Assembly (NCBI RefSeq): GCF_000210915.2
Contig: NC_016620.1
Span: 2,914,001-2,978,000, forward strand
DNA: 64,000 nt
Direction: 5' to 3'
Origin: Halobacteriovorax marinus SJ
Lineage (GTDB): Bacteria > Bdellovibrionota > Bacteriovoracia > Bacteriovoracales > Bacteriovoracaceae
The position numbers and the translations under genes were made by a program. The notes under the pieces are model-generated. The model had not been told where the DNA came from. It made no database searches and saw only the letters and a list, made by a program, of their open reading frames with translations. The stretch's first letter is position 1. The number at the start of each line of letters is the position of its first letter. Below are positions 1 through 64,000 of the stretch, piece by piece.

Positions 1-841
1 AAACCAGAACAATGACTTCCTCAAGTTTTCCAAAATTCACACTTGGAGAAATTGCTACATCTTGAGTCATCCCATAGGACTCTCTTTCGATGCGAGATAC
101 CTTTCCAATTAAAATTCCCTTTGGGTAAAGATTCCCAAGGCCAGAAGTTAGAATTTCATCGTTTAATATAATTGGCTCGGTTCTCTTTACATACTTCATG
201 AGACATTGACGATCAGAGTCCCCTTCAACGATTCCATGAGCGCGTACCCTTTTAACTAAAGCATCAACTCTATTATTTGGATCTAGAATTGTTAAAATAT
301 CTGCAAATTGATCAGTCAGTCTGTAGACAAAACCTACTAGGCCCTCTCCTGTTACAACAGTAGACTGAAGCTTCAATCCGTCTTTTAGTCCTTTATTAAT
401 ACGAAGTACTCTAAAGTCACTAGAAGCATCTCTGGCCACAACTTGGGCAAGAATTTTCTTATAAGGTAGCTCCTCTCCAAAATCTAAGAGTTTTTTGAGT
501 CGTACATTCTCCAATTCCATTTCACTAAAAGAGAATATCTTACTATTCATTTCTGATAGCTTCATCTTCAATGCTTCATTTTCCTTAGAAACATTTACAT
601 TGGCGATGTAATTTTCAAATATTGAATTAAAGCTTGTTTGTACAAAAGTTACACTTTTTTGAATTGGGGCAAAGAAGTCAATCATTACGTTCTCAAATGC
701 ACTTGTCTTGTGCTGCGCAAAGTCTTTCGTAGATATTCCATATAACGCGACTGCACATACTAAGACATTTAAGATGATCTTGGTCTTCTGCCCTTCTCCT
801 TCACCAATTCTCACTTGGCCCATCCTTGAGTTATTATTCAT
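1..841 (-). CDS. mreC: Rod shape-determining protein MreC (3' end outside window)
   Basis: MreC is the periplasmic scaffold of the elongasome, linking MreB filaments and MreD to the peptidoglycan synthases. About 280 residues are visible. The start ATG is at 841; a short basic cytoplasmic segment is followed by one membrane helix (roughly residues 20-37), a Glu/Lys-rich coiled coil (about 65-110), and then the two-domain beta region. The beta region shows family-typical stretches such as VVARDASSDFRVLRINKG and the GEGLVGFVYRLTD segment, and later TSGLGNLYPKGILIGKV. The reading frame is open to the window edge, so the C-terminus lies outside. It is divergent from the PpiD-like gene. mreD would be expected next, beyond the edge (inference). 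Confidence 0.93.
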   Translation of the reverse strand, partial: MNNNSRMGQVRIGEGEGQKTKIILNVLVCAVALYGISTKDFAQHKTSAFENVMIDFFAPIQKSVTFVQTSFNSIFENYIANVNVSKENEALKMKLSEMNSKIFSFSEMELENVRLKKLLDFGEELPYKKILAQVVARDASSDFRVLRINKGLKDGLKLQSTVVTGEGLVGFVYRLTDQFADILTILDPNNRVDALVKRVRAHGIVEGDSDRQCLMKYVKRTEPIILNDEILTSGLGNLYPKGILIGKVSRIERESYGMTQDVAISPSVNFGKLEEVIVLV

Positions 842-965
842 TTTATTGAGAAGTCATATAAAGAGTAACTAATTAAGCCTCAACTGCCAATAATCTTTAC
901 GGATTTAATAAGTCCATGGAATAATATGGCACTAAAAAAATAAATATCGAAAAGGATTTTGCACT

Positions 966-2453
966 ATGTCTGAAATTGAATCTACACCGAAGAAGTCTTC
1001 AAATATTTTTGTGACGATTTTCATCGGCTTAATTGTTATTTCATTTATGTTTACGGGTTACCAAAGTTTAACAACTTCTCCTAACTCTGTGGCCAAGGTT
1101 GGCGACGAATTTATCAAAGTTGAAGAATATCAAAGAGAGTACAACAGACAACTCGAGTTCTTTAGAAATATTCTTGGTGGAAAAGATCTGACTACGCAAC
1201 AAATTCAGCAATTCAGAATCAAAGAAACTGCGCTAAGTAACTTAGTTCAACTAAAGCTAACTCTTATCCTTGGTGACAAAGTTGGAGTTATCCCTAGTTC
1301 TGAAGAAATCAAAACTGAAATTAAGAGACAGCCTTACTTTCAAGTTAATGGACAATTTAGCATCAATAGATACAAGGACCTCTTAGCTGCAAATAGAATG
1401 AACCCAGCGCAATTTGAAGAGAGCATCAAAGATCAAGTGAGAGGAATGAACTCAGACGCTATCTTTACTTCAATGCCAATCTCTGAGTCTTACCTTAAAG
1501 ATGTTGAAAATTTTAGATCTCAAAAAATTGAAGCTAATATTATTGAAATTGATAAAGAAGCGCTTAGAAAGAAGCTAACAATTTCAAATGATGAAATAAC
1601 TAAGTATCTAGCTGATGAAACTAATGCAAACAGAGTTCAATCTCTATTCAATGAAAGAAAGCCTACTCTTGATCAAAAGGAAGAAGTTAAGGCCAGACAT
1701 ATTCTCTTTAAGACAGATGGTAAAAACGATAAGCAAAAGCTAAAAGCAATCACGACTCTTAGAGGAAAGTTAACAAAATCAAACTTTATTTCTCAAGCGA
1801 AGCAACACACTGAAGAAGAAGCTGGTAAAAGTACTGGTGGTGACCTGAGATGGTTTACAAGAGGTGCTATGGTTCCTGAGTTTGAAAAAGTTGCCTTTGA
1901 ACTTAAGCCAGGGACAATCTCTAGACCTGTTAAAACTCCTTTTGGTTACCATATTATCTACGTTGAAGATAAGAAAGAAGCTAAAGAAGCAACTCTGGAA
2001 GAGTTTAAAAACCAACTGGCGTCTGAATTAATTAGAAAGACAAAGAATGATGAAGTAGAGGCAATGGCAACTGAAGCGAAGAAGGAAGTAGCAAGTGCAG
2101 CGAACTCATCTAGAAAGCTTAATGCATTAAAGAAAAAATATGGAATCAAGATTGAGCTTTCTAAAGAAATCAGCAAGCTAGATGGTTCAACTGGTCAAAT
2201 TCAGCTTGAAGCGGCCAACCTAAATGATATCTTTAAGAAAGGTCTAGATCAAAGCGAGCTCTATACTTTTGATAGGGCCAGCAATATTGTCGTTGTAAAA
2301 ACGTCTAAATTTGATAATAAAGAGTCTGTAAACGAAGAAAGTATGGACGAAAGAAATAGATCTCTTAGAAATATTCTTTCAAAGAAGCTTAAGCAAGATA
2401 TCCTCAAAGACCTTGAAGCAAGTGTTACTGTAAAGGACTTTGGCGTATTATAA
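966..2453 (+). CDS. PpiD/SurA-like membrane-anchored peptidyl-prolyl isomerase
   Basis: This 495-residue protein resembles PpiD, a periplasmic folding factor held in the inner membrane. After 12 mostly polar residues there is one membrane helix (about 13-32), then a SurA_N-type helical chaperone region (about 40-230). A single parvulin (PPIC) rotamase domain follows at about 240-335, seen in KARHILF, the GGDLRWFTRGAMVPEFE stretch and TPFGYHIIYVEDKKE. The C-terminal 150 residues are charged and helical. The ATG at 966 follows an AAGGA ribosome site. A ferredoxin gene follows after 14 bases, probably in the same transcript. The family is clear; whether it is the orthologue of E. coli PpiD is not, because SurA and PpiD share these domains. 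Confidence 0.88.
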   Translation: MSEIESTPKKSSNIFVTIFIGLIVISFMFTGYQSLTTSPNSVAKVGDEFIKVEEYQREYNRQLEFFRNILGGKDLTTQQIQQFRIKETALSNLVQLKLTLILGDKVGVIPSSEEIKTEIKRQPYFQVNGQFSINRYKDLLAANRMNPAQFEESIKDQVRGMNSDAIFTSMPISESYLKDVENFRSQKIEANIIEIDKEALRKKLTISNDEITKYLADETNANRVQSLFNERKPTLDQKEEVKARHILFKTDGKNDKQKLKAITTLRGKLTKSNFISQAKQHTEEEAGKSTGGDLRWFTRGAMVPEFEKVAFELKPGTISRPVKTPFGYHIIYVEDKKEAKEATLEEFKNQLASELIRKTKNDEVEAMATEAKKEVASAANSSRKLNALKKKYGIKIELSKEISKLDGSTGQIQLEAANLNDIFKKGLDQSELYTFDRASNIVVVKTSKFDNKESVNEESMDERNRSLRNILSKKLKQDILKDLEASVTVKDFGVL

Positions 2454-2467
2454 GGTAGGAGTTAATA

Positions 2468-2701
2468 ATGGCAGACAAATCAGCAAAATGGGATTTAAAC
2501 GTAAGTGGAAAATTCTATGTTGATGACCAGTGTATCGCATGTGATGCATGCATCATGGAAGCAGAAGACTTTTTTGAAATGAATGATGATGATGGTCATG
2601 CATTTGTAAAAAAGCAACCTTCCAATGATGAAGAGCTTGAGCTATGTAACTCTGCTCTTGAAGCCTGCCCCGTTGAGGCCATAGGCGCAGACGGAGAATA
2701 A
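2468..2701 (+). CDS. Small single-cluster ferredoxin
   Basis: A 77-residue ferredoxin acting as a soluble one-electron carrier. Cysteines 22, 25 and 28 form a CxxCxxC run (CIACDAC) and Cys67 is followed by Pro (CPVEAIGADGE), the usual ligand set for one [4Fe-4S] cluster in the short Thermotoga-type family. Cys60 is extra and could form a disulfide. The rest is strongly acidic. The ATG has an AGGAG site seven bases upstream. It lies 14 bases after the PpiD-like gene and ends just before a perfect palindromic terminator. Its redox partner cannot be told from the neighbourhood. Confidence 0.93.
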   Translation: MADKSAKWDLNVSGKFYVDDQCIACDACIMEAEDFFEMNDDDGHAFVKKQPSNDEELELCNSALEACPVEAIGADGE

Positions 2702-2714
2702 TTAAATATCCCAA

Positions 2715-2741
2715 GGGTAGCAATTGCTACCCTTTTTTTTT
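2715..2741 (+). terminator. Intrinsic terminator after the ferredoxin gene
   Basis: An 18-base perfect palindrome (GGGTAGCAATTGCTACCC, 2715-2732) is followed directly by nine T. This ends the rightward PpiD-like/ferredoxin transcript. Confidence 0.92.
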
Positions 2742-2811
2742 ACCTAAGAGCACTTTTATTTTCATTCTTTTCTCTCCATAATAAGTTCAAATTCAATTTA
2801 AAGGATTAAGA

Positions 2812-4068
2812 ATGAAAAACCTTATTTTCTTATTTATTATTGCATCACTTTACTCATGCTCAACAACTAAGAATTATCACGTTTCAAATGAGTCAAAGAA
2901 TTCAAAAGAAAGCTTAAATGCTCCCTATGTTCTTCTTATCTCACTCGATGGATATAGATGGGATTATACCGACAAGTATAAGCCTAAATTCTTAAGTAAC
3001 TTTAAAAAGTCTGGTGCCTCTGTAAAGAGCTTAAGACCTTCCTTTCCAACTAAGACATTTCCAAATCATCTCTCTCTAGCAACTGGAATGTATCCTATGA
3101 ATCATGGAATTGTTGGAAATAGTTTCTATGCACCTACTATGAGAGAATCTTACTCTCTAAGAAATCGAGAGGCCGTAACAGACCCTAGATTCTATCTATC
3201 AAAACCGATATGGGTTCTTGCAGAAGAACAGTCACTAAAGTCTGCAACTTACTTTTGGCCTGGCTCAGAAGCTAAAATTGATGGAAAATTTCCTAGCTAC
3301 TACCTCACTTATAATCACTCTGCACCTCACGCTGATAGAATAAAGACTATTATAGAATGGTTTAAGCTCCCTGAAAGTATTCGTCCCCACTTAGTTACTC
3401 TCTACTTTTCAGATGTCGATAGTGCTGGACACAAATTTGGTCCAAACTCCCCTGAAGTGAAGAGTGCCATTGAGAAAGTTGATCACTCTCTTAATACTTT
3501 AAATCAAGAGCTAAAGCGTCTAAAGCTTCCTATAAATATTATTATTGTTTCAGATCATGGAATGGACGATGTCTCAGAGGAAAAAGTTGAGCTCATTGCT
3601 AGTGGAGAGCTAAGAGAAGATATTGAATTAAGCTTTAAAATTGTAGGCTCAGGACCACTTATTCACTTCTATAGTAATGACAACCCACTCATTAGTTCTG
3701 AGGCGACGCTTGAGAGAATTAACAAGAATGCAAAGAACTTTAAGTGTTACGATAAAGACTCTACTCCTAGAAAATTAAACTTTAGAGAGAACGATCGCAT
3801 CGGCGATATTGTCTGCATTGCTAAAGAGGGTTGGTCGATAGGCATAAAAGAAGGAAAGCTTCCAAAGGGAAATCATGGTTGGTCACAATTTGAAGGGATG
3901 AATATGCACTCGATTCTCTATGCCGATGGCCCTGATTTTAAAAAGAACACAGAGATTGGAACTGTTAACAATATTGATCTCTATCCTTTAATTGCAAAAA
4001 TTCTCAATTTAAAAATTGAACACAAAATCGATGGTTCAATAGATAAGATTAAAGAACTCCTTAAATAA
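2812..4068 (+). CDS. Lipoprotein nucleotide pyrophosphatase/phosphodiesterase (NPP family)
   Basis: A 418-residue member of the alkaline phosphatase superfamily, type I phosphodiesterase/nucleotide pyrophosphatase branch, which cleaves nucleotide phosphodiester or pyrophosphate bonds with two metal ions. A signal peptide ends in a lipobox (LYSC, Cys16), so it is probably a lipoprotein. Metal and catalytic motifs are all present: LISLDGYRWDY (Asp46), PTKTFPNH with the likely nucleophile Thr82, YFSDVDSAGHKFGP (Asp203, His207), IIVSDHGMDD (Asp248, His249) and a late GNHGW histidine. The start has an AAAGGA site. It is transcribed alone and meets flgE tail to tail over a shared terminator. A nucleotide-scavenging role in the periplasm or outside is inference. 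Confidence 0.9.
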   Translation: MKNLIFLFIIASLYSCSTTKNYHVSNESKNSKESLNAPYVLLISLDGYRWDYTDKYKPKFLSNFKKSGASVKSLRPSFPTKTFPNHLSLATGMYPMNHGIVGNSFYAPTMRESYSLRNREAVTDPRFYLSKPIWVLAEEQSLKSATYFWPGSEAKIDGKFPSYYLTYNHSAPHADRIKTIIEWFKLPESIRPHLVTLYFSDVDSAGHKFGPNSPEVKSAIEKVDHSLNTLNQELKRLKLPINIIIVSDHGMDDVSEEKVELIASGELREDIELSFKIVGSGPLIHFYSNDNPLISSEATLERINKNAKNFKCYDKDSTPRKLNFRENDRIGDIVCIAKEGWSIGIKEGKLPKGNHGWSQFEGMNMHSILYADGPDFKKNTEIGTVNNIDLYPLIAKILNLKIEHKIDGSIDKIKELLK

Positions 4069-4100
4069 AAAAAGGCACTAGTATTACTAGTGCCCTTTTA
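4064..4100. terminator. Bidirectional terminator between the NPP gene and flgE
   Basis: GGCACTAGTA-T-TACTAGTGCC (4074-4094), a perfect 10-bp stem, has an A-run on its left and TTTT on its right, so it can end transcription from both converging genes. Confidence 0.88.
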
Positions 4101-4132
4101 ATTATAAACCTTAGGAGAGATTAGGTTAAAAA

Positions 4133-5413
4133 TTATCTTTTGATGTTAAGAACTTGTTGTAGCATTTCATCTGCCGTCGTCAAAGTCTTCGCGTTAGCTT
4201 GGAAGTTTCTTTGAGCAGTCATTAGCCCAACAAATTCATTTGCAATATCAACGTTTGAAAGCTCTATTGATTTTGAAAGAACTTCACCTCTTCCAGACTC
4301 ACCCGGTTTCCCCATTGCGGCCTCGCCAGAGTTTCTAGATTCTTTCATTAAGTTCTTACCAACTTTGAAGAGACCTTCGTTATTCTCAAACTTCGCAACT
4401 GCGATTTGAGAAATATCTCTAGACTCACCATTGTCATATACTGCTGTTAAAATCCCTGCATCGTTGAAAGACATTGATGCTAAAGTCGCAGCCGAGAAAC
4501 CATCCTGAGAGTGTCTTGCAATTGCAGAACCCGAACCATACTGAGTAGAAGCTCCAATTCCTTCACCACCTTCAGAGATAGACTCACCAAAGTTAAATGT
4601 TATTTTTTGATCTGGAGCTGCACCCTTATTAAAGTTAAAAGAGTTACTTCCTTCAACTTCTTCTTGAAGCTGACCTTTGTTATTGAAAATAATATTACCT
4701 TGGGCCATTTCAACAAATTGACCAGACTCACCACCTTCTACATCAGCACCATCAACTAATGCTCTATATGTCCACTGATTATCACCTGTCTTGTTATAAT
4801 ACATTGTTACTAGTCTAGCCGTACCAACGTTATCGTATACTGTTACAGAGTTTGAGAAGTTAGATGTTGCATCAGGATCAGCAATATTAAATTCTTTAAT
4901 CTCTGCTCTTGAGTCTAAATTCAAATTAAAATTAACCTTCTCTGAGGCCTTAGCTGGAATCGTTGTACTTCCTAGCTTAACTGGAGCTTCTTTATTAGTA
5001 ATCTTACCTGTTTCATCTGCTTCAAATCCAATCACTTGATACCCATCAGAGTTTACAAGCTCTCCTTCCTTATTGAAGTGAAACGAACCATCTCTTGTAA
5101 ATCCTTTACCAAATGGTGCATTTACCTTAAAAAATCCGTCACCATTAACTGCTAAGTCAGTAATGTTGTCTGTTCTTGCAACATCACCTTGAGTCATTAG
5201 TGTTTTAATGTGAGCTAACTTTGTACCTGCACCAAATTGATCTCCACCGTCGATCCCTTTAAGTGAAGTTGCTAACACATCTTGAAATTCTGCTCTTGAA
5301 GATTTAAAACCATTAGTACCAGCGTTAGCAATGTTATCACCAATAACACCCATTCCCTGTCCTACAGCGTTTAAACCAGTTACACCAATGTTAAATGAAC
5401 GTAAGATTCCCAT
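4133..5413 (-). CDS. flgE: Flagellar hook protein FlgE
   Basis: The 426-residue hook subunit, exported through the flagellar type III pathway and polymerised on the rod to form the universal joint. The N-terminal rod/hook motif is seen in MGILRSFNIGVTGLNAVGQG and the IGDNIANAGTNGFKSSRAEF stretch, followed by TDLAVNGDGFFKV. The C-terminal coiled-coil signature appears as LSNVDIANEFVGLMTAQRNF then QANAKTLTTADEMLQQVLNIKR. The central part is the variable exposed D2 region. The ATG has a strong AGGAGG site. It is the last gene of the leftward flagellar run and is separated from the preceding gene by 110 bases, so it may also have its own promoter (not identified). Confidence 0.96.
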   Translation of the reverse strand: MGILRSFNIGVTGLNAVGQGMGVIGDNIANAGTNGFKSSRAEFQDVLATSLKGIDGGDQFGAGTKLAHIKTLMTQGDVARTDNITDLAVNGDGFFKVNAPFGKGFTRDGSFHFNKEGELVNSDGYQVIGFEADETGKITNKEAPVKLGSTTIPAKASEKVNFNLNLDSRAEIKEFNIADPDATSNFSNSVTVYDNVGTARLVTMYYNKTGDNQWTYRALVDGADVEGGESGQFVEMAQGNIIFNNKGQLQEEVEGSNSFNFNKGAAPDQKITFNFGESISEGGEGIGASTQYGSGSAIARHSQDGFSAATLASMSFNDAGILTAVYDNGESRDISQIAVAKFENNEGLFKVGKNLMKESRNSGEAAMGKPGESGRGEVLSKSIELSNVDIANEFVGLMTAQRNFQANAKTLTTADEMLQQVLNIKR

Positions 5414-5523
5414 TTAGTCCCTCCTAGACCTTGTATTAAATAAGAATATTTGCGAAGGGCGTTTAGTAACTACAGACTAAACACAAGGCTTCCGGAAAGG
5501 ACCAGCCATCAATCACGAATACT

Positions 5524-5934
5524 TTAAACGATTACCGTCGAATCAATCTTGGTAAATACGTTTTCTAAAATATTATTTTTATCTATCGCCGTTACAATTT
5601 TATTTTTTGGAACGTCGACAATATAAGCGGCCTTATCTGTAATTACTAAAGAGTCTTGGCCACCCTTTTCTTTCAACTTAGTCATTGCGCCCTTCAACTT
5701 GAAGAACTCATCTGAATCCATTGATAAATTTCTTTCTTGAAGTCTTCTCGCAGCATGAGTTGTTAATTGAATCCCATGCTCTTTTCTGGTTTGTTCAACT
5801 TGGTCCTGGAGTAATGCTTTGAATTCATCACCAGACTTACCATTACCAATTTTATTTTCTAAGTTAACCTTCTTATCCGAAGGTATCTTCGATACGTTTG
5901 GAATTAGAATGTTGTTAACTTTTGCATTTGTCAT
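5524..5934 (-). CDS. Flagellar operon protein of the TIGR02530 type
   Basis: A 136-residue protein lying between flgD and flgE, the position where the small TIGR02530 flagellar operon family is found in several phyla. The core reads HGIQLTTHAARRLQERNLSM then a helix-rich segment, and LVITDKAAYIVDVPKNKIVTAID, which matches that family's pattern as I recall it. There is no signal peptide or membrane segment. The family is conserved with hook genes, but its biochemical function is not established to my knowledge; a role in hook assembly is inferred from position. The start ATG is 14 bases after flgD ends. Confidence 0.8.
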   Translation of the reverse strand: MTNAKVNNILIPNVSKIPSDKKVNLENKIGNGKSGDEFKALLQDQVEQTRKEHGIQLTTHAARRLQERNLSMDSDEFFKLKGAMTKLKEKGGQDSLVITDKAAYIVDVPKNKIVTAIDKNNILENVFTKIDSTVIV

Positions 5935-5948
5935 TTATATTTCTTCTC

Positions 5949-6794
5949 TTAGTTTACTTGAGACTCTATATTATTATAGACCTTCGCAGCATTCTTTTTC
6001 AAGCTAGGTATATTTTGCATTGCCGCGTTATTTTTTGCCATTGAAAAACTTTCAACATCTCTTAAGAAGACCTTCTTCCCCTTCTCAAGCTCTAATACTG
6101 CTTCACCATTTTCAAAGTGAACACCTGTTACTAAACCAGTAGACTTAGTTTCACCTTTAAATTTATTCATTGATTCATCATAGGCCGTAACATCAATTCT
6201 ATAATCACCTTTTACAGCAGGTGCACCGTCTAATTGTAGACCGTCCCAAGTTACAGATTGACTTCCTTGACCAAGAGATTCTTTTTCGATTTGAGAGATC
6301 AATTGATTCTTACTATCGTAAATTCTCACAAGGACATTTGTCGCTGGCTTATTTAAATGAAAAGGAAGTGTTGTACTTCTACTCTGTCCATCGTATTGAA
6401 CAGAAGTACCTTTTGACATAATTTCCTTACCGATAAAACTTGCTGCCATAAATTTATTTTCAGTTGTATCGTTTTTCTGCATACCATCCATTTTGGTATT
6501 CATATTAGTAAGTTGCTCTAATTGAGAGAATTGAGCTAAGTCTGCAGCGAATTGTTTTTGATCCATAGGTTTCATTGGATCTTGGTTTGCCATTTGGTGA
6601 GAAAGAAGTTTTAAAAAACCATCTTTACCGAGTTTATTATGCTCTTTTGCATCAACAAACTTTTGATCTGGTCTAATACCAGCAATGTCATTTAGCTTGT
6701 CACCAACATTTTCTCTTTTCTTATTATTACTTGTTTTCTTGAGTGCGATTCCATTAAATGGATTTGCAACTTGTGGTCTACCGATCTCGGCCAT
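5949..6794 (-). CDS. flgD: Flagellar hook assembly scaffold FlgD
   Basis: FlgD caps the growing hook and is lost when the hook is complete. In this 281-residue protein the conserved N-terminal segment is GKDGFLKLLSHQMANQDPMK followed by PMDQKQFAADLAQFSQLEQL, and the C-terminal half holds the FLN/FlgD-Ig-like beta region with VRIYDSKNQLISQIE and GDYRIDVTAYD. A Lys-rich N-terminal extension of about 50 residues precedes the core. Its ATG overlaps the fliK stop by one base (TAATG), implying translational coupling with the hook-length gene, whose product acts with FlgD in hook construction. Confidence 0.95.
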   Translation of the reverse strand: MAEIGRPQVANPFNGIALKKTSNNKKRENVGDKLNDIAGIRPDQKFVDAKEHNKLGKDGFLKLLSHQMANQDPMKPMDQKQFAADLAQFSQLEQLTNMNTKMDGMQKNDTTENKFMAASFIGKEIMSKGTSVQYDGQSRSTTLPFHLNKPATNVLVRIYDSKNQLISQIEKESLGQGSQSVTWDGLQLDGAPAVKGDYRIDVTAYDESMNKFKGETKSTGLVTGVHFENGEAVLELEKGKKVFLRDVESFSMAKNNAAMQNIPSLKKNAAKVYNNIESQVN

Positions 6795-8200
6795 TATGCC
6801 CCTAACCTTTCTCTATACATGTCCCACATCTGCTCTCTTCTGTCTCTTCTATTTTGTTCGTGACCAGAAGAAGCTTGTCCATTATGTCTAGAGTGTTGAC
6901 TTGAGTGTCCTTGATTAAATTGACTATCCCCTTTATCAGAAGATTGTAAGTTAAAATCTCCACCCATCGAAATCTTAACGTCATTTAATTTTACACCAGA
7001 ATTCGATAAACTCTTAATCATTTCTACTTCATTTGATTTGAAAAAGTGATGACCTTTATCAGAGTTGGCAACAATATCTAAATTAATTTGATCAGGTAAT
7101 TGTCCCTTAGTGGCCGTCACTTTAATATGCCCTAAAGAATCATGCTTAACTAATAGCTCAACATGATCTTGATTCTCTAAACGACTTGTCGTTATATAAT
7201 TAGAAATTTTATCAATTAACTGAGCTGAGTTTGTTGAATTAATATTTGAGAAATCTAAAACTTTAACAGCGTTATTATTTCCAAATAAGTTTTGCCCTTC
7301 ACTAGATTGACCTTGAGTGTGCGCCATCATAGGAGCAATCACTTCAGCACTCTGATTAGTAGAGAGTATTCCTTCAAGAGAAGCTTCAGAACTTAGCTTT
7401 GCCTTACTCGTCGCAACTTCAGTATTTGTTGTAAAAGGATTCTTTCCAGCAAAGACATTATTATTAATTAAATTTTGTTCTTTATTAAAAGCTAATACTT
7501 TATTCTTGGAATTTGGAAAGAAAGATTTTCTCTCACCTATTTGTTGAGTTTCACCCTCTTTATTTTCTACAACTTTTGAAGCATCAATAAAGTCCTGTGA
7601 AGATTGGAAATTACTTTGAACTGGTTTCTTTGTCGCATGCTCTTTTAAAGAGATTAGCTTTCCATTTGTGATCTTTGGATTAACTACTTCAAGAGTTTCT
7701 TCTGAAGTGTTCTGACCAATAACTTTATTCTCTAGACCTGTTACTTCCCCCTCACTTGAAATATTCTTGAGAGTATTATTGATAACAGTCTTATTTACAG
7801 GAGTTTTAATTTCTTCATGACCAAGAATTTTTGCAAGTTCAGGACTACTCTTTAGAGTTTCCCCCGTAGGCGCTTTAACAATTTCAGCACTAGAAGTAGA
7901 AATTTCTGACTTAACTAAATCAGAGCCTTCAAGAGCATTCATAAAACTCTTTGCGAGTGTCTTCTTCTCTTCTGAAGATAGACCTAGATCTTCTGTTCCT
8001 AATGTTTCAATAAATTCTTGTGGTGATACACCTGACTGTGCCATGGCCTTAGTTTCATTTAATAGAGAAAGAAATTCTTTTGAAAACTCAGTAACTCCAC
8101 CCTCAGTAGATGGAACAAGCATATTAGAACTCTCAGCAGTCTTTGCGACTTCCTGCCCTTGTCCTAAAAATGTTTGTATTAAGTTTGAGTTCGTTAGCAT
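6794..8200 (-). CDS. fliK: Flagellar hook-length control protein FliK
   Basis: FliK is the secreted ruler that measures the hook and triggers the export switch at FlhB. This 468-residue protein has the expected plan: a long, low-complexity N-terminal part rich in Ser, Thr, Asn, Glu and Lys, then a compact conserved domain at about 325-420 with DHVELLVKHDSLGHIKVTAT and GVKLNDVKISMGGD. The C-terminal tail is very rich in His, Gln, Ser and Arg (SQHSRHNGQASSGHEQNRR). The sequence is diverged, so the call rests on the C-terminal domain and position directly before flgD, to which it is coupled by a one-base overlap. Confidence 0.85.
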   Translation of the reverse strand: MLTNSNLIQTFLGQGQEVAKTAESSNMLVPSTEGGVTEFSKEFLSLLNETKAMAQSGVSPQEFIETLGTEDLGLSSEEKKTLAKSFMNALEGSDLVKSEISTSSAEIVKAPTGETLKSSPELAKILGHEEIKTPVNKTVINNTLKNISSEGEVTGLENKVIGQNTSEETLEVVNPKITNGKLISLKEHATKKPVQSNFQSSQDFIDASKVVENKEGETQQIGERKSFFPNSKNKVLAFNKEQNLINNNVFAGKNPFTTNTEVATSKAKLSSEASLEGILSTNQSAEVIAPMMAHTQGQSSEGQNLFGNNNAVKVLDFSNINSTNSAQLIDKISNYITTSRLENQDHVELLVKHDSLGHIKVTATKGQLPDQINLDIVANSDKGHHFFKSNEVEMIKSLSNSGVKLNDVKISMGGDFNLQSSDKGDSQFNQGHSSQHSRHNGQASSGHEQNRRDRREQMWDMYRERLGA

Positions 8201-8248
8201 TCTATTTATTCTTCCTTTAAAAAACTGTTGCCACTATGCGCAACATAT

Positions 8249-8797
8249 CTATCTTTTCATAGTTAGGTACTGTTTTTGAAGCCGGGCAGAAACTTCCTTA
8301 TCCATCAAGTTGAATATTTTCGATACCTTAGCTGCTTCTAACTTTCCTAATATTTGAACTGAGAGATTCGAATCCTGTACTGAAAGTACATCTGCTGCAT
8401 TTTGAGGCCTCATTCCAGAGACAACTTCCACCATGTGGTCAATTCTCTTAGTCTCTTTTGTATTCACATCATCCAAGCAAGAGATAAATTTCTCCTGCCT
8501 TTCATTAAATAATTTAACTCTTTTAACAAAGGACTTTTCATTGATCTGAAGACTTTGGCGCTCTTTTTGAAGTTGTAACTCTCTCTGCTCAAGCTCCTCT
8601 TCTTTCTTTAAGAGCTGGTTTGAAAACTCAGTCATCTTAGAGCGACCAATTTTTCTCATTCTCTTTTCCATCTCATCCATGACAGCTTTTCTAAACTCTT
8701 CTTTAGTAAAGGTAAGCTTACTCTCTTTAGGCTTTTCTTCCTGTGCACTTACTGTAGTAATGAATAGAAAAAATATTAAACCATAAATAGCTTTCAT
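8249..8797 (-). CDS. motE: MotE-like flagellar motor protein
   Basis: A 182-residue exported protein. Residues 1-18 form a signal peptide or short membrane anchor ending near VSAQEE. A long charged coiled coil runs through about 30-115 (many Lys, Glu, Gln). The C-terminal 60 residues (MVEVVSGMRPQNAADVLSVQ and the following helices) match the MgtE-N-like helical repeat of MotE, a periplasmic protein needed for motor function in some Proteobacteria. It overlaps fliJ by four bases (ATGA) and precedes fliK, the order seen in other genomes with MotE. The one Cys is internal, so this is not a lipoprotein. Confidence 0.75.
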   Translation of the reverse strand: MKAIYGLIFFLFITTVSAQEEKPKESKLTFTKEEFRKAVMDEMEKRMRKIGRSKMTEFSNQLLKKEEELEQRELQLQKERQSLQINEKSFVKRVKLFNERQEKFISCLDDVNTKETKRIDHMVEVVSGMRPQNAADVLSVQDSNLSVQILGKLEAAKVSKIFNLMDKEVSARLQKQYLTMKR

Positions 8798-9246
8798 GAT
8801 TTAGTCTCCTTAAGTAATCTTCTTATTTGAACAAGTTCATCTACATTTTCTTGAAATTTCTTTTCTACTTTCTTCTTATGTTCAGATGACTTCTTTTCTT
8901 TTAAATTTTCTATAACTTTTACTTCTCCTCTAGCGATTCCTAACTCTTTTTGTTTTTCATCAAACTTCTTTTCTAGAGCGTAGAGAAGGTTTTCTTTATT
9001 CTTAATATCAGCTTTCTTCGCTTCAATAAAACGGGGAAAAAACTTTACCATATCCCCACTACTTGGATCAGCTAAAAACTTTTCTTGAGATTCATAAGTC
9101 TCTTTAATATTATTAGTAAGCCTTGTGATATCATCTTTGGTGTTCTGTATTTGAGTAAGAATCTCACCAAGTTCTATCTTTAATCTCTTTTCTTTGAATT
9201 CACGAACCTTTAGTAGACCATCTAGCTTAAATTTGAACTTCTGCAT
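8794..9246 (-). CDS. fliJ: Flagellar export chaperone FliJ
   Basis: FliJ is a coiled-coil protein that sits in the hexameric FliI ATPase and contacts FlhA. This 150-residue protein is almost wholly helical and charged, starting MQKFKFKLDGLLKVREFKEK, the typical FliJ opening, with two long antiparallel heptad regions and a Lys/Glu-rich centre. It lies two bases downstream of fliI and overlaps motE by four bases. The sequence alone is low in information, as usual for FliJ; position makes the call firm. Confidence 0.88.
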   Translation of the reverse strand: MQKFKFKLDGLLKVREFKEKRLKIELGEILTQIQNTKDDITRLTNNIKETYESQEKFLADPSSGDMVKFFPRFIEAKKADIKNKENLLYALEKKFDEKQKELGIARGEVKVIENLKEKKSSEHKKKVEKKFQENVDELVQIRRLLKETKS

Positions 9247-9248
9247 GC

Positions 9249-10622
9249 CTACTCCTCTTCAGTTGGATTAAGAGAATTTTCAGCTTTTCTAGCAAGTTCA
9301 ACCATCTGATCATAGAGGGCTTCAATTGTTAAATAGTCACTCATGCCCTGAAATTGCTTTAATAAGGCCATCAGGTCGTCATAAATGACAAGGGCCTTAT
9401 CTACCTTTGGATTAGACCCTCTCGCATAGGCCCCAACATTTATAAGGTCCTCATTTTCTTTATAAGCTGAGAGTAAGTCTCTTAAGTGAGAGGCTACAAT
9501 TTTATGCTCGTTTGTTGTCACTTTATTCATAACCCTTGAGAGGGACTGAAGGACATCAATTGCAGGGAATTGGTTTCTTGATGCAAGTTCTCTACTTAAG
9601 ACAATATGCCCATCGGCAATTGCTCTTACAGCATCTGCGATCGGCTCATCCATATCACCACCCTCTACGAGAACAGTATAGATACCTGTGATCGTACCAG
9701 AGTTAGATTTTGTTCCGGCCCTTTCCATCAACTTAGGTAATTGTGCAAATACAGATGGCGTATATCCTTTTTGCCCAGGAGGTTCTCCAGCACTTAAGGA
9801 AATCTCTCTATTGGCCATGGCAAAACGTGTAATAGAGTCCATCATCAAAAGAACATCTTTATTATCATCTCTAAAAAACTCTGAGATTGTCGTAGCAACA
9901 TAGGCAGCTTTCATTCTAATCAGTGGAGAAGTATCTGATGTGGCAACAATAACCACAGATCTTTTAATTCCCTCTGGTCCTAAGTCAGACTCTATAAACT
10001 CGAGGACCTCACGTCCCCTCTCTCCGATAAGTGCAATGACATTAACATCAGCACTAGAGTTTTGAGCAATCATCCCAAGAGTCACAGACTTCCCGACACC
10101 AGAACCTGCCATGATGGCCATTCTCTGCCCCTTACCTGCCGTCATAAAACAATTAACTGCATGAACTCCCACATCTAATGGTTCTTTAATAGGCGGTCTC
10201 TCTAGTGGATTTAACGCCGTCCCATAGATAGATCGAGACTCTTCTATATCTGTTATTGGTCCCTTTCCATCAATTGGATTTCCTTGAAAATCAATAACTC
10301 TTCCAAGCATATTCTTTGAAAGTTTAATTGTTGTCGTGAGGTCTTTTAGGTAGACTTTTGTTTCTGAATTTATTCCTGAAATTTCATCATATGGCATGGC
10401 CATGCATTTATGACCGTTAATAGCGACGACTTCACCTAGACATCTCTCACCAAATTCAGTCACAAACTCAACATTACTGCCAATCACTGCACGTGAGAGA
10501 TTTACTTCAAAGAGCATACCTTTATTAGCAAAAACTTTTCCAATTTTTTGATAGGGAGTTGAGTATTCATAAGCTTTATGAATAGCAAGTAAATCAAGTT
10601 CTTGATCTTTACTCTGAGTCAC
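9249..10622 (-). CDS. fliI: Flagellar export ATPase FliI
   Basis: FliI is the F1-beta-like ATPase of the flagellar export apparatus. Walker A GSGVGKS lies at about 173-179, followed by IGERGREVLEF, the Walker B region LLMMDSITRFAMANREI, and the GEPPGQKGYTPSVFAQLPKL segment typical of FliI/SctN. The frame opens with an ATG at 10652, but an SD (GAGG) sits six bases before a GTG at 10622, inside the end of fliH; I take GTG 10622, giving 457 residues and a 14-base overlap with fliH. ATGs at 10652 and 10634 remain possible. Confidence 0.95.
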   Translation of the reverse strand: MTQSKDQELDLLAIHKAYEYSTPYQKIGKVFANKGMLFEVNLSRAVIGSNVEFVTEFGERCLGEVVAINGHKCMAMPYDEISGINSETKVYLKDLTTTIKLSKNMLGRVIDFQGNPIDGKGPITDIEESRSIYGTALNPLERPPIKEPLDVGVHAVNCFMTAGKGQRMAIMAGSGVGKSVTLGMIAQNSSADVNVIALIGERGREVLEFIESDLGPEGIKRSVVIVATSDTSPLIRMKAAYVATTISEFFRDDNKDVLLMMDSITRFAMANREISLSAGEPPGQKGYTPSVFAQLPKLMERAGTKSNSGTITGIYTVLVEGGDMDEPIADAVRAIADGHIVLSRELASRNQFPAIDVLQSLSRVMNKVTTNEHKIVASHLRDLLSAYKENEDLINVGAYARGSNPKVDKALVIYDDLMALLKQFQGMSDYLTIEALYDQMVELARKAENSLNPTEEE

Positions 10623-11490
10623 TACTTCCCTCATCACTGCTATTGCTCTCATGGACAGTATTCATATCCACTGGAGCTTCTTGATCGAGCCCTACAGACT
10701 CAAACAGACGATCTAAACTCTTGAGCTGCTGATTAATTGTTCCGTTTAAGATACCTTTATCACACTCTAAAACTATCCCTGGCCCTTCAATATCGTAATC
10801 AATTTCAACTCTAACATTAGAGAGTTGTCCAACCTTCTGCTGAACAATCTCAAGGACCTCAGGCATTTGCTCAAAAGATCTTTCATCTACATGAATGAGA
10901 AGGTTACTCTTTGTTTGCATCTCTACGATAAGCTTTTCTAAGAGATTTTCGATATAGGCACCATCGTCCTTAAGCTCACGTAATATAACCCATTTAGTAA
11001 GAACACGAACTAAAGAATAGACTTGCTTCTTTTGGTTAATTAAAAGTTCTGGTCTTGTACCTAGAACTTCAATAATCATATTTGTTAAATTCTGTAATTT
11101 CTCTTCAGAAGCAGCTCTATTTTGACTAAAGACTTCTTCTCTACCATTCGCAACGCCTTCATTAAAACCGTCGTTATAGGCTTCTTGTCTAATTTCCTGA
11201 ACTCTTCTTTCAACTTCTTGCTCAATTCTAAGTTCTCTCTCTTTGAGAACCTGTTTCGTAATTCCTCTATGTTCTTTTACGATTGGTGCAATCTTGAAGT
11301 CATTCTTTTCAGCATGCTCTCTTTCAATTTTAATAATTTTCTGATGCTCTTGTGTCCTAGATGGGGCTAACTCTGATATTTCTTTAAATTCAAAGTTAGA
11401 AACATCTCCATTTGAAAGTGAAGTTGAAGAAAATGATTGAAACTCATAATCTTGTACATCACCAAATAGATTGTTCTTATCATTAGACAT
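10609..11490 (-). CDS. fliH: Flagellar export regulator FliH
   Basis: FliH binds FliI as a dimer, tethers it to FliN at the C ring and controls its ATPase. This 293-residue protein has a variable N-terminus, then a charged helical segment (about 65-125) with VERRVQEIRQEAYNDGFNEG, which includes the Gly-spaced repeats of FliH, and a C-terminal globular part of the vacuolar ATPase E-subunit type (TKWVILRELKDDGAYIENLL, LLIHVDERSFEQM, VEIDYDIEGPGIVLECDKG). The acidic Ser/Asp tail overlaps the fliI start. It begins 23 bases after fliG ends. Confidence 0.92.
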   Translation of the reverse strand: MSNDKNNLFGDVQDYEFQSFSSTSLSNGDVSNFEFKEISELAPSRTQEHQKIIKIEREHAEKNDFKIAPIVKEHRGITKQVLKERELRIEQEVERRVQEIRQEAYNDGFNEGVANGREEVFSQNRAASEEKLQNLTNMIIEVLGTRPELLINQKKQVYSLVRVLTKWVILRELKDDGAYIENLLEKLIVEMQTKSNLLIHVDERSFEQMPEVLEIVQQKVGQLSNVRVEIDYDIEGPGIVLECDKGILNGTINQQLKSLDRLFESVGLDQEAPVDMNTVHESNSSDEGSSDSE

Positions 11491-11513
11491 TCAAACTCCT
11501 AAAAAATTAATTA

Positions 11514-12545
11514 TTAAACGAGAGCATCTCCGTCTCCACCTCTAGAAATAAAGGCCTTACCTTGAGACTCTAGTTCCTTACATTTTTGCACAATTTCAGA
11601 TTGTGCTTTTTCAACATCAGATAACTTTGTTGGCCCAAGAGCATCTAAATCCTCTTGTAATAGCCCGGCAGCTCTATTAGACATATTCTTAAAGAGCTTT
11701 GCTCTAATCTCTTCAGGTGCTGTTTTAAGAGCAATAACGAGCTTCTGCTGATCAACTTCTTTAAGTAGAGACTGAATACCTCTATCATCAACGTAGACAA
11801 GGTCTTCAAAAACAAACATGAGTTTTCTAATCTCTTCTGCGAGTTCAGGATCTTTCTCTTCAACTCTACCCATAATGTTCTTCTCAGAGTTCTTATCCAT
11901 AAGGTTAAGCATATCTGCAATAGGCTCAACTCCACCCAGTTGATTTGTATCAATAGAACCAAGAGTAGAGAGTTCTGTTTTAAGCACATCATCAAGTTGT
12001 GCAATAAGCTCAGGAGAAACATAGTCTAAATTAGAAACTCTTAGAACAACTTCGGCCTGTAACCCTTCAGGTAATCTTCTTAAGACATCAACTTTTCTCT
12101 CAGCATTTAAGTGAGCAATAATTAATGCGATAGTCTGAGGGTGCTCATTGATAAGGAAGTTTGCTAGAGTTCTTGTATCAACTAGTTCAAGTGACTCAAG
12201 AGTATTTGAAGCTCCCACATCAACAATCTGTCCAAGTAACTGCTTCGCTCTATCTTCACCAAGAGCATTGATGATGAAGTCTCTTCCCCTATTCTCAGAG
12301 AATAATAAATCATTATCTTCATTTAAGTGTGAGTAGAATTCTTCAAGAACTCTCTTGATCATCCAAATAGGGGCTTTATTAATTGATGACATCGCATTAA
12401 TCATACGTTTAACATCATTATCTCTCATATATGAGAAGATTAATTGAGTTGTTTGAACACCCAATGAACTCAAAAGGATCGCGGCCTTATCCTGCCCCGA
12501 TAATAGTGAGTATTCAATATCTGGTTCTAAACCTTGCTCTGCCAT
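11514..12545 (-). CDS. fliG: Flagellar motor switch protein FliG
   Basis: FliG is the rotor protein of the C ring that receives torque from the stator. The 343 residues match the full family length. The N-terminal domain (LSGQDKAAILLSSLGVQTTQ) binds FliF, the middle domain has the EHPQTIALIIAHLNAERKV motif, equivalent to the EHPQ signature that binds FliM, and the C-terminal domain holds the charged torque helix (VYVDDRGIQSLLKEVDQQKL, ALKTAPEEIRAKLFKNMSNR). It starts 20 bases after fliF ends. Confidence 0.97.
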   Translation of the reverse strand: MAEQGLEPDIEYSLLSGQDKAAILLSSLGVQTTQLIFSYMRDNDVKRMINAMSSINKAPIWMIKRVLEEFYSHLNEDNDLLFSENRGRDFIINALGEDRAKQLLGQIVDVGASNTLESLELVDTRTLANFLINEHPQTIALIIAHLNAERKVDVLRRLPEGLQAEVVLRVSNLDYVSPELIAQLDDVLKTELSTLGSIDTNQLGGVEPIADMLNLMDKNSEKNIMGRVEEKDPELAEEIRKLMFVFEDLVYVDDRGIQSLLKEVDQQKLVIALKTAPEEIRAKLFKNMSNRAAGLLQEDLDALGPTKLSDVEKAQSEIVQKCKELESQGKAFISRGGDGDALV

Positions 12546-12564
12546 CTTTATTCCCTATCCTATC

Positions 12565-14229
12565 TTATGCTATCTGCTTATCTGACTCTTGAGCATGGAT
12601 TATTTCATGGATAACTTGTGCTGCCTTGGCAGGGTTTCCTTCAACTAGTGAAATAATCTTCTCTCTCAACATATTCCCTTCGATCTTCTCAGGGTTTAGC
12701 TTCTCTTCTATCTGTGGAAGCGCATCTTCAAGCCCTGGTAACTTTTGATTTGCTTGAACTTTCTCAAGCTCTTCAAGAGTTTTAGGTAGGAAGTCTTCAA
12801 CAGTTTCAACTGTATTATCAGTTACCCACTGAATAAATGGTCTAACAACTAGGAAGAAAAAGAGAGTTATCGCTAAACCTACAGTAAGATACTTAACGAT
12901 ATTCTTGATAAGTTCTCTATTTTCTTTCTCTCTCATCATCGCTTCAATAGATGCCATATCTTCTTGAGCGAACTCCATATTCTTGATAACAATTTGATCG
13001 CCTCTTCTAGCATCAATACCTAATGTAGATGAAACAATGGCTGAAAAATTTGCTAAATCTGCTTCTGACCATCTCTCGTATTGAGTAGAAATGGCTCCAT
13101 CAGCACCCTTAACCTGAACTCTTCTTCCATCAATCATTACAGCGGCACTAATTTTTCTAATACCTGCCGTTGGGTTCTTTGACTTTGTTACCTTTGATGG
13201 AACATTGTAATTTCTAGTCGCAAGTGACTTATCTACATTATTTCTAGTCTCTGGGATTCCTGGTTGTGGTTGCTCTCCAGGAAGATTTGATCTCGCTCCA
13301 GGAATTCCCTGAGGAGAAGGTCTAGAACCATTTAGCTTCTGAGTATTTGAAACCTCTGAAAGAACGGCCTTATTCTCACCGTCAAACTCTGTTTTAGTAG
13401 ATACACTCTCTGTAAAATCAAGATTTACTGTAACCTTAGCAATGACTTTTCCGGCCCCTACAACCTTTGAAAGGATATCTTCAATTTGTTTTTCATACTT
13501 TCTATTTACTTTTCCCTCAAGTGCCATTCTATTGGCAGTATAAGCGGTCATTGGATCACCAATATTCTCAGAAAGCTTCTTACCCCTATCATCTAAGATA
13601 ACAACATTTTCATTTCTCATTCCATCGATTGAGCTAGAAACAAGTGAGGCAACACCTTTAATTTCATCAGGAGTTAGTGTTACACCTCTTTCTAAGTCAA
13701 CAACTACTGAGGCAGATGGAGCTTTCTTTTCCGAAACAAATGGACTTGATTCTGGAATAGAGAGGTGAACTCTTGCTCTTTTAACACCTCTAATATATTT
13801 GATGGTTTTAACAAGCTCTCCCTCTAGGGCCCTTTGCTTATTAACTTTTTGAACAAAACTTGTCGTTCCAAATGACTGCTTATCAAAAACTTCGTATCCA
13901 ACTGTTCCAGAGAAATTTACTCCTAGAGTTGCAATCTCAAGCCTCCACTTATTGATAAGTTCTTCTGGAATACTGATCGTTTTTCCATCATTAGACATTT
14001 CATAAGGGATTTTCTTCTCTTCAAGTAAAACAGCGATCTTTTTCGAATCTTCTCTATTTAACTCTGTGTAAAGAACATCCATTCTTGTCTTAGATGCCCA
14101 AATGACAATCCCAACAAAGCAGGCAACAATAAATGCCGCAATTGAAACAAGACCAATCTTCTTATTTAGGTCGAGTGAGTTAAAAAATTCTGTGAAATTC
14201 CTTATGATCTTTTCTAAAAAATCTTGCAA
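12565..14229 (-). CDS. fliF: Flagellar MS-ring protein FliF
   Basis: FliF forms the membrane-spanning MS ring that houses the export gate. This 554-residue protein has an N-terminal helix (about 25-45), the ring-building motifs in the periplasm (KIPYEMSNDGKTISIPEE, VKRARVHLSIPESSPF, KAPSASVVVDLERGVTL), a Pro/Gln/Asn-rich loop at about 305-340, a second helix near 450-470, and the cytoplasmic FliG-binding tail. The start is a TTG at 14229; an AGGAGG site six bases upstream supports it, and no ATG occurs nearby in frame. Confidence 0.96.
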   Translation of the reverse strand: MQDFLEKIIRNFTEFFNSLDLNKKIGLVSIAAFIVACFVGIVIWASKTRMDVLYTELNREDSKKIAVLLEEKKIPYEMSNDGKTISIPEELINKWRLEIATLGVNFSGTVGYEVFDKQSFGTTSFVQKVNKQRALEGELVKTIKYIRGVKRARVHLSIPESSPFVSEKKAPSASVVVDLERGVTLTPDEIKGVASLVSSSIDGMRNENVVILDDRGKKLSENIGDPMTAYTANRMALEGKVNRKYEKQIEDILSKVVGAGKVIAKVTVNLDFTESVSTKTEFDGENKAVLSEVSNTQKLNGSRPSPQGIPGARSNLPGEQPQPGIPETRNNVDKSLATRNYNVPSKVTKSKNPTAGIRKISAAVMIDGRRVQVKGADGAISTQYERWSEADLANFSAIVSSTLGIDARRGDQIVIKNMEFAQEDMASIEAMMREKENRELIKNIVKYLTVGLAITLFFFLVVRPFIQWVTDNTVETVEDFLPKTLEELEKVQANQKLPGLEDALPQIEEKLNPEKIEGNMLREKIISLVEGNPAKAAQVIHEIIHAQESDKQIA

Positions 14230-14290
14230 GGGAATCCTCCTGATAAATTGAGCTAGAACATCCTATTCCAGCTTTAGTTGCCCCCAACTA

Positions 14291-14656
14291 TTATATTTGC
14301 ATTCTCATTACTTCTTTATAAGCATCAATGACTTTAGTCCTAATTTGGTTCATAGTTCTAAAAGCAATATCAGCTTTTTCTACTGCCATCATTACCTCTG
14401 GAAGATTCTTCTTCTCTCCAGAAGCAAGTTTTTGCATGGCCGTATTGGCTTCTTGTTGAAGTCCATTTACTTGTGCAATAGAGCTGGCTAACATTTCACC
14501 AAAACTCTGCTTTGCCTGTGTACCTTCAACATCACCTATTGAAAGCTCATTGAAGTTGATGGCCTTTGCCCCATCGAGTTCAGCGCTCTTGGTCCAGTCC
14601 TTTGAACTATAATCATTCAAAATACTTTTCATAGATCCTACTGTTTCAATTGGCAT
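14291..14656 (-). CDS. fliE: Flagellar basal-body protein FliE
   Basis: FliE joins the MS ring to the rod. This 121-residue protein shows the conserved C-terminal helices (LASSIAQVNGLQQEANTAMQ, LPEVMMAVEKADIAFRTMNQ, then IRTKVIDAYKEVMRMQI), with a variable N-terminus. The length is close to that of the family. It follows flgC by 13 bases and is followed by fliF after 61 bases, the standard order. Confidence 0.95.
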   Translation of the reverse strand: MPIETVGSMKSILNDYSSKDWTKSAELDGAKAINFNELSIGDVEGTQAKQSFGEMLASSIAQVNGLQQEANTAMQKLASGEKKNLPEVMMAVEKADIAFRTMNQIRTKVIDAYKEVMRMQI

Positions 14657-14669
14657 AACCTACTCCCTC

Positions 14670-15110
14670 TTAGTTTCGACCAAGCTCTAGAGCCTTCATG
14701 GCCATATTCTTAGTCGTATTCATAGCATTGATATTGGCTTCGTATGCTCTCGAAGCCGATATCATATTTGCCATTTCTTCCATTACATTAATATCTGGAT
14801 AAGCAACATAACCTTGATCGTTAGCATCAGGGTGATTTGGTTCATACTTTAAGATAGGAGGTCTGTTAGTACTAATCACCTCTGTTGCTTGAACAGTTTG
14901 TGCTTTCTCACCAAGTTCGCCTTCAAGAATCTCTGAAAAAGTTTCTCTCGCTGGCTCTGAACCAAAAACAACTTCTTTACGTCTATAAGGGCCACCTTCA
15001 GCCGTTCTCGTCGTTTGAGCGTTCGCAATATTCGAAGAAATCGAGGCCATTCGCTTTTTATTAGCGGCTAAACCTGAAGAACTTATTTTTAAAGAGGTTA
15101 ATAAATCCAT
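14670..15110 (-). CDS. flgC: Flagellar basal-body rod protein FlgC
   Basis: A proximal rod subunit of 146 residues. The N-terminal rod motif is LLTSLKISSSGLAANKKRMA followed by SISSNIANAQT, and the C-terminus carries NVMEEMANMISASRAYEANI, the shared rod/hook coiled-coil signature. It lies nine bases downstream of flgB and 13 bases before fliE. Confidence 0.97.
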   Translation of the reverse strand: MDLLTSLKISSSGLAANKKRMASISSNIANAQTTRTAEGGPYRRKEVVFGSEPARETFSEILEGELGEKAQTVQATEVISTNRPPILKYEPNHPDANDQGYVAYPDINVMEEMANMISASRAYEANINAMNTTKNMAMKALELGRN

Positions 15111-15119
15111 CTATTCTCC

Positions 15120-15527
15120 TTAGTTACTTGAACCAACTGCGTACTTCATGAGTCCAAATTTTTTATTAATTAATTGCACCGTTGCATCGTATAAGATCTT
15201 ATTCTCTGCCATTCGTGCTAGTTCTGCATCTCTGTCTACTGTATTTCCATCCTCACTTACAATTCCATTAGGATCTTCGTATACCTCTGGTTGTAAATTC
15301 CCAAAGCCACCGCTTCCTACATCGAAGTGACGTGAATCTTCAGTATTAAGTTGTTGCTGTCCATCAACGTCCAACGCTCTCGCCAGGGCCTGCTCAAAGT
15401 CTACTCTTTTCGCTTTATAACCTGGCGTTTCAGCATTAGCGATATTAGAAGAGATAATCTCCTGTCTCATCTGTCTGAAATTCAGTGATGATGCTAGTGC
15501 TTTAAGTGTTTTATCGTTTACATCCAT
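15120..15527 (-). CDS. flgB: Flagellar basal-body rod protein FlgB
   Basis: A proximal rod subunit of 135 residues. The N-terminal region shows LASSLNFRQMRQEIISSNIA then NAETPGYKAKRVDFEQAL, and the C-terminus ARMAENKILYDATVQLINKK FGLMKYAVG is typical of FlgB. It is the first structural gene of the run, starting about 31 bases after the AAA+ regulator gene ends, so structural and regulatory genes probably share a transcript. Confidence 0.97.
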   Translation of the reverse strand: MDVNDKTLKALASSLNFRQMRQEIISSNIANAETPGYKAKRVDFEQALARALDVDGQQQLNTEDSRHFDVGSGGFGNLQPEVYEDPNGIVSEDGNTVDRDAELARMAENKILYDATVQLINKKFGLMKYAVGSSN

Positions 15528-15558
15528 TACAACTTCCTAAGTCTTATTTGATTACAAA

Positions 15559-16488
15559 TTATCTTAAGTTTACAAAGTATGCTGATCCATTATTTCTATA
15601 TTCATTAATTTTATTTCTAAGAGTTCTAATTGAAACTCCAAGAATCTTTGCTGCTTGAGTTCTATTTTCACTTGTGTGAATTAAAGCCTTCTTAATTAAT
15701 AGCTTCTCAGCTTCTTTTAAAGACATTAATCTGATTCCATCAGAATCATCATCACTCATCATACTTACAGCTTTCTTCTCACCAATTTCTAAGTCAGCTT
15801 CTGTTAAAACACCTGTAGAGTTATTTTCAAGTGCATTCTCAAGAACTGTTCTTAGTTCATTTACATTATGAGTCCAGTAGTGACCAAGAATTTTATCCAT
15901 TGCTGAGCTATCTACTGATACTGAGTCTTCAGAGAACTCTTGTACAAAGTGTCTTGCGATTTCTTCAAGGTCAGTTACTCTCTCTCTTAATGGAGTTAGT
16001 GAAATTGCATTTGAAGAAATAAAAGTATAGAGACCTCTATAAAATCTTCCTGATCCAACTAACTTAGATAAGTTCTTAGTCGTTGTTGCAAGAATTCTTA
16101 CATCAATATCGTAGTCTTCTAATTCATTTAAAATTTTGTGAAGTCTTTTTTGGAACTCATCTTCTAGACAATCAATATTTGCGAAAACAACTGATCCACC
16201 GTTAGCAGCTTCAAGAGCTCCCTTAACGAATCTTCCAGTCTCTTCTTCTCTATGTCCTAGAATTTGATTTTCTACAGTTTGAGCATCTGCTGAACAATCA
16301 ACACAGATATATGAGCTATTTGCTCTTGTAGAATTTTCGTGGATATAACGACTTAAGGCCCTCTTACCTACTCCCGTTTCACCAACAACTAATACTGGGG
16401 CTTTTGTTACAGAAATATTCCTAGCTACCGAAATGGCCTTCGTTACCTTAGGATCTTTACCGAAAAGCTCAACTCTAACTGATTCCAT
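15559..16488 (-). CDS. Degenerate sigma-54-type AAA+ protein with Fis HTH (flagellar locus)
   Basis: A 309-residue protein with the architecture of a sigma-54 activator lacking a receiver: AAA+ domain (about 8-230) and Fis-type HTH (TQAAKILGVSIRTLRNKINEY). Walker A is intact (GETGVGKR, about 36-43). The part that should read GHEKGAFTGA reads GHREEETGRF, so the sigma-54 contact loop is gone; Walker B is VVFANIDCL in place of an LFLDE-type motif; and the arginine-finger segment is RFYRGLYTFIS, where the two usual Arg positions hold Tyr and Phe. It probably cannot remodel sigma-54 holoenzyme, and could act as a DNA-binding modulator of the partner regulator at 19448-20968 (inference). ATG 16488 is chosen because AGGAGG lies just before it; the longer frame would start at TTG 16503 upstream of that site. 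Confidence 0.85.
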   Translation of the reverse strand: MESVRVELFGKDPKVTKAISVARNISVTKAPVLVVGETGVGKRALSRYIHENSTRANSSYICVDCSADAQTVENQILGHREEETGRFVKGALEAANGGSVVFANIDCLEDEFQKRLHKILNELEDYDIDVRILATTTKNLSKLVGSGRFYRGLYTFISSNAISLTPLRERVTDLEEIARHFVQEFSEDSVSVDSSAMDKILGHYWTHNVNELRTVLENALENNSTGVLTEADLEIGEKKAVSMMSDDDSDGIRLMSLKEAEKLLIKKALIHTSENRTQAAKILGVSIRTLRNKINEYRNNGSAYFVNLR

Positions 16489-16529
16489 TTGACCTCCTGT
16501 CAATGCTGATCCATTCCTTGGATCTAAAA

Positions 16530-19178
16530 TTATAAAGTTCTTTCTTTTATTTTTAACATGCTCAGCTCACTACGAGCTAAATTCTTGATATGCTCATCAA
16601 TCCCATCTTCAGAGATTAGCTTTTCAAGAATTTCTTTTCCTTCATCATTTTTCTTATTATTTAAAAGTGCTAAACCTAATAAGTAATTTACTCTTCCTAA
16701 ATAAATAGACTTACTAAATTCCTCTTTAAATCTTTTAATTTTTGACTCCATTAGCATGAAGCTTGCGTCTTTCTCATCTCCAGCTAATAGCTCGATATTT
16801 AAGTAAGAAACTTTCTCTCTAACTGAGTCCATGTATTCATTTTTCTTCTTAAGACCTCTAGTATCACTTAAAAGAGCACTAGCAACTTTCTGATACTTCT
16901 TCGTATCTCCTAATTCATAAAGACAATCTGTATAGGCCTTAACTAATTCAGCAATTTCTTTCGGGTCAGTAATAGAGCTATCTTTTCCACTTGAAAGAAA
17001 CTTCTCAAATGAGTCAGCGCCTTTTTTCCAATCTCCAGTATGATAAGAAAGTAGACCTTGGTAGTACTCTAATTTATCAATATTAGCTTTCTCATTTCTC
17101 AAAGTATTAAGCTCTTTTCCTACAACACTCCAATTCTTTAATTTAAGATTTCTAATAACTTGAAGTTCAGATAATAGAGTCTTTGTATCAGCGCTATTTT
17201 TTCTCTCAACCCAAATTGGAAAAGTTTTTGAGATATCGTATTTAGACTTAGAGAATTTCTCATAAAGCTCGTCAAACCCATCCATTAATCCAAGTCTGAT
17301 GTAAGCATTAGCTACTAAGAAATTCATCTGTGGATCGTTTGCAACCTTATCAACATATTGATCCTTGTATATATCCCATGCCTTAATAACATTGGCATAA
17401 ATTCCTTCTTCAAATGACTTCTCGATAACACCGTATACAATCTCAGCTCCATCACTTTCAAAAACTCTTCTATCAGTAGGAATCATCGACTTAAGAGGAA
17501 GAGCGTTTAAATAAGCAAGCGCTTCATCATATTTCTTCTCAACAATGAATGTTCTCAAACGAACTTGCCAAAGCAACTTCTTTAGATCACTTTCAATTTT
17601 CACATTATCAATACCTGAAGTTAAAAATACTTTAACCTCTCTATCACTATCATCAACCTTCTTCTTTCTTAGATTTCTAAGAGCAACATAACGGATTCTC
17701 GCTTCAAATCCTATTTCAGAGTTTTGAGATCTATTAATGGCATTCTTATAAAGCTCAATTGTTTCATCAAAATTCTTTTCTTGAATTTCCCAGCACTGAG
17801 CGATTCTGATTCTTGCTTCAGAACTCTTAGAGTGAAATGAGTAATCCTTGATAAAATCATCATATACTTTGGCAGCTTTTGAATAATTTGAATTTCTAAA
17901 GTACGCTTCAGCGACATTATAAAGAATAACTGGGTGAACTGGCTTTACTAGAGACTTCTCATTCGCTTCATAGAGTTTAATTACCTTCTCAGACTCTTCT
18001 AAACTTAGGTAAGTATACATTTCGTAAGCAAGCATTACTTGCTTAGGTAGAATCTTTTGAATCGTTTTCTCTTTTAAAAGTTCTTGAACCTTATCAATCT
18101 GCTTAAGCTTTGCAAGATTATAAAGAATTCCTTCTGCTGCAAAATTTGACTCTTCATAATCATGACTTTCTTTAGAATCAACATAGTACTTCTTAGTTAG
18201 TTCCAAGCTTTTAATATGATCGTTTGCTTGAATATAGTAAGGGATTAAATACTTATAGATTCCACTTCTAAGTTCATAATTCTTAGACTTTAAAAGGATG
18301 TTTTCAAACATACTGATACTCATTTTAACTGGTTCAGTATTTCCTTTTGAAAAGTTTTCTCTAAGAATTGCATTGGCCTTCATGAATTCATTTGTATCAA
18401 ACTCAGTCTCTTCACCATACTTCTTATTAAATAGCTTAATAGACTTATACATTAATCCCCATTTCTTTTTTCTAAAGAGATTAATAGTTAATTGCATATG
18501 AGCTTGAGCTTCACTCTTAGAAACATCTCTATTTCCAACTTTGTAGAAGTACTCAGGAGTTTTTCTATCTAGATTAATAATTTTCTTAAGAGTTGGTGCT
18601 AGAGGTGAATAATCCCAGATAAATGAAGCACCATATCTGAAGTCTCTATAAGGAGAATTCATTTTAGGATTCACTGATTTTTGAACAATAACATTCTTAG
18701 CTGGCTTAGCTGCTACGACTTTCTTCTTTGCGGCTTTCTTTACTGGTTTTGCTACAGGCTTAGAAACATTTGCAACTGGAGCTGGCTTGGAATCTTCTTC
18801 AGTCCAAAAGTCTACAACTAACTTCTTATCTCTATCTTTATAGAAGCTAAATAGCTCTACACTTTCAGACTTAAGTTTAACTTCAACTTTTGAGCTATTA
18901 CTCATTTCAGATGGACCAACAGTCTTTATAGAAGTGATGTACTTCCCGTCTGGATCAATCTCTTTAATAGCTTGCTCTAGTTTAATATACAACTCTGTGT
19001 TTAATGTTTTGAATTGAACTGTGTCTTTATTCTTATGTATTTGAACTAAATCTTTTGGTGCGAAAATATTCCACCTAAGATGTGTTGAACCTTTTTCTTG
19101 TACAATAATTCCTGCCTTAACATTTAAGATTGTTAAGAAAGCGATTAGTGTCAAAGTTTTGAGCTTGATAGGCTGCAT
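16530..19178 (-). CDS. Large secreted TPR-repeat protein of the flagellar locus
   Basis: An 882-residue protein with a signal peptide (MQPIKLKTLTLIAFLTILNV, then KA). The first 150 residues after it look like an AMIN-type beta region (STHLRWNIFAPKDLVQIHKN, KKLVVDFWTEED), then a Lys/Ala/Pro linker (about 150-190), and then many degenerate TPR/Sel1-like helical pairs to the C-terminus (for example YNVAEAYFRNSNYSKAAKVY and IRIAQCWEIQEKNFDETIEL). It lies between two sigma-54-family genes and ahead of flgB. I know no named family; a periplasmic or envelope scaffold for the polar flagellum is a guess from context. ATG 19178 is preferred over TTG 19232: it begins a clean signal peptide and has AGGAAG upstream. 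Confidence 0.75.
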   Translation of the reverse strand: MQPIKLKTLTLIAFLTILNVKAGIIVQEKGSTHLRWNIFAPKDLVQIHKNKDTVQFKTLNTELYIKLEQAIKEIDPDGKYITSIKTVGPSEMSNSSKVEVKLKSESVELFSFYKDRDKKLVVDFWTEEDSKPAPVANVSKPVAKPVKKAAKKKVVAAKPAKNVIVQKSVNPKMNSPYRDFRYGASFIWDYSPLAPTLKKIINLDRKTPEYFYKVGNRDVSKSEAQAHMQLTINLFRKKKWGLMYKSIKLFNKKYGEETEFDTNEFMKANAILRENFSKGNTEPVKMSISMFENILLKSKNYELRSGIYKYLIPYYIQANDHIKSLELTKKYYVDSKESHDYEESNFAAEGILYNLAKLKQIDKVQELLKEKTIQKILPKQVMLAYEMYTYLSLEESEKVIKLYEANEKSLVKPVHPVILYNVAEAYFRNSNYSKAAKVYDDFIKDYSFHSKSSEARIRIAQCWEIQEKNFDETIELYKNAINRSQNSEIGFEARIRYVALRNLRKKKVDDSDREVKVFLTSGIDNVKIESDLKKLLWQVRLRTFIVEKKYDEALAYLNALPLKSMIPTDRRVFESDGAEIVYGVIEKSFEEGIYANVIKAWDIYKDQYVDKVANDPQMNFLVANAYIRLGLMDGFDELYEKFSKSKYDISKTFPIWVERKNSADTKTLLSELQVIRNLKLKNWSVVGKELNTLRNEKANIDKLEYYQGLLSYHTGDWKKGADSFEKFLSSGKDSSITDPKEIAELVKAYTDCLYELGDTKKYQKVASALLSDTRGLKKKNEYMDSVREKVSYLNIELLAGDEKDASFMLMESKIKRFKEEFSKSIYLGRVNYLLGLALLNNKKNDEGKEILEKLISEDGIDEHIKNLARSELSMLKIKERTL

Positions 19179-19415
19179 AGTAATAGAAACTTCCTGTTTC
19201 AAGTTAATGCTACCGCGACTGGTTAAATTCAATGTTCATCCTAAACATCGTTTTCCATCGCACAAACCTATTCTACCTTTTTTTGAAAAATTTTAAAGGA
19301 AAATTTTTCCAATAGGACGATTTTTCCCCACAGAAAAATGACATGGGAAAAATCTATCGCATATATACATACTTAGGTGGAAATAGGGCCAAAATGCCCT
19401 AGCTAAAAACTACAC

Positions 19416-19442
19416 TACTCCCGCACTGAATGTGCGGGAGAC
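19416..19442 (-). terminator. Probable terminator after the sigma-54 response regulator
   Basis: CTCCCGCAC-TGAAT-GTGCGGGAG (19418-19440), a perfect 9-bp GC-rich stem, starts eight bases beyond the stop of the leftward regulator gene. Reading leftward, the hairpin is followed by TAGTGTAG and then TTTTT, so the T-run is slightly displaced. A second small hairpin (AGGGC-CAAAAT-GCCCT, 19385-19400) follows. Confidence 0.65.
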
Positions 19443-19447
19443 AAGTG

Positions 19448-20968
19448 TTATTGTTGGAATTCAATTTGCTTTTTTTTCATTTTTTCAATGAGTGTTGTTC
19501 TATTCATTGAAAGAAGTTTTGATGCTTGGTTCTTATTCCCAGCAGTCTTTGAAAGAGCTTGAAGAATTAGAGAGTCTTCAATATTTGATAGGGCCATCTT
19601 AAGATCTATCCCTGCTTCAGGAAGAGAGATTAAACTATCATATGAATTTAAATGCATTGGAGCTCTCTCTAAAAATTTAACAGGTAGATCACTTGGGCGA
19701 ATTACACTTCCACCTCTTAAGATAACTAATCTCTCCATTAAATTTTCTAACTCTCTCACATTTCCTGGCCAATCATAAGCAAGTAATAGCTCAAGAGATT
19801 CATCATCAAACTCAATACTATTTCGTCCGTCTGCACTTACAAATCTTGAAAGAAAGTACGATATTAATAATGGAATATCTTCTCTTCTTTCACAGAGTGC
19901 CGGAACCTTAATTGGAATTACGTTAAGTCTATAATATAAATCTTCTCTGAAGTTACCATCCTCAACATGTTTCTCTAGGTCCCTGTGCGTGGCCGTAATG
20001 ATTCTCACATCTACAGGTGTTGTCGTAGTACTTCCCACTCTTTCGATAACTCTTCCCTGAAGAACTCTTAAGAGTTTTACTTGAAGTAGTAGTGGCATAT
20101 CACCAATTTCATCGAGGAAGATAGAACCCTTATTCGCTAGTTCAAACCTACCCTTTCGACTTGAGATGGCTCCAGTAAAGGCACCCTTCTCATGACCAAA
20201 GAGCTCACTCTCTAGGAGTTCACCTGGTATCGCTCCACAATTTACAGAAACCATTGGGTTATCCACTCTCTGAGAAAGTGAGTGAATGGCAGAGGCAATT
20301 AATTCTTTACCTGTTCCCGAAGGACCGTTGATGAATACTGTTGAACCAGAAGAGGCTACTTTTTCAATCCTCTCAAAGACTTGTTTCATCTTTGCTGAGC
20401 GACCAATCATTCCACAGAAGATATCTTCTTCATTAGGAGCTTCAATCTTAAAAGATCTCTCAATTCCTGTACTCTTCTTCGGGATAGTGACTTTAGGTGT
20501 TTCAACTTTAAAATCTTTTTCTGTGTATCCAAGCTTAGAAATTGCGGCCTTCATTATTAGGTCCGTAAGAACATCAAGCTCAAATGGTTTTGTAAGATAG
20601 TGAAAAACTCCCTTCTTAGTTGCTGCAATTGCAGTTTCAATAGAAGCAAAGCCAGTCATTACAATAGGAATAAACTTGTGACCCTTTTCTTTAAGAAGGT
20701 CAATCAGAAGTAGGCCATCGGCCCCTCCGTCATCAAAGCTTATATCTGTGATTAAGATAAATTGCTCACTAGAAGATCTTTCATTGATCTGGGCAATTGC
20801 AGCACCTGGATCAGAGTGATAACTAACTTCAAGGCCCAATTTCTTTTGAATAAATTTCTTAAGTGTTTTTCCAAAGATTAAATCGTCTTCAACCAGAAAA
20901 ACTTCAGGTAGGCTGGGTTTATCTTCACTGCTTTCATAAGAATTGTGAAGAAATTCAAATTCGTTCAA
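19448..20968 (-). CDS. Sigma-54-dependent response regulator (FlrC/FlgR-like)
   Basis: A three-domain activator of about 506 residues: receiver (about 20-140; acidic pocket in FLVEDD, phosphoacceptor in ILITDIS, Lys in HYLTKPFE), AAA+ (about 185-420) and Fis HTH (NKNQASKLLSMNRTTLIEKM). The AAA+ part is complete: GPSGTGKE, GHEKGAFTGA, IFLDEIGDM, FREDLYYRLNVIPIKVP. It should activate sigma-54 promoters when phosphorylated by a sensor kinase not in this window. Position upstream of the flagellar run suggests a flagellar master activator. The longest frame starts at TTG 20989, but AAGGAG lies six bases before TTG 20968, which I take as the start. Confidence 0.92.
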   Translation of the reverse strand: MNEFEFLHNSYESSEDKPSLPEVFLVEDDLIFGKTLKKFIQKKLGLEVSYHSDPGAAIAQINERSSSEQFILITDISFDDGGADGLLLIDLLKEKGHKFIPIVMTGFASIETAIAATKKGVFHYLTKPFELDVLTDLIMKAAISKLGYTEKDFKVETPKVTIPKKSTGIERSFKIEAPNEEDIFCGMIGRSAKMKQVFERIEKVASSGSTVFINGPSGTGKELIASAIHSLSQRVDNPMVSVNCGAIPGELLESELFGHEKGAFTGAISSRKGRFELANKGSIFLDEIGDMPLLLQVKLLRVLQGRVIERVGSTTTTPVDVRIITATHRDLEKHVEDGNFREDLYYRLNVIPIKVPALCERREDIPLLISYFLSRFVSADGRNSIEFDDESLELLLAYDWPGNVRELENLMERLVILRGGSVIRPSDLPVKFLERAPMHLNSYDSLISLPEAGIDLKMALSNIEDSLILQALSKTAGNKNQASKLLSMNRTTLIEKMKKKQIEFQQ

Positions 20969-21121
20969 ATGACTCTCCTTAGTGACCAAAACAACTTCTT
21001 AAAAGAAGTTTTGATAGAAAAATCGTAGCTAAGAAGATCTTCAGTGTCAATTTTTCAACACCCTGGAAATACTTTCCAGTCCTAACGAAATCTTACATTT
21101 GAGGGTGTGAGTGCTGAAATT

Positions 21122-21343
21122 TTACTGTTGGAATTGTAAAATTTGCTGCACAGAGGCATCAGGACCTCCTGCAAATATCCAGTAGGCCAAAAAAGATAAG
21201 GATATGAAAGCAATTAGTCCAAAGCCTAGAGAGATAACTCTAATATCTTTTATCCAATAAATATAACTAAAGTACATAGCGATTAAGAGAACCGGCAAAG
21301 ACCAAAAAGGAGTGTATCTAATGAGAAAGAAAATTAAATCCAT
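21122..21343 (-). CDS. Small two-helix membrane protein
   Basis: A 73-residue hydrophobic protein with two predicted membrane helices (about 13-30 and 35-57) and a polar Gln-rich tail (ASVQQILQFQQ). The ATG at 21343 lies between the metK terminator and the regulator gene. I recognise no family. The composition (two clean helices, Lys/Asp in the loop) supports a real gene, but it is short and has no strong ribosome site that I can see. It is transcribed toward the flagellar regulator, with a gap of about 150 bases. Confidence 0.55.
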   Translation of the reverse strand: MDLIFFLIRYTPFWSLPVLLIAMYFSYIYWIKDIRVISLGFGLIAFISLSFLAYWIFAGGPDASVQQILQFQQ

Positions 21344-21365
21344 TACTAAATACTAATCTCTAAGC

Positions 21366-21393
21366 AAAAAAAAAGCCAGTCCGCAGACTGGCC
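21366..21393 (-). terminator. Intrinsic terminator after metK
   Basis: Reading leftward, GCCAGTC-TGCG-GACTGGC is followed by nine T (plus-strand coordinates 21375-21392 for the stem, 21366-21374 for the A-run). It lies 24 bases beyond the metK stop. Confidence 0.9.
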
Positions 21394-21416
21394 TTATATT
21401 TATTATTTTCTTCTTA

Positions 21417-22580
21417 TTAGAACATTGCCTTGAGCTGATCTAAGTAAGTAAGCTTCTCCCATGGGAATGAAGTATTACTCTCTCTACCGAAGTGACCATA
21501 AGCAGCCGTTTCAGAATAGATTGGTCTTAGAAGATCAAGTCTTTCGATAATTGACTTTGGCTTCATATCAAAGATTTCATTAACAGCTTTATTGATTGCT
21601 GCAATATCAACTTTCTCTGTTCCGTAGCAATCAACTAGTAGAGACATTGGCTCTGCAACACCAATTGCATAAGCAACTTGAACAAGAGCTCTATCAGCTA
21701 AACCAGCCGCAACAACGTGCTTTGCAATTTGTCTTGTAGCATACGCTGCTGATCTATCAACCTTAGATGGGTCTTTACCAGAGAAAGCACCACCACCGTG
21801 AGCACCGTGACCACCATAAGTATCAACGATAATTTTTCTACCAGTTAAACCACAGTCTCCCATTGGTCCACCGATAACGAACTTACCAGTTGGATTGATG
21901 AAGTACTTAGTTTCATTATCAACTAAGTGAGAAGGGATAACTTTATTGATAACTTCTTCTCTTACTGCTTCTTGAACTTGCTTTAAAGTCATGTTTTCTG
22001 CATGTTGAGTTGAAAGAACAATTGTATCGATTCTAGATACTTTTCCATCAATATATTGAGCAGAAACCTGTGTCTTACCATCAGCTCTTAAGTCGCCAAT
22101 TGTTCCATTCTTTCTAACTTCAGAAAGTCTCATTGCAAGCTTATGAGAAAGATCAATCGTTAGCGGCATGAAATTATCTGTTTCATTGATTGCATAACCA
22201 AACATAAGACCTTGGTCACCGGCACCCATTTCTGTATAAGTTCCTTCACCAACATTTACACCTTGTGCGATATCTGGAGATTGCTTATCAAGCGCAACCA
22301 TTACTGAACAAGTGTTACAGTCAAATCCCTTATCTGAGTGATCGTATCCAATCTCTCTAATTTTATTTCTAACAACTTCTTGAAAATCAATATTTGCTTT
22401 AGAAGTAATTTCACCTGCAAGAACAACCATTCCTGTTGAAATCATAGTTTCACAAGCGATTCTAGATTCAGGATCTTGAGCAAACATTGCATCTACGACA
22501 GCATCAGAGATTTGATCTGCCATTTTATCAGGGTGTCCTTCAGTTACAGACTCTGATGTAAATACATAATCTTTTAACAT
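21417..22580 (-). CDS. metK: S-adenosylmethionine synthetase
   Basis: MetK makes S-adenosylmethionine from methionine and ATP. The 387 residues match the family. Signature motifs are all present: [19 protein letters not shown] near the N-terminus, [12 protein letters not shown], and [19 protein letters not shown], with [19 protein letters not shown] upstream of it. It is a single-gene unit with its own promoter and a strong terminator. No SAM-type riboswitch structure is evident in its roughly 50-base leader. Confidence 0.98.
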
Positions 22581-22634
22581 ATATACTCCATTAAATAGAT
22601 TTTATTAAACAAATAATACACTAGTAACTGAAAG

Positions 22635-22663
22635 ACTATACTCCCTTAAGTGTGTATTAACAA
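22635..22663 (-). promoter_or_regulatory. Probable housekeeping promoter of metK
   Basis: Reading leftward, TTGTTA (22663-22658) and TATAGT (22640-22635) are separated by exactly 17 bases, a good match to the sigma-70 consensus, 55-60 bases before the metK start. Direct pattern match only. Confidence 0.6.
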
Positions 22664-22678
22664 TGAAATTATTCAGAA

Positions 22679-24382
22679 TTAGAGGGGGTGTTCGAAATAT
22701 CTAAAGTAATGTCTGTTTCTATACTTATAGAAGTGCTCACCTTGTTTATCTGTTACGTAGATATTCTTTTTAAACTTAAGAACTTGGAATAGGTTCCCCT
22801 GTGCGTCTGTGAAGTCATAGAGGAAAGTATACTTACCTTTCTTGTACAGACCTTTGATGTAATGGCTTCTCTTAACTTTTAGCCCTGGCCTCTCTGAGAC
22901 AGGTGTGAAGTTCGACCAAATCTTGGCCATATTTACTCTTCCAAGCATAGATGCACGCGAAAAGTAGCGCAAGGCCCTAAAGTCTACATTTGGCTTTTGC
23001 AAGAGAGAGAGAGCTATCGAGACGTTTTCTCTTCTAAGAAACTTCCCCGTTCTCGTCATATCAGGACAATAGATTCGTAAGTTTCCAGGAATAAAAAAAT
23101 AAGTGAAAGAGAATTCCCCCTCTTTAAACATAACATTGAGCCATGGGTTTTTAGCAATTTCTTTCTCACTTAACTTTAGATAATCAAAGATCGACTCATC
23201 GGGGTCAATTGAATTGTATTCCGGGTCCGTTAGACGATTAATTACCACTTGAGTAACATCTCTTCTTTCGAGCGCATCTCTTCCATCAAGACCTCCGACC
23301 TCATTAAAGAGAATCGTATCAATTACATAAATGGCCTGCATAAGAGTAGATTGATTCATCCAAAATTTATAAGAATCTGCTTCCTTCGATAAGACATAGT
23401 CTTTGAGAATATATCTTCCCTTTGCTCTATTTTGTAAAAGATTGTCTGTTGAAAAGGAGTGCCCTTCCTCTTCAACCTTTCCATCGCGAAGCATTTTATA
23501 AAATGTTATGGCCCTATCAACTCTCTCGCTCCACTCGCCCAATCTAATAAATTGTTTCTTAGGCTTTCCCTTTAAGTGCCATTTTATAGCATCGAGAGCG
23601 GCCTTTAGATCAAATCTAAAATCCTCACTAATAAAGTCAGTATTCTCATTGAGCCCCAAATAGATAGAGTCAATAGTCGCCCTTAGAAAGCGATCACTTC
23701 TTTTATGGTTTAAATCTTGAGCGCCATCTTGAACAATTTTTCGAAAGAAATACACTTCATTAGATTTTCTCTTCCCTACCACATCTTCAGAAGACTTGTA
23801 TTTGTCATAACTCACTCTAAGATCAAAATGATCAACAGGAAATTTATAGGACTGTAGAAATGATAGTGACTCTAAGTATTTTTTTAGATCGTTTCTAAAA
23901 GCGATCAATTTATACTTTGATTTATTGCGAATCAAACTCCTCTCTTCCGGCTTAGAGCTCGTAAAGTACTCTTTCTTAAATAGGAGAAGAGAATGAAATT
24001 CTTTTTGTAGTTCTAAAAGCTTTTTATATTCGCTCTTGAAGTTCTTTCTTTTTTTGACAATCTCTCTTTGGGAGTCAATCCACTTCTTCTTTTGTTCAAG
24101 TTCAGGGATGAAACGATTCACTGTACTCTTATCTAGCTTTCCATCAGGTAGAAGAGGAATAAAGTTTCCATTGCCTCGAAAGTTTTTATACTTTTTCCAA
24201 AACTCCTCTTCAACTCCACCCTTACAATAGGTTTTAGAAAAGGTGTTCAGCTTGTTTAAATAGAGGTTCATTACCTTCTTTTCAGAAAGCTCAATCGACA
24301 TGACTTGCGATGAGATTTTCTCAGTACTTCCAAAGCTTTGGACCGAAGTCATCAATGTGAGTAATAATAAACTTTTAAACAT
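22679..24382 (-). CDS. Secreted protein of unknown function, coupled to mpl
   Basis: A 567-residue exported protein with a signal peptide (MFKSLLLLTLMTSVQSFGS). The N-terminal 300 residues are Lys/Glu-rich and helical. A segment at about 350-390, IDTILFNEVGGLDGRDALER then RDVTQVVINRLTDPEY, resembles the core of SleB-type cell-wall hydrolases (Glu, then VVxNRxxDPxx), but the similarity is short. The C-terminal 80 residues are rich in Tyr, Phe and basic residues. Its ATG lies inside the end of mpl (8-base overlap), so the two are translated together and a role in peptidoglycan turnover is a reasonable guess. I recognise no full-length family. Confidence 0.7.
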   Translation of the reverse strand: MFKSLLLLTLMTSVQSFGSTEKISSQVMSIELSEKKVMNLYLNKLNTFSKTYCKGGVEEEFWKKYKNFRGNGNFIPLLPDGKLDKSTVNRFIPELEQKKKWIDSQREIVKKRKNFKSEYKKLLELQKEFHSLLLFKKEYFTSSKPEERSLIRNKSKYKLIAFRNDLKKYLESLSFLQSYKFPVDHFDLRVSYDKYKSSEDVVGKRKSNEVYFFRKIVQDGAQDLNHKRSDRFLRATIDSIYLGLNENTDFISEDFRFDLKAALDAIKWHLKGKPKKQFIRLGEWSERVDRAITFYKMLRDGKVEEEGHSFSTDNLLQNRAKGRYILKDYVLSKEADSYKFWMNQSTLMQAIYVIDTILFNEVGGLDGRDALERRDVTQVVINRLTDPEYNSIDPDESIFDYLKLSEKEIAKNPWLNVMFKEGEFSFTYFFIPGNLRIYCPDMTRTGKFLRRENVSIALSLLQKPNVDFRALRYFSRASMLGRVNMAKIWSNFTPVSERPGLKVKRSHYIKGLYKKGKYTFLYDFTDAQGNLFQVLKFKKNIYVTDKQGEHFYKYRNRHYFRYFEHPL

Positions 24383-25820
24383 TAATTAATTTTTCAACAA
24401 AGTCAGATTGCCAAAGACCTAGGCAAGTTCCATTACTAAGTACTAATAGAACAGTGTCTTTATCCGCAATTTTATTAATTTCTTTTACCAAGTCTTCAAG
24501 GTTTGTCTGTATTGTTCCCTTTACGCCTATTTTCTCGAGTTCAGAGAGAATTTTGTGACCGTCTAAGTCCTTGGCACCTTTTACACTTGTATGTCTCTGT
24601 GGCTTAGCGAAGACAACATAATCAGCACACTTTAGGGCCGTTGCAAATTCACTTTGAAATATATCACTTCTAGCTGTCGCTGAATTTGGCTCAATTACAA
24701 CTTTGACTTTCTTTTCAGGATATAGATTTTTAATTCCTTCAGTTGTTAACTCTACCGCACGAGGATGGTGAGCAAAATCGTCAATAACAATTGCCTCTTG
24801 ATACTTTCCTCTCACTTCTTGTCTTCTGCGCACAAGCTTTAGATTTGTAATTGAACTTTTAATATTCTCATACTCAATGCCCTCACCTAAAGCAAAGAGT
24901 ATCACTGAAGAGAGGTTTAAAATATTATGTTTTCCTACGAGATTGGTCTTGAAGTCTAGTTCCCCACCTTTCCAGATTAAAGAAAAAGAGGTTCCATCCT
25001 TAGCAACACTTTTAATTTTTGGATTCTCTTCTCCGTAAGCAATCAGGAAGTTTTCTTTAAAATCTTTTCCATACTCTGAAACCAATTCATTAGTGGCCTT
25101 GTAGCTATTATCGTAAATAAGTTTTCCCTTAAAGCTATCTAACATGGCCCTAAACTCATTTTTAATATCTTCTATATCGTTAAAGATGTCAGCGTGGTCA
25201 AATTCAAGAGAAGTAAGAATTAAATGATCTATTGAATAAGATCTAAATTTTGAGATTTTCTCAAAGTAAGCGCTATCGTACTCGTCGGACTCGATGAAAA
25301 AGTACTTACCATCACCAAGAGTTGATGACTTTCTTCCATCTACAACTCCGCCAATAAAGTATCCAGGATTGTGTCCAAGCTTCTCAAATACCTGAGTCAT
25401 TAAGTATGTTGTCGTTGTCTTTCCATGTGTTCCTGCAATCCCTACAACATTCACATCATCTAGGACAAGGGCTCCGAGAGCAGAGGGAAAGCTTGTAAAG
25501 GCAACTCCAAGCTCTTCGACTCTTCTAGCATCCTCACTCATTCTAGGTACGACGTTGCCAACAACGATCAAATCAAAACCTCTTAAGTAGTCCATATCCA
25601 GCTCATCCAATTGATGGAGTGCTATTCCAGTACTCTCTAGATAAGTACTCATAGGTGGATAGAATGTCGTATCTGCTCCCTCTACGACATAACCTTTCTC
25701 TTGTAGAAGACCTGCACAGGCACCCATACCTGTTCCACAGACTCGAAACATAAATATTTTCTTTATCTCATTCTTTTTAAGCTTTAATTCGTCGTGAGAA
25801 ATTTTATTTACTAAATTCAT
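24375..25820 (-). CDS. mpl: Murein peptide ligase Mpl
   Basis: Mpl joins recycled L-Ala-D-Glu-meso-Dap tripeptide to UDP-MurNAc. The Mur ligase plan is clear: N-terminal Rossmann domain (VCGTGMGACAGLLQEKGYVV), ATP site GTHGKTTTTYLM, the Mpl-specific FIGGVVDGRKSSTLGDGKYF, then FIESDEYDSAYFEK and LEFDHADIF, and a C-terminal domain with DDFAHHPRAVELT. The longest frame starts at 25868 but would run through a terminator hairpin; ATG 25820, with AGGA seven bases upstream, gives 481 residues. Confidence 0.94.
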   Translation of the reverse strand: MNLVNKISHDELKLKKNEIKKIFMFRVCGTGMGACAGLLQEKGYVVEGADTTFYPPMSTYLESTGIALHQLDELDMDYLRGFDLIVVGNVVPRMSEDARRVEELGVAFTSFPSALGALVLDDVNVVGIAGTHGKTTTTYLMTQVFEKLGHNPGYFIGGVVDGRKSSTLGDGKYFFIESDEYDSAYFEKISKFRSYSIDHLILTSLEFDHADIFNDIEDIKNEFRAMLDSFKGKLIYDNSYKATNELVSEYGKDFKENFLIAYGEENPKIKSVAKDGTSFSLIWKGGELDFKTNLVGKHNILNLSSVILFALGEGIEYENIKSSITNLKLVRRRQEVRGKYQEAIVIDDFAHHPRAVELTTEGIKNLYPEKKVKVVIEPNSATARSDIFQSEFATALKCADYVVFAKPQRHTSVKGAKDLDGHKILSELEKIGVKGTIQTNLEDLVKEINKIADKDTVLLVLSNGTCLGLWQSDFVEKLINV

Positions 25821-25830
25821 AATTATCCTA

Positions 25831-25854
25831 ATAAAAAAGGGAGCAATAGCTCCC
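25831..25854 (-). terminator. Terminator between the Fic lipoprotein gene and mpl
   Basis: Reading leftward, GGGAGC-TATT-GCTCCC is followed by TTTTTTAT. The stem is at 25839-25854, between the fic stop (25892) and the mpl start (25820), so the mpl start codon lies only about ten bases past the T-run. Confidence 0.85.
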
Positions 25855-25891
25855 TTCATTATACACAAGAATATACTTTTGTAGAACTTAG

Positions 25892-28213
25892 TTACTCGAT
25901 GTTTATCCTTCTTGTAATCATCTCTTCAGTGACCTCTTCAAACTCGGACACCTTTGGATCTTTAACTACAAGTAGCTCGCTTGGATTCTTTGGATTTCTA
26001 AAATAAGAAACAGCAATATCTCCATCGTCTTTCAAAATTTGTACTACCATTACAGAGTCAGGGTCGGCCGCACCAATTCCCATAACCTCTTGTTGACGAC
26101 CATACTTATAAGAGAACTCTGGTCTTACTTGTTTTAATCTTCCAAGATCAACATCTTTATTCGCTCTTCTCACACCAATTAAAACTCTTCCCTTTAATTG
26201 ATCTTTTAATTTCTCAATAACATCTGGATCATTTTGCATACCGTATGTCACTTGAACTCTCTTACCGGCATCATCAGTAATTTGGAACTGCATTGCCCCC
26301 ATAGCAAAGGCCTTACCAACCTTTCTATCTTTTGATGTTGAGTATCCATAACTCGTTCCATACTGAGGACCGGTCTCAGAGTGATCCTTTGCCATCTGTA
26401 CAAGTCCGCCATGATAGAGATCATCGTTGTAGCGATCAAAGTCCGCTAGAACAATCTCTTTCATTTGCTTTTGAGACATATTACCTCTGATCTTTTTAGC
26501 AACATCATTGGAAGTCATTTGCGGATGAATTTCTCTAAATATTTTTAAAATCTCACTCTCTTCAACATCTCTTCTATAAGCAAGACCTCTCCATACAACA
26601 CTGTCTTGATACCAAAGAGCCATTTTAGCATCCCAGTCCTGAGAGTTTCTAAATGCACCCTCTCCAAATGTTGCTTTGAAGTCTCTATCAACGAAAGCTA
26701 GATTAACTTCTTGGAGTCCTTCTTTCTTATGAGTAAAGTCCACCTTTACAGTTTTTAGAAAGCTTTCATACTTCTTATTAATACCTAGTAAAGTCTCATG
26801 GGGACTTTTCTCAATCTTAGCAATTAAGCTCGGATCTTCATCAACCATATAAGAGACGAACTCCATATATTGTCTAGGATCAACATCTGCAACTCGAGCA
26901 TCCTCTTTCACCGCTTTAGAGCTATACTTTTTAGCATCTATACTTGCACTTCTTATTGTATAAGGAGAGAAAAGCTCAGGTGAATTTTCAACAGGTAAAT
27001 TTAACTCTAGTCTATTTGTTATATCTTCATAGAGACTATTTGTTGATTCCATACCTTTAACAACTTGCTCTCTCCAAACTTCAATTGGTGAGTATAGATC
27101 CATATTTGGATCAGCAATACGTGACGGCGGAAGCCCCTCTTTTATTAGAGCGTAGTTTAAAATAAATTCCCTTGTGGTTCTTCCATTTCCATTTCTAAAT
27201 GGATGAATAGAGACCATATCTCTTTGGAAATTTACAACCATCTCTATGTAGTCATTAATTTTCTCTTCAGTATCTAGGCTTCCAAGCGCTCTTCTTGTTT
27301 CATTAAACCAAGAGAACCTTTCCTCTGTCAGCGCTTCAACTAAAGTAGTCATTAAATCATTCTCAGAGATAGATCTATCTCCCTCTTTAAATGCTGTTAT
27401 TTTTTCAAATGTTTCTGGATGAGTCGTTTCAATTCTAGCGAGCGCCTCATCTTTAATATTTGATGGAGTTGGATAGAGGATGGCTCCTTTAGATCTTCTA
27501 ACCTCACCTTCAGTTGTCACACTCGTAACCTGAAATCCAAGGTAAGGATTACTATTAATATTCTCTAGGGCCTCATCTGTTACTCCGCGCCCTCTCTCAT
27601 TACCAATTAATGCAACTTTTCTAATTGCTCCTAATTCACTATCTTTAATTTCTTCCACACCATTTTTCATCATCATAGTGTGAACTTCTTTAAAAGTTTC
27701 TAAAGAGTAGTCTGGTCTATTTGCAATAAGATACTTTCTAGCATCAACAAAGTTTTCAAAAGCAGCTTCATCCCACTGAGGAGTGGCAACGGCACCTCTC
27801 CCTCTAAGGAAGTTTCCAACTCTACCAAGAACTTCTCTTGCTTCTCTACGACCTTTATTAAAGGCATAAGGATATTCAACCTTAGAAAGTTCTTTATGCC
27901 CCTTGAAGACCTGATCAAGTTCTTTAACGGTATAGTTATAATCAATGAAGTGAATACTCTCTATTGCGTTGGTGATACCAATTCTTTCAGTCTCATCAAA
28001 GTTAGAGATATTTGTCATCAATCTCTCTCTTCGATCGCTGAAGCTTGATTTAAAGAATTGCTCAACTACAGTTTTACAAGACTCTGATGCAGCCGCTGGA
28101 TATCTTAAAACATAGTTCTTTGGCTTACTCTTAACTGAATAAAATGTACTATTATGAGTACAACCAAAAGCAGTTAGCGCAACTAACAAGGTAAAAATTA
28201 AATTTCTATGCAT
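25892..28213 (-). CDS. Fic-domain plus ADP-ribosyltransferase-like lipoprotein
   Basis: A 773-residue exported protein. Residues 1-18 are a lipoprotein signal (LTAFGC, Cys18). A helical N-terminal region leads to a Fic core whose active-site motif HPFRNGNGRTTR is at 337-348; it matches HPFx(D/N)GNGRxxR exactly, so the AMP-transfer residues are intact. After a linker, the last 240 residues look like an R-S-E class ADP-ribosyltransferase: VWRGL (Arg542), GYSTS (Ser625-Thr626-Ser627) and GRQQEV (Gln707-x-Glu709), correctly ordered and spaced. Fic proteins usually modify host or cellular targets with AMP; ARTs transfer ADP-ribose from NAD. Pairing both on a lipoprotein suggests an exported effector, possibly acting on prey (inference). 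The Fic motif is firm; the ART assignment is from motif order and is less sure. Confidence 0.85.
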   Translation of the reverse strand: MHRNLIFTLLVALTAFGCTHNSTFYSVKSKPKNYVLRYPAAASESCKTVVEQFFKSSFSDRRERLMTNISNFDETERIGITNAIESIHFIDYNYTVKELDQVFKGHKELSKVEYPYAFNKGRREAREVLGRVGNFLRGRGAVATPQWDEAAFENFVDARKYLIANRPDYSLETFKEVHTMMMKNGVEEIKDSELGAIRKVALIGNERGRGVTDEALENINSNPYLGFQVTSVTTEGEVRRSKGAILYPTPSNIKDEALARIETTHPETFEKITAFKEGDRSISENDLMTTLVEALTEERFSWFNETRRALGSLDTEEKINDYIEMVVNFQRDMVSIHPFRNGNGRTTREFILNYALIKEGLPPSRIADPNMDLYSPIEVWREQVVKGMESTNSLYEDITNRLELNLPVENSPELFSPYTIRSASIDAKKYSSKAVKEDARVADVDPRQYMEFVSYMVDEDPSLIAKIEKSPHETLLGINKKYESFLKTVKVDFTHKKEGLQEVNLAFVDRDFKATFGEGAFRNSQDWDAKMALWYQDSVVWRGLAYRRDVEESEILKIFREIHPQMTSNDVAKKIRGNMSQKQMKEIVLADFDRYNDDLYHGGLVQMAKDHSETGPQYGTSYGYSTSKDRKVGKAFAMGAMQFQITDDAGKRVQVTYGMQNDPDVIEKLKDQLKGRVLIGVRRANKDVDLGRLKQVRPEFSYKYGRQQEVMGIGAADPDSVMVVQILKDDGDIAVSYFRNPKNPSELLVVKDPKVSEFEEVTEEMITRRINIE

Positions 28214-28295
28214 TAGATAATCCTCCGTCTTGGAGTCTTATCGGGTAGTTGATGAATTTTCTTTAAGGGAAGAGGAACAAGCTAAGAGTCTGAAA

Positions 28296-29201
28296 TTACT
28301 TAGACCAAATAGTGGTCCCTAATTCCTTTCTAAGCTCCGTGAGGCCTTTTCTGTCGTACCAATAGTTTTGAGTGGCATTGGTTAAAATCACACTGCCCCT
28401 ACTCTTTTGCGTATCTATCCAAATTGATGTTCCGGTAAAACCTAAGTGACCAAAAGTCGAAGACGAACATCCTCTGCCCGCCAATGAATTTTGAGGATCA
28501 GAAACAGTATCCCAACCATAGAGAAAGCGATCAAAAGATGTATTTTTAAAAGCTCCATCCATAAAGTCTAGAAGAGAGTATTTAGAGTCTAAATTCAAGA
28601 GACTCTTACAAAGTCCATCGATGGAAGCAAAGAGACCAGCATGAGAGACTTTCTCCTTTAAATAAAAGGCATTGTCATCATGTACTTCCCCTTGAATTTT
28701 CTTTCCATGTCTAAATCCAGTTACAGGAGACCTGAGAGGATCTTCAAGCTCAGTCCAATGAAACATTTCTTCGTCAAAATAGTCAGAGCATATTTCATAG
28801 AGTTCTCTTTTAAAAGTGTCTTCTATTTCTAACATTGCCCTTAGTGCAGAATAGTCGGAGTAAAGTGTCGGCGCCTCTTTTACTTGAAAACTCTTTATAT
28901 AAGAGCGCCACTGACTGGGAGATATTCTTCCTCCAGAGGTCAATGAACCGCGATGATTTAATAGAAGTAACATTTCATTGTTAAACTTCTTTGGAGAGGT
29001 AAGGTAAGTACTCGCTAAAGTTAGAGGCTTAGTAAGAGAGGCCAAATCAAAGAAATACTTTCCAGACTTATTTACAAACTCTCCACCATGCCACTCGAGA
29101 GATTCGTAATTCTTAGCTTTAAAATCAATCACTCCGACCGCTACGCAGTCGAAGTGTTGTTTAGGCATTAAATTCTCAATTATCTTTTGAATATCTTGCA
29201 T
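28296..29201 (-). CDS. Serine beta-lactamase-like hydrolase
   Basis: A 301-residue member of the serine beta-lactamase/penicillin-binding protein-like family (class C type). SLTK at 55-58 supplies the nucleophile Ser and the general-base Lys. The second motif is YSD (114-116) in place of YxN, and a late HxG (GHLGFTGTSIW, about 261) replaces KTG. There is no signal peptide, so it seems cytoplasmic, unusual for this fold. The ATG overlaps the ppdK stop by one base (TAATG). The substrate is unknown; amidase, esterase or peptidase activity is possible. Confidence 0.75.
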   Translation of the reverse strand: MQDIQKIIENLMPKQHFDCVAVGVIDFKAKNYESLEWHGGEFVNKSGKYFFDLASLTKPLTLASTYLTSPKKFNNEMLLLLNHRGSLTSGGRISPSQWRSYIKSFQVKEAPTLYSDYSALRAMLEIEDTFKRELYEICSDYFDEEMFHWTELEDPLRSPVTGFRHGKKIQGEVHDDNAFYLKEKVSHAGLFASIDGLCKSLLNLDSKYSLLDFMDGAFKNTSFDRFLYGWDTVSDPQNSLAGRGCSSSTFGHLGFTGTSIWIDTQKSRGSVILTNATQNYWYDRKGLTELRKELGTTIWSK

Positions 29202-31867
29202 TAATCCCTAAGGGCAGCTTGAGCTGCGGCCAATCTAGCAATTGGAACCCTGTACGGAGAACAAGAAACGTAGTCTAGTCCAATATCATGACAGAATTGA
29301 ATAGATCTCGGCTCCCCTCCGTGTTCACCACAGATACCCATATGAATTTTTGGATTTGATTTTCTCCCTTCAACACAGGCGTGATTTACTAAGAAACCAA
29401 CTCCTTCTTGATCGAGAGAAACAAATGGATCAACTGGAACTAATCCTCCATTTATATACTCTGGAAGAAACTTACCTGAATCATCTCTTGAAAGGCCAAA
29501 AGTTGTCTGTGTTAAATCATTTGTACCAAATGAGAAGAAGTCTGCCTCAGGTGCAATTGAGCCGGCCGTAATTGCGGCCCTTGGAAGCTCAATCATTGTT
29601 CCCAATTTATATTTTACTTCTTCACCAGTTTCTTTAAAGATCGTTTCAATTTCTTTAATACACTCTTCTTTAAGTAGAACAAGTTCTCCCTTTAATGAAA
29701 TAAGTGGAATCATAATTTCAGGAAGTACTTCTACTCCCTTCTTCTTACACTCTAGAGCAGCTTCAATAATTGCTCTTGTTTGCATTTTATAGATCTCTGG
29801 GAAAGTTACTCCTAAACGACAACCTCTATGCCCTAGCATAGGATTAAATTCATGTAGCTGCTCACATCTCTCATCTATAAGTTGTACTTCAATTTCAAGA
29901 TACTCCGCTAAGGCCTCTCTATCTTCTTTAGTGTGAGGGAGAAACTCATGTAGAGGTGGATCCAGAAGTCTGATATTAACAGGCTTTCCATCCATAGCAG
30001 TGAAGATACCGATAAAGTCTTCTCGCTGAAATGGTAGTAACTTAGCAAGGGCCTTCTCTCTTTCTTTAAGCTCTTTAGCGTAGATCATCTCTCTTACAGC
30101 TAAAATTCTCTCCGCTTCAAAGAACATATGTTCAGTTCTACAGAGCCCGATTCCTTGAGCTCCAAAGTTTCTAGCAGTCTCGCTATCCTCTGGGTTATCA
30201 GCGTTTGTTCTAATTTCTAATTTTCTGAACTCATCGGCCCAGCTCATAAAGTTTGCAAAGTCCTCAGAAATCTCCGCCGCAATTGTTGGAACCTTTCCTT
30301 CGATAACTTCTCCAGTAGCTCCATCAATCGTTAAGTGATCACCTTCTTTAAACTCTCTTCCATTAACTTTTAACGTAAGAGTTGCATAATTAATTTGAAT
30401 CTCAGAACACCCAGCAACACAAGGTTTCCCCATCCCTCTGGCCACAACAGCAGCATGAGAAGTCATTCCCCCTCTCGCTGTTAAGATCCCCTCAGATGCA
30501 ACCATTCCAGCAATATCTTCAGGACTAGTCTCTTGCCTTACAAGTAGAACTTTCACTCCACTCTCATTAAGGGCGGTTGCTTTTTCAGATGTAAATGTAA
30601 TCACACCACTTCCAGCACCAGGAGATGCCGGCAGTCCTTGAGCAAGAACATTCTTAGTCGCACTTGGATCAAGCCTTGGGTGGAGAAGTTGATTGATATC
30701 TTCTGGGTTGATTTTCAAAATCGCTTCTTCTTTTGAAAGGATCTTTTCATTTACTAAATCCACAGCAATTTTCACAGCTGCCGCAGCCGTTCTCTTTCCA
30801 TTTCTTGTTTGAAGAATAAAGAGCTTATCATTTTCGATAGTGAACTCAATATCTTGCATATCTTTATAGTGTTTTTCAAGACGAGTGTAGACCTCTACTA
30901 ACTCATCATAAACTTTTGGCATGGCCTCTTGTAAAGTTTGAAGACCTTTATTGGACTCATTCTTAGATAAGTCATTTATTGGTTGTGGAGTTCTAATCCC
31001 AGCAACAACATCTTCACCTTGAGCATTGATTAGAAATTCACCAAAGAATTTCTTCTCTCCAGTACTTGGATCTCTAGTAAAGCAAACACCTGTAGCGCAA
31101 TCATCACCCATATTTCCAAAAACCATAGATTGAACATTTACAGCTGTCCCCCAGCTATGGTCTATATCATTTATCTCTCTATACTTAATGGCCCTAGGAT
31201 TATTCCAAGAACTAAAGACTGCCGAGATGGCCCTCCATAGCTGCTCCATCGGATCAGTAGGAAATGAAACCCCTGTCTCTTCAAATATAATCCTCTTATA
31301 AACTTCGACCAACTCCTGTAGGTCATCAGCTGTAAGCTGTGTATCGAGTTCAACTTCTCTGGCTTCCTTTAGATCTTCTAGTGTTGACTCTAGGATCGCA
31401 ACATTGAATCCCATAACCACGTTGGCATACATTTGAATAAATCTTCTATAAGAGTCCCATGCAAACCTAGGGTTCTTTGTGAGTTCAGCTAGACCTATAA
31501 CAGAATCATCATTTAAACCTAAGTTTAAAACTGTATCCATCATCCCAGGCATTGATACTCTTGCTCCCGACCTAACAGAGAAGAGCAGAGGGTTCTTAAT
31601 ATCACCAAACTTCTTACCAGAGTTCTTCTCCACTTCCTGTAAAGCGAGTAGTACTTCATCTTTAATTTGCTGATTAATCGTATTTGAGTTTTCCACGAAA
31701 TCTAGGCATGCAGCTGTTGTTACAGTGAAACCAGGTGGAACAGATAGTCCAATCGAAGACATCTCTGCAAGGTTAGCCCCCTTGCCTCCGAGTAAGCCTT
31801 TCATTGTTTTATTACCTTCAGTCTTTTCAGAACTAAAGCCATAGACCCATTTATTTTTAGTTGCCAC
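29201..31867 (-). CDS. ppdK: Pyruvate, phosphate dikinase
   Basis: PpdK interconverts pyruvate, ATP and phosphate with phosphoenolpyruvate, AMP and pyrophosphate. The 888-residue length is typical. An N-terminal ATP-grasp domain (GLLGGKGANLAEMSSIGLSV, VFGNMGDDCATGVCFTRDP), the phosphohistidine domain with GGMTSHAAVVARGMGKPCVA, and a C-terminal PEP-binding barrel (GTMIELPRAAITAGSIAPEA, FFSFGTNDLTQTTFG, CGEHGGEP) are all present. It starts at GTG 31867 after an AGGGAGGG site. The downstream serine hydrolase is coupled to it. Confidence 0.98.
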   Translation of the reverse strand: MATKNKWVYGFSSEKTEGNKTMKGLLGGKGANLAEMSSIGLSVPPGFTVTTAACLDFVENSNTINQQIKDEVLLALQEVEKNSGKKFGDIKNPLLFSVRSGARVSMPGMMDTVLNLGLNDDSVIGLAELTKNPRFAWDSYRRFIQMYANVVMGFNVAILESTLEDLKEAREVELDTQLTADDLQELVEVYKRIIFEETGVSFPTDPMEQLWRAISAVFSSWNNPRAIKYREINDIDHSWGTAVNVQSMVFGNMGDDCATGVCFTRDPSTGEKKFFGEFLINAQGEDVVAGIRTPQPINDLSKNESNKGLQTLQEAMPKVYDELVEVYTRLEKHYKDMQDIEFTIENDKLFILQTRNGKRTAAAAVKIAVDLVNEKILSKEEAILKINPEDINQLLHPRLDPSATKNVLAQGLPASPGAGSGVITFTSEKATALNESGVKVLLVRQETSPEDIAGMVASEGILTARGGMTSHAAVVARGMGKPCVAGCSEIQINYATLTLKVNGREFKEGDHLTIDGATGEVIEGKVPTIAAEISEDFANFMSWADEFRKLEIRTNADNPEDSETARNFGAQGIGLCRTEHMFFEAERILAVREMIYAKELKEREKALAKLLPFQREDFIGIFTAMDGKPVNIRLLDPPLHEFLPHTKEDREALAEYLEIEVQLIDERCEQLHEFNPMLGHRGCRLGVTFPEIYKMQTRAIIEAALECKKKGVEVLPEIMIPLISLKGELVLLKEECIKEIETIFKETGEEVKYKLGTMIELPRAAITAGSIAPEADFFSFGTNDLTQTTFGLSRDDSGKFLPEYINGGLVPVDPFVSLDQEGVGFLVNHACVEGRKSNPKIHMGICGEHGGEPRSIQFCHDIGLDYVSCSPYRVPIARLAAAQAALRD

Positions 31868-31895
31868 AAAACCCTCCCTGGGTGGTTGAAACTAA

Positions 31896-31926
31896 TAAAA
31901 AATAAAAGGAGCGAGAAACTCGCTCC
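31896..31926 (-). terminator. Intrinsic terminator after the glycyl-tRNA synthetase gene
   Basis: Reading leftward, GGAGCGAG-TTT-CTCGCTCC (31908-31926) is followed by TTTTATTTTTTATT. It separates this gene from ppdK and starts seven bases past the stop. Confidence 0.9.
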
Positions 31927-31932
31927 TAGAAA

Positions 31933-33255
31933 TTAAAAACCTAATTTATCTCTTAAATACTTATCCAGTTGATCAATGGCGACTCTCTCTTGAGTCATTG
32001 TATCCCTATCTCTAACTGTAACTGCATTATCGTCAAGAGTATCAAAGTCAAATGTCACACAAAGCGGTGTTCCGATCTCATCTTGTCTTCTATATCGCTT
32101 TCCAATTGAACCTGCGACATCGTACTCAGCTTGATAATTTTTTTGAATTGTTTCAAATAACTTTCTAGCTGGTGTATCAAGTTTTTCTTTTTTCACAAGA
32201 GGAAGTACTGCTACTTTAATTGGAGCAATCTTAGGATGAAACTTCATCACTACTCTTTCATTTTCTTTATCGCCTTCATTTTCTAATCTATAGGCATCAC
32301 AAAGAAGAGCAAGAACGGCTCTATCACAACCAACAGAAGTCTCTAGAACGTAAGGAAGGTACTTCTTATTTCCATCCTCAGTATCGAGATACTTTAAGTT
32401 CTTCTTTGAAAATTCTTCGTGTCTCTTTAAATCAAAGTCCGTACGAGAGTGAATTCCTTCCATCTCTCCCCATCCCATTGGGAATTCATATTCAATATCA
32501 GTTGCAGCATCTGCGTAGTGAGCTAAGCTATCTGGCCCATGTGGTTCCCAACGAAGTTTTTCAGCTCTTAGCCCATTATCAATATGCCATTGCCAACGAA
32601 CCTCTTTCCACTTCTCCATTGCATCCAATTGAGTTCCAGGCTTCACAAAGAATTGCATCTCCATTTGCTCAAACTCTCTCGTTCTAAAAATAAAATTCCC
32701 TGGAGTAATTTCATTTCTAAATGCCTTACCAATCTGAGCAATTCCAAATGGAAGTTTCTTTCTCATTGTCTGCTGAACATTTAAAAAGTTTACAAAAATT
32801 CCCTGTGCAGTTTCTGGTCTTAAATAAACTGTTGAAGATGAATCTGTAACAGCTCCCATCTGAGTATTAAACATTAAGTTAAAGTCTCTTGGCTCAGTAA
32901 AGTCAGTTGCACCACATTTAGCACATGGTTTAGAAGTATCAATTTGATCTTCTCTATATCTCTCTTTACAACTCTTACAATCAACCATTGGATCGCTAAA
33001 ACCATCCACGTGTCCAGAAGCTTTCCAAACCATTGGATGCATGAAGATAGAAGCATCAATTCCCACAACATCTTCTCTAAATGTCATGGCCTTCCACCAA
33101 CTTTCTTTTACATTATTTTTTAATTGAATGCCGTAAGGAGCATAATCCCAGCATGAGCCTAGGCCACCATAAATTTCTGATGATTGAAAAATAAACCCTC
33201 GTCTCTTACACAGACTAACGAGATCGCTCATAGATTTTAAATTACTTTCTGACAC
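31933..33255 (-). CDS. glyS: Glycyl-tRNA synthetase, dimeric type
   Basis: This enzyme charges tRNA-Gly. The 440 residues match the short alpha2 (eukaryote/archaea-like, GlyQS) form seen in many bacteria, not the alpha2beta2 form. Class II motifs are visible: [63 protein letters not shown], and [17 protein letters not shown] zinc-like Cys set occurs at CKSCKERYR and CAKCGATDF. It starts at GTG 33255 after AGGAG; ATG nine codons on is an alternative. Confidence 0.96.
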
Positions 33256-33350
33256 TGAGTTAACTCCTACAAAATCTTTATTAAATTCTGCTCATTTTAC
33301 CGAAGTTTTTCAGGGCTGTCTAAGCATCAAAGCCGATTTTTAAATGCTTT

Positions 33351-35060
33351 CTAGCTTTGACTCAGATCGTAAAGTTTAGCGTATTCCCCACCCTTAGAGA
33401 TCAATTGTTCATGACTACCATGCTCAACTAAATGACCTTCATGAAGAACGTAAATTCGGTCAAAGTTTTGAATAGTCGACAATCTATGGGCCACTGCAAC
33501 AACTGTCTTATTTCCACCAATTGAATCTAGAGCCTTTTGAACTAATTTTTCAGACTCATTGTCTAGTGCAGATGTCGCCTCATCAAAGAGAAGAATCTCG
33601 GCATCTTGCAAGAAGGCCCTAGCAATTGTAATTCTCTGTTGCTGACCTCCTGAGAGTCGAGCACCCCTATCCCCAACAACTGTCTCAGTGAGCTCGGGAA
33701 GCTTTTCAACGAATTCATTAGCGTAGGCAACTTCAAGGGCCTTATTAACTTGCTCCTGTGTGAAGTCTGAACCAACTAAAAGGTTTTCTTTAATAGTGTC
33801 ATTGAATAGAAAGATATCCTGACTAACTAGGCCAAAGAGATCTCTTAAAGACTTGAGTTTAATATCATTTAGATCAATTCCATCAATACTTATACCACCG
33901 CGGGCAATTGGATAGAGACCTAGTAAGAGATTAATTAACGTAGATTTTCCAGATCCAGAAAGACCGACGAGTGCTATTTTTTCACCTTTATTAATTTCTA
34001 AATTCAAATTCTTTATGACATCACCTTCCCCATAAGAGAATGTAAGATCATTAACAATAATTTTTTCAGAAAAAGAATTTATTGCCACTTCTCCACTATC
34101 TGGTTCATCTGGTGTTTCTAATAGTTCAAAAATTCTATCCGATGCAGCCTTGGCCTGAGATAATTTAACATTTGCCTGAGAAAATTTTCTAAGTGGATCC
34201 ATAAAGAGTGCTAGCGCTGTCGCAAAGGAAATAAAGTCACCAATCGTTGTACCATTCTTTAATCTGTAGTGAGCAAAAACAATAAGTCCCGCAAATGCAA
34301 AAGTTCCAACGATCTCAACTAGTGGATGGGCAAATTCCTCAATGAAAGTTGTTCTCATTTGAGCAGAGAAGAATCTCTCTTGCGCTTTTTTAAATCTTGA
34401 ATTTACAAATTCTTGAAGATTGAAAGCTTTCGTTATTTTCTGAGCATGAATTCCCTCTGCGATATTGTGAGTCAGTTGGGCCTGCTCTTCTTGAACACTT
34501 CCTTGATTTGCTCTTACTTTCTTTCCACTCTTAGAGAAAATAACTGCGAGAAAAGGAGCAATAACAAAGATCACCAGGGTGAGTTGCCAATCACTCCAAA
34601 ACGCCATACCAAGATAAACAACGGCCTTAAGTGATTCACGAATAACGTCAAGAGCTGCCTTGAATCCGTAAGAGAAAACTTGTGTATCATTTAGAATACT
34701 CGAGATTAGCTCACCTTGCTTCTTTTTTGCAAAGTATGAAACAGGAAGCTTCTGTAACTTTTGAAAGATCTCTTCCCTTACTTTTAGAGTTGCCCTATCA
34801 GACACGTAACGCAACCAGTAAAAATGAAAGAAACGACTTGGAAAGTGCATGAGCCCAACGGCCACTAAGAGTCCGGCCAAGAACATAACATCTTCAACAG
34901 AAGAGTAACCTTTTAGGCCAGTGTCAAATATTGGCTTAACTAGCCTTACTTGAGCCCCACCTAGACCAGCAATTAGGAAGGAGAGGATAAAAGCACCAAA
35001 TACTTTTGTTTTATAGGGAATAATATATGGAAAAAGTTTATTCTTTACTAAGTCTTTCAT
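33351..35060 (-). CDS. MsbA-like ABC half-transporter
   Basis: A 569-residue fused membrane/ATPase exporter of the lipid A/multidrug type. Six membrane helices fill the first 300 residues. The ATPase domain has Walker A (VGLSGSGKSTL), signature LSGGQQQR, Walker B (ILLFDEATSALD) and switch His (AVAHRLST). The length and closeness to MsbA suggest lipid flipping, but drug or peptide export cannot be excluded. It stands alone, with gaps of about 95 bases upstream of glyS and 38 bases after the next gene. Confidence 0.85.
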   Translation of the reverse strand: MKDLVKNKLFPYIIPYKTKVFGAFILSFLIAGLGGAQVRLVKPIFDTGLKGYSSVEDVMFLAGLLVAVGLMHFPSRFFHFYWLRYVSDRATLKVREEIFQKLQKLPVSYFAKKKQGELISSILNDTQVFSYGFKAALDVIRESLKAVVYLGMAFWSDWQLTLVIFVIAPFLAVIFSKSGKKVRANQGSVQEEQAQLTHNIAEGIHAQKITKAFNLQEFVNSRFKKAQERFFSAQMRTTFIEEFAHPLVEIVGTFAFAGLIVFAHYRLKNGTTIGDFISFATALALFMDPLRKFSQANVKLSQAKAASDRIFELLETPDEPDSGEVAINSFSEKIIVNDLTFSYGEGDVIKNLNLEINKGEKIALVGLSGSGKSTLINLLLGLYPIARGGISIDGIDLNDIKLKSLRDLFGLVSQDIFLFNDTIKENLLVGSDFTQEQVNKALEVAYANEFVEKLPELTETVVGDRGARLSGGQQQRITIARAFLQDAEILLFDEATSALDNESEKLVQKALDSIGGNKTVVAVAHRLSTIQNFDRIYVLHEGHLVEHGSHEQLISKGGEYAKLYDLSQS

Positions 35061-35098
35061 TCCCAGAGAATAGCAAATAAATACTCAATTAGTACATC

Positions 35099-38000
35099 TT
35101 AATCACGAATAAAAGCTGAGCGATTAATAAGCTGATTTCCTTCTGAGCTCTCAATAATTTCGGCTTCACCATTTTTAGAAATCTTAATATGGAAAACTTC
35201 CTCATCGAATTGATATAGTTCAATTCTATCTGCACCAATTGCATAGGTGTAGAGCTTATCTACTTTTTCCGAAGCCTTCACTCTCTTAGCTAGATTCTCT
35301 AACATCACTTTCGATTCAGCAGAATTGGCCTTAATTGAATTTAGGTTATGGCCAAATACAACCCCACTTTCAATTTTAACTGGCTTATCTCCAATCTTGC
35401 TAAGTAAATCTTTTAAATCTTTACTTCTTCTCTTCTCATCTTGCTCAGTTTTCTTCTCTTCTAACTTCTCAGAGTTGTTAATTGCTTCTTCGATTAATTC
35501 ATTGTTAACAATACTTGGAACAGAGTCATTATTTGACTCACTAGCAACTGGTGAACTGCTCTCATATGAAGAATTATCACTACTAGAATTATTTGAAGAA
35601 ACGCTTGATGGAGCAGAACTTAGAGAACCTGATGAAGAAGCACTCGAACTCACTGGAGCTAAGGCTTCATCTTCAACTCCTCTTCTAGAGGAAGTAGCTT
35701 CATTATCCGCTCTAGCAATCTGTCTCTCGGCAGTAGGAGCTGCTTCTCTTGGAGTAATTTCAGAAGATGTAGTAGTACCTGCACCACTTTCAATGGCCTC
35801 TCTTTGTTTTGTTAAATTTGAAAGTTCCGAGCCGAGTGCATTAAGTTGATTTCTTCGACCAATATTTCTTAATTCCTCAGTAGCTGAAACTTTATCTTTT
35901 GCTTCGTAAGATGAGCTATTTTCTCTAGTAGCTCTATCCATATAATCATAGGCCTTATCAACTTGCGCCCTTCTATTATTAAAGATTTCTTCTGCTTGAT
36001 CTCTAGATAAATCTTTATTTGAATTCTGAATTTCTGAAACAATATTATCCTTGTTTTCATCAGAGTACATTTCTTTTACGTTCTGTGCCTGAGTCATCGC
36101 CTGATTAGAAAAAGGGTTACTACTATCTACACCTAGAACGTTCTTTGCAGAAACTAAACTATTATCAAACTTCTCTCTTTGACCATTAGCTAGCGCTTGA
36201 ATTCTTTCAGCTTCTCTCTCGGCTTGCTCATTTGACATGATAACGCCTTTTGCTGCTAAGTGAGTCGCTAACGATGCAGCAACTGCGCCTTTACTAACTT
36301 TAAACTCACTCTTCTTCTCTTCTGTTTCGCTATGATGTTGCTCTTGAGCTTTTCTCTGTTCTTCTTTTCTCTTTTGTTCAGCAACCTTTCTCTGCTCTTC
36401 TCTTCTTCTCTCTTCAGTCTGTCTTCTTGCTTCATCTCTAGAAGCGCGCTGATTTTGAGTACTATTATTTTGAGCTTGTTGATGTTGATTTTGCCCAGGG
36501 TGCTGATTAGAGTTTTGATGATGACTTCCCTCTTGACTTGGAACTCTCTGTCTATCTGAATACTTTTCATCAGTTGAATATCTTCCTGTACGATTTTCAG
36601 ATCCATGTGTAGAGCTTCCACTTGTTGCACTAGAGGCGTGGCTTCCAACAGAATTACCACCTGAAGATCCTCCAATTGCCTGAGAAGAACCTGAGGCTCT
36701 CTCCCCTCTTCGAACAAGGGAAGTTGCCTTTGCATTATGTCCAGAGAGCCTACTCTTTTCGTGGGTTCTCTCACTTAGTACTTGTTGCGCTCTTTCAGAG
36801 TGTCTCGCTCTTTGTGCGACACGAACGAGCTTATCTGCATCGGCCTTAACTGCCCCACTTCCAACTTTAGAAACTGCTTTCGCTCCAGCAAGAACACCCT
36901 TCTCAGCAATTTTCTCACTAATTCTTCCAGGTATATTTCCTTTCGCTATTACTTCTGAAGCAACCATCACAACTTTATTTTCTGTAACAACTTTTGCGAT
37001 TGAGTCCATCTTATCTTTAATTCGAAGTGCTTGTTCAGAACTCACTGAGTATATTTTCTTCGCAATCTCAGTAGACTTACTCAATCCTGTACCAACTACA
37101 GCAGCAGTCTTTGCCATAATTTCACTGGCCTTTGTCGTCTTGGTAGCTTTAGAAGATTTTGCAAAAGACGGAGCAACAGTCTTTACTTTAGAGGATACTT
37201 TAGTGGCCACCACCGCTAGAGTCTTGGCTCCGGCCCTTGCCGTTAAGCTGGCAGCAGTTCCCACGCCCGCAGTTAAAAAAGCGACACCAACCTCACTTGA
37301 TATCGCACCAATAGCAACACAAGTAGCATTGATTTTATCATCACAGTCAATACAATCGTAATTTTCAAGAGGCTGTAAACATTTTGAAAACTGAGGTTTC
37401 CCTTCCCACTTTGCGCAGAAAACAGAAGTTCTAACCCAATCATCTACACCTTTTTTAATATTATCAATTAAGTTTGAGAACCACTTACCAGGGTTATCCC
37501 AAAAGTCTTCTACATCTTTTTTACTCTGAATGGCCTTTGCATGTAGCTTGTCTGCTTCGTCATCAAACCACCCACCAATATCAAAGAGAGACTTTGTACC
37601 TTTAGAAACTAAGTCCCAAACACTTGAAGCACTAGACCATAGATTGGCCGCAAAAGCGTAGACAAAATCTTTTACACAATTCGATCTACCGTCAGCGATA
37701 CACTCACTATCATAGTTTTTTTCTTGAACTGTATTTCGAACATATTTTTGAATAGGATTTCTAATAACTCGAGGGAGCATTCCCGCGCCGTCTTTAATGG
37801 CCCTTAACTTATTACATTCCCATGCTTGTCCACAATTTTTCTCAAACTCTTTTTTCTCACTTTCATTACAGGTAACTTCATCAGTAGCTTCTTGTATTTC
37901 AGCTATAAATGGAATGACTTTTGGCTTATCCCTGTTTTCTACACAATCCTGAAATTGTCTATAGACATCAGGATTACTTGTCATTAGTTCTTCTCTTTCT

Positions 38001-38203
38001 TTGAACTCTAATTGTAGGTACTCCATAGTGTCTCTACACGAAAAGAATTCATCACTAACATAAACATCTTCTCTAAGTTCATCATTTTGATCGATACAAT
38101 ACTTTTCAAACCTATCTAATGTTTCGACAAAAGGATCAATTTCTCCATCTGCGTAGACGGATAAAGTGAGCGAGGTTAATATTATTAAGAGAATATTTTT
38201 CAT
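35099..38203 (-). CDS. Large secreted low-complexity protein of unknown function
   Basis: A 1034-residue protein with a signal peptide (MKNILLIILTSLTLSVYADG). Residues 30-290 contain many Cys and look like an extracytoplasmic folded domain (QAWECNKLR, NCVKDFVYAFAANLW, SVFCAKWEG, YDCIDCDDKINATC). An Ala/Gly-rich hydrophobic segment at about 290-390 (VGVAFLTAGVGTAASLTARA) could insert in a membrane. The middle (about 480-640) is Ser/Gly/His/Gln rich and then highly charged (RRREEQRKVAEQKRKEEQRK), followed by a Glu/Asn helical part, a Ser-rich linker, and a C-terminal domain of about 100 residues (VVFGHNLNSIKANSAESKVM, IKISKNGEAEIIESSEG). No family recognised. The layout resembles a modular secreted or polymorphic toxin-like protein (inference). 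Confidence 0.7.
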   Translation of the reverse strand: MKNILLIILTSLTLSVYADGEIDPFVETLDRFEKYCIDQNDELREDVYVSDEFFSCRDTMEYLQLEFKEREELMTSNPDVYRQFQDCVENRDKPKVIPFIAEIQEATDEVTCNESEKKEFEKNCGQAWECNKLRAIKDGAGMLPRVIRNPIQKYVRNTVQEKNYDSECIADGRSNCVKDFVYAFAANLWSSASSVWDLVSKGTKSLFDIGGWFDDEADKLHAKAIQSKKDVEDFWDNPGKWFSNLIDNIKKGVDDWVRTSVFCAKWEGKPQFSKCLQPLENYDCIDCDDKINATCVAIGAISSEVGVAFLTAGVGTAASLTARAGAKTLAVVATKVSSKVKTVAPSFAKSSKATKTTKASEIMAKTAAVVGTGLSKSTEIAKKIYSVSSEQALRIKDKMDSIAKVVTENKVVMVASEVIAKGNIPGRISEKIAEKGVLAGAKAVSKVGSGAVKADADKLVRVAQRARHSERAQQVLSERTHEKSRLSGHNAKATSLVRRGERASGSSQAIGGSSGGNSVGSHASSATSGSSTHGSENRTGRYSTDEKYSDRQRVPSQEGSHHQNSNQHPGQNQHQQAQNNSTQNQRASRDEARRQTEERRREEQRKVAEQKRKEEQRKAQEQHHSETEEKKSEFKVSKGAVAASLATHLAAKGVIMSNEQAEREAERIQALANGQREKFDNSLVSAKNVLGVDSSNPFSNQAMTQAQNVKEMYSDENKDNIVSEIQNSNKDLSRDQAEEIFNNRRAQVDKAYDYMDRATRENSSSYEAKDKVSATEELRNIGRRNQLNALGSELSNLTKQREAIESGAGTTTSSEITPREAAPTAERQIARADNEATSSRRGVEDEALAPVSSSASSSGSLSSAPSSVSSNNSSSDNSSYESSSPVASESNNDSVPSIVNNELIEEAINNSEKLEEKKTEQDEKRRSKDLKDLLSKIGDKPVKIESGVVFGHNLNSIKANSAESKVMLENLAKRVKASEKVDKLYTYAIGADRIELYQFDEEVFHIKISKNGEAEIIESSEGNQLINRSAFIRD

Positions 38204-38347
38204 TTACACCATTCGAGTTTTTTTCTTTATAAACAAATGAAATTAAAGGACTTTCCTTGCTAATTCATCGAGAAAAAATTAAGAATTCTTTAATTATTTT
38301 AAAAGAAAATCCGAAGTATAATGTGAAAAAAAGAGGAAAAAAATATT

Positions 38348-38926
38348 TTGAAAAACCTAAGAAAATTCAACATTAAATTAGAGAACGGTAAGTATAAGAA
38401 TATACTTCTAATCTTAATTTTTTCCTTAACTTTTCAAGTTGCTAGCGCTACAGAAAAAGACTTTACACTTGGTAAAAATAAAATAAATTTACATTACCCA
38501 AAAGGTTGGCAGCACGCTTTTAACTTCCTAAATACACCTTTGACTCTCTTTGGACCGGTTCTAAATGGAAGAAGAGCAGTCGTTTCAATTAACAACACCA
38601 ATATAAAAGATTTTTCATTTAATAAGAAAGATCTTCAAGACAATGAAGACAACTACAAAAATGGAAGACTTAAGTGGTTAAAGAAAAATAAAGGGAAAGT
38701 TGTTCGTTTTACGGGCTATAGAATTTCAAAGTGGAAGAATATCCCAGAAATTCATTCTATTGGTTACTCATATACAATTAAAAATGACCTCTTTTTAGAA
38801 AAGTCATATTTCTTTAATTGTAATAATGAACTCTTTAATATCTCAACACTCATGACATGGGAGCAAAATAAATCTCATGGAAAAGAAGTTAAGAAGATAC
38901 TCTCATCATTTAAATGTTTAAAATAA
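38348..38926 (+). CDS. Secreted protein of unknown function
   Basis: A 192-residue protein with an unusually long N-terminal region of about 16 residues before its signal-peptide hydrophobic core (ILLILIFSLTFQVASATEKD). The mature part starts LGKNKINLHYPKGWQHAFNF and has the alternating pattern of a small alpha/beta domain that recalls PsbP/DcrB-like folds, without a motif I can name. The start is TTG 38348, preceded by GAGG in a purine-rich tract; no better in-frame start precedes the signal core. Its end overlaps the recO end by nine bases, converging. Confidence 0.6.
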   Translation: MKNLRKFNIKLENGKYKNILLILIFSLTFQVASATEKDFTLGKNKINLHYPKGWQHAFNFLNTPLTLFGPVLNGRRAVVSINNTNIKDFSFNKKDLQDNEDNYKNGRLKWLKKNKGKVVRFTGYRISKWKNIPEIHSIGYSYTIKNDLFLEKSYFFNCNNELFNISTLMTWEQNKSHGKEVKKILSSFKCLK

Positions 38927-39718
38927 TAAACTCAGCGTTTTAAAATCATTGCGTGACATTTGAACTTGAAAACATAAGTAGTCCAATAATCTATTTGAAT
39001 AGGATAGTGGAATCTCTTTAGTCTCTTGTAGCTCACTATATTTCTTCAAGGCCACTTGGCAGAGAAAATTCCACATTATCTTCCCCTCTTCAGCGCTAAA
39101 GCGTCCATCTCTCATATCTTGATTTAAGCAAGTTGTATCAGCAAATCCACCGTGCTCATCTATAAGAGTTAATTGTGATAACTCATGTAGAGAAACTCCA
39201 CTTAAGACACAGTTATTTCTCTCTGGGAACACTCCCTGCTCGATCAATGTTTTTGATACAAAGTGAAAAAGATCAGCTGAGAACTGGTCTCTCTCTAAAG
39301 TATTTTTTTCAAGATAAAAAATTGCATTACTTAGAACTTTAAACATTGAATCTTTATCAACTAAATCTTGATAGTGGCCCTCATGTAAATCTGCATCGAC
39401 AACCAGCTTGTCGGAAATTTCTAGAAAAGCACATAATAAATAGAACGCTTTGTGATTTTCTCTAATACTTTTATGATGCCAAGAAGGAGACCATTCCTTC
39501 ACAGAGAAAATACTTACTCCAGGCTTGGCCCTAGTAAGTTCTACTTTCACAAGATGACCTAATTCTAAGAAAGAACTCTTCTTCTTATTTCCTCCACCTT
39601 GTCCTCCGTAGAAAATGGCGGATATCTTCTCACCACTTCGAAGAAGAACACGACACACTAAGTGTCTATCTTTATAAGGAGTCTTTGAGAGGATGATGCC
39701 CTCTACCTTTGTCATCAT
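38918..39718 (-). CDS. recO: DNA repair protein RecO
   Basis: RecO anneals strands and loads RecA with RecR in the RecFOR pathway. The 266-residue protein has the N-terminal OB fold (VEGIILSKTPYKDRHLVCRV and the YGGQGGGNKKKS loop) and the helical C-terminal domain (NNCVLSGVSLHELSQLTLID, EHGGFADTTCLNQDM). The zinc Cys residues of some RecO proteins are mostly absent, a variation seen in the family. The ATG overlaps the upstream helicase stop by four bases (ATGA), so the two are translated together. A second ATG one codon on is equally possible. Confidence 0.85.
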   Translation of the reverse strand: MMTKVEGIILSKTPYKDRHLVCRVLLRSGEKISAIFYGGQGGGNKKKSSFLELGHLVKVELTRAKPGVSIFSVKEWSPSWHHKSIRENHKAFYLLCAFLEISDKLVVDADLHEGHYQDLVDKDSMFKVLSNAIFYLEKNTLERDQFSADLFHFVSKTLIEQGVFPERNNCVLSGVSLHELSQLTLIDEHGGFADTTCLNQDMRDGRFSAEEGKIMWNFLCQVALKKYSELQETKEIPLSYSNRLLDYLCFQVQMSRNDFKTLSLLF

Positions 39719-40740
39719 AGTAAAAACCTAAACCTAATGAAGTCTCGAATTAAAAGTATCAAAGTTTGATATAAATATCTAATATCTCGCCAATCTTTTT
39801 TCTCCATTTCGTAGACATGGTAACACGATCCATCGCGTCCGCCTCGTCCAACCATCTGTATCCAAAAGTCTTTATTCTCTATTTCATAGCTTAGAAAAAC
39901 CTTGGAGATAATTGGAAGATTCACTCCGTGGCTTAGGGCCGAAGTTGAGAAAATACACCTTGGCCTTGGATTGCTTTCAAGATTATTTAAAAACGATTCA
40001 ACCTCTCCACCTACACATCCAATTGCAGAAATCTTATGTCTAAAACAAAACTCTAACCACATATCGACTTCTGTTCTAAACCTACAAAAGTAAAGAATTG
40101 TTCCTTTTTCTTGCTTCTTAAGAATATTTATAAAATTTCTTTGAAATACCATTTTCCCGGCGAGATTATAATTTGTAATCACTGATGGATGATTAAATAA
40201 TCTTTGATTGCCAAGATTAATAAGAAATCTCTCCTCTACACCAAGAGAGAAGTCCTCACTCCAAGACTTTAAAATCTCCTCGTCCATTGTAGCAGTTAGC
40301 CCCAGAATACTTCCCTGATTATTTGAGACTTCCATTGCTCTCTCCCAAAGCAGTGGTCTAAAGCTTTGACCCCAATAATAGAAGAGATGAAATTCATCAA
40401 AAATAAAGAGAGTCTTCTCCTTAGAAAATCTTTCTATAAGATCACTTCCTAGTCTCTCAGCGGTACAAACTAATAAGCCCTTCTTCTTGGTCGAAAATTT
40501 TTTTAGCTTTTCTTCTAATCCTTCTCTATCACTTAAAGACAGAACATTTCTTAAATGCGTTGCTCGATTCACGAATTCCTCCGCTAGGGCCCTTAACGGA
40601 GAGACAAATATAATTCTTCCATTAAATTTCTCATAGAGATCTAGCACTAGAGTTGTCTTCCCCCAACCAGGAGGAGCTAGCATTAGCGTGAAGGAGCTTT
40701 TTATACTTATAATTGGAAGAATATTGATAGATCGGTCCAT
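39715..40740 (-). CDS. Compact SF2 DEAD/DEAH-type helicase coupled to recO
   Basis: A 341-residue protein that is little more than a helicase core. Motifs in order: I, APPGWGKTTL (Lys28); Ia, IIFVSPLRALAEEFVNRA; a LVCTAERLGSDL segment; II, FDEFHLF; III, GLTATMDEE; IV, ILYFCRFRTEVDMWLEF; V, FSTSALSHGVNLP; VI, QMVGRGGRDG. It belongs to the Ski2/RecQ-broad SF2 group, with no added domain or signal peptide. The coding frame overlaps recO by four bases. A partner role in recombination or replication repair is inferred from coupling. The ATG lies 23 codons upstream of Walker A; no longer start is seen. Confidence 0.85.
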   Translation of the reverse strand: MDRSINILPIISIKSSFTLMLAPPGWGKTTLVLDLYEKFNGRIIFVSPLRALAEEFVNRATHLRNVLSLSDREGLEEKLKKFSTKKKGLLVCTAERLGSDLIERFSKEKTLFIFDEFHLFYYWGQSFRPLLWERAMEVSNNQGSILGLTATMDEEILKSWSEDFSLGVEERFLINLGNQRLFNHPSVITNYNLAGKMVFQRNFINILKKQEKGTILYFCRFRTEVDMWLEFCFRHKISAIGCVGGEVESFLNNLESNPRPRCIFSTSALSHGVNLPIISKVFLSYEIENKDFWIQMVGRGGRDGSCYHVYEMEKKDWRDIRYLYQTLILLIRDFIRFRFLL

Positions 40741-40811
40741 ATATTATACTTTGCAAATAGGATTAAAGATAAATCCACAAAGTCACCGAAATTATTGACA
40801 CAAGTTGAGCT

Positions 40812-41525
40812 ATGAACAGTATTTGCTTTTTCAAAGAAGAATTAATTAATCAAGACAGCATCAGCTTTTCTGATGAAAAAAGACTGGGCCATCTACACAC
40901 CCATCTAGATTCAAAAGAGGGTGACCTCATCACTATTACCATTATTGGTCAGGGAATTTATAAAGCAGAAATTATAAAGTTAAATAACCTCACTTGCGAA
41001 ATTAAAGTTAAAGAGCAACTCAAATCTCTTTCACAGTGGTTTCATCTCTTAGTCGGATTGAGCAGGCCACAAACAATTAAGAAAGTGCTCGAGCACTCTA
41101 CAACTCTTGGAGCGAAATCAATTCACCTCTTCAAGGCCCTACTCTCAGAGAAGAGCTATTCCCAGTCCTCCATTTACAGAGACGAAAACTATAAGAGCTA
41201 CCTCATAGACGGACTTGCTCAGTCCAAAACATACTTTGAACTACCTGAGTTCTCTCTCAAGAACTACTTAAACCTTGATCAATATAAAGCACATAAGAAT
41301 AAGTTCTACCTATCTTTAAATACAGAACAGACCTTTAAAGAGCTAAGCCCCGGAGAGCGAGATGAGCCTCTTTTGGCGATTGGTCCAGAGAGAGGATGGA
41401 CAAGAGCTGAAGAGGAAAAACTTAAAGAGGCAGGATTCTCTCCAATAAAGATAAGCCACTCAACGTTAAGAGTTGAACACGCTATTTATACAAGTGTTGG
41501 GCAACTTGAAATGTTTAGAGTTTAA
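40812..41525 (+). CDS. rsmE: 16S rRNA m3U1498 methyltransferase RsmE
   Basis: RsmE methylates N3 of U1498 in 16S rRNA. The 237 residues show the PUA-like N-terminus and the SPOUT knot: LLVGLSRPQTIKKVLEHSTT, then LGAKSIHLFKALLSEKSYSQ, and the SAM-binding GPERGWTRAEEEKL and HSTLRVEHAIYTSVGQLEM. It converges on the receiver gene with a four-base overlap. Confidence 0.92.
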   Translation: MNSICFFKEELINQDSISFSDEKRLGHLHTHLDSKEGDLITITIIGQGIYKAEIIKLNNLTCEIKVKEQLKSLSQWFHLLVGLSRPQTIKKVLEHSTTLGAKSIHLFKALLSEKSYSQSSIYRDENYKSYLIDGLAQSKTYFELPEFSLKNYLNLDQYKAHKNKFYLSLNTEQTFKELSPGERDEPLLAIGPERGWTRAEEEKLKEAGFSPIKISHSTLRVEHAIYTSVGQLEMFRV

Positions 41526-41890
41526 TACTTATAAACATAAGAGCTGATTAATTCAAAGAATGTTTTAAACTGAATTGGTTTTGACATGAACTCTACATCT
41601 TCAAGATCAACCCTTCCTTTGAGCTCATCCGTTAAGAAACCTGTCAGCATCAAGATTGGCGTCTTCATATTTAAATTCTTTCGAGTTCGAATTCCAGATA
41701 TTAAAGCTGCACCAGTCATAAAAGGCATTTTATGATCTGTAACAATAAAGGAATATTCACTTTCCTGGCATAGAATAAAAGCATCTAGACCATTAGAGGC
41801 CCTATCAACTTCACACATATATTTATCAGTTATCAATTCCTCAAGAATATCAAGGATTTCCACTTCATCGTCTACGATTAGTATTTTCAT
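41522..41890 (-). CDS. Stand-alone receiver (CheY-like) protein
   Basis: A 122-residue single-domain response regulator. The acidic pair is DDE near residues 6-8, the phosphoacceptor Asp about 52 in FIVTDHKMP, the Thr in LMLTGF and the Lys in FMSKPIQF. There is no output domain, so it works as a signalling adaptor or phosphate sink. No sensor kinase is adjacent. It overlaps the 3' end of rsmE and ends near a divergent NifU-like gene. Confidence 0.92.
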   Translation of the reverse strand: MKILIVDDEVEILDILEELITDKYMCEVDRASNGLDAFILCQESEYSFIVTDHKMPFMTGAALISGIRTRKNLNMKTPILMLTGFLTDELKGRVDLEDVEFMSKPIQFKTFFELISSYVYKY

Positions 41891-41991
41891 AGCTAAATAT
41901 TAGCTTAACTTTGGGAATTTTATAAGCCTATGGCCATTAAATTGTTATAATAGTAGAAAGAAAGGACTGAATAAGATTTGGAGATATTATA

Positions 41992-42249
41992 ATGATTAGA
42001 AAGATAGAAAACCTCTTCGATGAACAAGTGAGACCTGCTCTGGCAGCTCATGGTGGTAATGTTGAGGTTATCGATATAGATAATGGAAAACTCTTTGTTA
42101 AGCTAAGTGGAGGATGCCAGGGATGTTCTAGCTCAAGCGCCACTCTCAAAGATGGTATTGAAAGAATGGTTAAACAAAATTTCCCTGAAATTGAAGAAGT
42201 TGTAGATCTTACTGATCACGCATCAGGTGACTCACCTTACTTCTCATAA
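41992..42249 (+). CDS. NifU C-terminal-domain (Nfu) iron-sulfur scaffold
   Basis: An 85-residue stand-alone NifU-like C-terminal domain that carries or delivers Fe-S clusters. The conserved CxxC is Cys42-Cys45 (GGCQGCSSSSATL), in the characteristic VRPALAAHGGNVEVIDIDNG then KLFVKLSGGCQGC context. It is shorter than NfuA, lacking its N-terminal HesB-like domain. It converges on the acetyltransferase gene with a six-base overlap. Confidence 0.95.
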   Translation: MIRKIENLFDEQVRPALAAHGGNVEVIDIDNGKLFVKLSGGCQGCSSSSATLKDGIERMVKQNFPEIEEVVDLTDHASGDSPYFS

Positions 42250-42699
42250 TTGCTTCATCATTCGAAGCCCAGCTTCTCGCTCATCAATAACCTTAAAGCC
42301 TTCATTTAAATAAATATTGAAGGCTTTTTTATTTTTTGGATCAACAACTAACCACAATTCACTCTTACTTAACTCTTCTCTAACAAATCTATAAGCGTCA
42401 TCTAATATTTTTGAAGAGAGACCCTTACCTCTATATTTTTCATCAATAATAAAGAAGCAGAGATAGACAATTCCAGGCTTCTCTCTAAAGCTCTTAATTG
42501 CTAGGTGTGAAATAAACCCATCTTTATTTTCCCACAAGAGCGAGAAATTTTCGGACTCAGTTTTCTCAATCCAATCATGCCAGTCTTTCATATCAACTGG
42601 ATACTTCGCACTTGGAAAGGCGAGTTTTAAATCATGTTTATTTTTATAGAGAGTTGCAATGGCATTTTGATTGAAAGATTTAGAGATTTTTAAATCCAA
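42244..42699 (-). CDS. GNAT-family acetyltransferase
   Basis: A 151-residue GNAT protein that transfers an acyl group from acyl-CoA to an amine. The core reads FIIDEKYRGKGLSSKILDDA (acetyl-CoA pyrophosphate loop R/K-G-K-G) followed by LWLVVDPKNKKAFNIYLNEG and FKVIDER. It starts at TTG 42699, with no alternative ATG before the domain, just after the nitrilase gene; both are likely in one operon with ugd. Substrate unknown. Confidence 0.82.
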   Translation of the reverse strand: MDLKISKSFNQNAIATLYKNKHDLKLAFPSAKYPVDMKDWHDWIEKTESENFSLLWENKDGFISHLAIKSFREKPGIVYLCFFIIDEKYRGKGLSSKILDDAYRFVREELSKSELWLVVDPKNKKAFNIYLNEGFKVIDEREAGLRMMKQL

Positions 42700-42701
42700 A
42701 C

Positions 42702-43490
42702 CTATCTTCCCATTATCACTTGTGATCTAACTGCTTCAATTCTTTCGAAGTCTAAATCTTGAATAAAGATCCCTTCACCTTCCTTAGCATCAACTAAAAC
42801 CTCTCCCCACGGATCTACTATTAGTGAGTGACCGTAAGTTGAGATGACTTCATTATTAAGTCCCCACTGGGCAGAAGCAATAACATAGCACTGATTCTCA
42901 ATTGCACGCGCCCTCAAGAGAGTGTGCCAATGAGCTTTTCCAGTTGGTACAGTAAAAGCAGAAGAATAAGTTAGGATTTTAGCTCCACGCATTCTGTAAT
43001 CTAGGGCCATCTCACTATAGCGAAGATCAAAACACACACCTAATCCAATTAGAGTATCTTTGAAATTTAGTAATTTCGATTCATTTCCAGGAGTGTAAAT
43101 ATCTCCCTCATCAATCTTCTTCACTGCCCCATCTCTTTTAAAGTTACATGAGAAGAGATGATTTTTATCGTAGAACCCTAAGTCTTCACCATCGGCAGAA
43201 AAGTTATAACATCTATTCATAACTTTTCCATCTATCATAGAGGCAGCAGTTCCACCGATAAGGGCCACGGAATACTTCTTGGCAAGATTCTTTATATTAT
43301 TGTAGTGCTCATTTCCAGGAGCAACGAGATAAGGAGTTGGCTCTTTTCCATTAGACATAGAATAGAAGCACTCTGGAAGAAATACTGCTTCGACATCAGA
43401 ATTCTCTACCTCTTTTAAAAGAGTTTCAATCTTTTGAAGATTGACCTGGTAGTCCAAGACTGATGTCATTTGTAAAACAGCAACTTTCAT
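42702..43490 (-). CDS. Carbon-nitrogen hydrolase (nitrilase superfamily)
   Basis: A 262-residue nitrilase-fold amidase. The catalytic triad is visible: Glu40 (VFLPECFYS), Lys109 (FYDKNHLF) and Cys153 (LGVCFDLRYSE). The pattern is close to Nit1/Nit2 type omega-amidases that repair deaminated glutathione or hydrolyse keto-acid amides. The ATG overlaps the ugd stop by one base (TAATG). Confidence 0.9.
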   Translation of the reverse strand: MKVAVLQMTSVLDYQVNLQKIETLLKEVENSDVEAVFLPECFYSMSNGKEPTPYLVAPGNEHYNNIKNLAKKYSVALIGGTAASMIDGKVMNRCYNFSADGEDLGFYDKNHLFSCNFKRDGAVKKIDEGDIYTPGNESKLLNFKDTLIGLGVCFDLRYSEMALDYRMRGAKILTYSSAFTVPTGKAHWHTLLRARAIENQCYVIASAQWGLNNEVISTYGHSLIVDPWGEVLVDAKEGEGIFIQDLDFERIEAVRSQVIMGR

Positions 43491-44815
43491 TATGATCTAG
43501 AGATCCTTTTTCCAATCGCAAAGTAATCAAACCCTGACTCAAGAACCTTCTCTGTCTTATAAAGGTTTCTACTGTCAAAGATGACTGCTTTATTTAGTCT
43601 TGTTTTAATTTCTTCGAAATCTGGACTCGTAAACTCTCTCCATTCAGTCATAGTCACAAGACCATCAGAATTTGTAAGAGCATCGTATTTATTATCAAAT
43701 CTCTTTGTTCCCTCTGACATTCCCTCTAAAGAGCTCATCAATTTTTCAAAATTATCTGATGCCTCTGGATCGTAGTAATTTACTTTTGCTCCAGCTGCAA
43801 CGAGTTCTTTGGCCATAGTAATCGCACTAGTCTCTCTAATGTCATCCGTATTGGCCTTAAAAGCAACTCCCCAAAAAGTAAATGTCTTCCCTTTCACATC
43901 TCCATAGTAAGACATGATCTTTTCAAACATTCTCTTTTTCTGCTCTTCATTCACTTCTTCAGTTGCTTCAACAACTTTTAAAGTCATCCCATTCTCTTTA
44001 GCTGTATACATGAGCGCCTTAACGTCTTTTGGAAAACAACTTCCCCCATAACCTGGACCAGGATAAAGAAAGTGACTTCCAATTCTTCTATCACTTCCAA
44101 TTCCCTCTCTCACCTCATTAATATCTGCACCTGCAAGATCACAGAGTTTTGCAATTTCATTAATAAAAGAGATTTTTGTGGCCAAGAAACAATTGGCTGC
44201 ATACTTCGTCATCTCTGCAGAGAGATTAGACATCATATAGATAGGATTCCCCTGACGAACTAGTGGAGCATAGAGTTCACTCATTGCATCAGCAGCAAAT
44301 TGATCAGAGTGTCCAATAACAACTCTATCAGGTCTCATAAAGTCATCAACCGCAGTCCCTTCTTTTAAAAATTCTGGGTTATTTACGATGTGAAACTTTT
44401 TATCTGTATTTTTTGAAACAAGGTCTCTAATCATTTCACAAGTCCCTACAGGAACAGTTGATTTGATTACAATGATTGCACCGTCACTCATTTCCTTAGC
44501 AACACAAAGTGCCGCATCTTTTAAGTAATTAAGATTGGCTGAACCATCATCACTTGATGGAGTTCCAACAGCTAAAAAGATAGACTTTGCCGTCTTTACA
44601 GAGTCGTAGCTCGTTGAAAACTTTAATCTATTCGATTTAATATTTCTTTGTAGTAATTCTTCTAGACCTGGCTCATAGATTGGAGACTTACCATCTTCCA
44701 AAATTTGAATTTTCTTCGGGTCAATATCAATACATGTTACATCGTGACCGATTTCGGCAAAACATGTTCCACTAACTAAACCTACATATCCAGTACCAAT
44801 GACTGAAACTTTCAT
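43490..44815 (-). CDS. ugd: UDP-glucose 6-dehydrogenase
   Basis: Ugd oxidises UDP-glucose to UDP-glucuronate, used in capsule or lipopolysaccharide sugars. The 441 residues match. N-terminal GTGYVGLVSGTCFAEIGHDV binds NAD; the catalytic Cys lies in GPGYGGSCFPKDVKAL; the C-terminus has the FWGVAFKANTDDIRETSA substrate segment. It is the first gene of a leftward group with the nitrilase and GNAT genes, and is divergent from the UPF0104 membrane protein gene. Confidence 0.96.
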   Translation of the reverse strand: MKVSVIGTGYVGLVSGTCFAEIGHDVTCIDIDPKKIQILEDGKSPIYEPGLEELLQRNIKSNRLKFSTSYDSVKTAKSIFLAVGTPSSDDGSANLNYLKDAALCVAKEMSDGAIIVIKSTVPVGTCEMIRDLVSKNTDKKFHIVNNPEFLKEGTAVDDFMRPDRVVIGHSDQFAADAMSELYAPLVRQGNPIYMMSNLSAEMTKYAANCFLATKISFINEIAKLCDLAGADINEVREGIGSDRRIGSHFLYPGPGYGGSCFPKDVKALMYTAKENGMTLKVVEATEEVNEEQKKRMFEKIMSYYGDVKGKTFTFWGVAFKANTDDIRETSAITMAKELVAAGAKVNYYDPEASDNFEKLMSSLEGMSEGTKRFDNKYDALTNSDGLVTMTEWREFTSPDFEEIKTRLNKAVIFDSRNLYKTEKVLESGFDYFAIGKRISRS

Positions 44816-44919
44816 AATTCCATTCCTTATTAAAATTCAAAGCCCTTTACAATAGCACTAAATTCATTAAATATAGAGGGAAAAGACAAATTCTTTGCAC
44901 CGCAAGACTCAGGTACATA

Positions 44920-45906
44920 ATGATAAAGACATTGGCAAAATTTCTCGTCGCAGCACTACTCATTGGTTGGTTAATAAGTAGTGGAAAACTAGACTTTTCT
45001 CTCGTGAAGCGACTTATCAGTGAGTCTAACAACTGGATTTATGCCATTATTTTCATGGTTATTCAGATCAATCTTGCAAGTTTTAGATGGAGGGCCCTAC
45101 TAAAGACTAAGTCTAAAGAAAAACTCCCTCCCCTAAAATTAATGTCACTAAACTGGATTGGACAATTCTTTAATACTTTCCTACCAGGAGCAGTAACAGG
45201 AGATCTCATCAAGCTTCTCTATGCGAGAGATTTAGATAAGTCTCTACCTAAGACATTTTTAATCATGACTGCTTTTATTGATAGAATTCTGGGCCTTGTT
45301 GGTTTGATTTTTCTGACAGGGATTTTCACAATTCTAAACTACGAAGAAATGATTACTATTTCTCCTAAAATGAAAGCACTTCTTCCATTTAATGGATTAC
45401 TCTTTTTAGGAAGTTTGGTCTTCTTAGCTTCTCTCTTTCTACCGCAAAGACTGCAAGAGATGATTCTTAAAATCTCTCAGAAGATTCCATTACTAGGAAG
45501 TAAAATAGCGACAACTTTTGAACAAGTTTGGTCAATCGGAAAAAGTAAGAGTACCGTACTTTTTGGAGTGGCCATCAGTTGTGTACTTCAATTTGGAAAT
45601 ATTTTCTGCTTCTGGCTAGTAACGGAGCCTTTTATCGATATCAAAGTACCAGTTGGTCAACTCTTTACTTTTATTCCAATTGGTATGATTTCGACTGCAA
45701 TCCCAATCTCTCCAGCAGGACTTGGAGTGGGACATGTTATTTTTGAAAAACTATTTAAGCTTGTAAATATCAATGGTGGAGCTTCACTTTTCAACCTCTT
45801 CTTTGTCATTACTGTTGCGACTAATCTACTGGGAGCAATTCCTTACCTATTAAGTAAGAAGCACTCAATTAAAGAAGCGGATGAATTTGAACATAGTGAA
45901 GCTTAA
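44920..45906 (+). CDS. UPF0104/LPG-synthase-like membrane protein (flippase-type)
   Basis: A 328-residue polytopic membrane protein with about eight helices, matching the lysylphosphatidylglycerol synthase transmembrane region (UPF0104). Typical stretches are WIGQFFNTFLPGAVTGDLIK, FIDRILGLVGLIFLTGIF and TAIPISPAGLGVGHVIFEKL. The catalytic synthase domain is absent. Related proteins are flippases or envelope-linked proteins; the substrate here cannot be told. The 3' end overlaps the next gene by four bases, converging. Confidence 0.85.
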   Translation: MIKTLAKFLVAALLIGWLISSGKLDFSLVKRLISESNNWIYAIIFMVIQINLASFRWRALLKTKSKEKLPPLKLMSLNWIGQFFNTFLPGAVTGDLIKLLYARDLDKSLPKTFLIMTAFIDRILGLVGLIFLTGIFTILNYEEMITISPKMKALLPFNGLLFLGSLVFLASLFLPQRLQEMILKISQKIPLLGSKIATTFEQVWSIGKSKSTVLFGVAISCVLQFGNIFCFWLVTEPFIDIKVPVGQLFTFIPIGMISTAIPISPAGLGVGHVIFEKLFKLVNINGGASLFNLFFVITVATNLLGAIPYLLSKKHSIKEADEFEHSEA

Positions 45907-46523
45907 TTAAAAACGAAAATAGATTTCGCATCTAAGTGACCGTAGCGAACCCACTTTGTCTTTAAATTCTCAACTTTAAGTAGAAATTCCATTTCTTTCT
46001 TAACGTCATTTAGAGAGCGAACCTTCTTTCCCTCTTTTTTAAGAACATTTTTCACATCACCAGGAAGTAGGCATAATCCAGAGAGAGTATAGTACTCTCC
46101 TTCTGTCTCAATAACTCTTCCGATAAAGAGATCATTCTTTATAAGTGAAGGAATGATGGCCCTTTTAGAGAGGACAATTTTTCTATTGTGTACAATATCT
46201 TTTAGAACGTGTTGTCTACGTAGGTTGCGACCTTGATACTCATATATAGAATGCTTGATTGTCTTTAAGGCCTTAGAAACTTTTTCTTCAACAGAATTTT
46301 CAGATACATAATTCCAAATTGGACAACCATCTTCGGATACATATTGTAATAGATACCAATCATTAAAGGCAGACATTCTACTCTCGTAGTCCTCATCTTC
46401 TTCAAAGATTTGTCCAGTCATTGAGAAGTAGAGATTCTTAGCCTCTAACATCGTATCGTAGTGGTTTCCATTACTATATATTTTTAGAGCATTATTTAAA
46501 TGCTCCATTACAACTTCAATCAT
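45903..46523 (-). CDS. Protein of unknown function coupled to lepA
   Basis: A 206-residue cytoplasmic protein with no signal peptide. The ATG at 46523 follows the lepA stop directly, so the two must be translated in sequence. The N-terminal half is acidic and aromatic (IFEEDEDYESRMSAFNDWYL), the C-terminal half shows IGRVIETEGEYYTLSGLCLL then PGDVKNVLKKEGK. I recognise no named family, but the composition and coupling to lepA argue for a real gene with a translation- or ribosome-linked job, which is only inference. Confidence 0.7.
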   Translation of the reverse strand: MIEVVMEHLNNALKIYSNGNHYDTMLEAKNLYFSMTGQIFEEDEDYESRMSAFNDWYLLQYVSEDGCPIWNYVSENSVEEKVSKALKTIKHSIYEYQGRNLRRQHVLKDIVHNRKIVLSKRAIIPSLIKNDLFIGRVIETEGEYYTLSGLCLLPGDVKNVLKKEGKKVRSLNDVKKEMEFLLKVENLKTKWVRYGHLDAKSIFVFN

Positions 46524-48323
46524 CTAATCATCAACCTTCAATACTGCGAGGAAGGCTTCTTGTGGAATTTCTACACTACCAACCATCTTCATTCTCTTCT
46601 TACCAGCTTTTTGCTTTTCAAGAAGTTTTCTCTTTCTAGAGATATCCCCACCATAACATTTCGCTAGTACATTCTTACGTAATGCCTTCACTGTTTCTCT
46701 AGAGATAATCTTTGCTCCAATAGCAGCTTGAATAGCAATATCAAATTGCTGTCTATCAATAATTTTTCTCAGTCTCTCAACTAAGACCTTACCTTTGCTA
46801 TAGGCATTGTCTCTGTGACAGATCAAAGAAAGAGCATCAACTTTCTCACCATTAAGTAAGATATCAACCTTTACTAAGCTCGAAGGCTCGTAGCCTTTAA
46901 ACTCGTAATCCATAGAGGCATACCCTTTAGACATCCCCTTTAGCTTATCGTAAAAGTCAAAGACCATTTCACTAAGTGGGAGATCATATGAGATTTGAAC
47001 TCTATCTTCTGTAATATAATTAAGATCAGTTTGAATCCCTCTTCTCTCTTCACATAACTTAATAATTCTTCCTACAAATTCATTTGGAACGTGGATAGAG
47101 ATTTTAACGTATGGCTCAGAGATAGACTCAAACTCTCCTGGCTCAGGAAGGTCCGCTGGATTTTCTACATCGATCTGACCACCGTCATTAAGTTGAACTG
47201 TATAAGACACAGAAGGAGCAGTTGAAATTAAATTTAATTCAAATTCTCTCTCAAGTCTTTCTTGAATAATATTCATGTGTAGAAGGCCTAAGAATCCACA
47301 TCTAAACCCAAAACCAAGTGCACCCGATGTTTCAGGCTCATAGGTAAATGATGAATCGTTTAGAGCTAACTTCTCTAAGGCCTCTTTTAAATTTTCATAG
47401 TCAACAGATTCAACTGGAAAAATCCCACAGAAAACCATCGGCTTAACTTCTGAATATCCAGGTAAATTTGGCGTGTCTTTCTTCTTAGCGTGTACAACTG
47501 TATCGCCGATCTTCACATCGCGCACAGCTTTAATTCCACAGATAAGCATCCCAACTTCACCGGCGCCAAGCTCAGTAACTTCTTCAAAGAAAGGAGTATT
47601 AACTCCCATTTTTAACACTTCATACTCTTGGTCTGAGTGCTTGAGATAAACCTTATCTTTCTTCTTAAGCTTACCTTCCATGACTCTAACAAGAACCACT
47701 ACACCTTGATATGGATCAAACCAAGAATCAAAAATAAGGGCCTGTAAATCGTTATCGGGACTACCTGTTGGAGAAGGAATTTTCTCGATAATTGTCTCTA
47801 GAAGTTTCCCCATTCCGATTCCAGATTTGGCCGAAACTTCATCCGCATCCATTGCATCGATACCAACAATATCTTCTATTTCTTGTTTTACTTTATCTAC
47901 ATCTGCGTGTGGAAGATCAATCTTATTTAAAACGGGAACGATTTCCAGATCGTTTTCCATGGCCATATAAACGTTGGCCAGAGTTTGCGCCTCAACACCT
48001 TGGGAGGCATCAACTACTAGTAGCGCTCCATCACAAGAGGCAAGAGAGCGAGAAACCTCATAAGAAAAATCAACGTGCCCCGGAGTATCGATGAGATTAA
48101 GGAAGTATGTATTCCCATCTTCCGCTTGATATTTAAGTCTTACTGTTTGCGCTTTAATTGTAATCCCACGCTCTTTTTCAAGATCCATATTATCTAAGAG
48201 ACGATCTTTTTTCTCACGAGCAGTAATCGTTTTAGTTTCGTCTAAAAGTCTATCTGCCAGAGTTGATTTACCGTGATCAATATGTGCGATAATTGAAAAG
48301 TTTCTGATGAATTTTTGATCCAT
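46524..48323 (-). CDS. lepA: Elongation factor 4 (LepA)
   Basis: LepA is a ribosome-bound translational GTPase. The 599-residue length is standard. The G domain has [28 protein letters not shown], and NKIDLPHAD; then come the two beta-barrel domains, the LepA-specific [20 protein letters not shown], and the C-terminal domain ending in the basic [20 protein letters not shown]. The downstream gene starts exactly at the stop. Confidence 0.98.
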
Positions 48324-48461
48324 TATTTTCTTGCCTACTTAGTCTATATGGTAATCTTAAAACACCATATCTTAACCAATTTTTAGGCATTTAAAAAGAC
48401 TTGGGAGGAGAAAAAGTAAAATTATACTCCCCCCGATGCGTTACGCATTAAGAGCCTGAAT

Positions 48462-49673
48462 TTATACGTGAACATCCGCGGAAAGAACCATTAAGTAATA
48501 GTCCATTGAACTTTCCTTCCCTCTAATAGGAATCACGTTCCCGTAACCACTAAATATATTCTCTTCCACTTCTACTTCACCATTCTCTAATTTAGTAGAT
48601 TCATCTTCACTTACTTGAACAGGATCGACTTCGCTATCGGACTCTTTTGCCTTCTTCTTAGGAATAACAATATCAGCATTTTCAATCTTACTTCTTCTCT
48701 TGATGGCCAATTGATAAGTGGTAATAATTGACTCTGGAATAAGCGTGTCACTCATTGTTTTACCAATAACATCCTCAGACTGAACTTGAAGTAGAGAATA
48801 AAGTCTAGAGTTCATATAAATAATTTGATTATTTGCATTTGCCAGCAGAACAGGTTTTTTAACAAGGTTTGCAAGGGCGTCAAACTTTCTATTTTCAAGA
48901 GAGATTCGATCCGTTCGAAGTTCCTCAAATACCTTGAAGGAGTGAATCATCTTATTCATCTCTCTTGCAATTTCACCAATCTCATCATCTTGTGAGTAAT
49001 AGATTGAGACGTCAAAGTTACAATCCTGTAGCTCCCTAATGGCATCTTTAATCTTTTTAAATGGAAGAGCAATTTTTCCTGGAACCACAAGACCTAAAAT
49101 AATTGTTCCAAGAAAACTAATGATCAATGTGATCATCATATTTCTCTTTGTTTCATTAATAATTTTCTTTATCTTCTTATCTCTTTCTACTGATTGAAAA
49201 TATTGAATATCTTGAAACTCACTAAAGGAATCTAGAATCTTATCTGCCAGATCTCCAATTGAGGCCATCCCGATATTATCTCGATGAAAAAGAGATGCTT
49301 TTCCAAGTACAACTTTTAGAGAATCTACATAGGACTGCATTTGCGCCACAACCCTCTTAACATCTGGGTCTCGGTAAAGAGAGTCTAGAGTTTGAAGCTG
49401 TGAGGTAAAGCTATCACAGAGATTAACTAACTTTTCTACTAACTCTGGTGAAGCTTTTTTAGAAAGAATTCTTCTTTGATACTTGAGAATCGAAACCGCC
49501 GAAATTCGAATCTCATCAGTTAAGAGAGAAACTCTATTGGACTTCACTGTAATAGATTCAATTTCTTTATTTAAAGAATTCAAATGAAAGAAAACAGTAA
49601 AACCGACAACTAAAACAACAAAGCAGGCGATTATAAAACTAGCTGCAACTCTATTTTTAAGCGATAAATTCAC
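48462..49673 (-). CDS. HAMP-PAS membrane sensor without kinase domain (potassium-uptake operon)
   Basis: A 403-residue membrane protein: helix 1 (about 10-30), an extracytoplasmic helical sensor region (about 31-175), helix 2 (about 177-197), HAMP (about 200-255; FKKIKDAIRELQDCNFDVSI), and a PAS domain (about 265-330; PVLLANANNQIIYMNSRLYS). The tail is acidic and ends in RGKESSMDYYLMVLSADVHV. No histidine-kinase, GGDEF or chemoreceptor domain follows. It starts at GTG 49673, one base after the trkA stop, with GAGG six bases upstream, so it is in the Trk operon. A control or scaffold role for potassium uptake is inference. Confidence 0.8.
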   Translation of the reverse strand: MNLSLKNRVAASFIIACFVVLVVGFTVFFHLNSLNKEIESITVKSNRVSLLTDEIRISAVSILKYQRRILSKKASPELVEKLVNLCDSFTSQLQTLDSLYRDPDVKRVVAQMQSYVDSLKVVLGKASLFHRDNIGMASIGDLADKILDSFSEFQDIQYFQSVERDKKIKKIINETKRNMMITLIISFLGTIILGLVVPGKIALPFKKIKDAIRELQDCNFDVSIYYSQDDEIGEIAREMNKMIHSFKVFEELRTDRISLENRKFDALANLVKKPVLLANANNQIIYMNSRLYSLLQVQSEDVIGKTMSDTLIPESIITTYQLAIKRRSKIENADIVIPKKKAKESDSEVDPVQVSEDESTKLENGEVEVEENIFSGYGNVIPIRGKESSMDYYLMVLSADVHV

Positions 49674-49674
49674 T

Positions 49675-50370
49675 CTATCCCTCCACTAAATCTGCAAAAA
49701 GCTTGTTGAAGTTCTTCTCACTTCCTACAAGAACAATAATGTCATCAGATTCAATTACGTCCATTGGCATTGGACAGTCATTTATCTCAACTCGATATGC
49801 AGATTTACCATCTTCTGCAATATATGGAATTTTCTTTTGAAGAGCGACAACGTTTAAGTTGTAACTTTGTCTGATCTTACTCTCAACAATAGTCTTACCT
49901 TCAAACTTCTTACCTAATTTTAATTCTACAATTGAGTAACCTGCAGAGAAGTTATATCTCTGCATAACGTGAGGAGCGACAATCTTAGAGGCTATAATCT
50001 CTCCCATCTCTTCTTCAACTTTTATAATTTCCGAAGCTCCAATTTCTTGAAGAACGTGCTCATGCAATGTCGAAGTAGCACGAGCAATTACTCTACCAAC
50101 CCCGAGTCTTCTAAGCATTGTCACTGCGAGAATACTCATTTCAATATGATCACCGATGGCTACAACAGCAACATCAACATCAGAAATATTAACAGAACGA
50201 AGAGATCTCTCCTCTGTAACATCTAAAGATACTGCGTGAGTCACCCTGTCTTTAATCTTGTCGACGAGCTCGTCATTTTTATCAATAGCAATAACCTCAG
50301 CACCTTTTTCAAAAAGCCTCACCGCAGTTTTTGCTCCAAATGTTCCCAGTCCAATGACAGCAACAATCAT
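49675..50370 (-). CDS. Potassium uptake regulatory subunit TrkA/KtrA
   Basis: A 231-residue RCK protein with an NAD-binding Rossmann domain (VIGLGTFGAKTAVRLFEKGA, IDKNDELVDKIKDRV) and a C-terminal RCK_C subdomain (KKFEGKTIVESKIRQSYN). A single RCK copy means KtrA-type; TrkA of E. coli has two. It gates the TrkH/KtrB channel in response to nucleotides. It lies 24 bases downstream of the channel gene. Confidence 0.93.
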   Translation of the reverse strand: MIVAVIGLGTFGAKTAVRLFEKGAEVIAIDKNDELVDKIKDRVTHAVSLDVTEERSLRSVNISDVDVAVVAIGDHIEMSILAVTMLRRLGVGRVIARATSTLHEHVLQEIGASEIIKVEEEMGEIIASKIVAPHVMQRYNFSAGYSIVELKLGKKFEGKTIVESKIRQSYNLNVVALQKKIPYIAEDGKSAYRVEINDCPMPMDVIESDDIIVLVGSEKNFNKLFADLVEG

Positions 50371-50394
50371 AATACTTCCTTATTTAATATAAAA

Positions 50395-52122
50395 TTAACC
50401 AATCATTATTCTACCATCAGGGTAGTCAAACTTCCCTTTATCTCTATTTCTTTGACCAATGGCAAGGATGAGAGTCAGGGGACCAATTCTCCCAATTAAC
50501 ATTAATAATGAAACAGCAATTTTCCCCACCATAGAAAGATAAGGGGTAATTCCCAGAGTCAGCCCAACCGTCCCTGAAGCACTAATGACCTCAAAGAAAA
50601 TCGGCAGAAACGACTGCTCTGGTTCTAACTTCATTAATATCAATATAAAAGAACTCGTTATTAAAATTGAAATAAACATAAGAGCCGTCGCTCTTACAAC
50701 CACCGGAGCAGGAATCTTTCTATCTAGAACAGTAACCTTCTTATCGCCCTTAAGCGTAGACTTAATTGAGTAAAATAAAATTGCGAGAGTTGTCGTCTTA
50801 ACACCACCAGCTGTCGAGCCCGGACTTCCCCCGATGAACATAAATAAAGTCATCATATAGATCGTATACTTATGTAAATTTGTAAGTGGTATAGTATTAA
50901 ATCCTGCCGTTCTCAAAGTCACTGACTGGAAGAATGATATCTGCATCTTTTCCCACAAAGTATATGAATCGAGGGAATTTAAAAACTCTCCAAAGAATAT
51001 AAAAAGTGTTCCCGCAACCGTTAAGACAATAGTTGTAACCAGAACAATTTTTGAGTGTAACCCAAGTCTTACGAGCTTCTTCCCCTTAGTGATCACCTCT
51101 GCTAATTCTTTTAAAACAATAAATCCTAGTCCACCAAGAATAATTAAAATCGCAATCGTTCCATTAATTAAAGGTGAAGCCGCATAGCTCTCAAGTGAGT
51201 TGTTAAATAAACTAAAGCCAGCATTACAAAATGCAGAGATACTATGGAAGAATCCATAATAGATGGCCTTACCAAACTCAAAGCCTTCAAATGTGAAGGC
51301 AATTGTTAAGACAATCCCCCCCCAAAGCTCAATGAGAAATGTATACTTTATAATATTTATGATCATCGCAAAGAGCTCTTCTAGAGATGAAACGTCTAAA
51401 AGATCCTGCATAATAATTCTATCTTTCATCCTCATTGATCTCCCTAGGAGAATAGCCATTGAAGAATAGAGAGTCATAATTGAGAGACCACCGATTTGAA
51501 TAAGAACAAGTAGAACAACTTGTCCAAAGACAGAGAGATTGTCCTGAACAGAGAGCGTACTAAGTCCTGTTACACATGTCGCCGAGGTCGCCATAAATAG
51601 GCCATCGACAAAGGATATACTATTTCCATCGGCCGAAGAAACAGGAAGCATTAATAAGAAAGTTCCTAAAAAGATAACACCTATAAATGAGAAGAGAACC
51701 ATCTGCGCAGGTCTGAGCCTGAGTCCTTGAAAGAGGTTTTGCTCCTGCCTCCCTCTTTGTACTTTCACATCATTTACATCATCATAGAGTGCAAGAATTG
51801 ATGAGAGCAAATGTGCCGATGCCAGCCAAAAGGCAAACTCAACATCCCCCCAAGTAATAAGAAGAGGAACGAAGACGACCATTGAGAAAATATATCTGCG
51901 CAAGAAGTCTTCTAGGCCCTTTGAGTTTTTAAAATTATTAACTACATTTATTAACAATATAACAGGGACAATATAGGCGCAGTTCTGGATGACAGAATCT
52001 ATAAATTCTGGACTCCAATTTTCAGGCAATTTCTTAATAGATCTTAACGAGTAGAGAAAAATAAATAACCCGTTAAAAATGAATTCTAAAAGAAATGGTA
52101 ATTTTTGCGATATTTTTCCCAT
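50395..52122 (-). CDS. Potassium uptake channel TrkH/KtrB
   Basis: A 575-residue membrane pore protein. Four P-loops of the TrkH fold are visible: TSATCVTGLSTL, SAFCNAGFSLF, LRTAGFNTIPL and ISASGTVGLTLG, each with the conserved selectivity Gly. About 130 residues precede the core and include several extra hydrophobic segments, longer than most KtrB proteins. It is the first gene of a three-gene operon with TrkA/KtrA and the HAMP-PAS sensor. It is divergent from the methyltransferase gene. Confidence 0.93.
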   Translation of the reverse strand: MGKISQKLPFLLEFIFNGLFIFLYSLRSIKKLPENWSPEFIDSVIQNCAYIVPVILLINVVNNFKNSKGLEDFLRRYIFSMVVFVPLLITWGDVEFAFWLASAHLLSSILALYDDVNDVKVQRGRQEQNLFQGLRLRPAQMVLFSFIGVIFLGTFLLMLPVSSADGNSISFVDGLFMATSATCVTGLSTLSVQDNLSVFGQVVLLVLIQIGGLSIMTLYSSMAILLGRSMRMKDRIIMQDLLDVSSLEELFAMIINIIKYTFLIELWGGIVLTIAFTFEGFEFGKAIYYGFFHSISAFCNAGFSLFNNSLESYAASPLINGTIAILIILGGLGFIVLKELAEVITKGKKLVRLGLHSKIVLVTTIVLTVAGTLFIFFGEFLNSLDSYTLWEKMQISFFQSVTLRTAGFNTIPLTNLHKYTIYMMTLFMFIGGSPGSTAGGVKTTTLAILFYSIKSTLKGDKKVTVLDRKIPAPVVVRATALMFISILITSSFILILMKLEPEQSFLPIFFEVISASGTVGLTLGITPYLSMVGKIAVSLLMLIGRIGPLTLILAIGQRNRDKGKFDYPDGRIMIG

Positions 52123-52184
52123 AAGACTATGATAATACTAAAAGCGAAATCCTTTTATAAGTTACTTTTTACCCGTTGGATATT

Positions 52185-53306
52185 ATGAAGAAAATAGAAT
52201 TCACTATTGATCACATTGACCCTCTTGGTCAAGGAATCAGTAAAACTCAGGATCAAGTATGTTTTATTGAGAAGTCATTACCAGGAGAATCTGGAGAGAT
52301 AGAGATCATTAAATCGAAGAAGAAAGGCAGACTTATTTTCTCAAGATTAAATAGTGCAGACCTTCATAGCCCTTCACCACTAAGGATTCAGCCAGAATGT
52401 GAACACTTTTGGCATTGCTCAGGTTGTCACTACCTCCATGTAAAATACGAAGATGAGCTAGAATTAAAAACTTCTGTAATTCAAAGGATGTTCCAATATC
52501 TTGACCAATATGATCAAGATATCCCACTTATTTCTGCCAGCAAAAGATTTCACTATCGCAATAGGATTCAACTTCACTATGACAAGAAGTTATCAAAACT
52601 AGGATTTATTGACTCTCTTAGAAATGAAATAAGAGAGGTTGCAAATTGTTTAGTTGCAAATGATGAGATATCGGCCTCGCTTAAAGAGCTCTACACTGCA
52701 AATAACTGGAAGAATCTAGTGAGAGACGAGAAAAATACTGGTCATATAGAGCTCTACAAGCTTGGGGATAAGGTTCAAATCTCAATCAATAAAAGATACT
52801 CAGAGGGAGGATTTACACAAGTCAATGAGGAGATGAATCAAAAGATGCTCTCTCACCTTGAAGAACAAGTGCGCCAATATATTCCTGCCGGAATAACACT
52901 TCTTGACCTCTTTGGTGGTGCAGGTAACCTAAGTTACAACCTAGAAGAATACGAAACTTACGTTGTAGACGGCTTTCCGCCAACTGAGATGAATTATCGA
53001 CCTCACCAAAGTTTTGAGCAGATCAATCTGTACAAGGAAGGAGCAATAGATAAATTACAATCTAGATGCTCAGGAAAAGATATTGCCATTATTTTAGATC
53101 CGCCTAGATCTGGCCTCAAAAATATCAACGAACTCATACAAAAATTAAAACCTTCTTTTATTTTTATGATCAATTGCGAGCCCTCATCCGCTATCAGAGA
53201 TATAAAATCCATTGAAGGAGATTTTTCAATTGAGAATCTTACAACCTTTGATTTATTTCCAGGTACAAGACACTTTGAGACCTTTTCTACATTGCGATTT
53301 GGTTGA
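52185..53306 (+). CDS. RlmD/TrmA-type tRNA or rRNA uridine C5 methyltransferase
   Basis: A 373-residue RumA/TrmA-family enzyme that methylates C5 of uridine in RNA. A TRAM-like N-terminal domain is followed by an Fe-S Cys motif (CEHFWHCSGCHYLH, C-x5-C-x2-C), the RNA-binding region (YRNRIQLHYD), SAM motif LLDLFGGAGNLSYNLE, catalytic DPPRSGL and the MINCEPSSAIRDI nucleophile segment. The longest frame begins with TTG 52176; ATG 52185 is more likely. The target (23S U1939, U747, or tRNA U54) cannot be determined here. Confidence 0.9.
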   Translation: MKKIEFTIDHIDPLGQGISKTQDQVCFIEKSLPGESGEIEIIKSKKKGRLIFSRLNSADLHSPSPLRIQPECEHFWHCSGCHYLHVKYEDELELKTSVIQRMFQYLDQYDQDIPLISASKRFHYRNRIQLHYDKKLSKLGFIDSLRNEIREVANCLVANDEISASLKELYTANNWKNLVRDEKNTGHIELYKLGDKVQISINKRYSEGGFTQVNEEMNQKMLSHLEEQVRQYIPAGITLLDLFGGAGNLSYNLEEYETYVVDGFPPTEMNYRPHQSFEQINLYKEGAIDKLQSRCSGKDIAIILDPPRSGLKNINELIQKLKPSFIFMINCEPSSAIRDIKSIEGDFSIENLTTFDLFPGTRHFETFSTLRFG

Positions 53307-53373
53307 TTTAACATTTCCAAAGAAGTACAATTATTCATAACTAAGACATAGAAGTCTTTTTAATGGAGCATAG

Positions 53374-54225
53374 ATGAAACTCAAATTTAATTCACTTCTT
53401 TTTATCACTCTTTTCGCACTTACATCTTGTGCCACAAGAGACAAACTCACAAAAACACCTGAGCAAAAGAAAGCTGAATTATTCTATTCTCACGGAACTT
53501 CAAAACTTTTACAAAAAGACTACCGTGAAGCTCTTAAATATCTAAAGCAAGCTTATGAAATAGATCCAAAAGATACAAAGATCTTGAATAATTTGGGAAT
53601 GAGTTACTACTTTCTAGGTCAAACTAAGACTGCATTTAAATATCTCGAAGAAAGTTTAGATATTGATAGCAAAAACTCAGATGCGCTTAATAATATTGGT
53701 TCTCTCTATTTCAAAAATAAAGAGTACGACAAATCTCTAAAAAGTTATCAAGAGGTCCTAAGCAACCTGACTTACAGACACCAATATAGAACTCATTACA
53801 ATATTGGACTGATTTACTTAATTAAAGGCGAGAAAGACAAGGCCAAGGAGAATTTCTTAATGGCCAATACTCAAAACCAAGACTACTGCCCTGCCAGCTA
53901 TGAACTAGGGAAGCTCTACCTCGGTGAGTATAGATATAACTCTGCCCTCAAATGGTTTAAAGAAGCATCGAAAGGCGTATGTTACGAAAACCCAGAGCCT
54001 ATTTATATGCAGGCAATTACACAATTACAGCTTGAGAACTACGCTCAGGCAAAAGAAAAATTTCAAGAGGTTATAGAACGTTTTTCCTCTACTAGATATT
54101 CAACTCTAGCTCACTTAAAATTAAAAAAGATTAATAGTGAACAAATTTTGGAAAAACAAGCTAAAGAGACTGTTCTTCCAAATAACTTAAAAAGTACTAA
54201 TCAATTTGATAGTCCATCTTTTTAA
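53374..54225 (+). CDS. TPR lipoprotein, PilW/PilF-like
   Basis: A 283-residue lipoprotein (LTSC lipobox, Cys19) with at least four TPR repeats, for example YREALKYLKQAYEIDPKDTK, ILNNLGMSYYFLGQTKTAFK and ALNNIGSLYFKNKEYDKSLK. It has the plan of PilW/PilF, the pilotin that helps the type IV pilus secretin reach the outer membrane, and it lies ten bases before a RodZ-like gene, the order seen in pilW-rodZ clusters. Pilus biogenesis is likely but not proven here, as no other pilus gene is in the window. Confidence 0.8.
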   Translation: MKLKFNSLLFITLFALTSCATRDKLTKTPEQKKAELFYSHGTSKLLQKDYREALKYLKQAYEIDPKDTKILNNLGMSYYFLGQTKTAFKYLEESLDIDSKNSDALNNIGSLYFKNKEYDKSLKSYQEVLSNLTYRHQYRTHYNIGLIYLIKGEKDKAKENFLMANTQNQDYCPASYELGKLYLGEYRYNSALKWFKEASKGVCYENPEPIYMQAITQLQLENYAQAKEKFQEVIERFSSTRYSTLAHLKLKKINSEQILEKQAKETVLPNNLKSTNQFDSPSF

Positions 54226-54234
54226 TTAAGGCCT

Positions 54235-55437
54235 ATGAATACAGAACAGAGTAGTGAAGAAATGACTAATACTGAAAACCCAGCTGGAACAGAGACTCCT
54301 ATAAGAATGACTATTGGCGAGTACCTCAAAGCTGCAAGAGAAGAGAAGACTCTCTCTTTGAAAGTGATTTCTCAACATACAAAAATTTCTGTAACAATCT
54401 TAGAAAGTATTGAAAATAATAATTTCGACAAGCTTCCAAGCAAGGCCTATGTAATAGGCTTTGTAAAAAGTTATTCAAAAACAATTGGACTTGATGAAGC
54501 GGAGTGCTTAAAGCTTTTAAATGAAGCCTATGGCAGTACAGAGCACACCATTGCTAAAACTGCACCAACTTCACTTGAAGGTGCTCCCCCAACAAATCCA
54601 CCAGTAGAAGCGACTCCTTCAAAGGAAATTCCTTCTCAGTACTTAACGATTGCAGGTGTCTTTGTTGCACTTATTATTTTATTTGCCATTGTTATTAATA
54701 ATACAAATACAAAGCCAGGCGAAGAAGTAGCCGCTACAGAAGAAACAATTGAGAAAGAAGTCGTACAAACACCACTTGTAGACGTTAAGCCTCAAGAGTT
54801 ATCAGAGAAAACTCCACTAACAGAAGATAGTGATCCTGTTGTTGAAGAAGAAGCTGCAGAACAAACTGACGATGAGCAACCTGTTGCTGAAGAAGAGACC
54901 AAGCCAGAAAAAAAGGTTGAAGCTGCAGAGAAGAAAGTTGTAGAAGATCAGAAAACTGAAGAAAAGAAAAAAGAAGAAGTTAAAGAAGAGGAATCAAAGA
55001 AAGAAGAGAAGAAGATTACTCTAAGAGCGATTCCGATGCCACTATACACAGAGACGAGTGAAGAATCTTTCTACACTCACTTACCTGAGAATATTAAAGC
55101 TGCAAAAATTGATGGAAAGCAAAATATCTTTATCAATGCTGTTGATGGAGATACATGGATTACTTATAAGTCAGATAATGACGATATAAAGAAGTTTGTT
55201 CTCCATCAAGGAAGAACTCTCTTAATAAGAGGAGATATTGTTCGCATTTTCCTTGGAAATGTAAATGTAGCTAGAATCTTTTTAAATAATAAGGCATTAA
55301 AAATCTCTTCAAGATCAGGTGTTAAGTCTCTTGTCTTTCCTCAGGAAAATGCAAAAGACTATAAGCTACCTCTTTTTATCTATCCAAAACCAGGTCAAGT
55401 TATTACTTCATCTGAGTATGAAGAATCTCTTAACTAG
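54235..55437 (+). CDS. RodZ-like HTH membrane protein
   Basis: A 400-residue protein with an N-terminal Xre-type HTH (MTIGEYLKAAREEKTLSLKV, about 25-95), a membrane helix at about 140-160 (YLTIAGVFVALIILFAIVIN), a Glu/Lys-rich linker (about 175-265) and a C-terminal DUF4115-type beta domain (about 290-360; LHQGRTLLIRGDIVRIFLGN). This is the RodZ plan, a cytoskeleton adaptor for MreB. It is coupled to the PilW-like gene. Its stop overlaps the converging permease gene by eight bases. Confidence 0.88.
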   Translation: MNTEQSSEEMTNTENPAGTETPIRMTIGEYLKAAREEKTLSLKVISQHTKISVTILESIENNNFDKLPSKAYVIGFVKSYSKTIGLDEAECLKLLNEAYGSTEHTIAKTAPTSLEGAPPTNPPVEATPSKEIPSQYLTIAGVFVALIILFAIVINNTNTKPGEEVAATEETIEKEVVQTPLVDVKPQELSEKTPLTEDSDPVVEEEAAEQTDDEQPVAEEETKPEKKVEAAEKKVVEDQKTEEKKKEEVKEEESKKEEKKITLRAIPMPLYTETSEESFYTHLPENIKAAKIDGKQNIFINAVDGDTWITYKSDNDDIKKFVLHQGRTLLIRGDIVRIFLGNVNVARIFLNNKALKISSRSGVKSLVFPQENAKDYKLPLFIYPKPGQVITSSEYEESLN

Positions 55438-56578
55438 CCCAATCTAATTTCTTATAGAAGTATGCACCGATGGAAGCAAGAATAATGGTCGGTGCAAAGA
55501 CAACTACGTAAGCTGGAACAATACCTTTTCTCGCAAAGCTTACACCTAAGAAGAAAAGTGAGTAATATCCTAATAAGACAAAGAGCGCTCTTCCAGAAGA
55601 GTTTTTGCTCTTTCCCCTACCGTGTTTAATTCCAAGTGAGAAACCAATTAGAATAAAAACAAAGCAAAGTAGTGGAGTATTAATTCTTGACCACAATTCC
55701 AATTTTGTCTTGGCCATTGATCTCTCTCTATCTTTTCTTGAGAGCTTCTTCTTCACTGCCAGGGCCGTTGCTTTCTTAATTTCTGATCTAAGCTCGGCAT
55801 TGGTTCTCATTCCATCTTTAGTCACAAAGTTATTTACAGCACCACCTGAGGCAAGCGGAAAGTCATACTCTTTAAAGAGAATTTTCTCTAAATCTTTATT
55901 TGTGTCTTTAAATCTTTTAACAATCGTTCCATCAGTTAAATGAAGGCGTACACTAGGAATAGACCACTCTTCATTTTTGATTTTTATTAGAGCACCTTCT
56001 TTTGCTGTAACAACCTGCTCCAATAAATTTCCTTTCCCCTCTTGCTGAATAAAGACGTTGTACATCTTTCTTCCCTTATCAATAACGGTATCAGCAAAGA
56101 GAGTCACTCCAGCAACTTCTGTAAAGAATTGTCCTTCTTTAATATCAGTTAAAACTCCCCTAGAAGTTAGTCTGATAATCGTATTTTTAAATTGGGTTTT
56201 TGAAGCTGGTATAACCTTATTATTTAAGGAATATATACAAGCACCGATAAAGAGAGCTGAAATTAGAAATGGTAGAAATAGTTTAGATTTGGTCATTCCA
56301 AATGAGCGCATAGCAACTATCTCAGAGTCATCACTCAATTTATTAAGCGTATAAATTGTAGCAAATAGACATGAGAGAGGAACGGCCATAGGAATAAATG
56401 AAATGGCGATGTGACCCATTAGCTCAAAGACCAAGCTCCACTCAACACCCTTACTAATGACAATTTTAATAATGCGAAATAACTGGAATGTGAGTAAAAA
56501 GGCCACGAAGAAGAATAAACTCATCGTAAACGGAGCAATAAAATTTACAGCTAAGTAGCGCTGAGTAAGTTTAAGCAT
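55430..56578 (-). CDS. LptF/LptG-family lipopolysaccharide export permease
   Basis: A 382-residue YjgP/YjgQ-family permease, one of two that with LptB make the inner-membrane ABC complex pulling lipopolysaccharide out. Three helices in the first 100 residues, a periplasmic beta-jellyroll (about 135-260; GVLTDIKEGQFFTEVAGVTL) and three C-terminal helices are visible. I cannot decide between LptF and LptG; the partner permease is not in the window. Confidence 0.88.
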   Translation of the reverse strand: MLKLTQRYLAVNFIAPFTMSLFFFVAFLLTFQLFRIIKIVISKGVEWSLVFELMGHIAISFIPMAVPLSCLFATIYTLNKLSDDSEIVAMRSFGMTKSKLFLPFLISALFIGACIYSLNNKVIPASKTQFKNTIIRLTSRGVLTDIKEGQFFTEVAGVTLFADTVIDKGRKMYNVFIQQEGKGNLLEQVVTAKEGALIKIKNEEWSIPSVRLHLTDGTIVKRFKDTNKDLEKILFKEYDFPLASGGAVNNFVTKDGMRTNAELRSEIKKATALAVKKKLSRKDRERSMAKTKLELWSRINTPLLCFVFILIGFSLGIKHGRGKSKNSSGRALFVLLGYYSLFFLGVSFARKGIVPAYVVVFAPTIILASIGAYFYKKLDWAS

Positions 56579-56695
56579 ATATCCTAATAACCTTCTTCAA
56601 TTTTGGCATTCTAATATGATCATGATAGTTTAACTCGCGAAGATTTATTTCACAACTAATGACCCTACGGGTCGAACAATATAAAGGAGATTTCC

Positions 56696-58216
56696 ATGAA
56701 GTATACTCTCAATCTTGGAGCGAAGGACTTTTCAAGCGATAGCCTAGTGCTAGTTTCTGCCTTTGAAAAGACTGTTGAAGCAAAAGGGAAAACTAAAGAG
56801 TCAAAGGCCATTGTTAATACTCACTGGTCAAAAGAACTTAAAACAGCTTTTGAAAATATTAAAACATCTGCTGATTTTACAGGATCACTAGATAGTACTT
56901 TCACTTTTCACCTTGAAAATGGAACAACTATTCTTGCTTACGGTCTTGGTGAAAAGAAATCTATGGACTTTGAGGCACTAAGAAATTCTGCAGCAAAGAT
57001 CTATAAGTCAATCGCATCTAAGCACAAAGAAGTTGCCGTTCAATTTGATGGATTCACATTAAAGAATAAGGCCGAAGAAAGTTTAAATGCTATGGCCGAA
57101 GGACTATCTCTTGCTGACTATAAATTTGATCGTCACTTCGTAAAGAAGTCACCAGCAAAATTAAAAGAAATTACTTTTGACTCTGCTGCAAAGAAGACTG
57201 GTCTTAAGAAACTACAAAAGACTCTTGATGACACTCTTGTAGTTACTGAGTCTATTAATGTTGGTAGAAACTTTGTTAACGAAGCACCAAACATTCTAAG
57301 AAGTACAACATACGCCAAAGAAGTTCTTGCTGATATCAAAGGAACTAAAGGTGTTAAAACTAAAGTTCTAGGTAAAGCAGAATTAAAGAAAGAAAAAATG
57401 GGATTATTTCTTTCAGTTAACTCTGGTTCTGGATTCGAGCCACAACTTGTTCACTTAACTTATACTCCAGCAAAAATGACTAAGAAAACTAAGCACATTG
57501 CACTAGTTGGAAAAGGACTTGTTTTTGATACTGGTGGATACTCTCTTAAGCCAAGTGGATCAATGGTTAATATGAAATTTGATATGGCCGGATCAGCGAC
57601 TGTTTACTCTGCATTTAGAGCAGTTGCAAAACTTGGATTAAATGTAAAAGTAACATGTATTCTAGGTATGACTGATAATGCGGTTAACGAGTTTGCAACA
57701 ATGCCAGATGCAATCGTAAAAGCAAGAAACGGACTATCAGTTGAAATCCTAAATACAGATGCTGAAGGAAGACTAGTTCTAGCAGACTGCCTAGACTATG
57801 CTTGTGATCAAAAGCCAGACGCTATTATTGACTCTGCAACACTAACAGGAGCAGTACTTGTTTCTCTTGGTAACCAGGTTTGTGGTGTAATGGGAACTGA
57901 TCAAAAACTAACTGACAGTCTATTAAAGTCAGCTAAGAATACTGATGAGTACATGTGGCAACTCCCTATCATTAAGGAATTCCATGAAGATATGAAATCA
58001 CCAGTTGCAGACCTTAAAAATATTGGTGGATCAAGCTTTGGTGGTTCATCGAAGGCTGCAGCATTCCTATCGAACTTTGTAAGGGATGGTATCCCTTGGG
58101 CCCACCTTGATATTGCCGGAATTGGTGATAGCCAAGGTCACAAAGCTTATTGTCCAACTAAAGGTGCTTCAGGACTTATCGTAAGAACACTTGTAGATTT
58201 CTTAAAGAACTCTTAA
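56696..58216 (+). CDS. pepA: Leucyl aminopeptidase (M17, PepA-type)
   Basis: A 506-residue two-metal cytosolic aminopeptidase. The C-terminal catalytic domain shows LVGKGLVFDTGGYSLKPSGS, VNMKFDMAGSATVYSAFRAV, and NTDAEGRLVLADCLDYACDQ, the M17 signatures with the metal-binding Lys, Asp and Glu. The N-terminal part is diverged. A very good AAGGAG site precedes ATG 56696. It is followed closely by trmL, probably in one transcript. Confidence 0.95.
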   Translation: MKYTLNLGAKDFSSDSLVLVSAFEKTVEAKGKTKESKAIVNTHWSKELKTAFENIKTSADFTGSLDSTFTFHLENGTTILAYGLGEKKSMDFEALRNSAAKIYKSIASKHKEVAVQFDGFTLKNKAEESLNAMAEGLSLADYKFDRHFVKKSPAKLKEITFDSAAKKTGLKKLQKTLDDTLVVTESINVGRNFVNEAPNILRSTTYAKEVLADIKGTKGVKTKVLGKAELKKEKMGLFLSVNSGSGFEPQLVHLTYTPAKMTKKTKHIALVGKGLVFDTGGYSLKPSGSMVNMKFDMAGSATVYSAFRAVAKLGLNVKVTCILGMTDNAVNEFATMPDAIVKARNGLSVEILNTDAEGRLVLADCLDYACDQKPDAIIDSATLTGAVLVSLGNQVCGVMGTDQKLTDSLLKSAKNTDEYMWQLPIIKEFHEDMKSPVADLKNIGGSSFGGSSKAAAFLSNFVRDGIPWAHLDIAGIGDSQGHKAYCPTKGASGLIVRTLVDFLKNS

Positions 58217-58220
58217 TACA

Positions 58221-58247
58221 TTTGGCGCTCACATAGTTGGGCGCCAA
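58221..58247 (+). repeat. Hairpin in the pepA-trmL spacer
   Basis: TTGGCGC at 58221-58227 is complementary to GCGCCAA at 58241-58247, so a 7-bp stem with a 13-base loop forms between the pepA stop and the trmL start, followed by TCTCTCTCTT. It could attenuate or stabilise the transcript; it is not a strong terminator because there is no uninterrupted T-run. Confidence 0.5.
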
Positions 58248-58257
58248 TCTCTCTCTT

Positions 58258-58731
58258 ATGCAAAAACCTCTTTTTAAAATTGTTTTAAATGCTCCAGAGA
58301 TACCAGGTAATACTGGCTCTATTGGTAGAACATGTGCGGCCCTAAATCTAGAGCTCATACTTATTCATCCACTTGGCTTTGATATCTCAGAAAAAGCCGT
58401 TAGAAGAGCGGGACTGGATTACTGGGATTCGATTAAAATATCTGAGTACAGAGACTTTGATCACTTTCTAGAGTCTGAGAAGCCTAAAGAAGAGGAATTA
58501 TTTTTCTTCACAAAGAGCGCAGAAGAGACCATTTTTGAAACGACTATCACTGAAGGATCATATCTTATATTTGGAAGTGAAAGTGTTGGACTTCCCAAAG
58601 ACCTACTTGCAAAGTTTTCAAATAGACAAGTATGCTTTCCAATCCTCAATAAAGAAATAAGATCACTCAATCTTGCCAGTATAGCGACTAGTGCAGCATT
58701 TGAAGGAATACGCCAACTCAAAGGCTATTAA
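58258..58731 (+). CDS. trmL: tRNA (cytidine/uridine-34-2'-O)-methyltransferase TrmL
   Basis: A 157-residue SPOUT methyltransferase that 2'-O-methylates the wobble base of certain tRNA-Leu. Signature segments are IVLNAPEIPGNTGSIGRTCA, FGSESVGLPKDLL and SLNLASIATSAAFEGIRQLK. The frame begins with TTG 58237 inside a hairpin; ATG 58258 gives the standard length and a natural start. Confidence 0.93.
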   Translation: MQKPLFKIVLNAPEIPGNTGSIGRTCAALNLELILIHPLGFDISEKAVRRAGLDYWDSIKISEYRDFDHFLESEKPKEEELFFFTKSAEETIFETTITEGSYLIFGSESVGLPKDLLAKFSNRQVCFPILNKEIRSLNLASIATSAAFEGIRQLKGY

Positions 58732-58734
58732 TAA

Positions 58735-58757
58735 AAAAGCCCCGCAGTAGCGGGGCC
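58735..58757. terminator. Bidirectional terminator between trmL and the first barrel gene
   Basis: A CCCGC-AGTA-GCGGG stem (58741-58754) flanked by an A-run on its left. Reading leftward it is followed by TTTTTT, ending the barrel gene at 58787; reading rightward the tail is CCTAAG, so the rightward effect is weaker. Confidence 0.75.
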
Positions 58758-58786
58758 TAAGTATCGAAATAAATTTTTAAAATTTA

Positions 58787-60064
58787 TTAGAACTTATAAG
58801 TCATACCAACTCTTGTCATTAAGTTATCAAGAGCAAGTACACCTTGCTTAGATTGAGTTGTTGCAGCTCTTGAAGCAGCAGTTGTCCCAATGAATCCATC
58901 TACAGTAAGGTTACCAAATAGAAGTGATGCACCAGCATTTACTGAAGTAGAGTTAGCAATTGATTTCTTACCATCAGTTGTTGAACCGTCATAAGAACTA
59001 AGAGCTAGACCCTTAAGACCAAAGTTTGCAGCAGCTGGGTTAGTTGACTGCTCAGAACCAACAACTGTTGCAAGGTTCTTAGACTCTGCATTTCCAAGTA
59101 GGTGGTAAGAAACAGATCCTCTAAGAGTTAACCAAGAAGTTGCGTTTACTTCATAACCAGCAACAAGTGGTAATGCTTTTCTATCAAGTTCAGCTTTTCC
59201 TGAAGCATACTTAAGCTCTACATTTAAAGCATCATATACTGCTCTAAAGAAAACAGAATCAGTTTCACTTAACTTATGAACTTTACCTGCACCGATGAAG
59301 TATCTAGTGAATGAACCATCAGTTTTAACACCAGCAGTTTGGTTACCACCAGTTTGCTCCCACTTAAATGTTTTGTAAGCAGCGTGTAGTTTAACACCTG
59401 AATCTAGCTTGTATGAACCACCAAGTAAGAAACCTAGCTTTCCATCAAATTTAGTAGGCGTAGTTAAGTTCTTCTTTTCAGATTCTGACTTAAGTGAAAG
59501 GTTTACAAAACCTTCCCAGTTTGAACCAAGAAGTCCAAATCTAGTCGCCATTGCACTATCTTTACTATTTGCAGCAGTGTTTGCTTCATTCTTGTCACTT
59601 GTCCAAAGAAAGTTCCATCCCCACTTAATTCCGTTAGACATAGTTGATCCAACAAAGAAGTCAGTTTGGTTATCAGCAGTTGCTAAGTAAGTTGACTGAA
59701 GGTTAGCTGCACTTGGAGAATCAGGAGAAGCTACAATTCTTAAGAATGAAGAAACATTTGATTCGTTACCAAGGTAAATACCATAAGTGAAGTTACCTGA
59801 TTTCTTTAAGAAACCACCCATTGCTTTCGCATTGTCATTTTGATCTAAAATAGTGAATGCACCATTTCCACCCCACTCTAACATTAGAGTATCAGAGTAA
59901 TCATTTACGTAAGCAGCGTTTGTAAAAATTGATCTTGAGTCTTCGATGAAGTAGTTATCTTCTACCTCTTCACCAAGAGCTAAAATTCTAGCCTTAGAAG
60001 CTAGAGCTGAAGTAGAAGCCAATCCCATGGCAGCAACAGCAGCAAATCCTAAAATCTTTTTCAT
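58787..60064 (-). CDS. Outer-membrane beta-barrel protein, paralogue 1
   Basis: A 425-residue protein with a signal peptide (LGFAAVAAMGLASTSALASK) and a mature part of alternating amphipathic strands typical of a porin-size barrel, ending in RVGMTYKF with the C-terminal Phe that the BAM machinery reads. The first mature residues (SKARILALGEEVEDNYFIED, then SRSIFTNAAYVNDY) are shared with the gene at 60461, as are GSVSYHLLG-type strands and the C-terminal LDNLMTRVGMTYKF. The two are clearly paralogues. Probable general porin or surface protein; ligand unknown. Strong AGGAG site. Confidence 0.85.
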   Translation of the reverse strand: MKKILGFAAVAAMGLASTSALASKARILALGEEVEDNYFIEDSRSIFTNAAYVNDYSDTLMLEWGGNGAFTILDQNDNAKAMGGFLKKSGNFTYGIYLGNESNVSSFLRIVASPDSPSAANLQSTYLATADNQTDFFVGSTMSNGIKWGWNFLWTSDKNEANTAANSKDSAMATRFGLLGSNWEGFVNLSLKSESEKKNLTTPTKFDGKLGFLLGGSYKLDSGVKLHAAYKTFKWEQTGGNQTAGVKTDGSFTRYFIGAGKVHKLSETDSVFFRAVYDALNVELKYASGKAELDRKALPLVAGYEVNATSWLTLRGSVSYHLLGNAESKNLATVVGSEQSTNPAAANFGLKGLALSSYDGSTTDGKKSIANSTSVNAGASLLFGNLTVDGFIGTTAASRAATTQSKQGVLALDNLMTRVGMTYKF

Positions 60065-60113
60065 CCTAATTTCTCCTGAAAAAGTTGATATAAATTCTTA
60101 TTTTTTTGTAATG

Positions 60114-60147
60114 ATTATATTGTCTTGCCTAAAAGTTTTTCTGTCAA
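60114..60147 (-). promoter_or_regulatory. Probable promoter of the first barrel gene
   Basis: Reading leftward, a perfect TTGACA (60147-60142) is followed after 17 bases by GACAAT (60124-60119), which overlaps TATAAT (60119-60114). This gives a sigma-70 type promoter 50-60 bases upstream of the ATG. Confidence 0.55.
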
Positions 60148-60239
60148 ATTTTATAGTTTAATTAAGTTGAAATATTCTTCCCTAAATTCATTTAGAAATT
60201 TAGAAATGCTTTTTAAAATTGCGTTGAAAAAATTAAGAT

Positions 60240-60405
60240 TAAGAGAGTGTACTTCTCTTCGGTCGCATCCTGCTCACCCGACTCTGGGTTGTTCGGCGTT
60301 AAATAGCTTCGCATTTCAAACGCCCTCCCTTGCACACCCGACTCAGGCTCCTGCCTTCGCTGGGTTGCCGAGCGCTATATCGCATCCTACGATATAGGCG
60401 CACGC
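60240..60405. repeat. GC-rich repeat-like intergenic island
   Basis: The 396-base gap between the two barrel genes holds, besides the promoter of the first, a stretch much richer in GC than its surroundings. It contains TGCTCACCCGACTC (60271-60284) and TGCACACCCGACTC (60331-60344), near-identical and 60 bases apart; TGGGTTG at 60285 and 60361; TCGCATCCT at 60263 and 60380; and two hairpins: AAGAGA/TCTCTT (60241-60259) and GCGCTATATCG/CGATATAGGCGC (60372-60401, one bulge). The only open frame here (60125-60397, rightward) looks like a chance reading. It may be a dispersed repeat or structured RNA; only other genome copies would tell. Confidence 0.6.
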
Positions 60406-60430
60406 AAAAAGCCCCGCGGTTAAGCGGGGC
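60406..60430 (-). terminator. Intrinsic terminator after the second barrel gene
   Basis: Reading leftward, GCCCCGC-TTAACC-GCGGGGC (stem at 60411-60430) is followed by TTTTTG. It lies 31 bases past the gene end. Confidence 0.85.
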
Positions 60431-60460
60431 CTCGATATTTAAATTAATTTATAATTTAAA

Positions 60461-61585
60461 TTAGAACCAGTAAGTAACACCAACTCTAGTAAGTACGTTG
60501 TCAAGTGCAAGTGTACCGTTCTCAGTTTGAGTAGCAGCATTTCTTGCGTGGCTTGTTGTACCGATAGAACCGTCAACTTTTAACTTACCAAAGTTAAGAG
60601 TTGCACCAGCACTAACGTCTGTAGAGTTAGCACCTGTTCTCTTGTAGTTGTTAGTTGTCGTAGTTGCACCTTTTTTCTCTTCATTGTTAATGATAACATT
60701 TTGAGTTACAGATCCTCTAAGAGTTAACCAAGAAGTTGCATCAGCTTCGAAACCTAAAGTAAGTGGTAAAGTAGTTGAAGTTGTTTCACTTTCAGTTGCA
60801 GTTGCTGGCTTTGTCTCTTCTTTAGTTGAAACAAACTTAAGATCCATGTTTAATCTTGCTGTTGAAGATACTTCGTGAATTCTACCTACACCAACAGTAA
60901 TAGCTGTGAAAGACTCTTCAGACTTTACTCCAGAAACTGTGTTGTCAAATCCGTCTTTGTCATAATCAGCAAAGATAGTAGTTCCGTTTAAGTTATAAGA
61001 AGCACCAAGGTTAAGACCGTTAGCTTCGAACTTGTCAGCAGCTGCTGCTCCACCTTTTGACTCGTCAGAAAGAATGATGTTTGCGTAACCTTCAATGTCA
61101 CCCATCATCATACCAAGACCTAGACCAAAGTTAGAGTGTTCTTTCTTGAATGTACCTGTATTTTCAGTGTTTCCTGAAGCATAGTGAACTCTTGCTCCCC
61201 ACTGAACACCCATATCTCCACCAAAGAATAGGTCAAGACCATTGTCATGTGCTTGGTAGTTAGTTCTACTAGAGTTTTGAGCATCAATTTGAGATCCCAT
61301 GTAAACACCGTAGTTGAATGATCCCATTTCTCTGAAGAATCCACCTTCTGCATGTGGAGCCGCAGCAGAGTCATCAGTAGAGTTAGAAGCTGTTCCCCAC
61401 TCAGTAGTGATGTAGTTCTTGTGTGTGTTTACTTTTGCAGCGTTTCTGAAGATGTTTCTAGAATCTTCTACGTAGAAAGAACCTCTGTCGTCATTTTGAC
61501 CAAGAGCTTCTAGTCTTGCTTTCGAAGCGAAAGCACTTGTTGAAAGTACTGCTAAACCAGTTGCGATTAGGACTTGCTTTTTCAT
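60461..61585 (-). CDS. Outer-membrane beta-barrel protein, paralogue 2
   Basis: A 374-residue protein with a signal peptide (MKKQVLIATGLAVLSTSAFA) and a beta-barrel pattern ending in RVGVTYWF. It shares with the gene at 58787 the SKARxxALG start, the YVEDSRNIFRNAAKV segment, GSFNYGVYMG, the SWLTLRGSVTQN strand and the LDNVLTRVGVTYWF end, so it is a tandem duplicate that has diverged in its loops (rich in Thr, Asn and Glu). Very clear AAGGAG site. A major outer-membrane protein is likely (inference from composition and strong expression signals). Confidence 0.87.
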   Translation of the reverse strand: MKKQVLIATGLAVLSTSAFASKARLEALGQNDDRGSFYVEDSRNIFRNAAKVNTHKNYITTEWGTASNSTDDSAAAPHAEGGFFREMGSFNYGVYMGSQIDAQNSSRTNYQAHDNGLDLFFGGDMGVQWGARVHYASGNTENTGTFKKEHSNFGLGLGMMMGDIEGYANIILSDESKGGAAAADKFEANGLNLGASYNLNGTTIFADYDKDGFDNTVSGVKSEESFTAITVGVGRIHEVSSTARLNMDLKFVSTKEETKPATATESETTSTTLPLTLGFEADATSWLTLRGSVTQNVIINNEEKKGATTTTNNYKRTGANSTDVSAGATLNFGKLKVDGSIGTTSHARNAATQTENGTLALDNVLTRVGVTYWF

Positions 61586-61607
61586 CCAATCTTCTCCTTG
61601 AAGTTTG

Positions 61608-61630
61608 AGATTACATTCCGTGTGTAATCT
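61608..61630 (-). promoter_or_regulatory. 5' UTR hairpin of the second barrel gene
   Basis: AGATTACA-7 bases-TGTAATCT (61608-61630), a perfect 8-bp stem, sits 22 bases before the ATG and directly ahead of the AAGGAG site. Such hairpins often stabilise abundant outer-membrane protein mRNAs or are regulatory targets. Confidence 0.55.
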
Positions 61631-61683
61631 TTTTTATTAATATGCAATAAACTGCAATAAAATACTTTTCTCAGTTAATCTTA

Positions 61684-61712
61684 ATTTTCATTGGCTTTAA
61701 AATATTTGTCAA
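61684..61712 (-). promoter_or_regulatory. Possible promoter of the second barrel gene
   Basis: Reading leftward, a perfect TTGACA (61712-61707) is followed after 17 bases by GAAAAT (61689-61684), a weak -10. The same perfect -35 occurs upstream of the paralogue. Confidence 0.35.
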
Positions 61713-61741
61713 CACCCTAAAATCATTTGTTTTCAAAAAAA

Positions 61742-62872
61742 TTAAGACAAAGAATTCTTCATTTGTGACAAAACCTTCAACCCTCTCGCGAGGTGAGAAA
61801 GCCCCACACAGGAATCTGCGCTACTATCATCCTTATTCTCTTCGTAATAAAAAGGTGCACTACTACTAACGAAAAATACATTCCCTAAGAAATCTTGCGA
61901 TTCTAAAGAGAAGGTATCGTCAAAACTCAGACTATGCGTATTCTCTGTTAATACAATAAATTCTCTCGCATTTATTTCTTTAAAATTAGGATAAATTTTT
62001 TCTAAATTTCTTTTTAATAATCTAATTTTTTTGGAAATATCTTCTTCATTCGTATCATTCGTGTCTATAAAAGTTAAAAACTCTCCAGTTTGAACCTTTT
62101 TTTCTTCATCATATTCTGAAAATTCACAAATAAAATGACCCCATTCGTGCGTATAGCTTAGCGGAACTAGTAAAGTCTCTCTCTGATCAGTAACTTCCTT
62201 CTCTAATTCCAATTTTACGTGGAGGGCACAAGGTGTTTTCGTGCTTTCTACAAACTCAATGAACTCATTAGAAAGCTTTTCCTTACCTTTAAACTCCTCA
62301 TAAAACTTCCAAGGAGAATCGGCCCAAACAAGCTTCTTAGTATATATTTGAGTACCATTAGTGCATTCAATAACCCAATTATCTCCGTCTTTAAAAACTT
62401 TGGAATAAAGAAGTTCGAGTCTAGACTCTGTTAGCTTATTGTAGAATTCATCACTCTTTATAAAAGGAAAGAGCTTCTCTAAATTGTAGTTTGCACCTGG
62501 ACCTGTATAGAACTCCTCACCCCATTGAAGCTTCTCTGACTTACTTCTTCCACCAAAAGGTTTGAACTTCATATCCTTATAGAACTTTGGAGTCTCTGTC
62601 GTTTCTTCTATTTCAGCGTATTCAAAAGCTGACTTAAGAAAGGCAATATTGGCTTCACCTCTTAAGATATTTGGACCAAGAAACTGACTTGTTTCTTTAG
62701 AGAGAATGTCTTTAGTAAGAATCTTTGTAACTTGCTCAGGATATTTTCCACTTAAAAACTCAAAAGCAGACTGAGCAAATAGGTCTCCACCTACAACTAA
62801 GTTATCTACTTCTACTTTTGTAATATCTTTTATTTCTTCTTTCTTTAATTTTTTTAAATCTGAGTATGCCAT
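61742..62872 (-). CDS. Protein of unknown function with NAD(P)/FAD-like N-terminus
   Basis: A 376-residue protein without signal peptide. Near the start it reads VDNLVVGGDLFAQSAFEFLS, which resembles a dinucleotide-binding beta-alpha-beta motif in which the usual GxGxxG is reduced to GGD, and later KKLVWADSPWKFYEEFKGKE and a final FLGNVFFVSSSAPFYYEENK, in the positions where amine-oxidase/phytoene-desaturase-like flavoproteins carry the domain joints. The resemblance is loose. A good GAGG site lies four bases before ATG 62872. Not assigned; possibly a degenerate flavoprotein. Confidence 0.55.
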   Translation of the reverse strand: MAYSDLKKLKKEEIKDITKVEVDNLVVGGDLFAQSAFEFLSGKYPEQVTKILTKDILSKETSQFLGPNILRGEANIAFLKSAFEYAEIEETTETPKFYKDMKFKPFGGRSKSEKLQWGEEFYTGPGANYNLEKLFPFIKSDEFYNKLTESRLELLYSKVFKDGDNWVIECTNGTQIYTKKLVWADSPWKFYEEFKGKEKLSNEFIEFVESTKTPCALHVKLELEKEVTDQRETLLVPLSYTHEWGHFICEFSEYDEEKKVQTGEFLTFIDTNDTNEEDISKKIRLLKRNLEKIYPNFKEINAREFIVLTENTHSLSFDDTFSLESQDFLGNVFFVSSSAPFYYEENKDDSSADSCVGLSHLARGLKVLSQMKNSLS

Positions 62873-62951
62873 CTTTCCTCGGGGGCTATTTTTATCAATA
62901 TATCAATATTGATCGAATATTACCCCGACGAATTCTCTATTGTCATCCCTT

Positions 62952-62980
62952 AACGAAAGAAACCTGCTAATGCAGGTTTC
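62952..62980 (-). terminator. Terminator after the MltD-like gene
   Basis: Reading leftward, GAAACCTGC-ATTA-GCAGGTTTC (62959-62980), a perfect 9-bp stem, is followed by TTTCGTTAAG. It starts 29 bases beyond the stop. Confidence 0.75.
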
Positions 62981-63008
62981 TAAAATAAAATTCAATTTAG
63001 TTTTAAAA

Positions 63009-64000
63009 TTATCTTATGGCCAAACGGTCACCAGCTCTAATTTGTCTTCGATTAAGAATTGATAAGTTTGAAACGATAAGTGTATCTAAGTTAGTTTTAG
63101 TTTTTCTAGCAACAGACCAAAGAGAATCTCCACGTCTTACCACATACCACTTCGATGGGTTAACAATTCTCTTTCCTCTTGCTTTAGCAATTCTGAGTCT
63201 CTTTCTATAATTCTTTCTTCTAACAACAACTTTACGCGGTTTTTCATATAAGTCAGCGTACATTGCATTCTTTCTAGACTGTCCCTCTCTAAAAGGAAGT
63301 AAGATCGTAGAGCCCTTCTTCAATCTCTTCGTTGCGCTTAGGCCATTTAATGAGCTTAGAACATAAGGTGCTTTTTTAATTTTAAATTTTCTAGCGACAT
63401 CATTTAGATTCGTTCTCTTTCCTCTAATTTGATATTCTTGGAAAGCAACCGCTTTGTATTCTTTAGAAGAACAACATGCCACGTACGTATCTCTTAAGCC
63501 CGCAGGGATTCTTAGTGTATACTCTTCAGCATTTGGTGGTGTAAACCAGCGTAGAATCTCAGGGTTTAAATATTGAATGTCTTCAAAGTCGAGTCCCATA
63601 TCCTTTGAGAATTCGACTAGGTCAGTTCCACCTGGAATTTTAATTTCTTCAAAATCAATTGGATCGTGGAAATCAATTTCATTAAAACCAAAAACTTTTA
63701 AGTTCTTTCCAATGATAGCTAGGGCCATAATATTTGGAACATAATTCTTTGTTTCAGGTTTTAGGTATCTACCCTTTCTTAAATTCCAAAAATTCTCAGT
63801 CTTATATCTTCTTATCGCTCTACCAACTTTTCCTTCACCTGCGTTATAGGCAGCAGCTGCTAGCTCCCATGATCCAAAGTCTCCGTAAAGTTTCTTTAAA
63901 TATTTTGCTGCGGCAACAGTGGCATTAAAAGGGTCTCTTCTCTCATCAACATACCAGTCAATTTTAAGTCCATACCTTTTTCCTGTATACGGCATGAACT
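63009..64000 (-). CDS. MltD-like lytic transglycosylase with LysM (5' end outside window)
   Basis: Periplasmic or outer-membrane murein lytic transglycosylase. The visible 330 residues begin in the middle of the SLT domain: the codons read QFMPYTGKRYGL, matching the family's WQFMPxTGRxYGL, so the ATG at 63995 is internal and the catalytic Glu lies outside the window to the right. The rest of the SLT domain is intact (WELAAAAYNAGEGKVGRAIR, NYVPNIMALAII). A helical bridge with RGKRTNLNDVARKFK follows, and a C-terminal LysM motif (KWYVVRRGDSLWSVARKTKT, IRAGDRLAIR) binds glycan. Confidence 0.9.
   Translation of the reverse strand, partial: FMPYTGKRYGLKIDWYVDERRDPFNATVAAAKYLKKLYGDFGSWELAAAAYNAGEGKVGRAIRRYKTENFWNLRKGRYLKPETKNYVPNIMALAIIGKNLKVFGFNEIDFHDPIDFEEIKIPGGTDLVEFSKDMGLDFEDIQYLNPEILRWFTPPNAEEYTLRIPAGLRDTYVACCSSKEYKAVAFQEYQIRGKRTNLNDVARKFKIKKAPYVLSSLNGLSATKRLKKGSTILLPFREGQSRKNAMYADLYEKPRKVVVRRKNYRKRLRIAKARGKRIVNPSKWYVVRRGDSLWSVARKTKTNLDTLIVSNLSILNRRQIRAGDRLAIR

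Follow-up and report, generated by a model that had tools for sequence, protein, structure and literature searches.

A regulator gene in a flagellar unit

The window, a 64,000-nucleotide stretch of the Halobacteriovorax marinus SJ genome (3,437,906 bases in 2 contigs), carries a minus-strand flagellar unit headed by a TPR gene. Between this gene and flgB lies a gene encoding a sigma-54-type AAA+ protein with a Fis-type helix-turn-helix (HTH), here called pseudo-FlbD.

19448-20968, minus strand: intact NtrC-type response-regulator enhancer-binding protein, in a separate unit
16530-19232, minus strand: TPR gene, first in the unit, with the ATG at 19178 as the more likely start
15559-16488, minus strand: pseudo-FlbD, a 309-aa sigma-54-type AAA+/Fis-HTH protein without activator motifs
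15120-15527, minus strand: flgB, 31 nt downstream of pseudo-FlbD
14670-15110, minus strand: flgC
14291-14656, minus strand: fliE
12565-14229, minus strand: fliF
11514-12545, minus strand: fliG

The pseudo-FlbD gene is part of a TPR-AAA-flgB-flgC-fliE-fliF unit, which has a conserved promoter of its own. A reading of the same DNA from sequence alone (the sequence-only reading) had placed it in one operon with the intact regulator at 19448-20968, but this placement is not supported: the two are parted by a 215-nt gap holding two hairpins and the unit's own promoter. The HTH of the intact regulator (NKNQASKLLSMNRTTLIEKMKKK) is also unlike that of pseudo-FlbD (NRTQAAKILGVSIRTLRNKINEY), which makes competition for a shared operator a less than obvious model, and the pseudo-FlbD HTH was found in no other PF00158 protein of the genome.

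The likely start of pseudo-FlbD is the ATG at 16488, with AGGAGG immediately 5' of it. The protein matches the Pfam families Sigma54_activat (83 bits; cut-off 20.2), AAA_lid_14 and HTH_8; the Pfam search revealed no receiver domain, marking it as a stand-alone protein. Walker A alone is kept among the activator motifs:

16360-16383, minus strand: Walker A GETGVGKR (residues 36-43), kept
16291-16302, minus strand: VDCS (residues 63-66), switch Asn replaced by Asp
16228-16257, minus strand: GHREEETGRF (residues 78-87) where GHEKGAFTGA is expected, L1 region shortened
16171-16191, minus strand: VVFANID (residues 100-106), Walker B DE replaced by AN
16066-16089, minus strand: ATTTKNLS (residues 134-141), sensor I Asn replaced by Thr
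16015-16044, minus strand: FYRGLYTFIS (residues 149-158), Y and F at the two arginine-finger positions
15847-15867, minus strand: NVNELRT (residues 208-214), sensor II Arg lost
15598-15666, minus strand: HTH with FlbD-like recognition helix, near-invariant in the family

The losses of GAFTGA, the Walker B acidic pair and the arginine fingers, already claimed by the sequence-only reading, were thus confirmed residue by residue. To these can be added the switch Asn, the sensor I Asn, the sensor II Arg and the shortening of both loops, L1 having 10-11 residues versus 14 and L2 having 7 versus 15. An AlphaFold model (pLDDT 83) matches the AAA+ domains of NtrC1, FlrC, PspF and FleQ, and its residues 78-89 form two short strands at the place expected for L1. 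The arginine of FYR (R151), one residue past the first finger position, is invariant in a 47-member alignment, and a displaced arginine finger at this residue is possible. Functional sigma-54 activation by pseudo-FlbD itself nevertheless seems hardly possible from its residues.

Other degenerate enhancer-binding proteins seem to be common in this lineage. Three more sigma-54-type proteins of the same genome, 517, 657 and 623 aa long, show neither GAFTGA nor the Walker B DE in the alignment; they lie at G000 C1:2730968-2731888 (L007), 2140161-2140613 (L009) and 1456174-1456599 (L010). Besides the true FliG, the genome also encodes separate FliG_C-like proteins, each about 144 aa long, at G000 C1:207905-208225 and 2259927-2260244, and relatives have similar ones.

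Conservation in the family and repeated loss in the phylum

Nearly every complete genome of the family, whose members are marine predatory bacteria, has a full-length relative of pseudo-FlbD at 50-99% identity, and those with names are assigned to Bacteriovoracaceae, Halobacteriovorax and Bacteriovorax. None of the 67 aligned family members has GAFTGA, the Walker B DE or either finger arginine, and the switch Asn is Asp in 66 of the 67. For comparison we used 36 orthologues from outside the family, picked for intact GAFTGA and DE; all 36 also retain both fingers, the switch Asn and the sensor II Arg, a contrast far greater than chance would give. Within its own genus, pseudo-FlbD has dN/dS values of 0.013-0.060. 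Mean pairwise identity of the HTH is 93% in the degenerate family versus 64% in the intact set, while for the AAA core the figures are 61% versus 66%.

Because the motif loss is shared by all 67 members and is accompanied by low dN/dS and a near-invariant HTH, it is evidently a fixed and selected state of the family and not decay. Whether orthologues share the loss had been proposed as a check, and every loss proves common to the family, under strong purifying selection. Orthologues with intact GAFTGA, which the sequence-only reading would have taken as a sign of decay, do occur elsewhere in the phylum, in families other than this one, but the fixation and selection of the loss speak against that interpretation.

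In these other families, a stand-alone enhancer-binding protein gene lies between a TPR gene (5') and flgB-flgC-fliE-fliF-fliG (3'), the position that pseudo-FlbD also occupies. In many lineages outside the family, the orthologue retains every motif and has GISIRTLRNKLNEY as its recognition helix; the helix (G/V)(I/V)SIRTLRNK(L/I)NEY is common to pseudo-FlbD and the intact orthologues. By descent, pseudo-FlbD is evidently the FlbD-like flagellar regulator of this phylum.

Loss of the activator motifs is not confined to one family. The orthologue of family f6, which probably includes Bdellovibrio, is a 289-aa protein with L1 deleted and IEDLD, and one f6 genome (G063) has a 257-aa form with a shrunken AAA+ domain. 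In f12, L1 is deleted, Walker B reads AE or similar and the fingers are mostly kept; the f20 orthologue has GAFAGT and LDD/LDN, and that of f23 has GAFVGA or NGFGN. In four sampled genomes, no orthologue was found at the spot upstream of flgB. A tree of concatenated FlgB, FlgC, FliE, FliF and FliG (quick search, SH-aLRT support only; the placement of the long branches L266 and L263 is uncertain) has well-supported branches that force five changes to the degenerate state, with the HTH kept every time. Since regain of all motifs is implausible, these changes point to at least five independent losses of the activator motifs in the phylum.

The promoter of the unit

A strong sigma-54 promoter (TGGCA[C/T]-N5-xTGC) lies 5' of the TPR gene in 32 of 34 intact loci, as well as in the degenerate families f6 (6/6), f23 (2/2) and f20 (1/1); it was found in 0 of 22 loci of pseudo-FlbD's family and 0 of 8 f12 loci, at a cut of at least 13 of 15.7 that was set after the scores were seen. 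Shuffled sequence yields scores in the range of the top values, 12.2 in pseudo-FlbD's family and 11.6 in f12. The loss of the motifs is evidently not tightly coupled to that of the promoter, because degenerate f6, f23 and f20 retain the sigma-54 promoter.

Upstream of the TPR gene, pseudo-FlbD's family has a fixed architecture of palindrome A, 4 nt, palindrome B, exactly 22 nt and TAGAAT, represented in the window by:

19315-19327, minus strand: palindrome A, GGAAAAATCGTCC, 4 nt before palindrome B
19298-19310, minus strand: palindrome B, GGAAAAATTTTCC, with a 22-nt spacer to the -10 hexamer
19270-19275, minus strand: candidate -10 hexamer TAGAAT

Palindrome B and the hexamer stand 22 nt apart in 73 of 93 family loci; shuffling leaves 3-8 such cases, and counts for spacers of other lengths are 2-18. 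This conserved element is a candidate sigma-70-like promoter, its two palindromes lying near -41 and -58. A centre near -41, as palindrome B would have, is the place of a class II activator. That pseudo-FlbD is the protein binding palindromes A and B is our guess.

Where intact lineages have their sigma-54 promoters, the palindromes could not be clearly recognised nearby. The idea that the family palindromes are the ancestral FlbD operator was rejected: a de novo search for dyads 5' of those promoters gave GGAAA-N3 in only 4 of about 40 regions and TTGAC/GTCAA in 5-6, neither of them convincing among some 11,000 dyads tested. The promoter pattern likewise failed to delineate a regulon, its exact match in the genome of H. 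marinus SJ being only at the TPR-unit site. A palindrome-B/-10 element with one mismatch, at G000 C1:3195568-3195608 (L298), precedes a response-regulator/AAA+ gene by 212 nt; chance alone might account for it.

The 5' leader of the unit, which folds with z = -3.1, has two hairpins with GGA in the loop, like CsrA sites, at 19186-19200 and 19232-19248 (minus strand), one of them over the Shine-Dalgarno sequence. Of 73 family loci, 40 have GGA-loop hairpins of this kind, versus 2.6 in shuffles, and csrA was present in all six genomes tested. Sigma-54 was itself present in every sufficiently complete genome tested. Genome-wide, its pattern has 285 matches with at most one mismatch versus 97 for a reversed control pattern, and a perfect match lies at G000 C1:3336457-3336471 (L278), 31 nt upstream of a flgF-like rod gene.

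Modes of regulation and their meaning

Our data suggest, with a probability of about 0.72, that pseudo-FlbD is an FlbD-derived pseudo-ATPase that regulates by DNA occupancy and not by sigma-54 remodelling. The alignments show that this version of an FlbD-like flagellar enhancer-binding protein has lost every element for cross-subunit ATP hydrolysis and for pushing on sigma-54, while strong selection has preserved its Walker A, its lid and, most of all, its DNA-recognition domain. Pseudo-FlbD would then bind the ancestral activator's kind of operator and occupy DNA, either repressing transcription or activating it by contact with RNA polymerase that carries a sigma-70-type sigma, and nucleotide binding would have at most a structural or sensory role. 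Its likely though unproven target is its own unit, where the sigma-70-like promoter with two palindromes would have replaced the ancestral sigma-54 promoter; the remaining sigma-54 promoters, such as that of the flgF-like gene, would presumably be served by intact regulators such as 19448-20968. The earlier suggestion of a DNA-binding and probably nucleotide-binding protein that would hardly activate sigma-54 promoters itself is supported by the family-wide losses under purifying selection, but its shared operon with the active regulator is not.

The main targets could instead be non-flagellar (the TPR gene or others), the flagellar position being inherited, a proposal that is compatible with DNA occupancy and narrows its target. 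FlhA and flagellin were not found in three g32 species (94-99% complete) or in G028 (91%). A search for FliG gave no match in g32 and only a 149-aa FliG_C-like protein in G028, none full-length. These genomes still carry the TPR gene and pseudo-FlbD, with a FliF-like gene next to them in loci L079 and L080. Because g32 and G028 keep the gene, and g32 also shows low dN/dS for it (0.027-0.131) and retains the palindrome-B/-10 promoter element, pseudo-FlbD is evidently useful without a flagellum. In nearly all other members, however, pseudo-FlbD is locked into the flgB unit, and we consider mainly non-flagellar targets rather unlikely. Of the two FliF-like genes, that at L079:5642-7135 (minus strand), 3' of pseudo-FlbD, scores 23.5 bits against PF01514, just under the cut-off. 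That at L080:8095-9690 (plus strand), after pseudo-FlbD, scores 59.3 bits, and a weak MgtE_N match towards the end of its product might mean a fused FliG-like part.

Alternatively, pseudo-FlbD may form mixed rings with an intact enhancer-binding protein (e.g. 19448-20968), poisoning or tuning flagellar sigma-54 promoter activity. The retained AAA+ core and Walker A, the enhancer-binding-protein fold of the model, the sigma-54 site before the flgF-like gene and the general presence of sigma-54 are consistent with such rings, as is the adjacent intact regulator, encoded in most of the family loci that extend far enough to include the neighbour. There is also a precedent in FleQ and FleT of Rhodobacter sphaeroides, reported to act as a complex (PMC7277832). 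Nonetheless, both fingers and sensor II, whose roles lie at the interfaces between subunits or close to them, have been lost and vary, the HTH and not the AAA+ domain is most constrained, and the HTHs of the two putative partners differ; mixed rings are thus an unlikely explanation. Although FleT and FleQ also place two enhancer-binding proteins in one flagellar system, FleT lacks receiver and DNA-binding domains (PMC7175178), whereas pseudo-FlbD keeps its HTH and has lost the catalytic motifs.

It is highly improbable that pseudo-FlbD is a working sigma-54 activator with unusual motifs, in which ETGRF would stand for GAFTGA, a displaced arginine for the finger and another acid for DE. The ETGRF-like loop and the FYR arginine are indeed conserved in the family, but L1 is shorter by 3-4 and L2 by 8 residues, the Walker B D and E, switch Asn, sensor I and sensor II are all replaced, and the protein's own unit lacks a sigma-54 promoter. 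Motif loss in at least five lineages and the gene's absence from its spot in four sampled genomes might be ascribed to sequencing error or to the ordinary decay of a gene that is not needed, but for this family such a reading can be dismissed given the same state in 67 members of many genera, with open frames, dN/dS below 0.15 and a near-invariant HTH.

DhaR and TyrR are regulators that act without sigma-54 and, like pseudo-FlbD, combine a sigma-54-type AAA+ domain with a Fis HTH, but they have other N-terminal domains and targets. In NCBIfam, DhaR (NF008485) is the best match of pseudo-FlbD at 164.9 bits, far below its cut-off of 551, and FlbD (NF050807) is second at 158.7 bits, far below its cut-off of 750. 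FlbD of Caulobacter crescentus, likewise a flagellar-locus regulator with a Fis-type HTH, both activates and represses and has no known kinase (PMC3930126, PMC7064773, PMC3096577); it represses fliF and activates later genes (PMC3930126; PMC3096577). Unlike pseudo-FlbD, it has GAFTGA (PMC10274813) and a receiver domain. The GAFTGA-less NtrC proteins of Caulobacter and Rhodobacter capsulatus, which are reported to act via DNA binding at sigma-70 promoters (PMC10274813), resemble pseudo-FlbD in having lost L1/GAFTGA and kept the HTH. They differ in having a receiver, and Caulobacter NtrC reportedly needs ATP binding and hydrolysis, whereas the hydrolysis motifs of pseudo-FlbD are lost. Our search of the open-access literature found no paper on an FlbD-like gene of Bdellovibrio or Bacteriovorax and no report of repeated loss at one locus. 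Single GAFTGA-less regulators are already known; recurrent complete loss together with a promoter switch appears to be new.

A fuller history can be put forward tentatively, though the odds are against its holding in every part. On at least five separate occasions within the phylum, the flagellar sigma-54 activator would have turned into a non-hydrolysing DNA-bound regulator; in Bacteriovoracaceae it would have taken over its own operon by way of a new sigma-70-type promoter whose two operators lie near -41 and -58, and in some species the circuit would have outlived the flagellum, governing a TPR/FliF-like module.

Annotation as a sigma-54 activator on the basis of PF00158 is probably wrong for these Bacteriovoracaceae and f6 proteins. 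At one locus, a single orthologous regulator offers a natural series that runs from the intact protein through loss of L1, loss of all catalytic motifs and a shrunken AAA+ domain to absence of the gene. The series shows that the ATP-driven step of sigma-54 activation can be dropped repeatedly while DNA recognition stays fixed, and it provides a testable case of an enhancer-dependent promoter and its activator changing to ordinary control.
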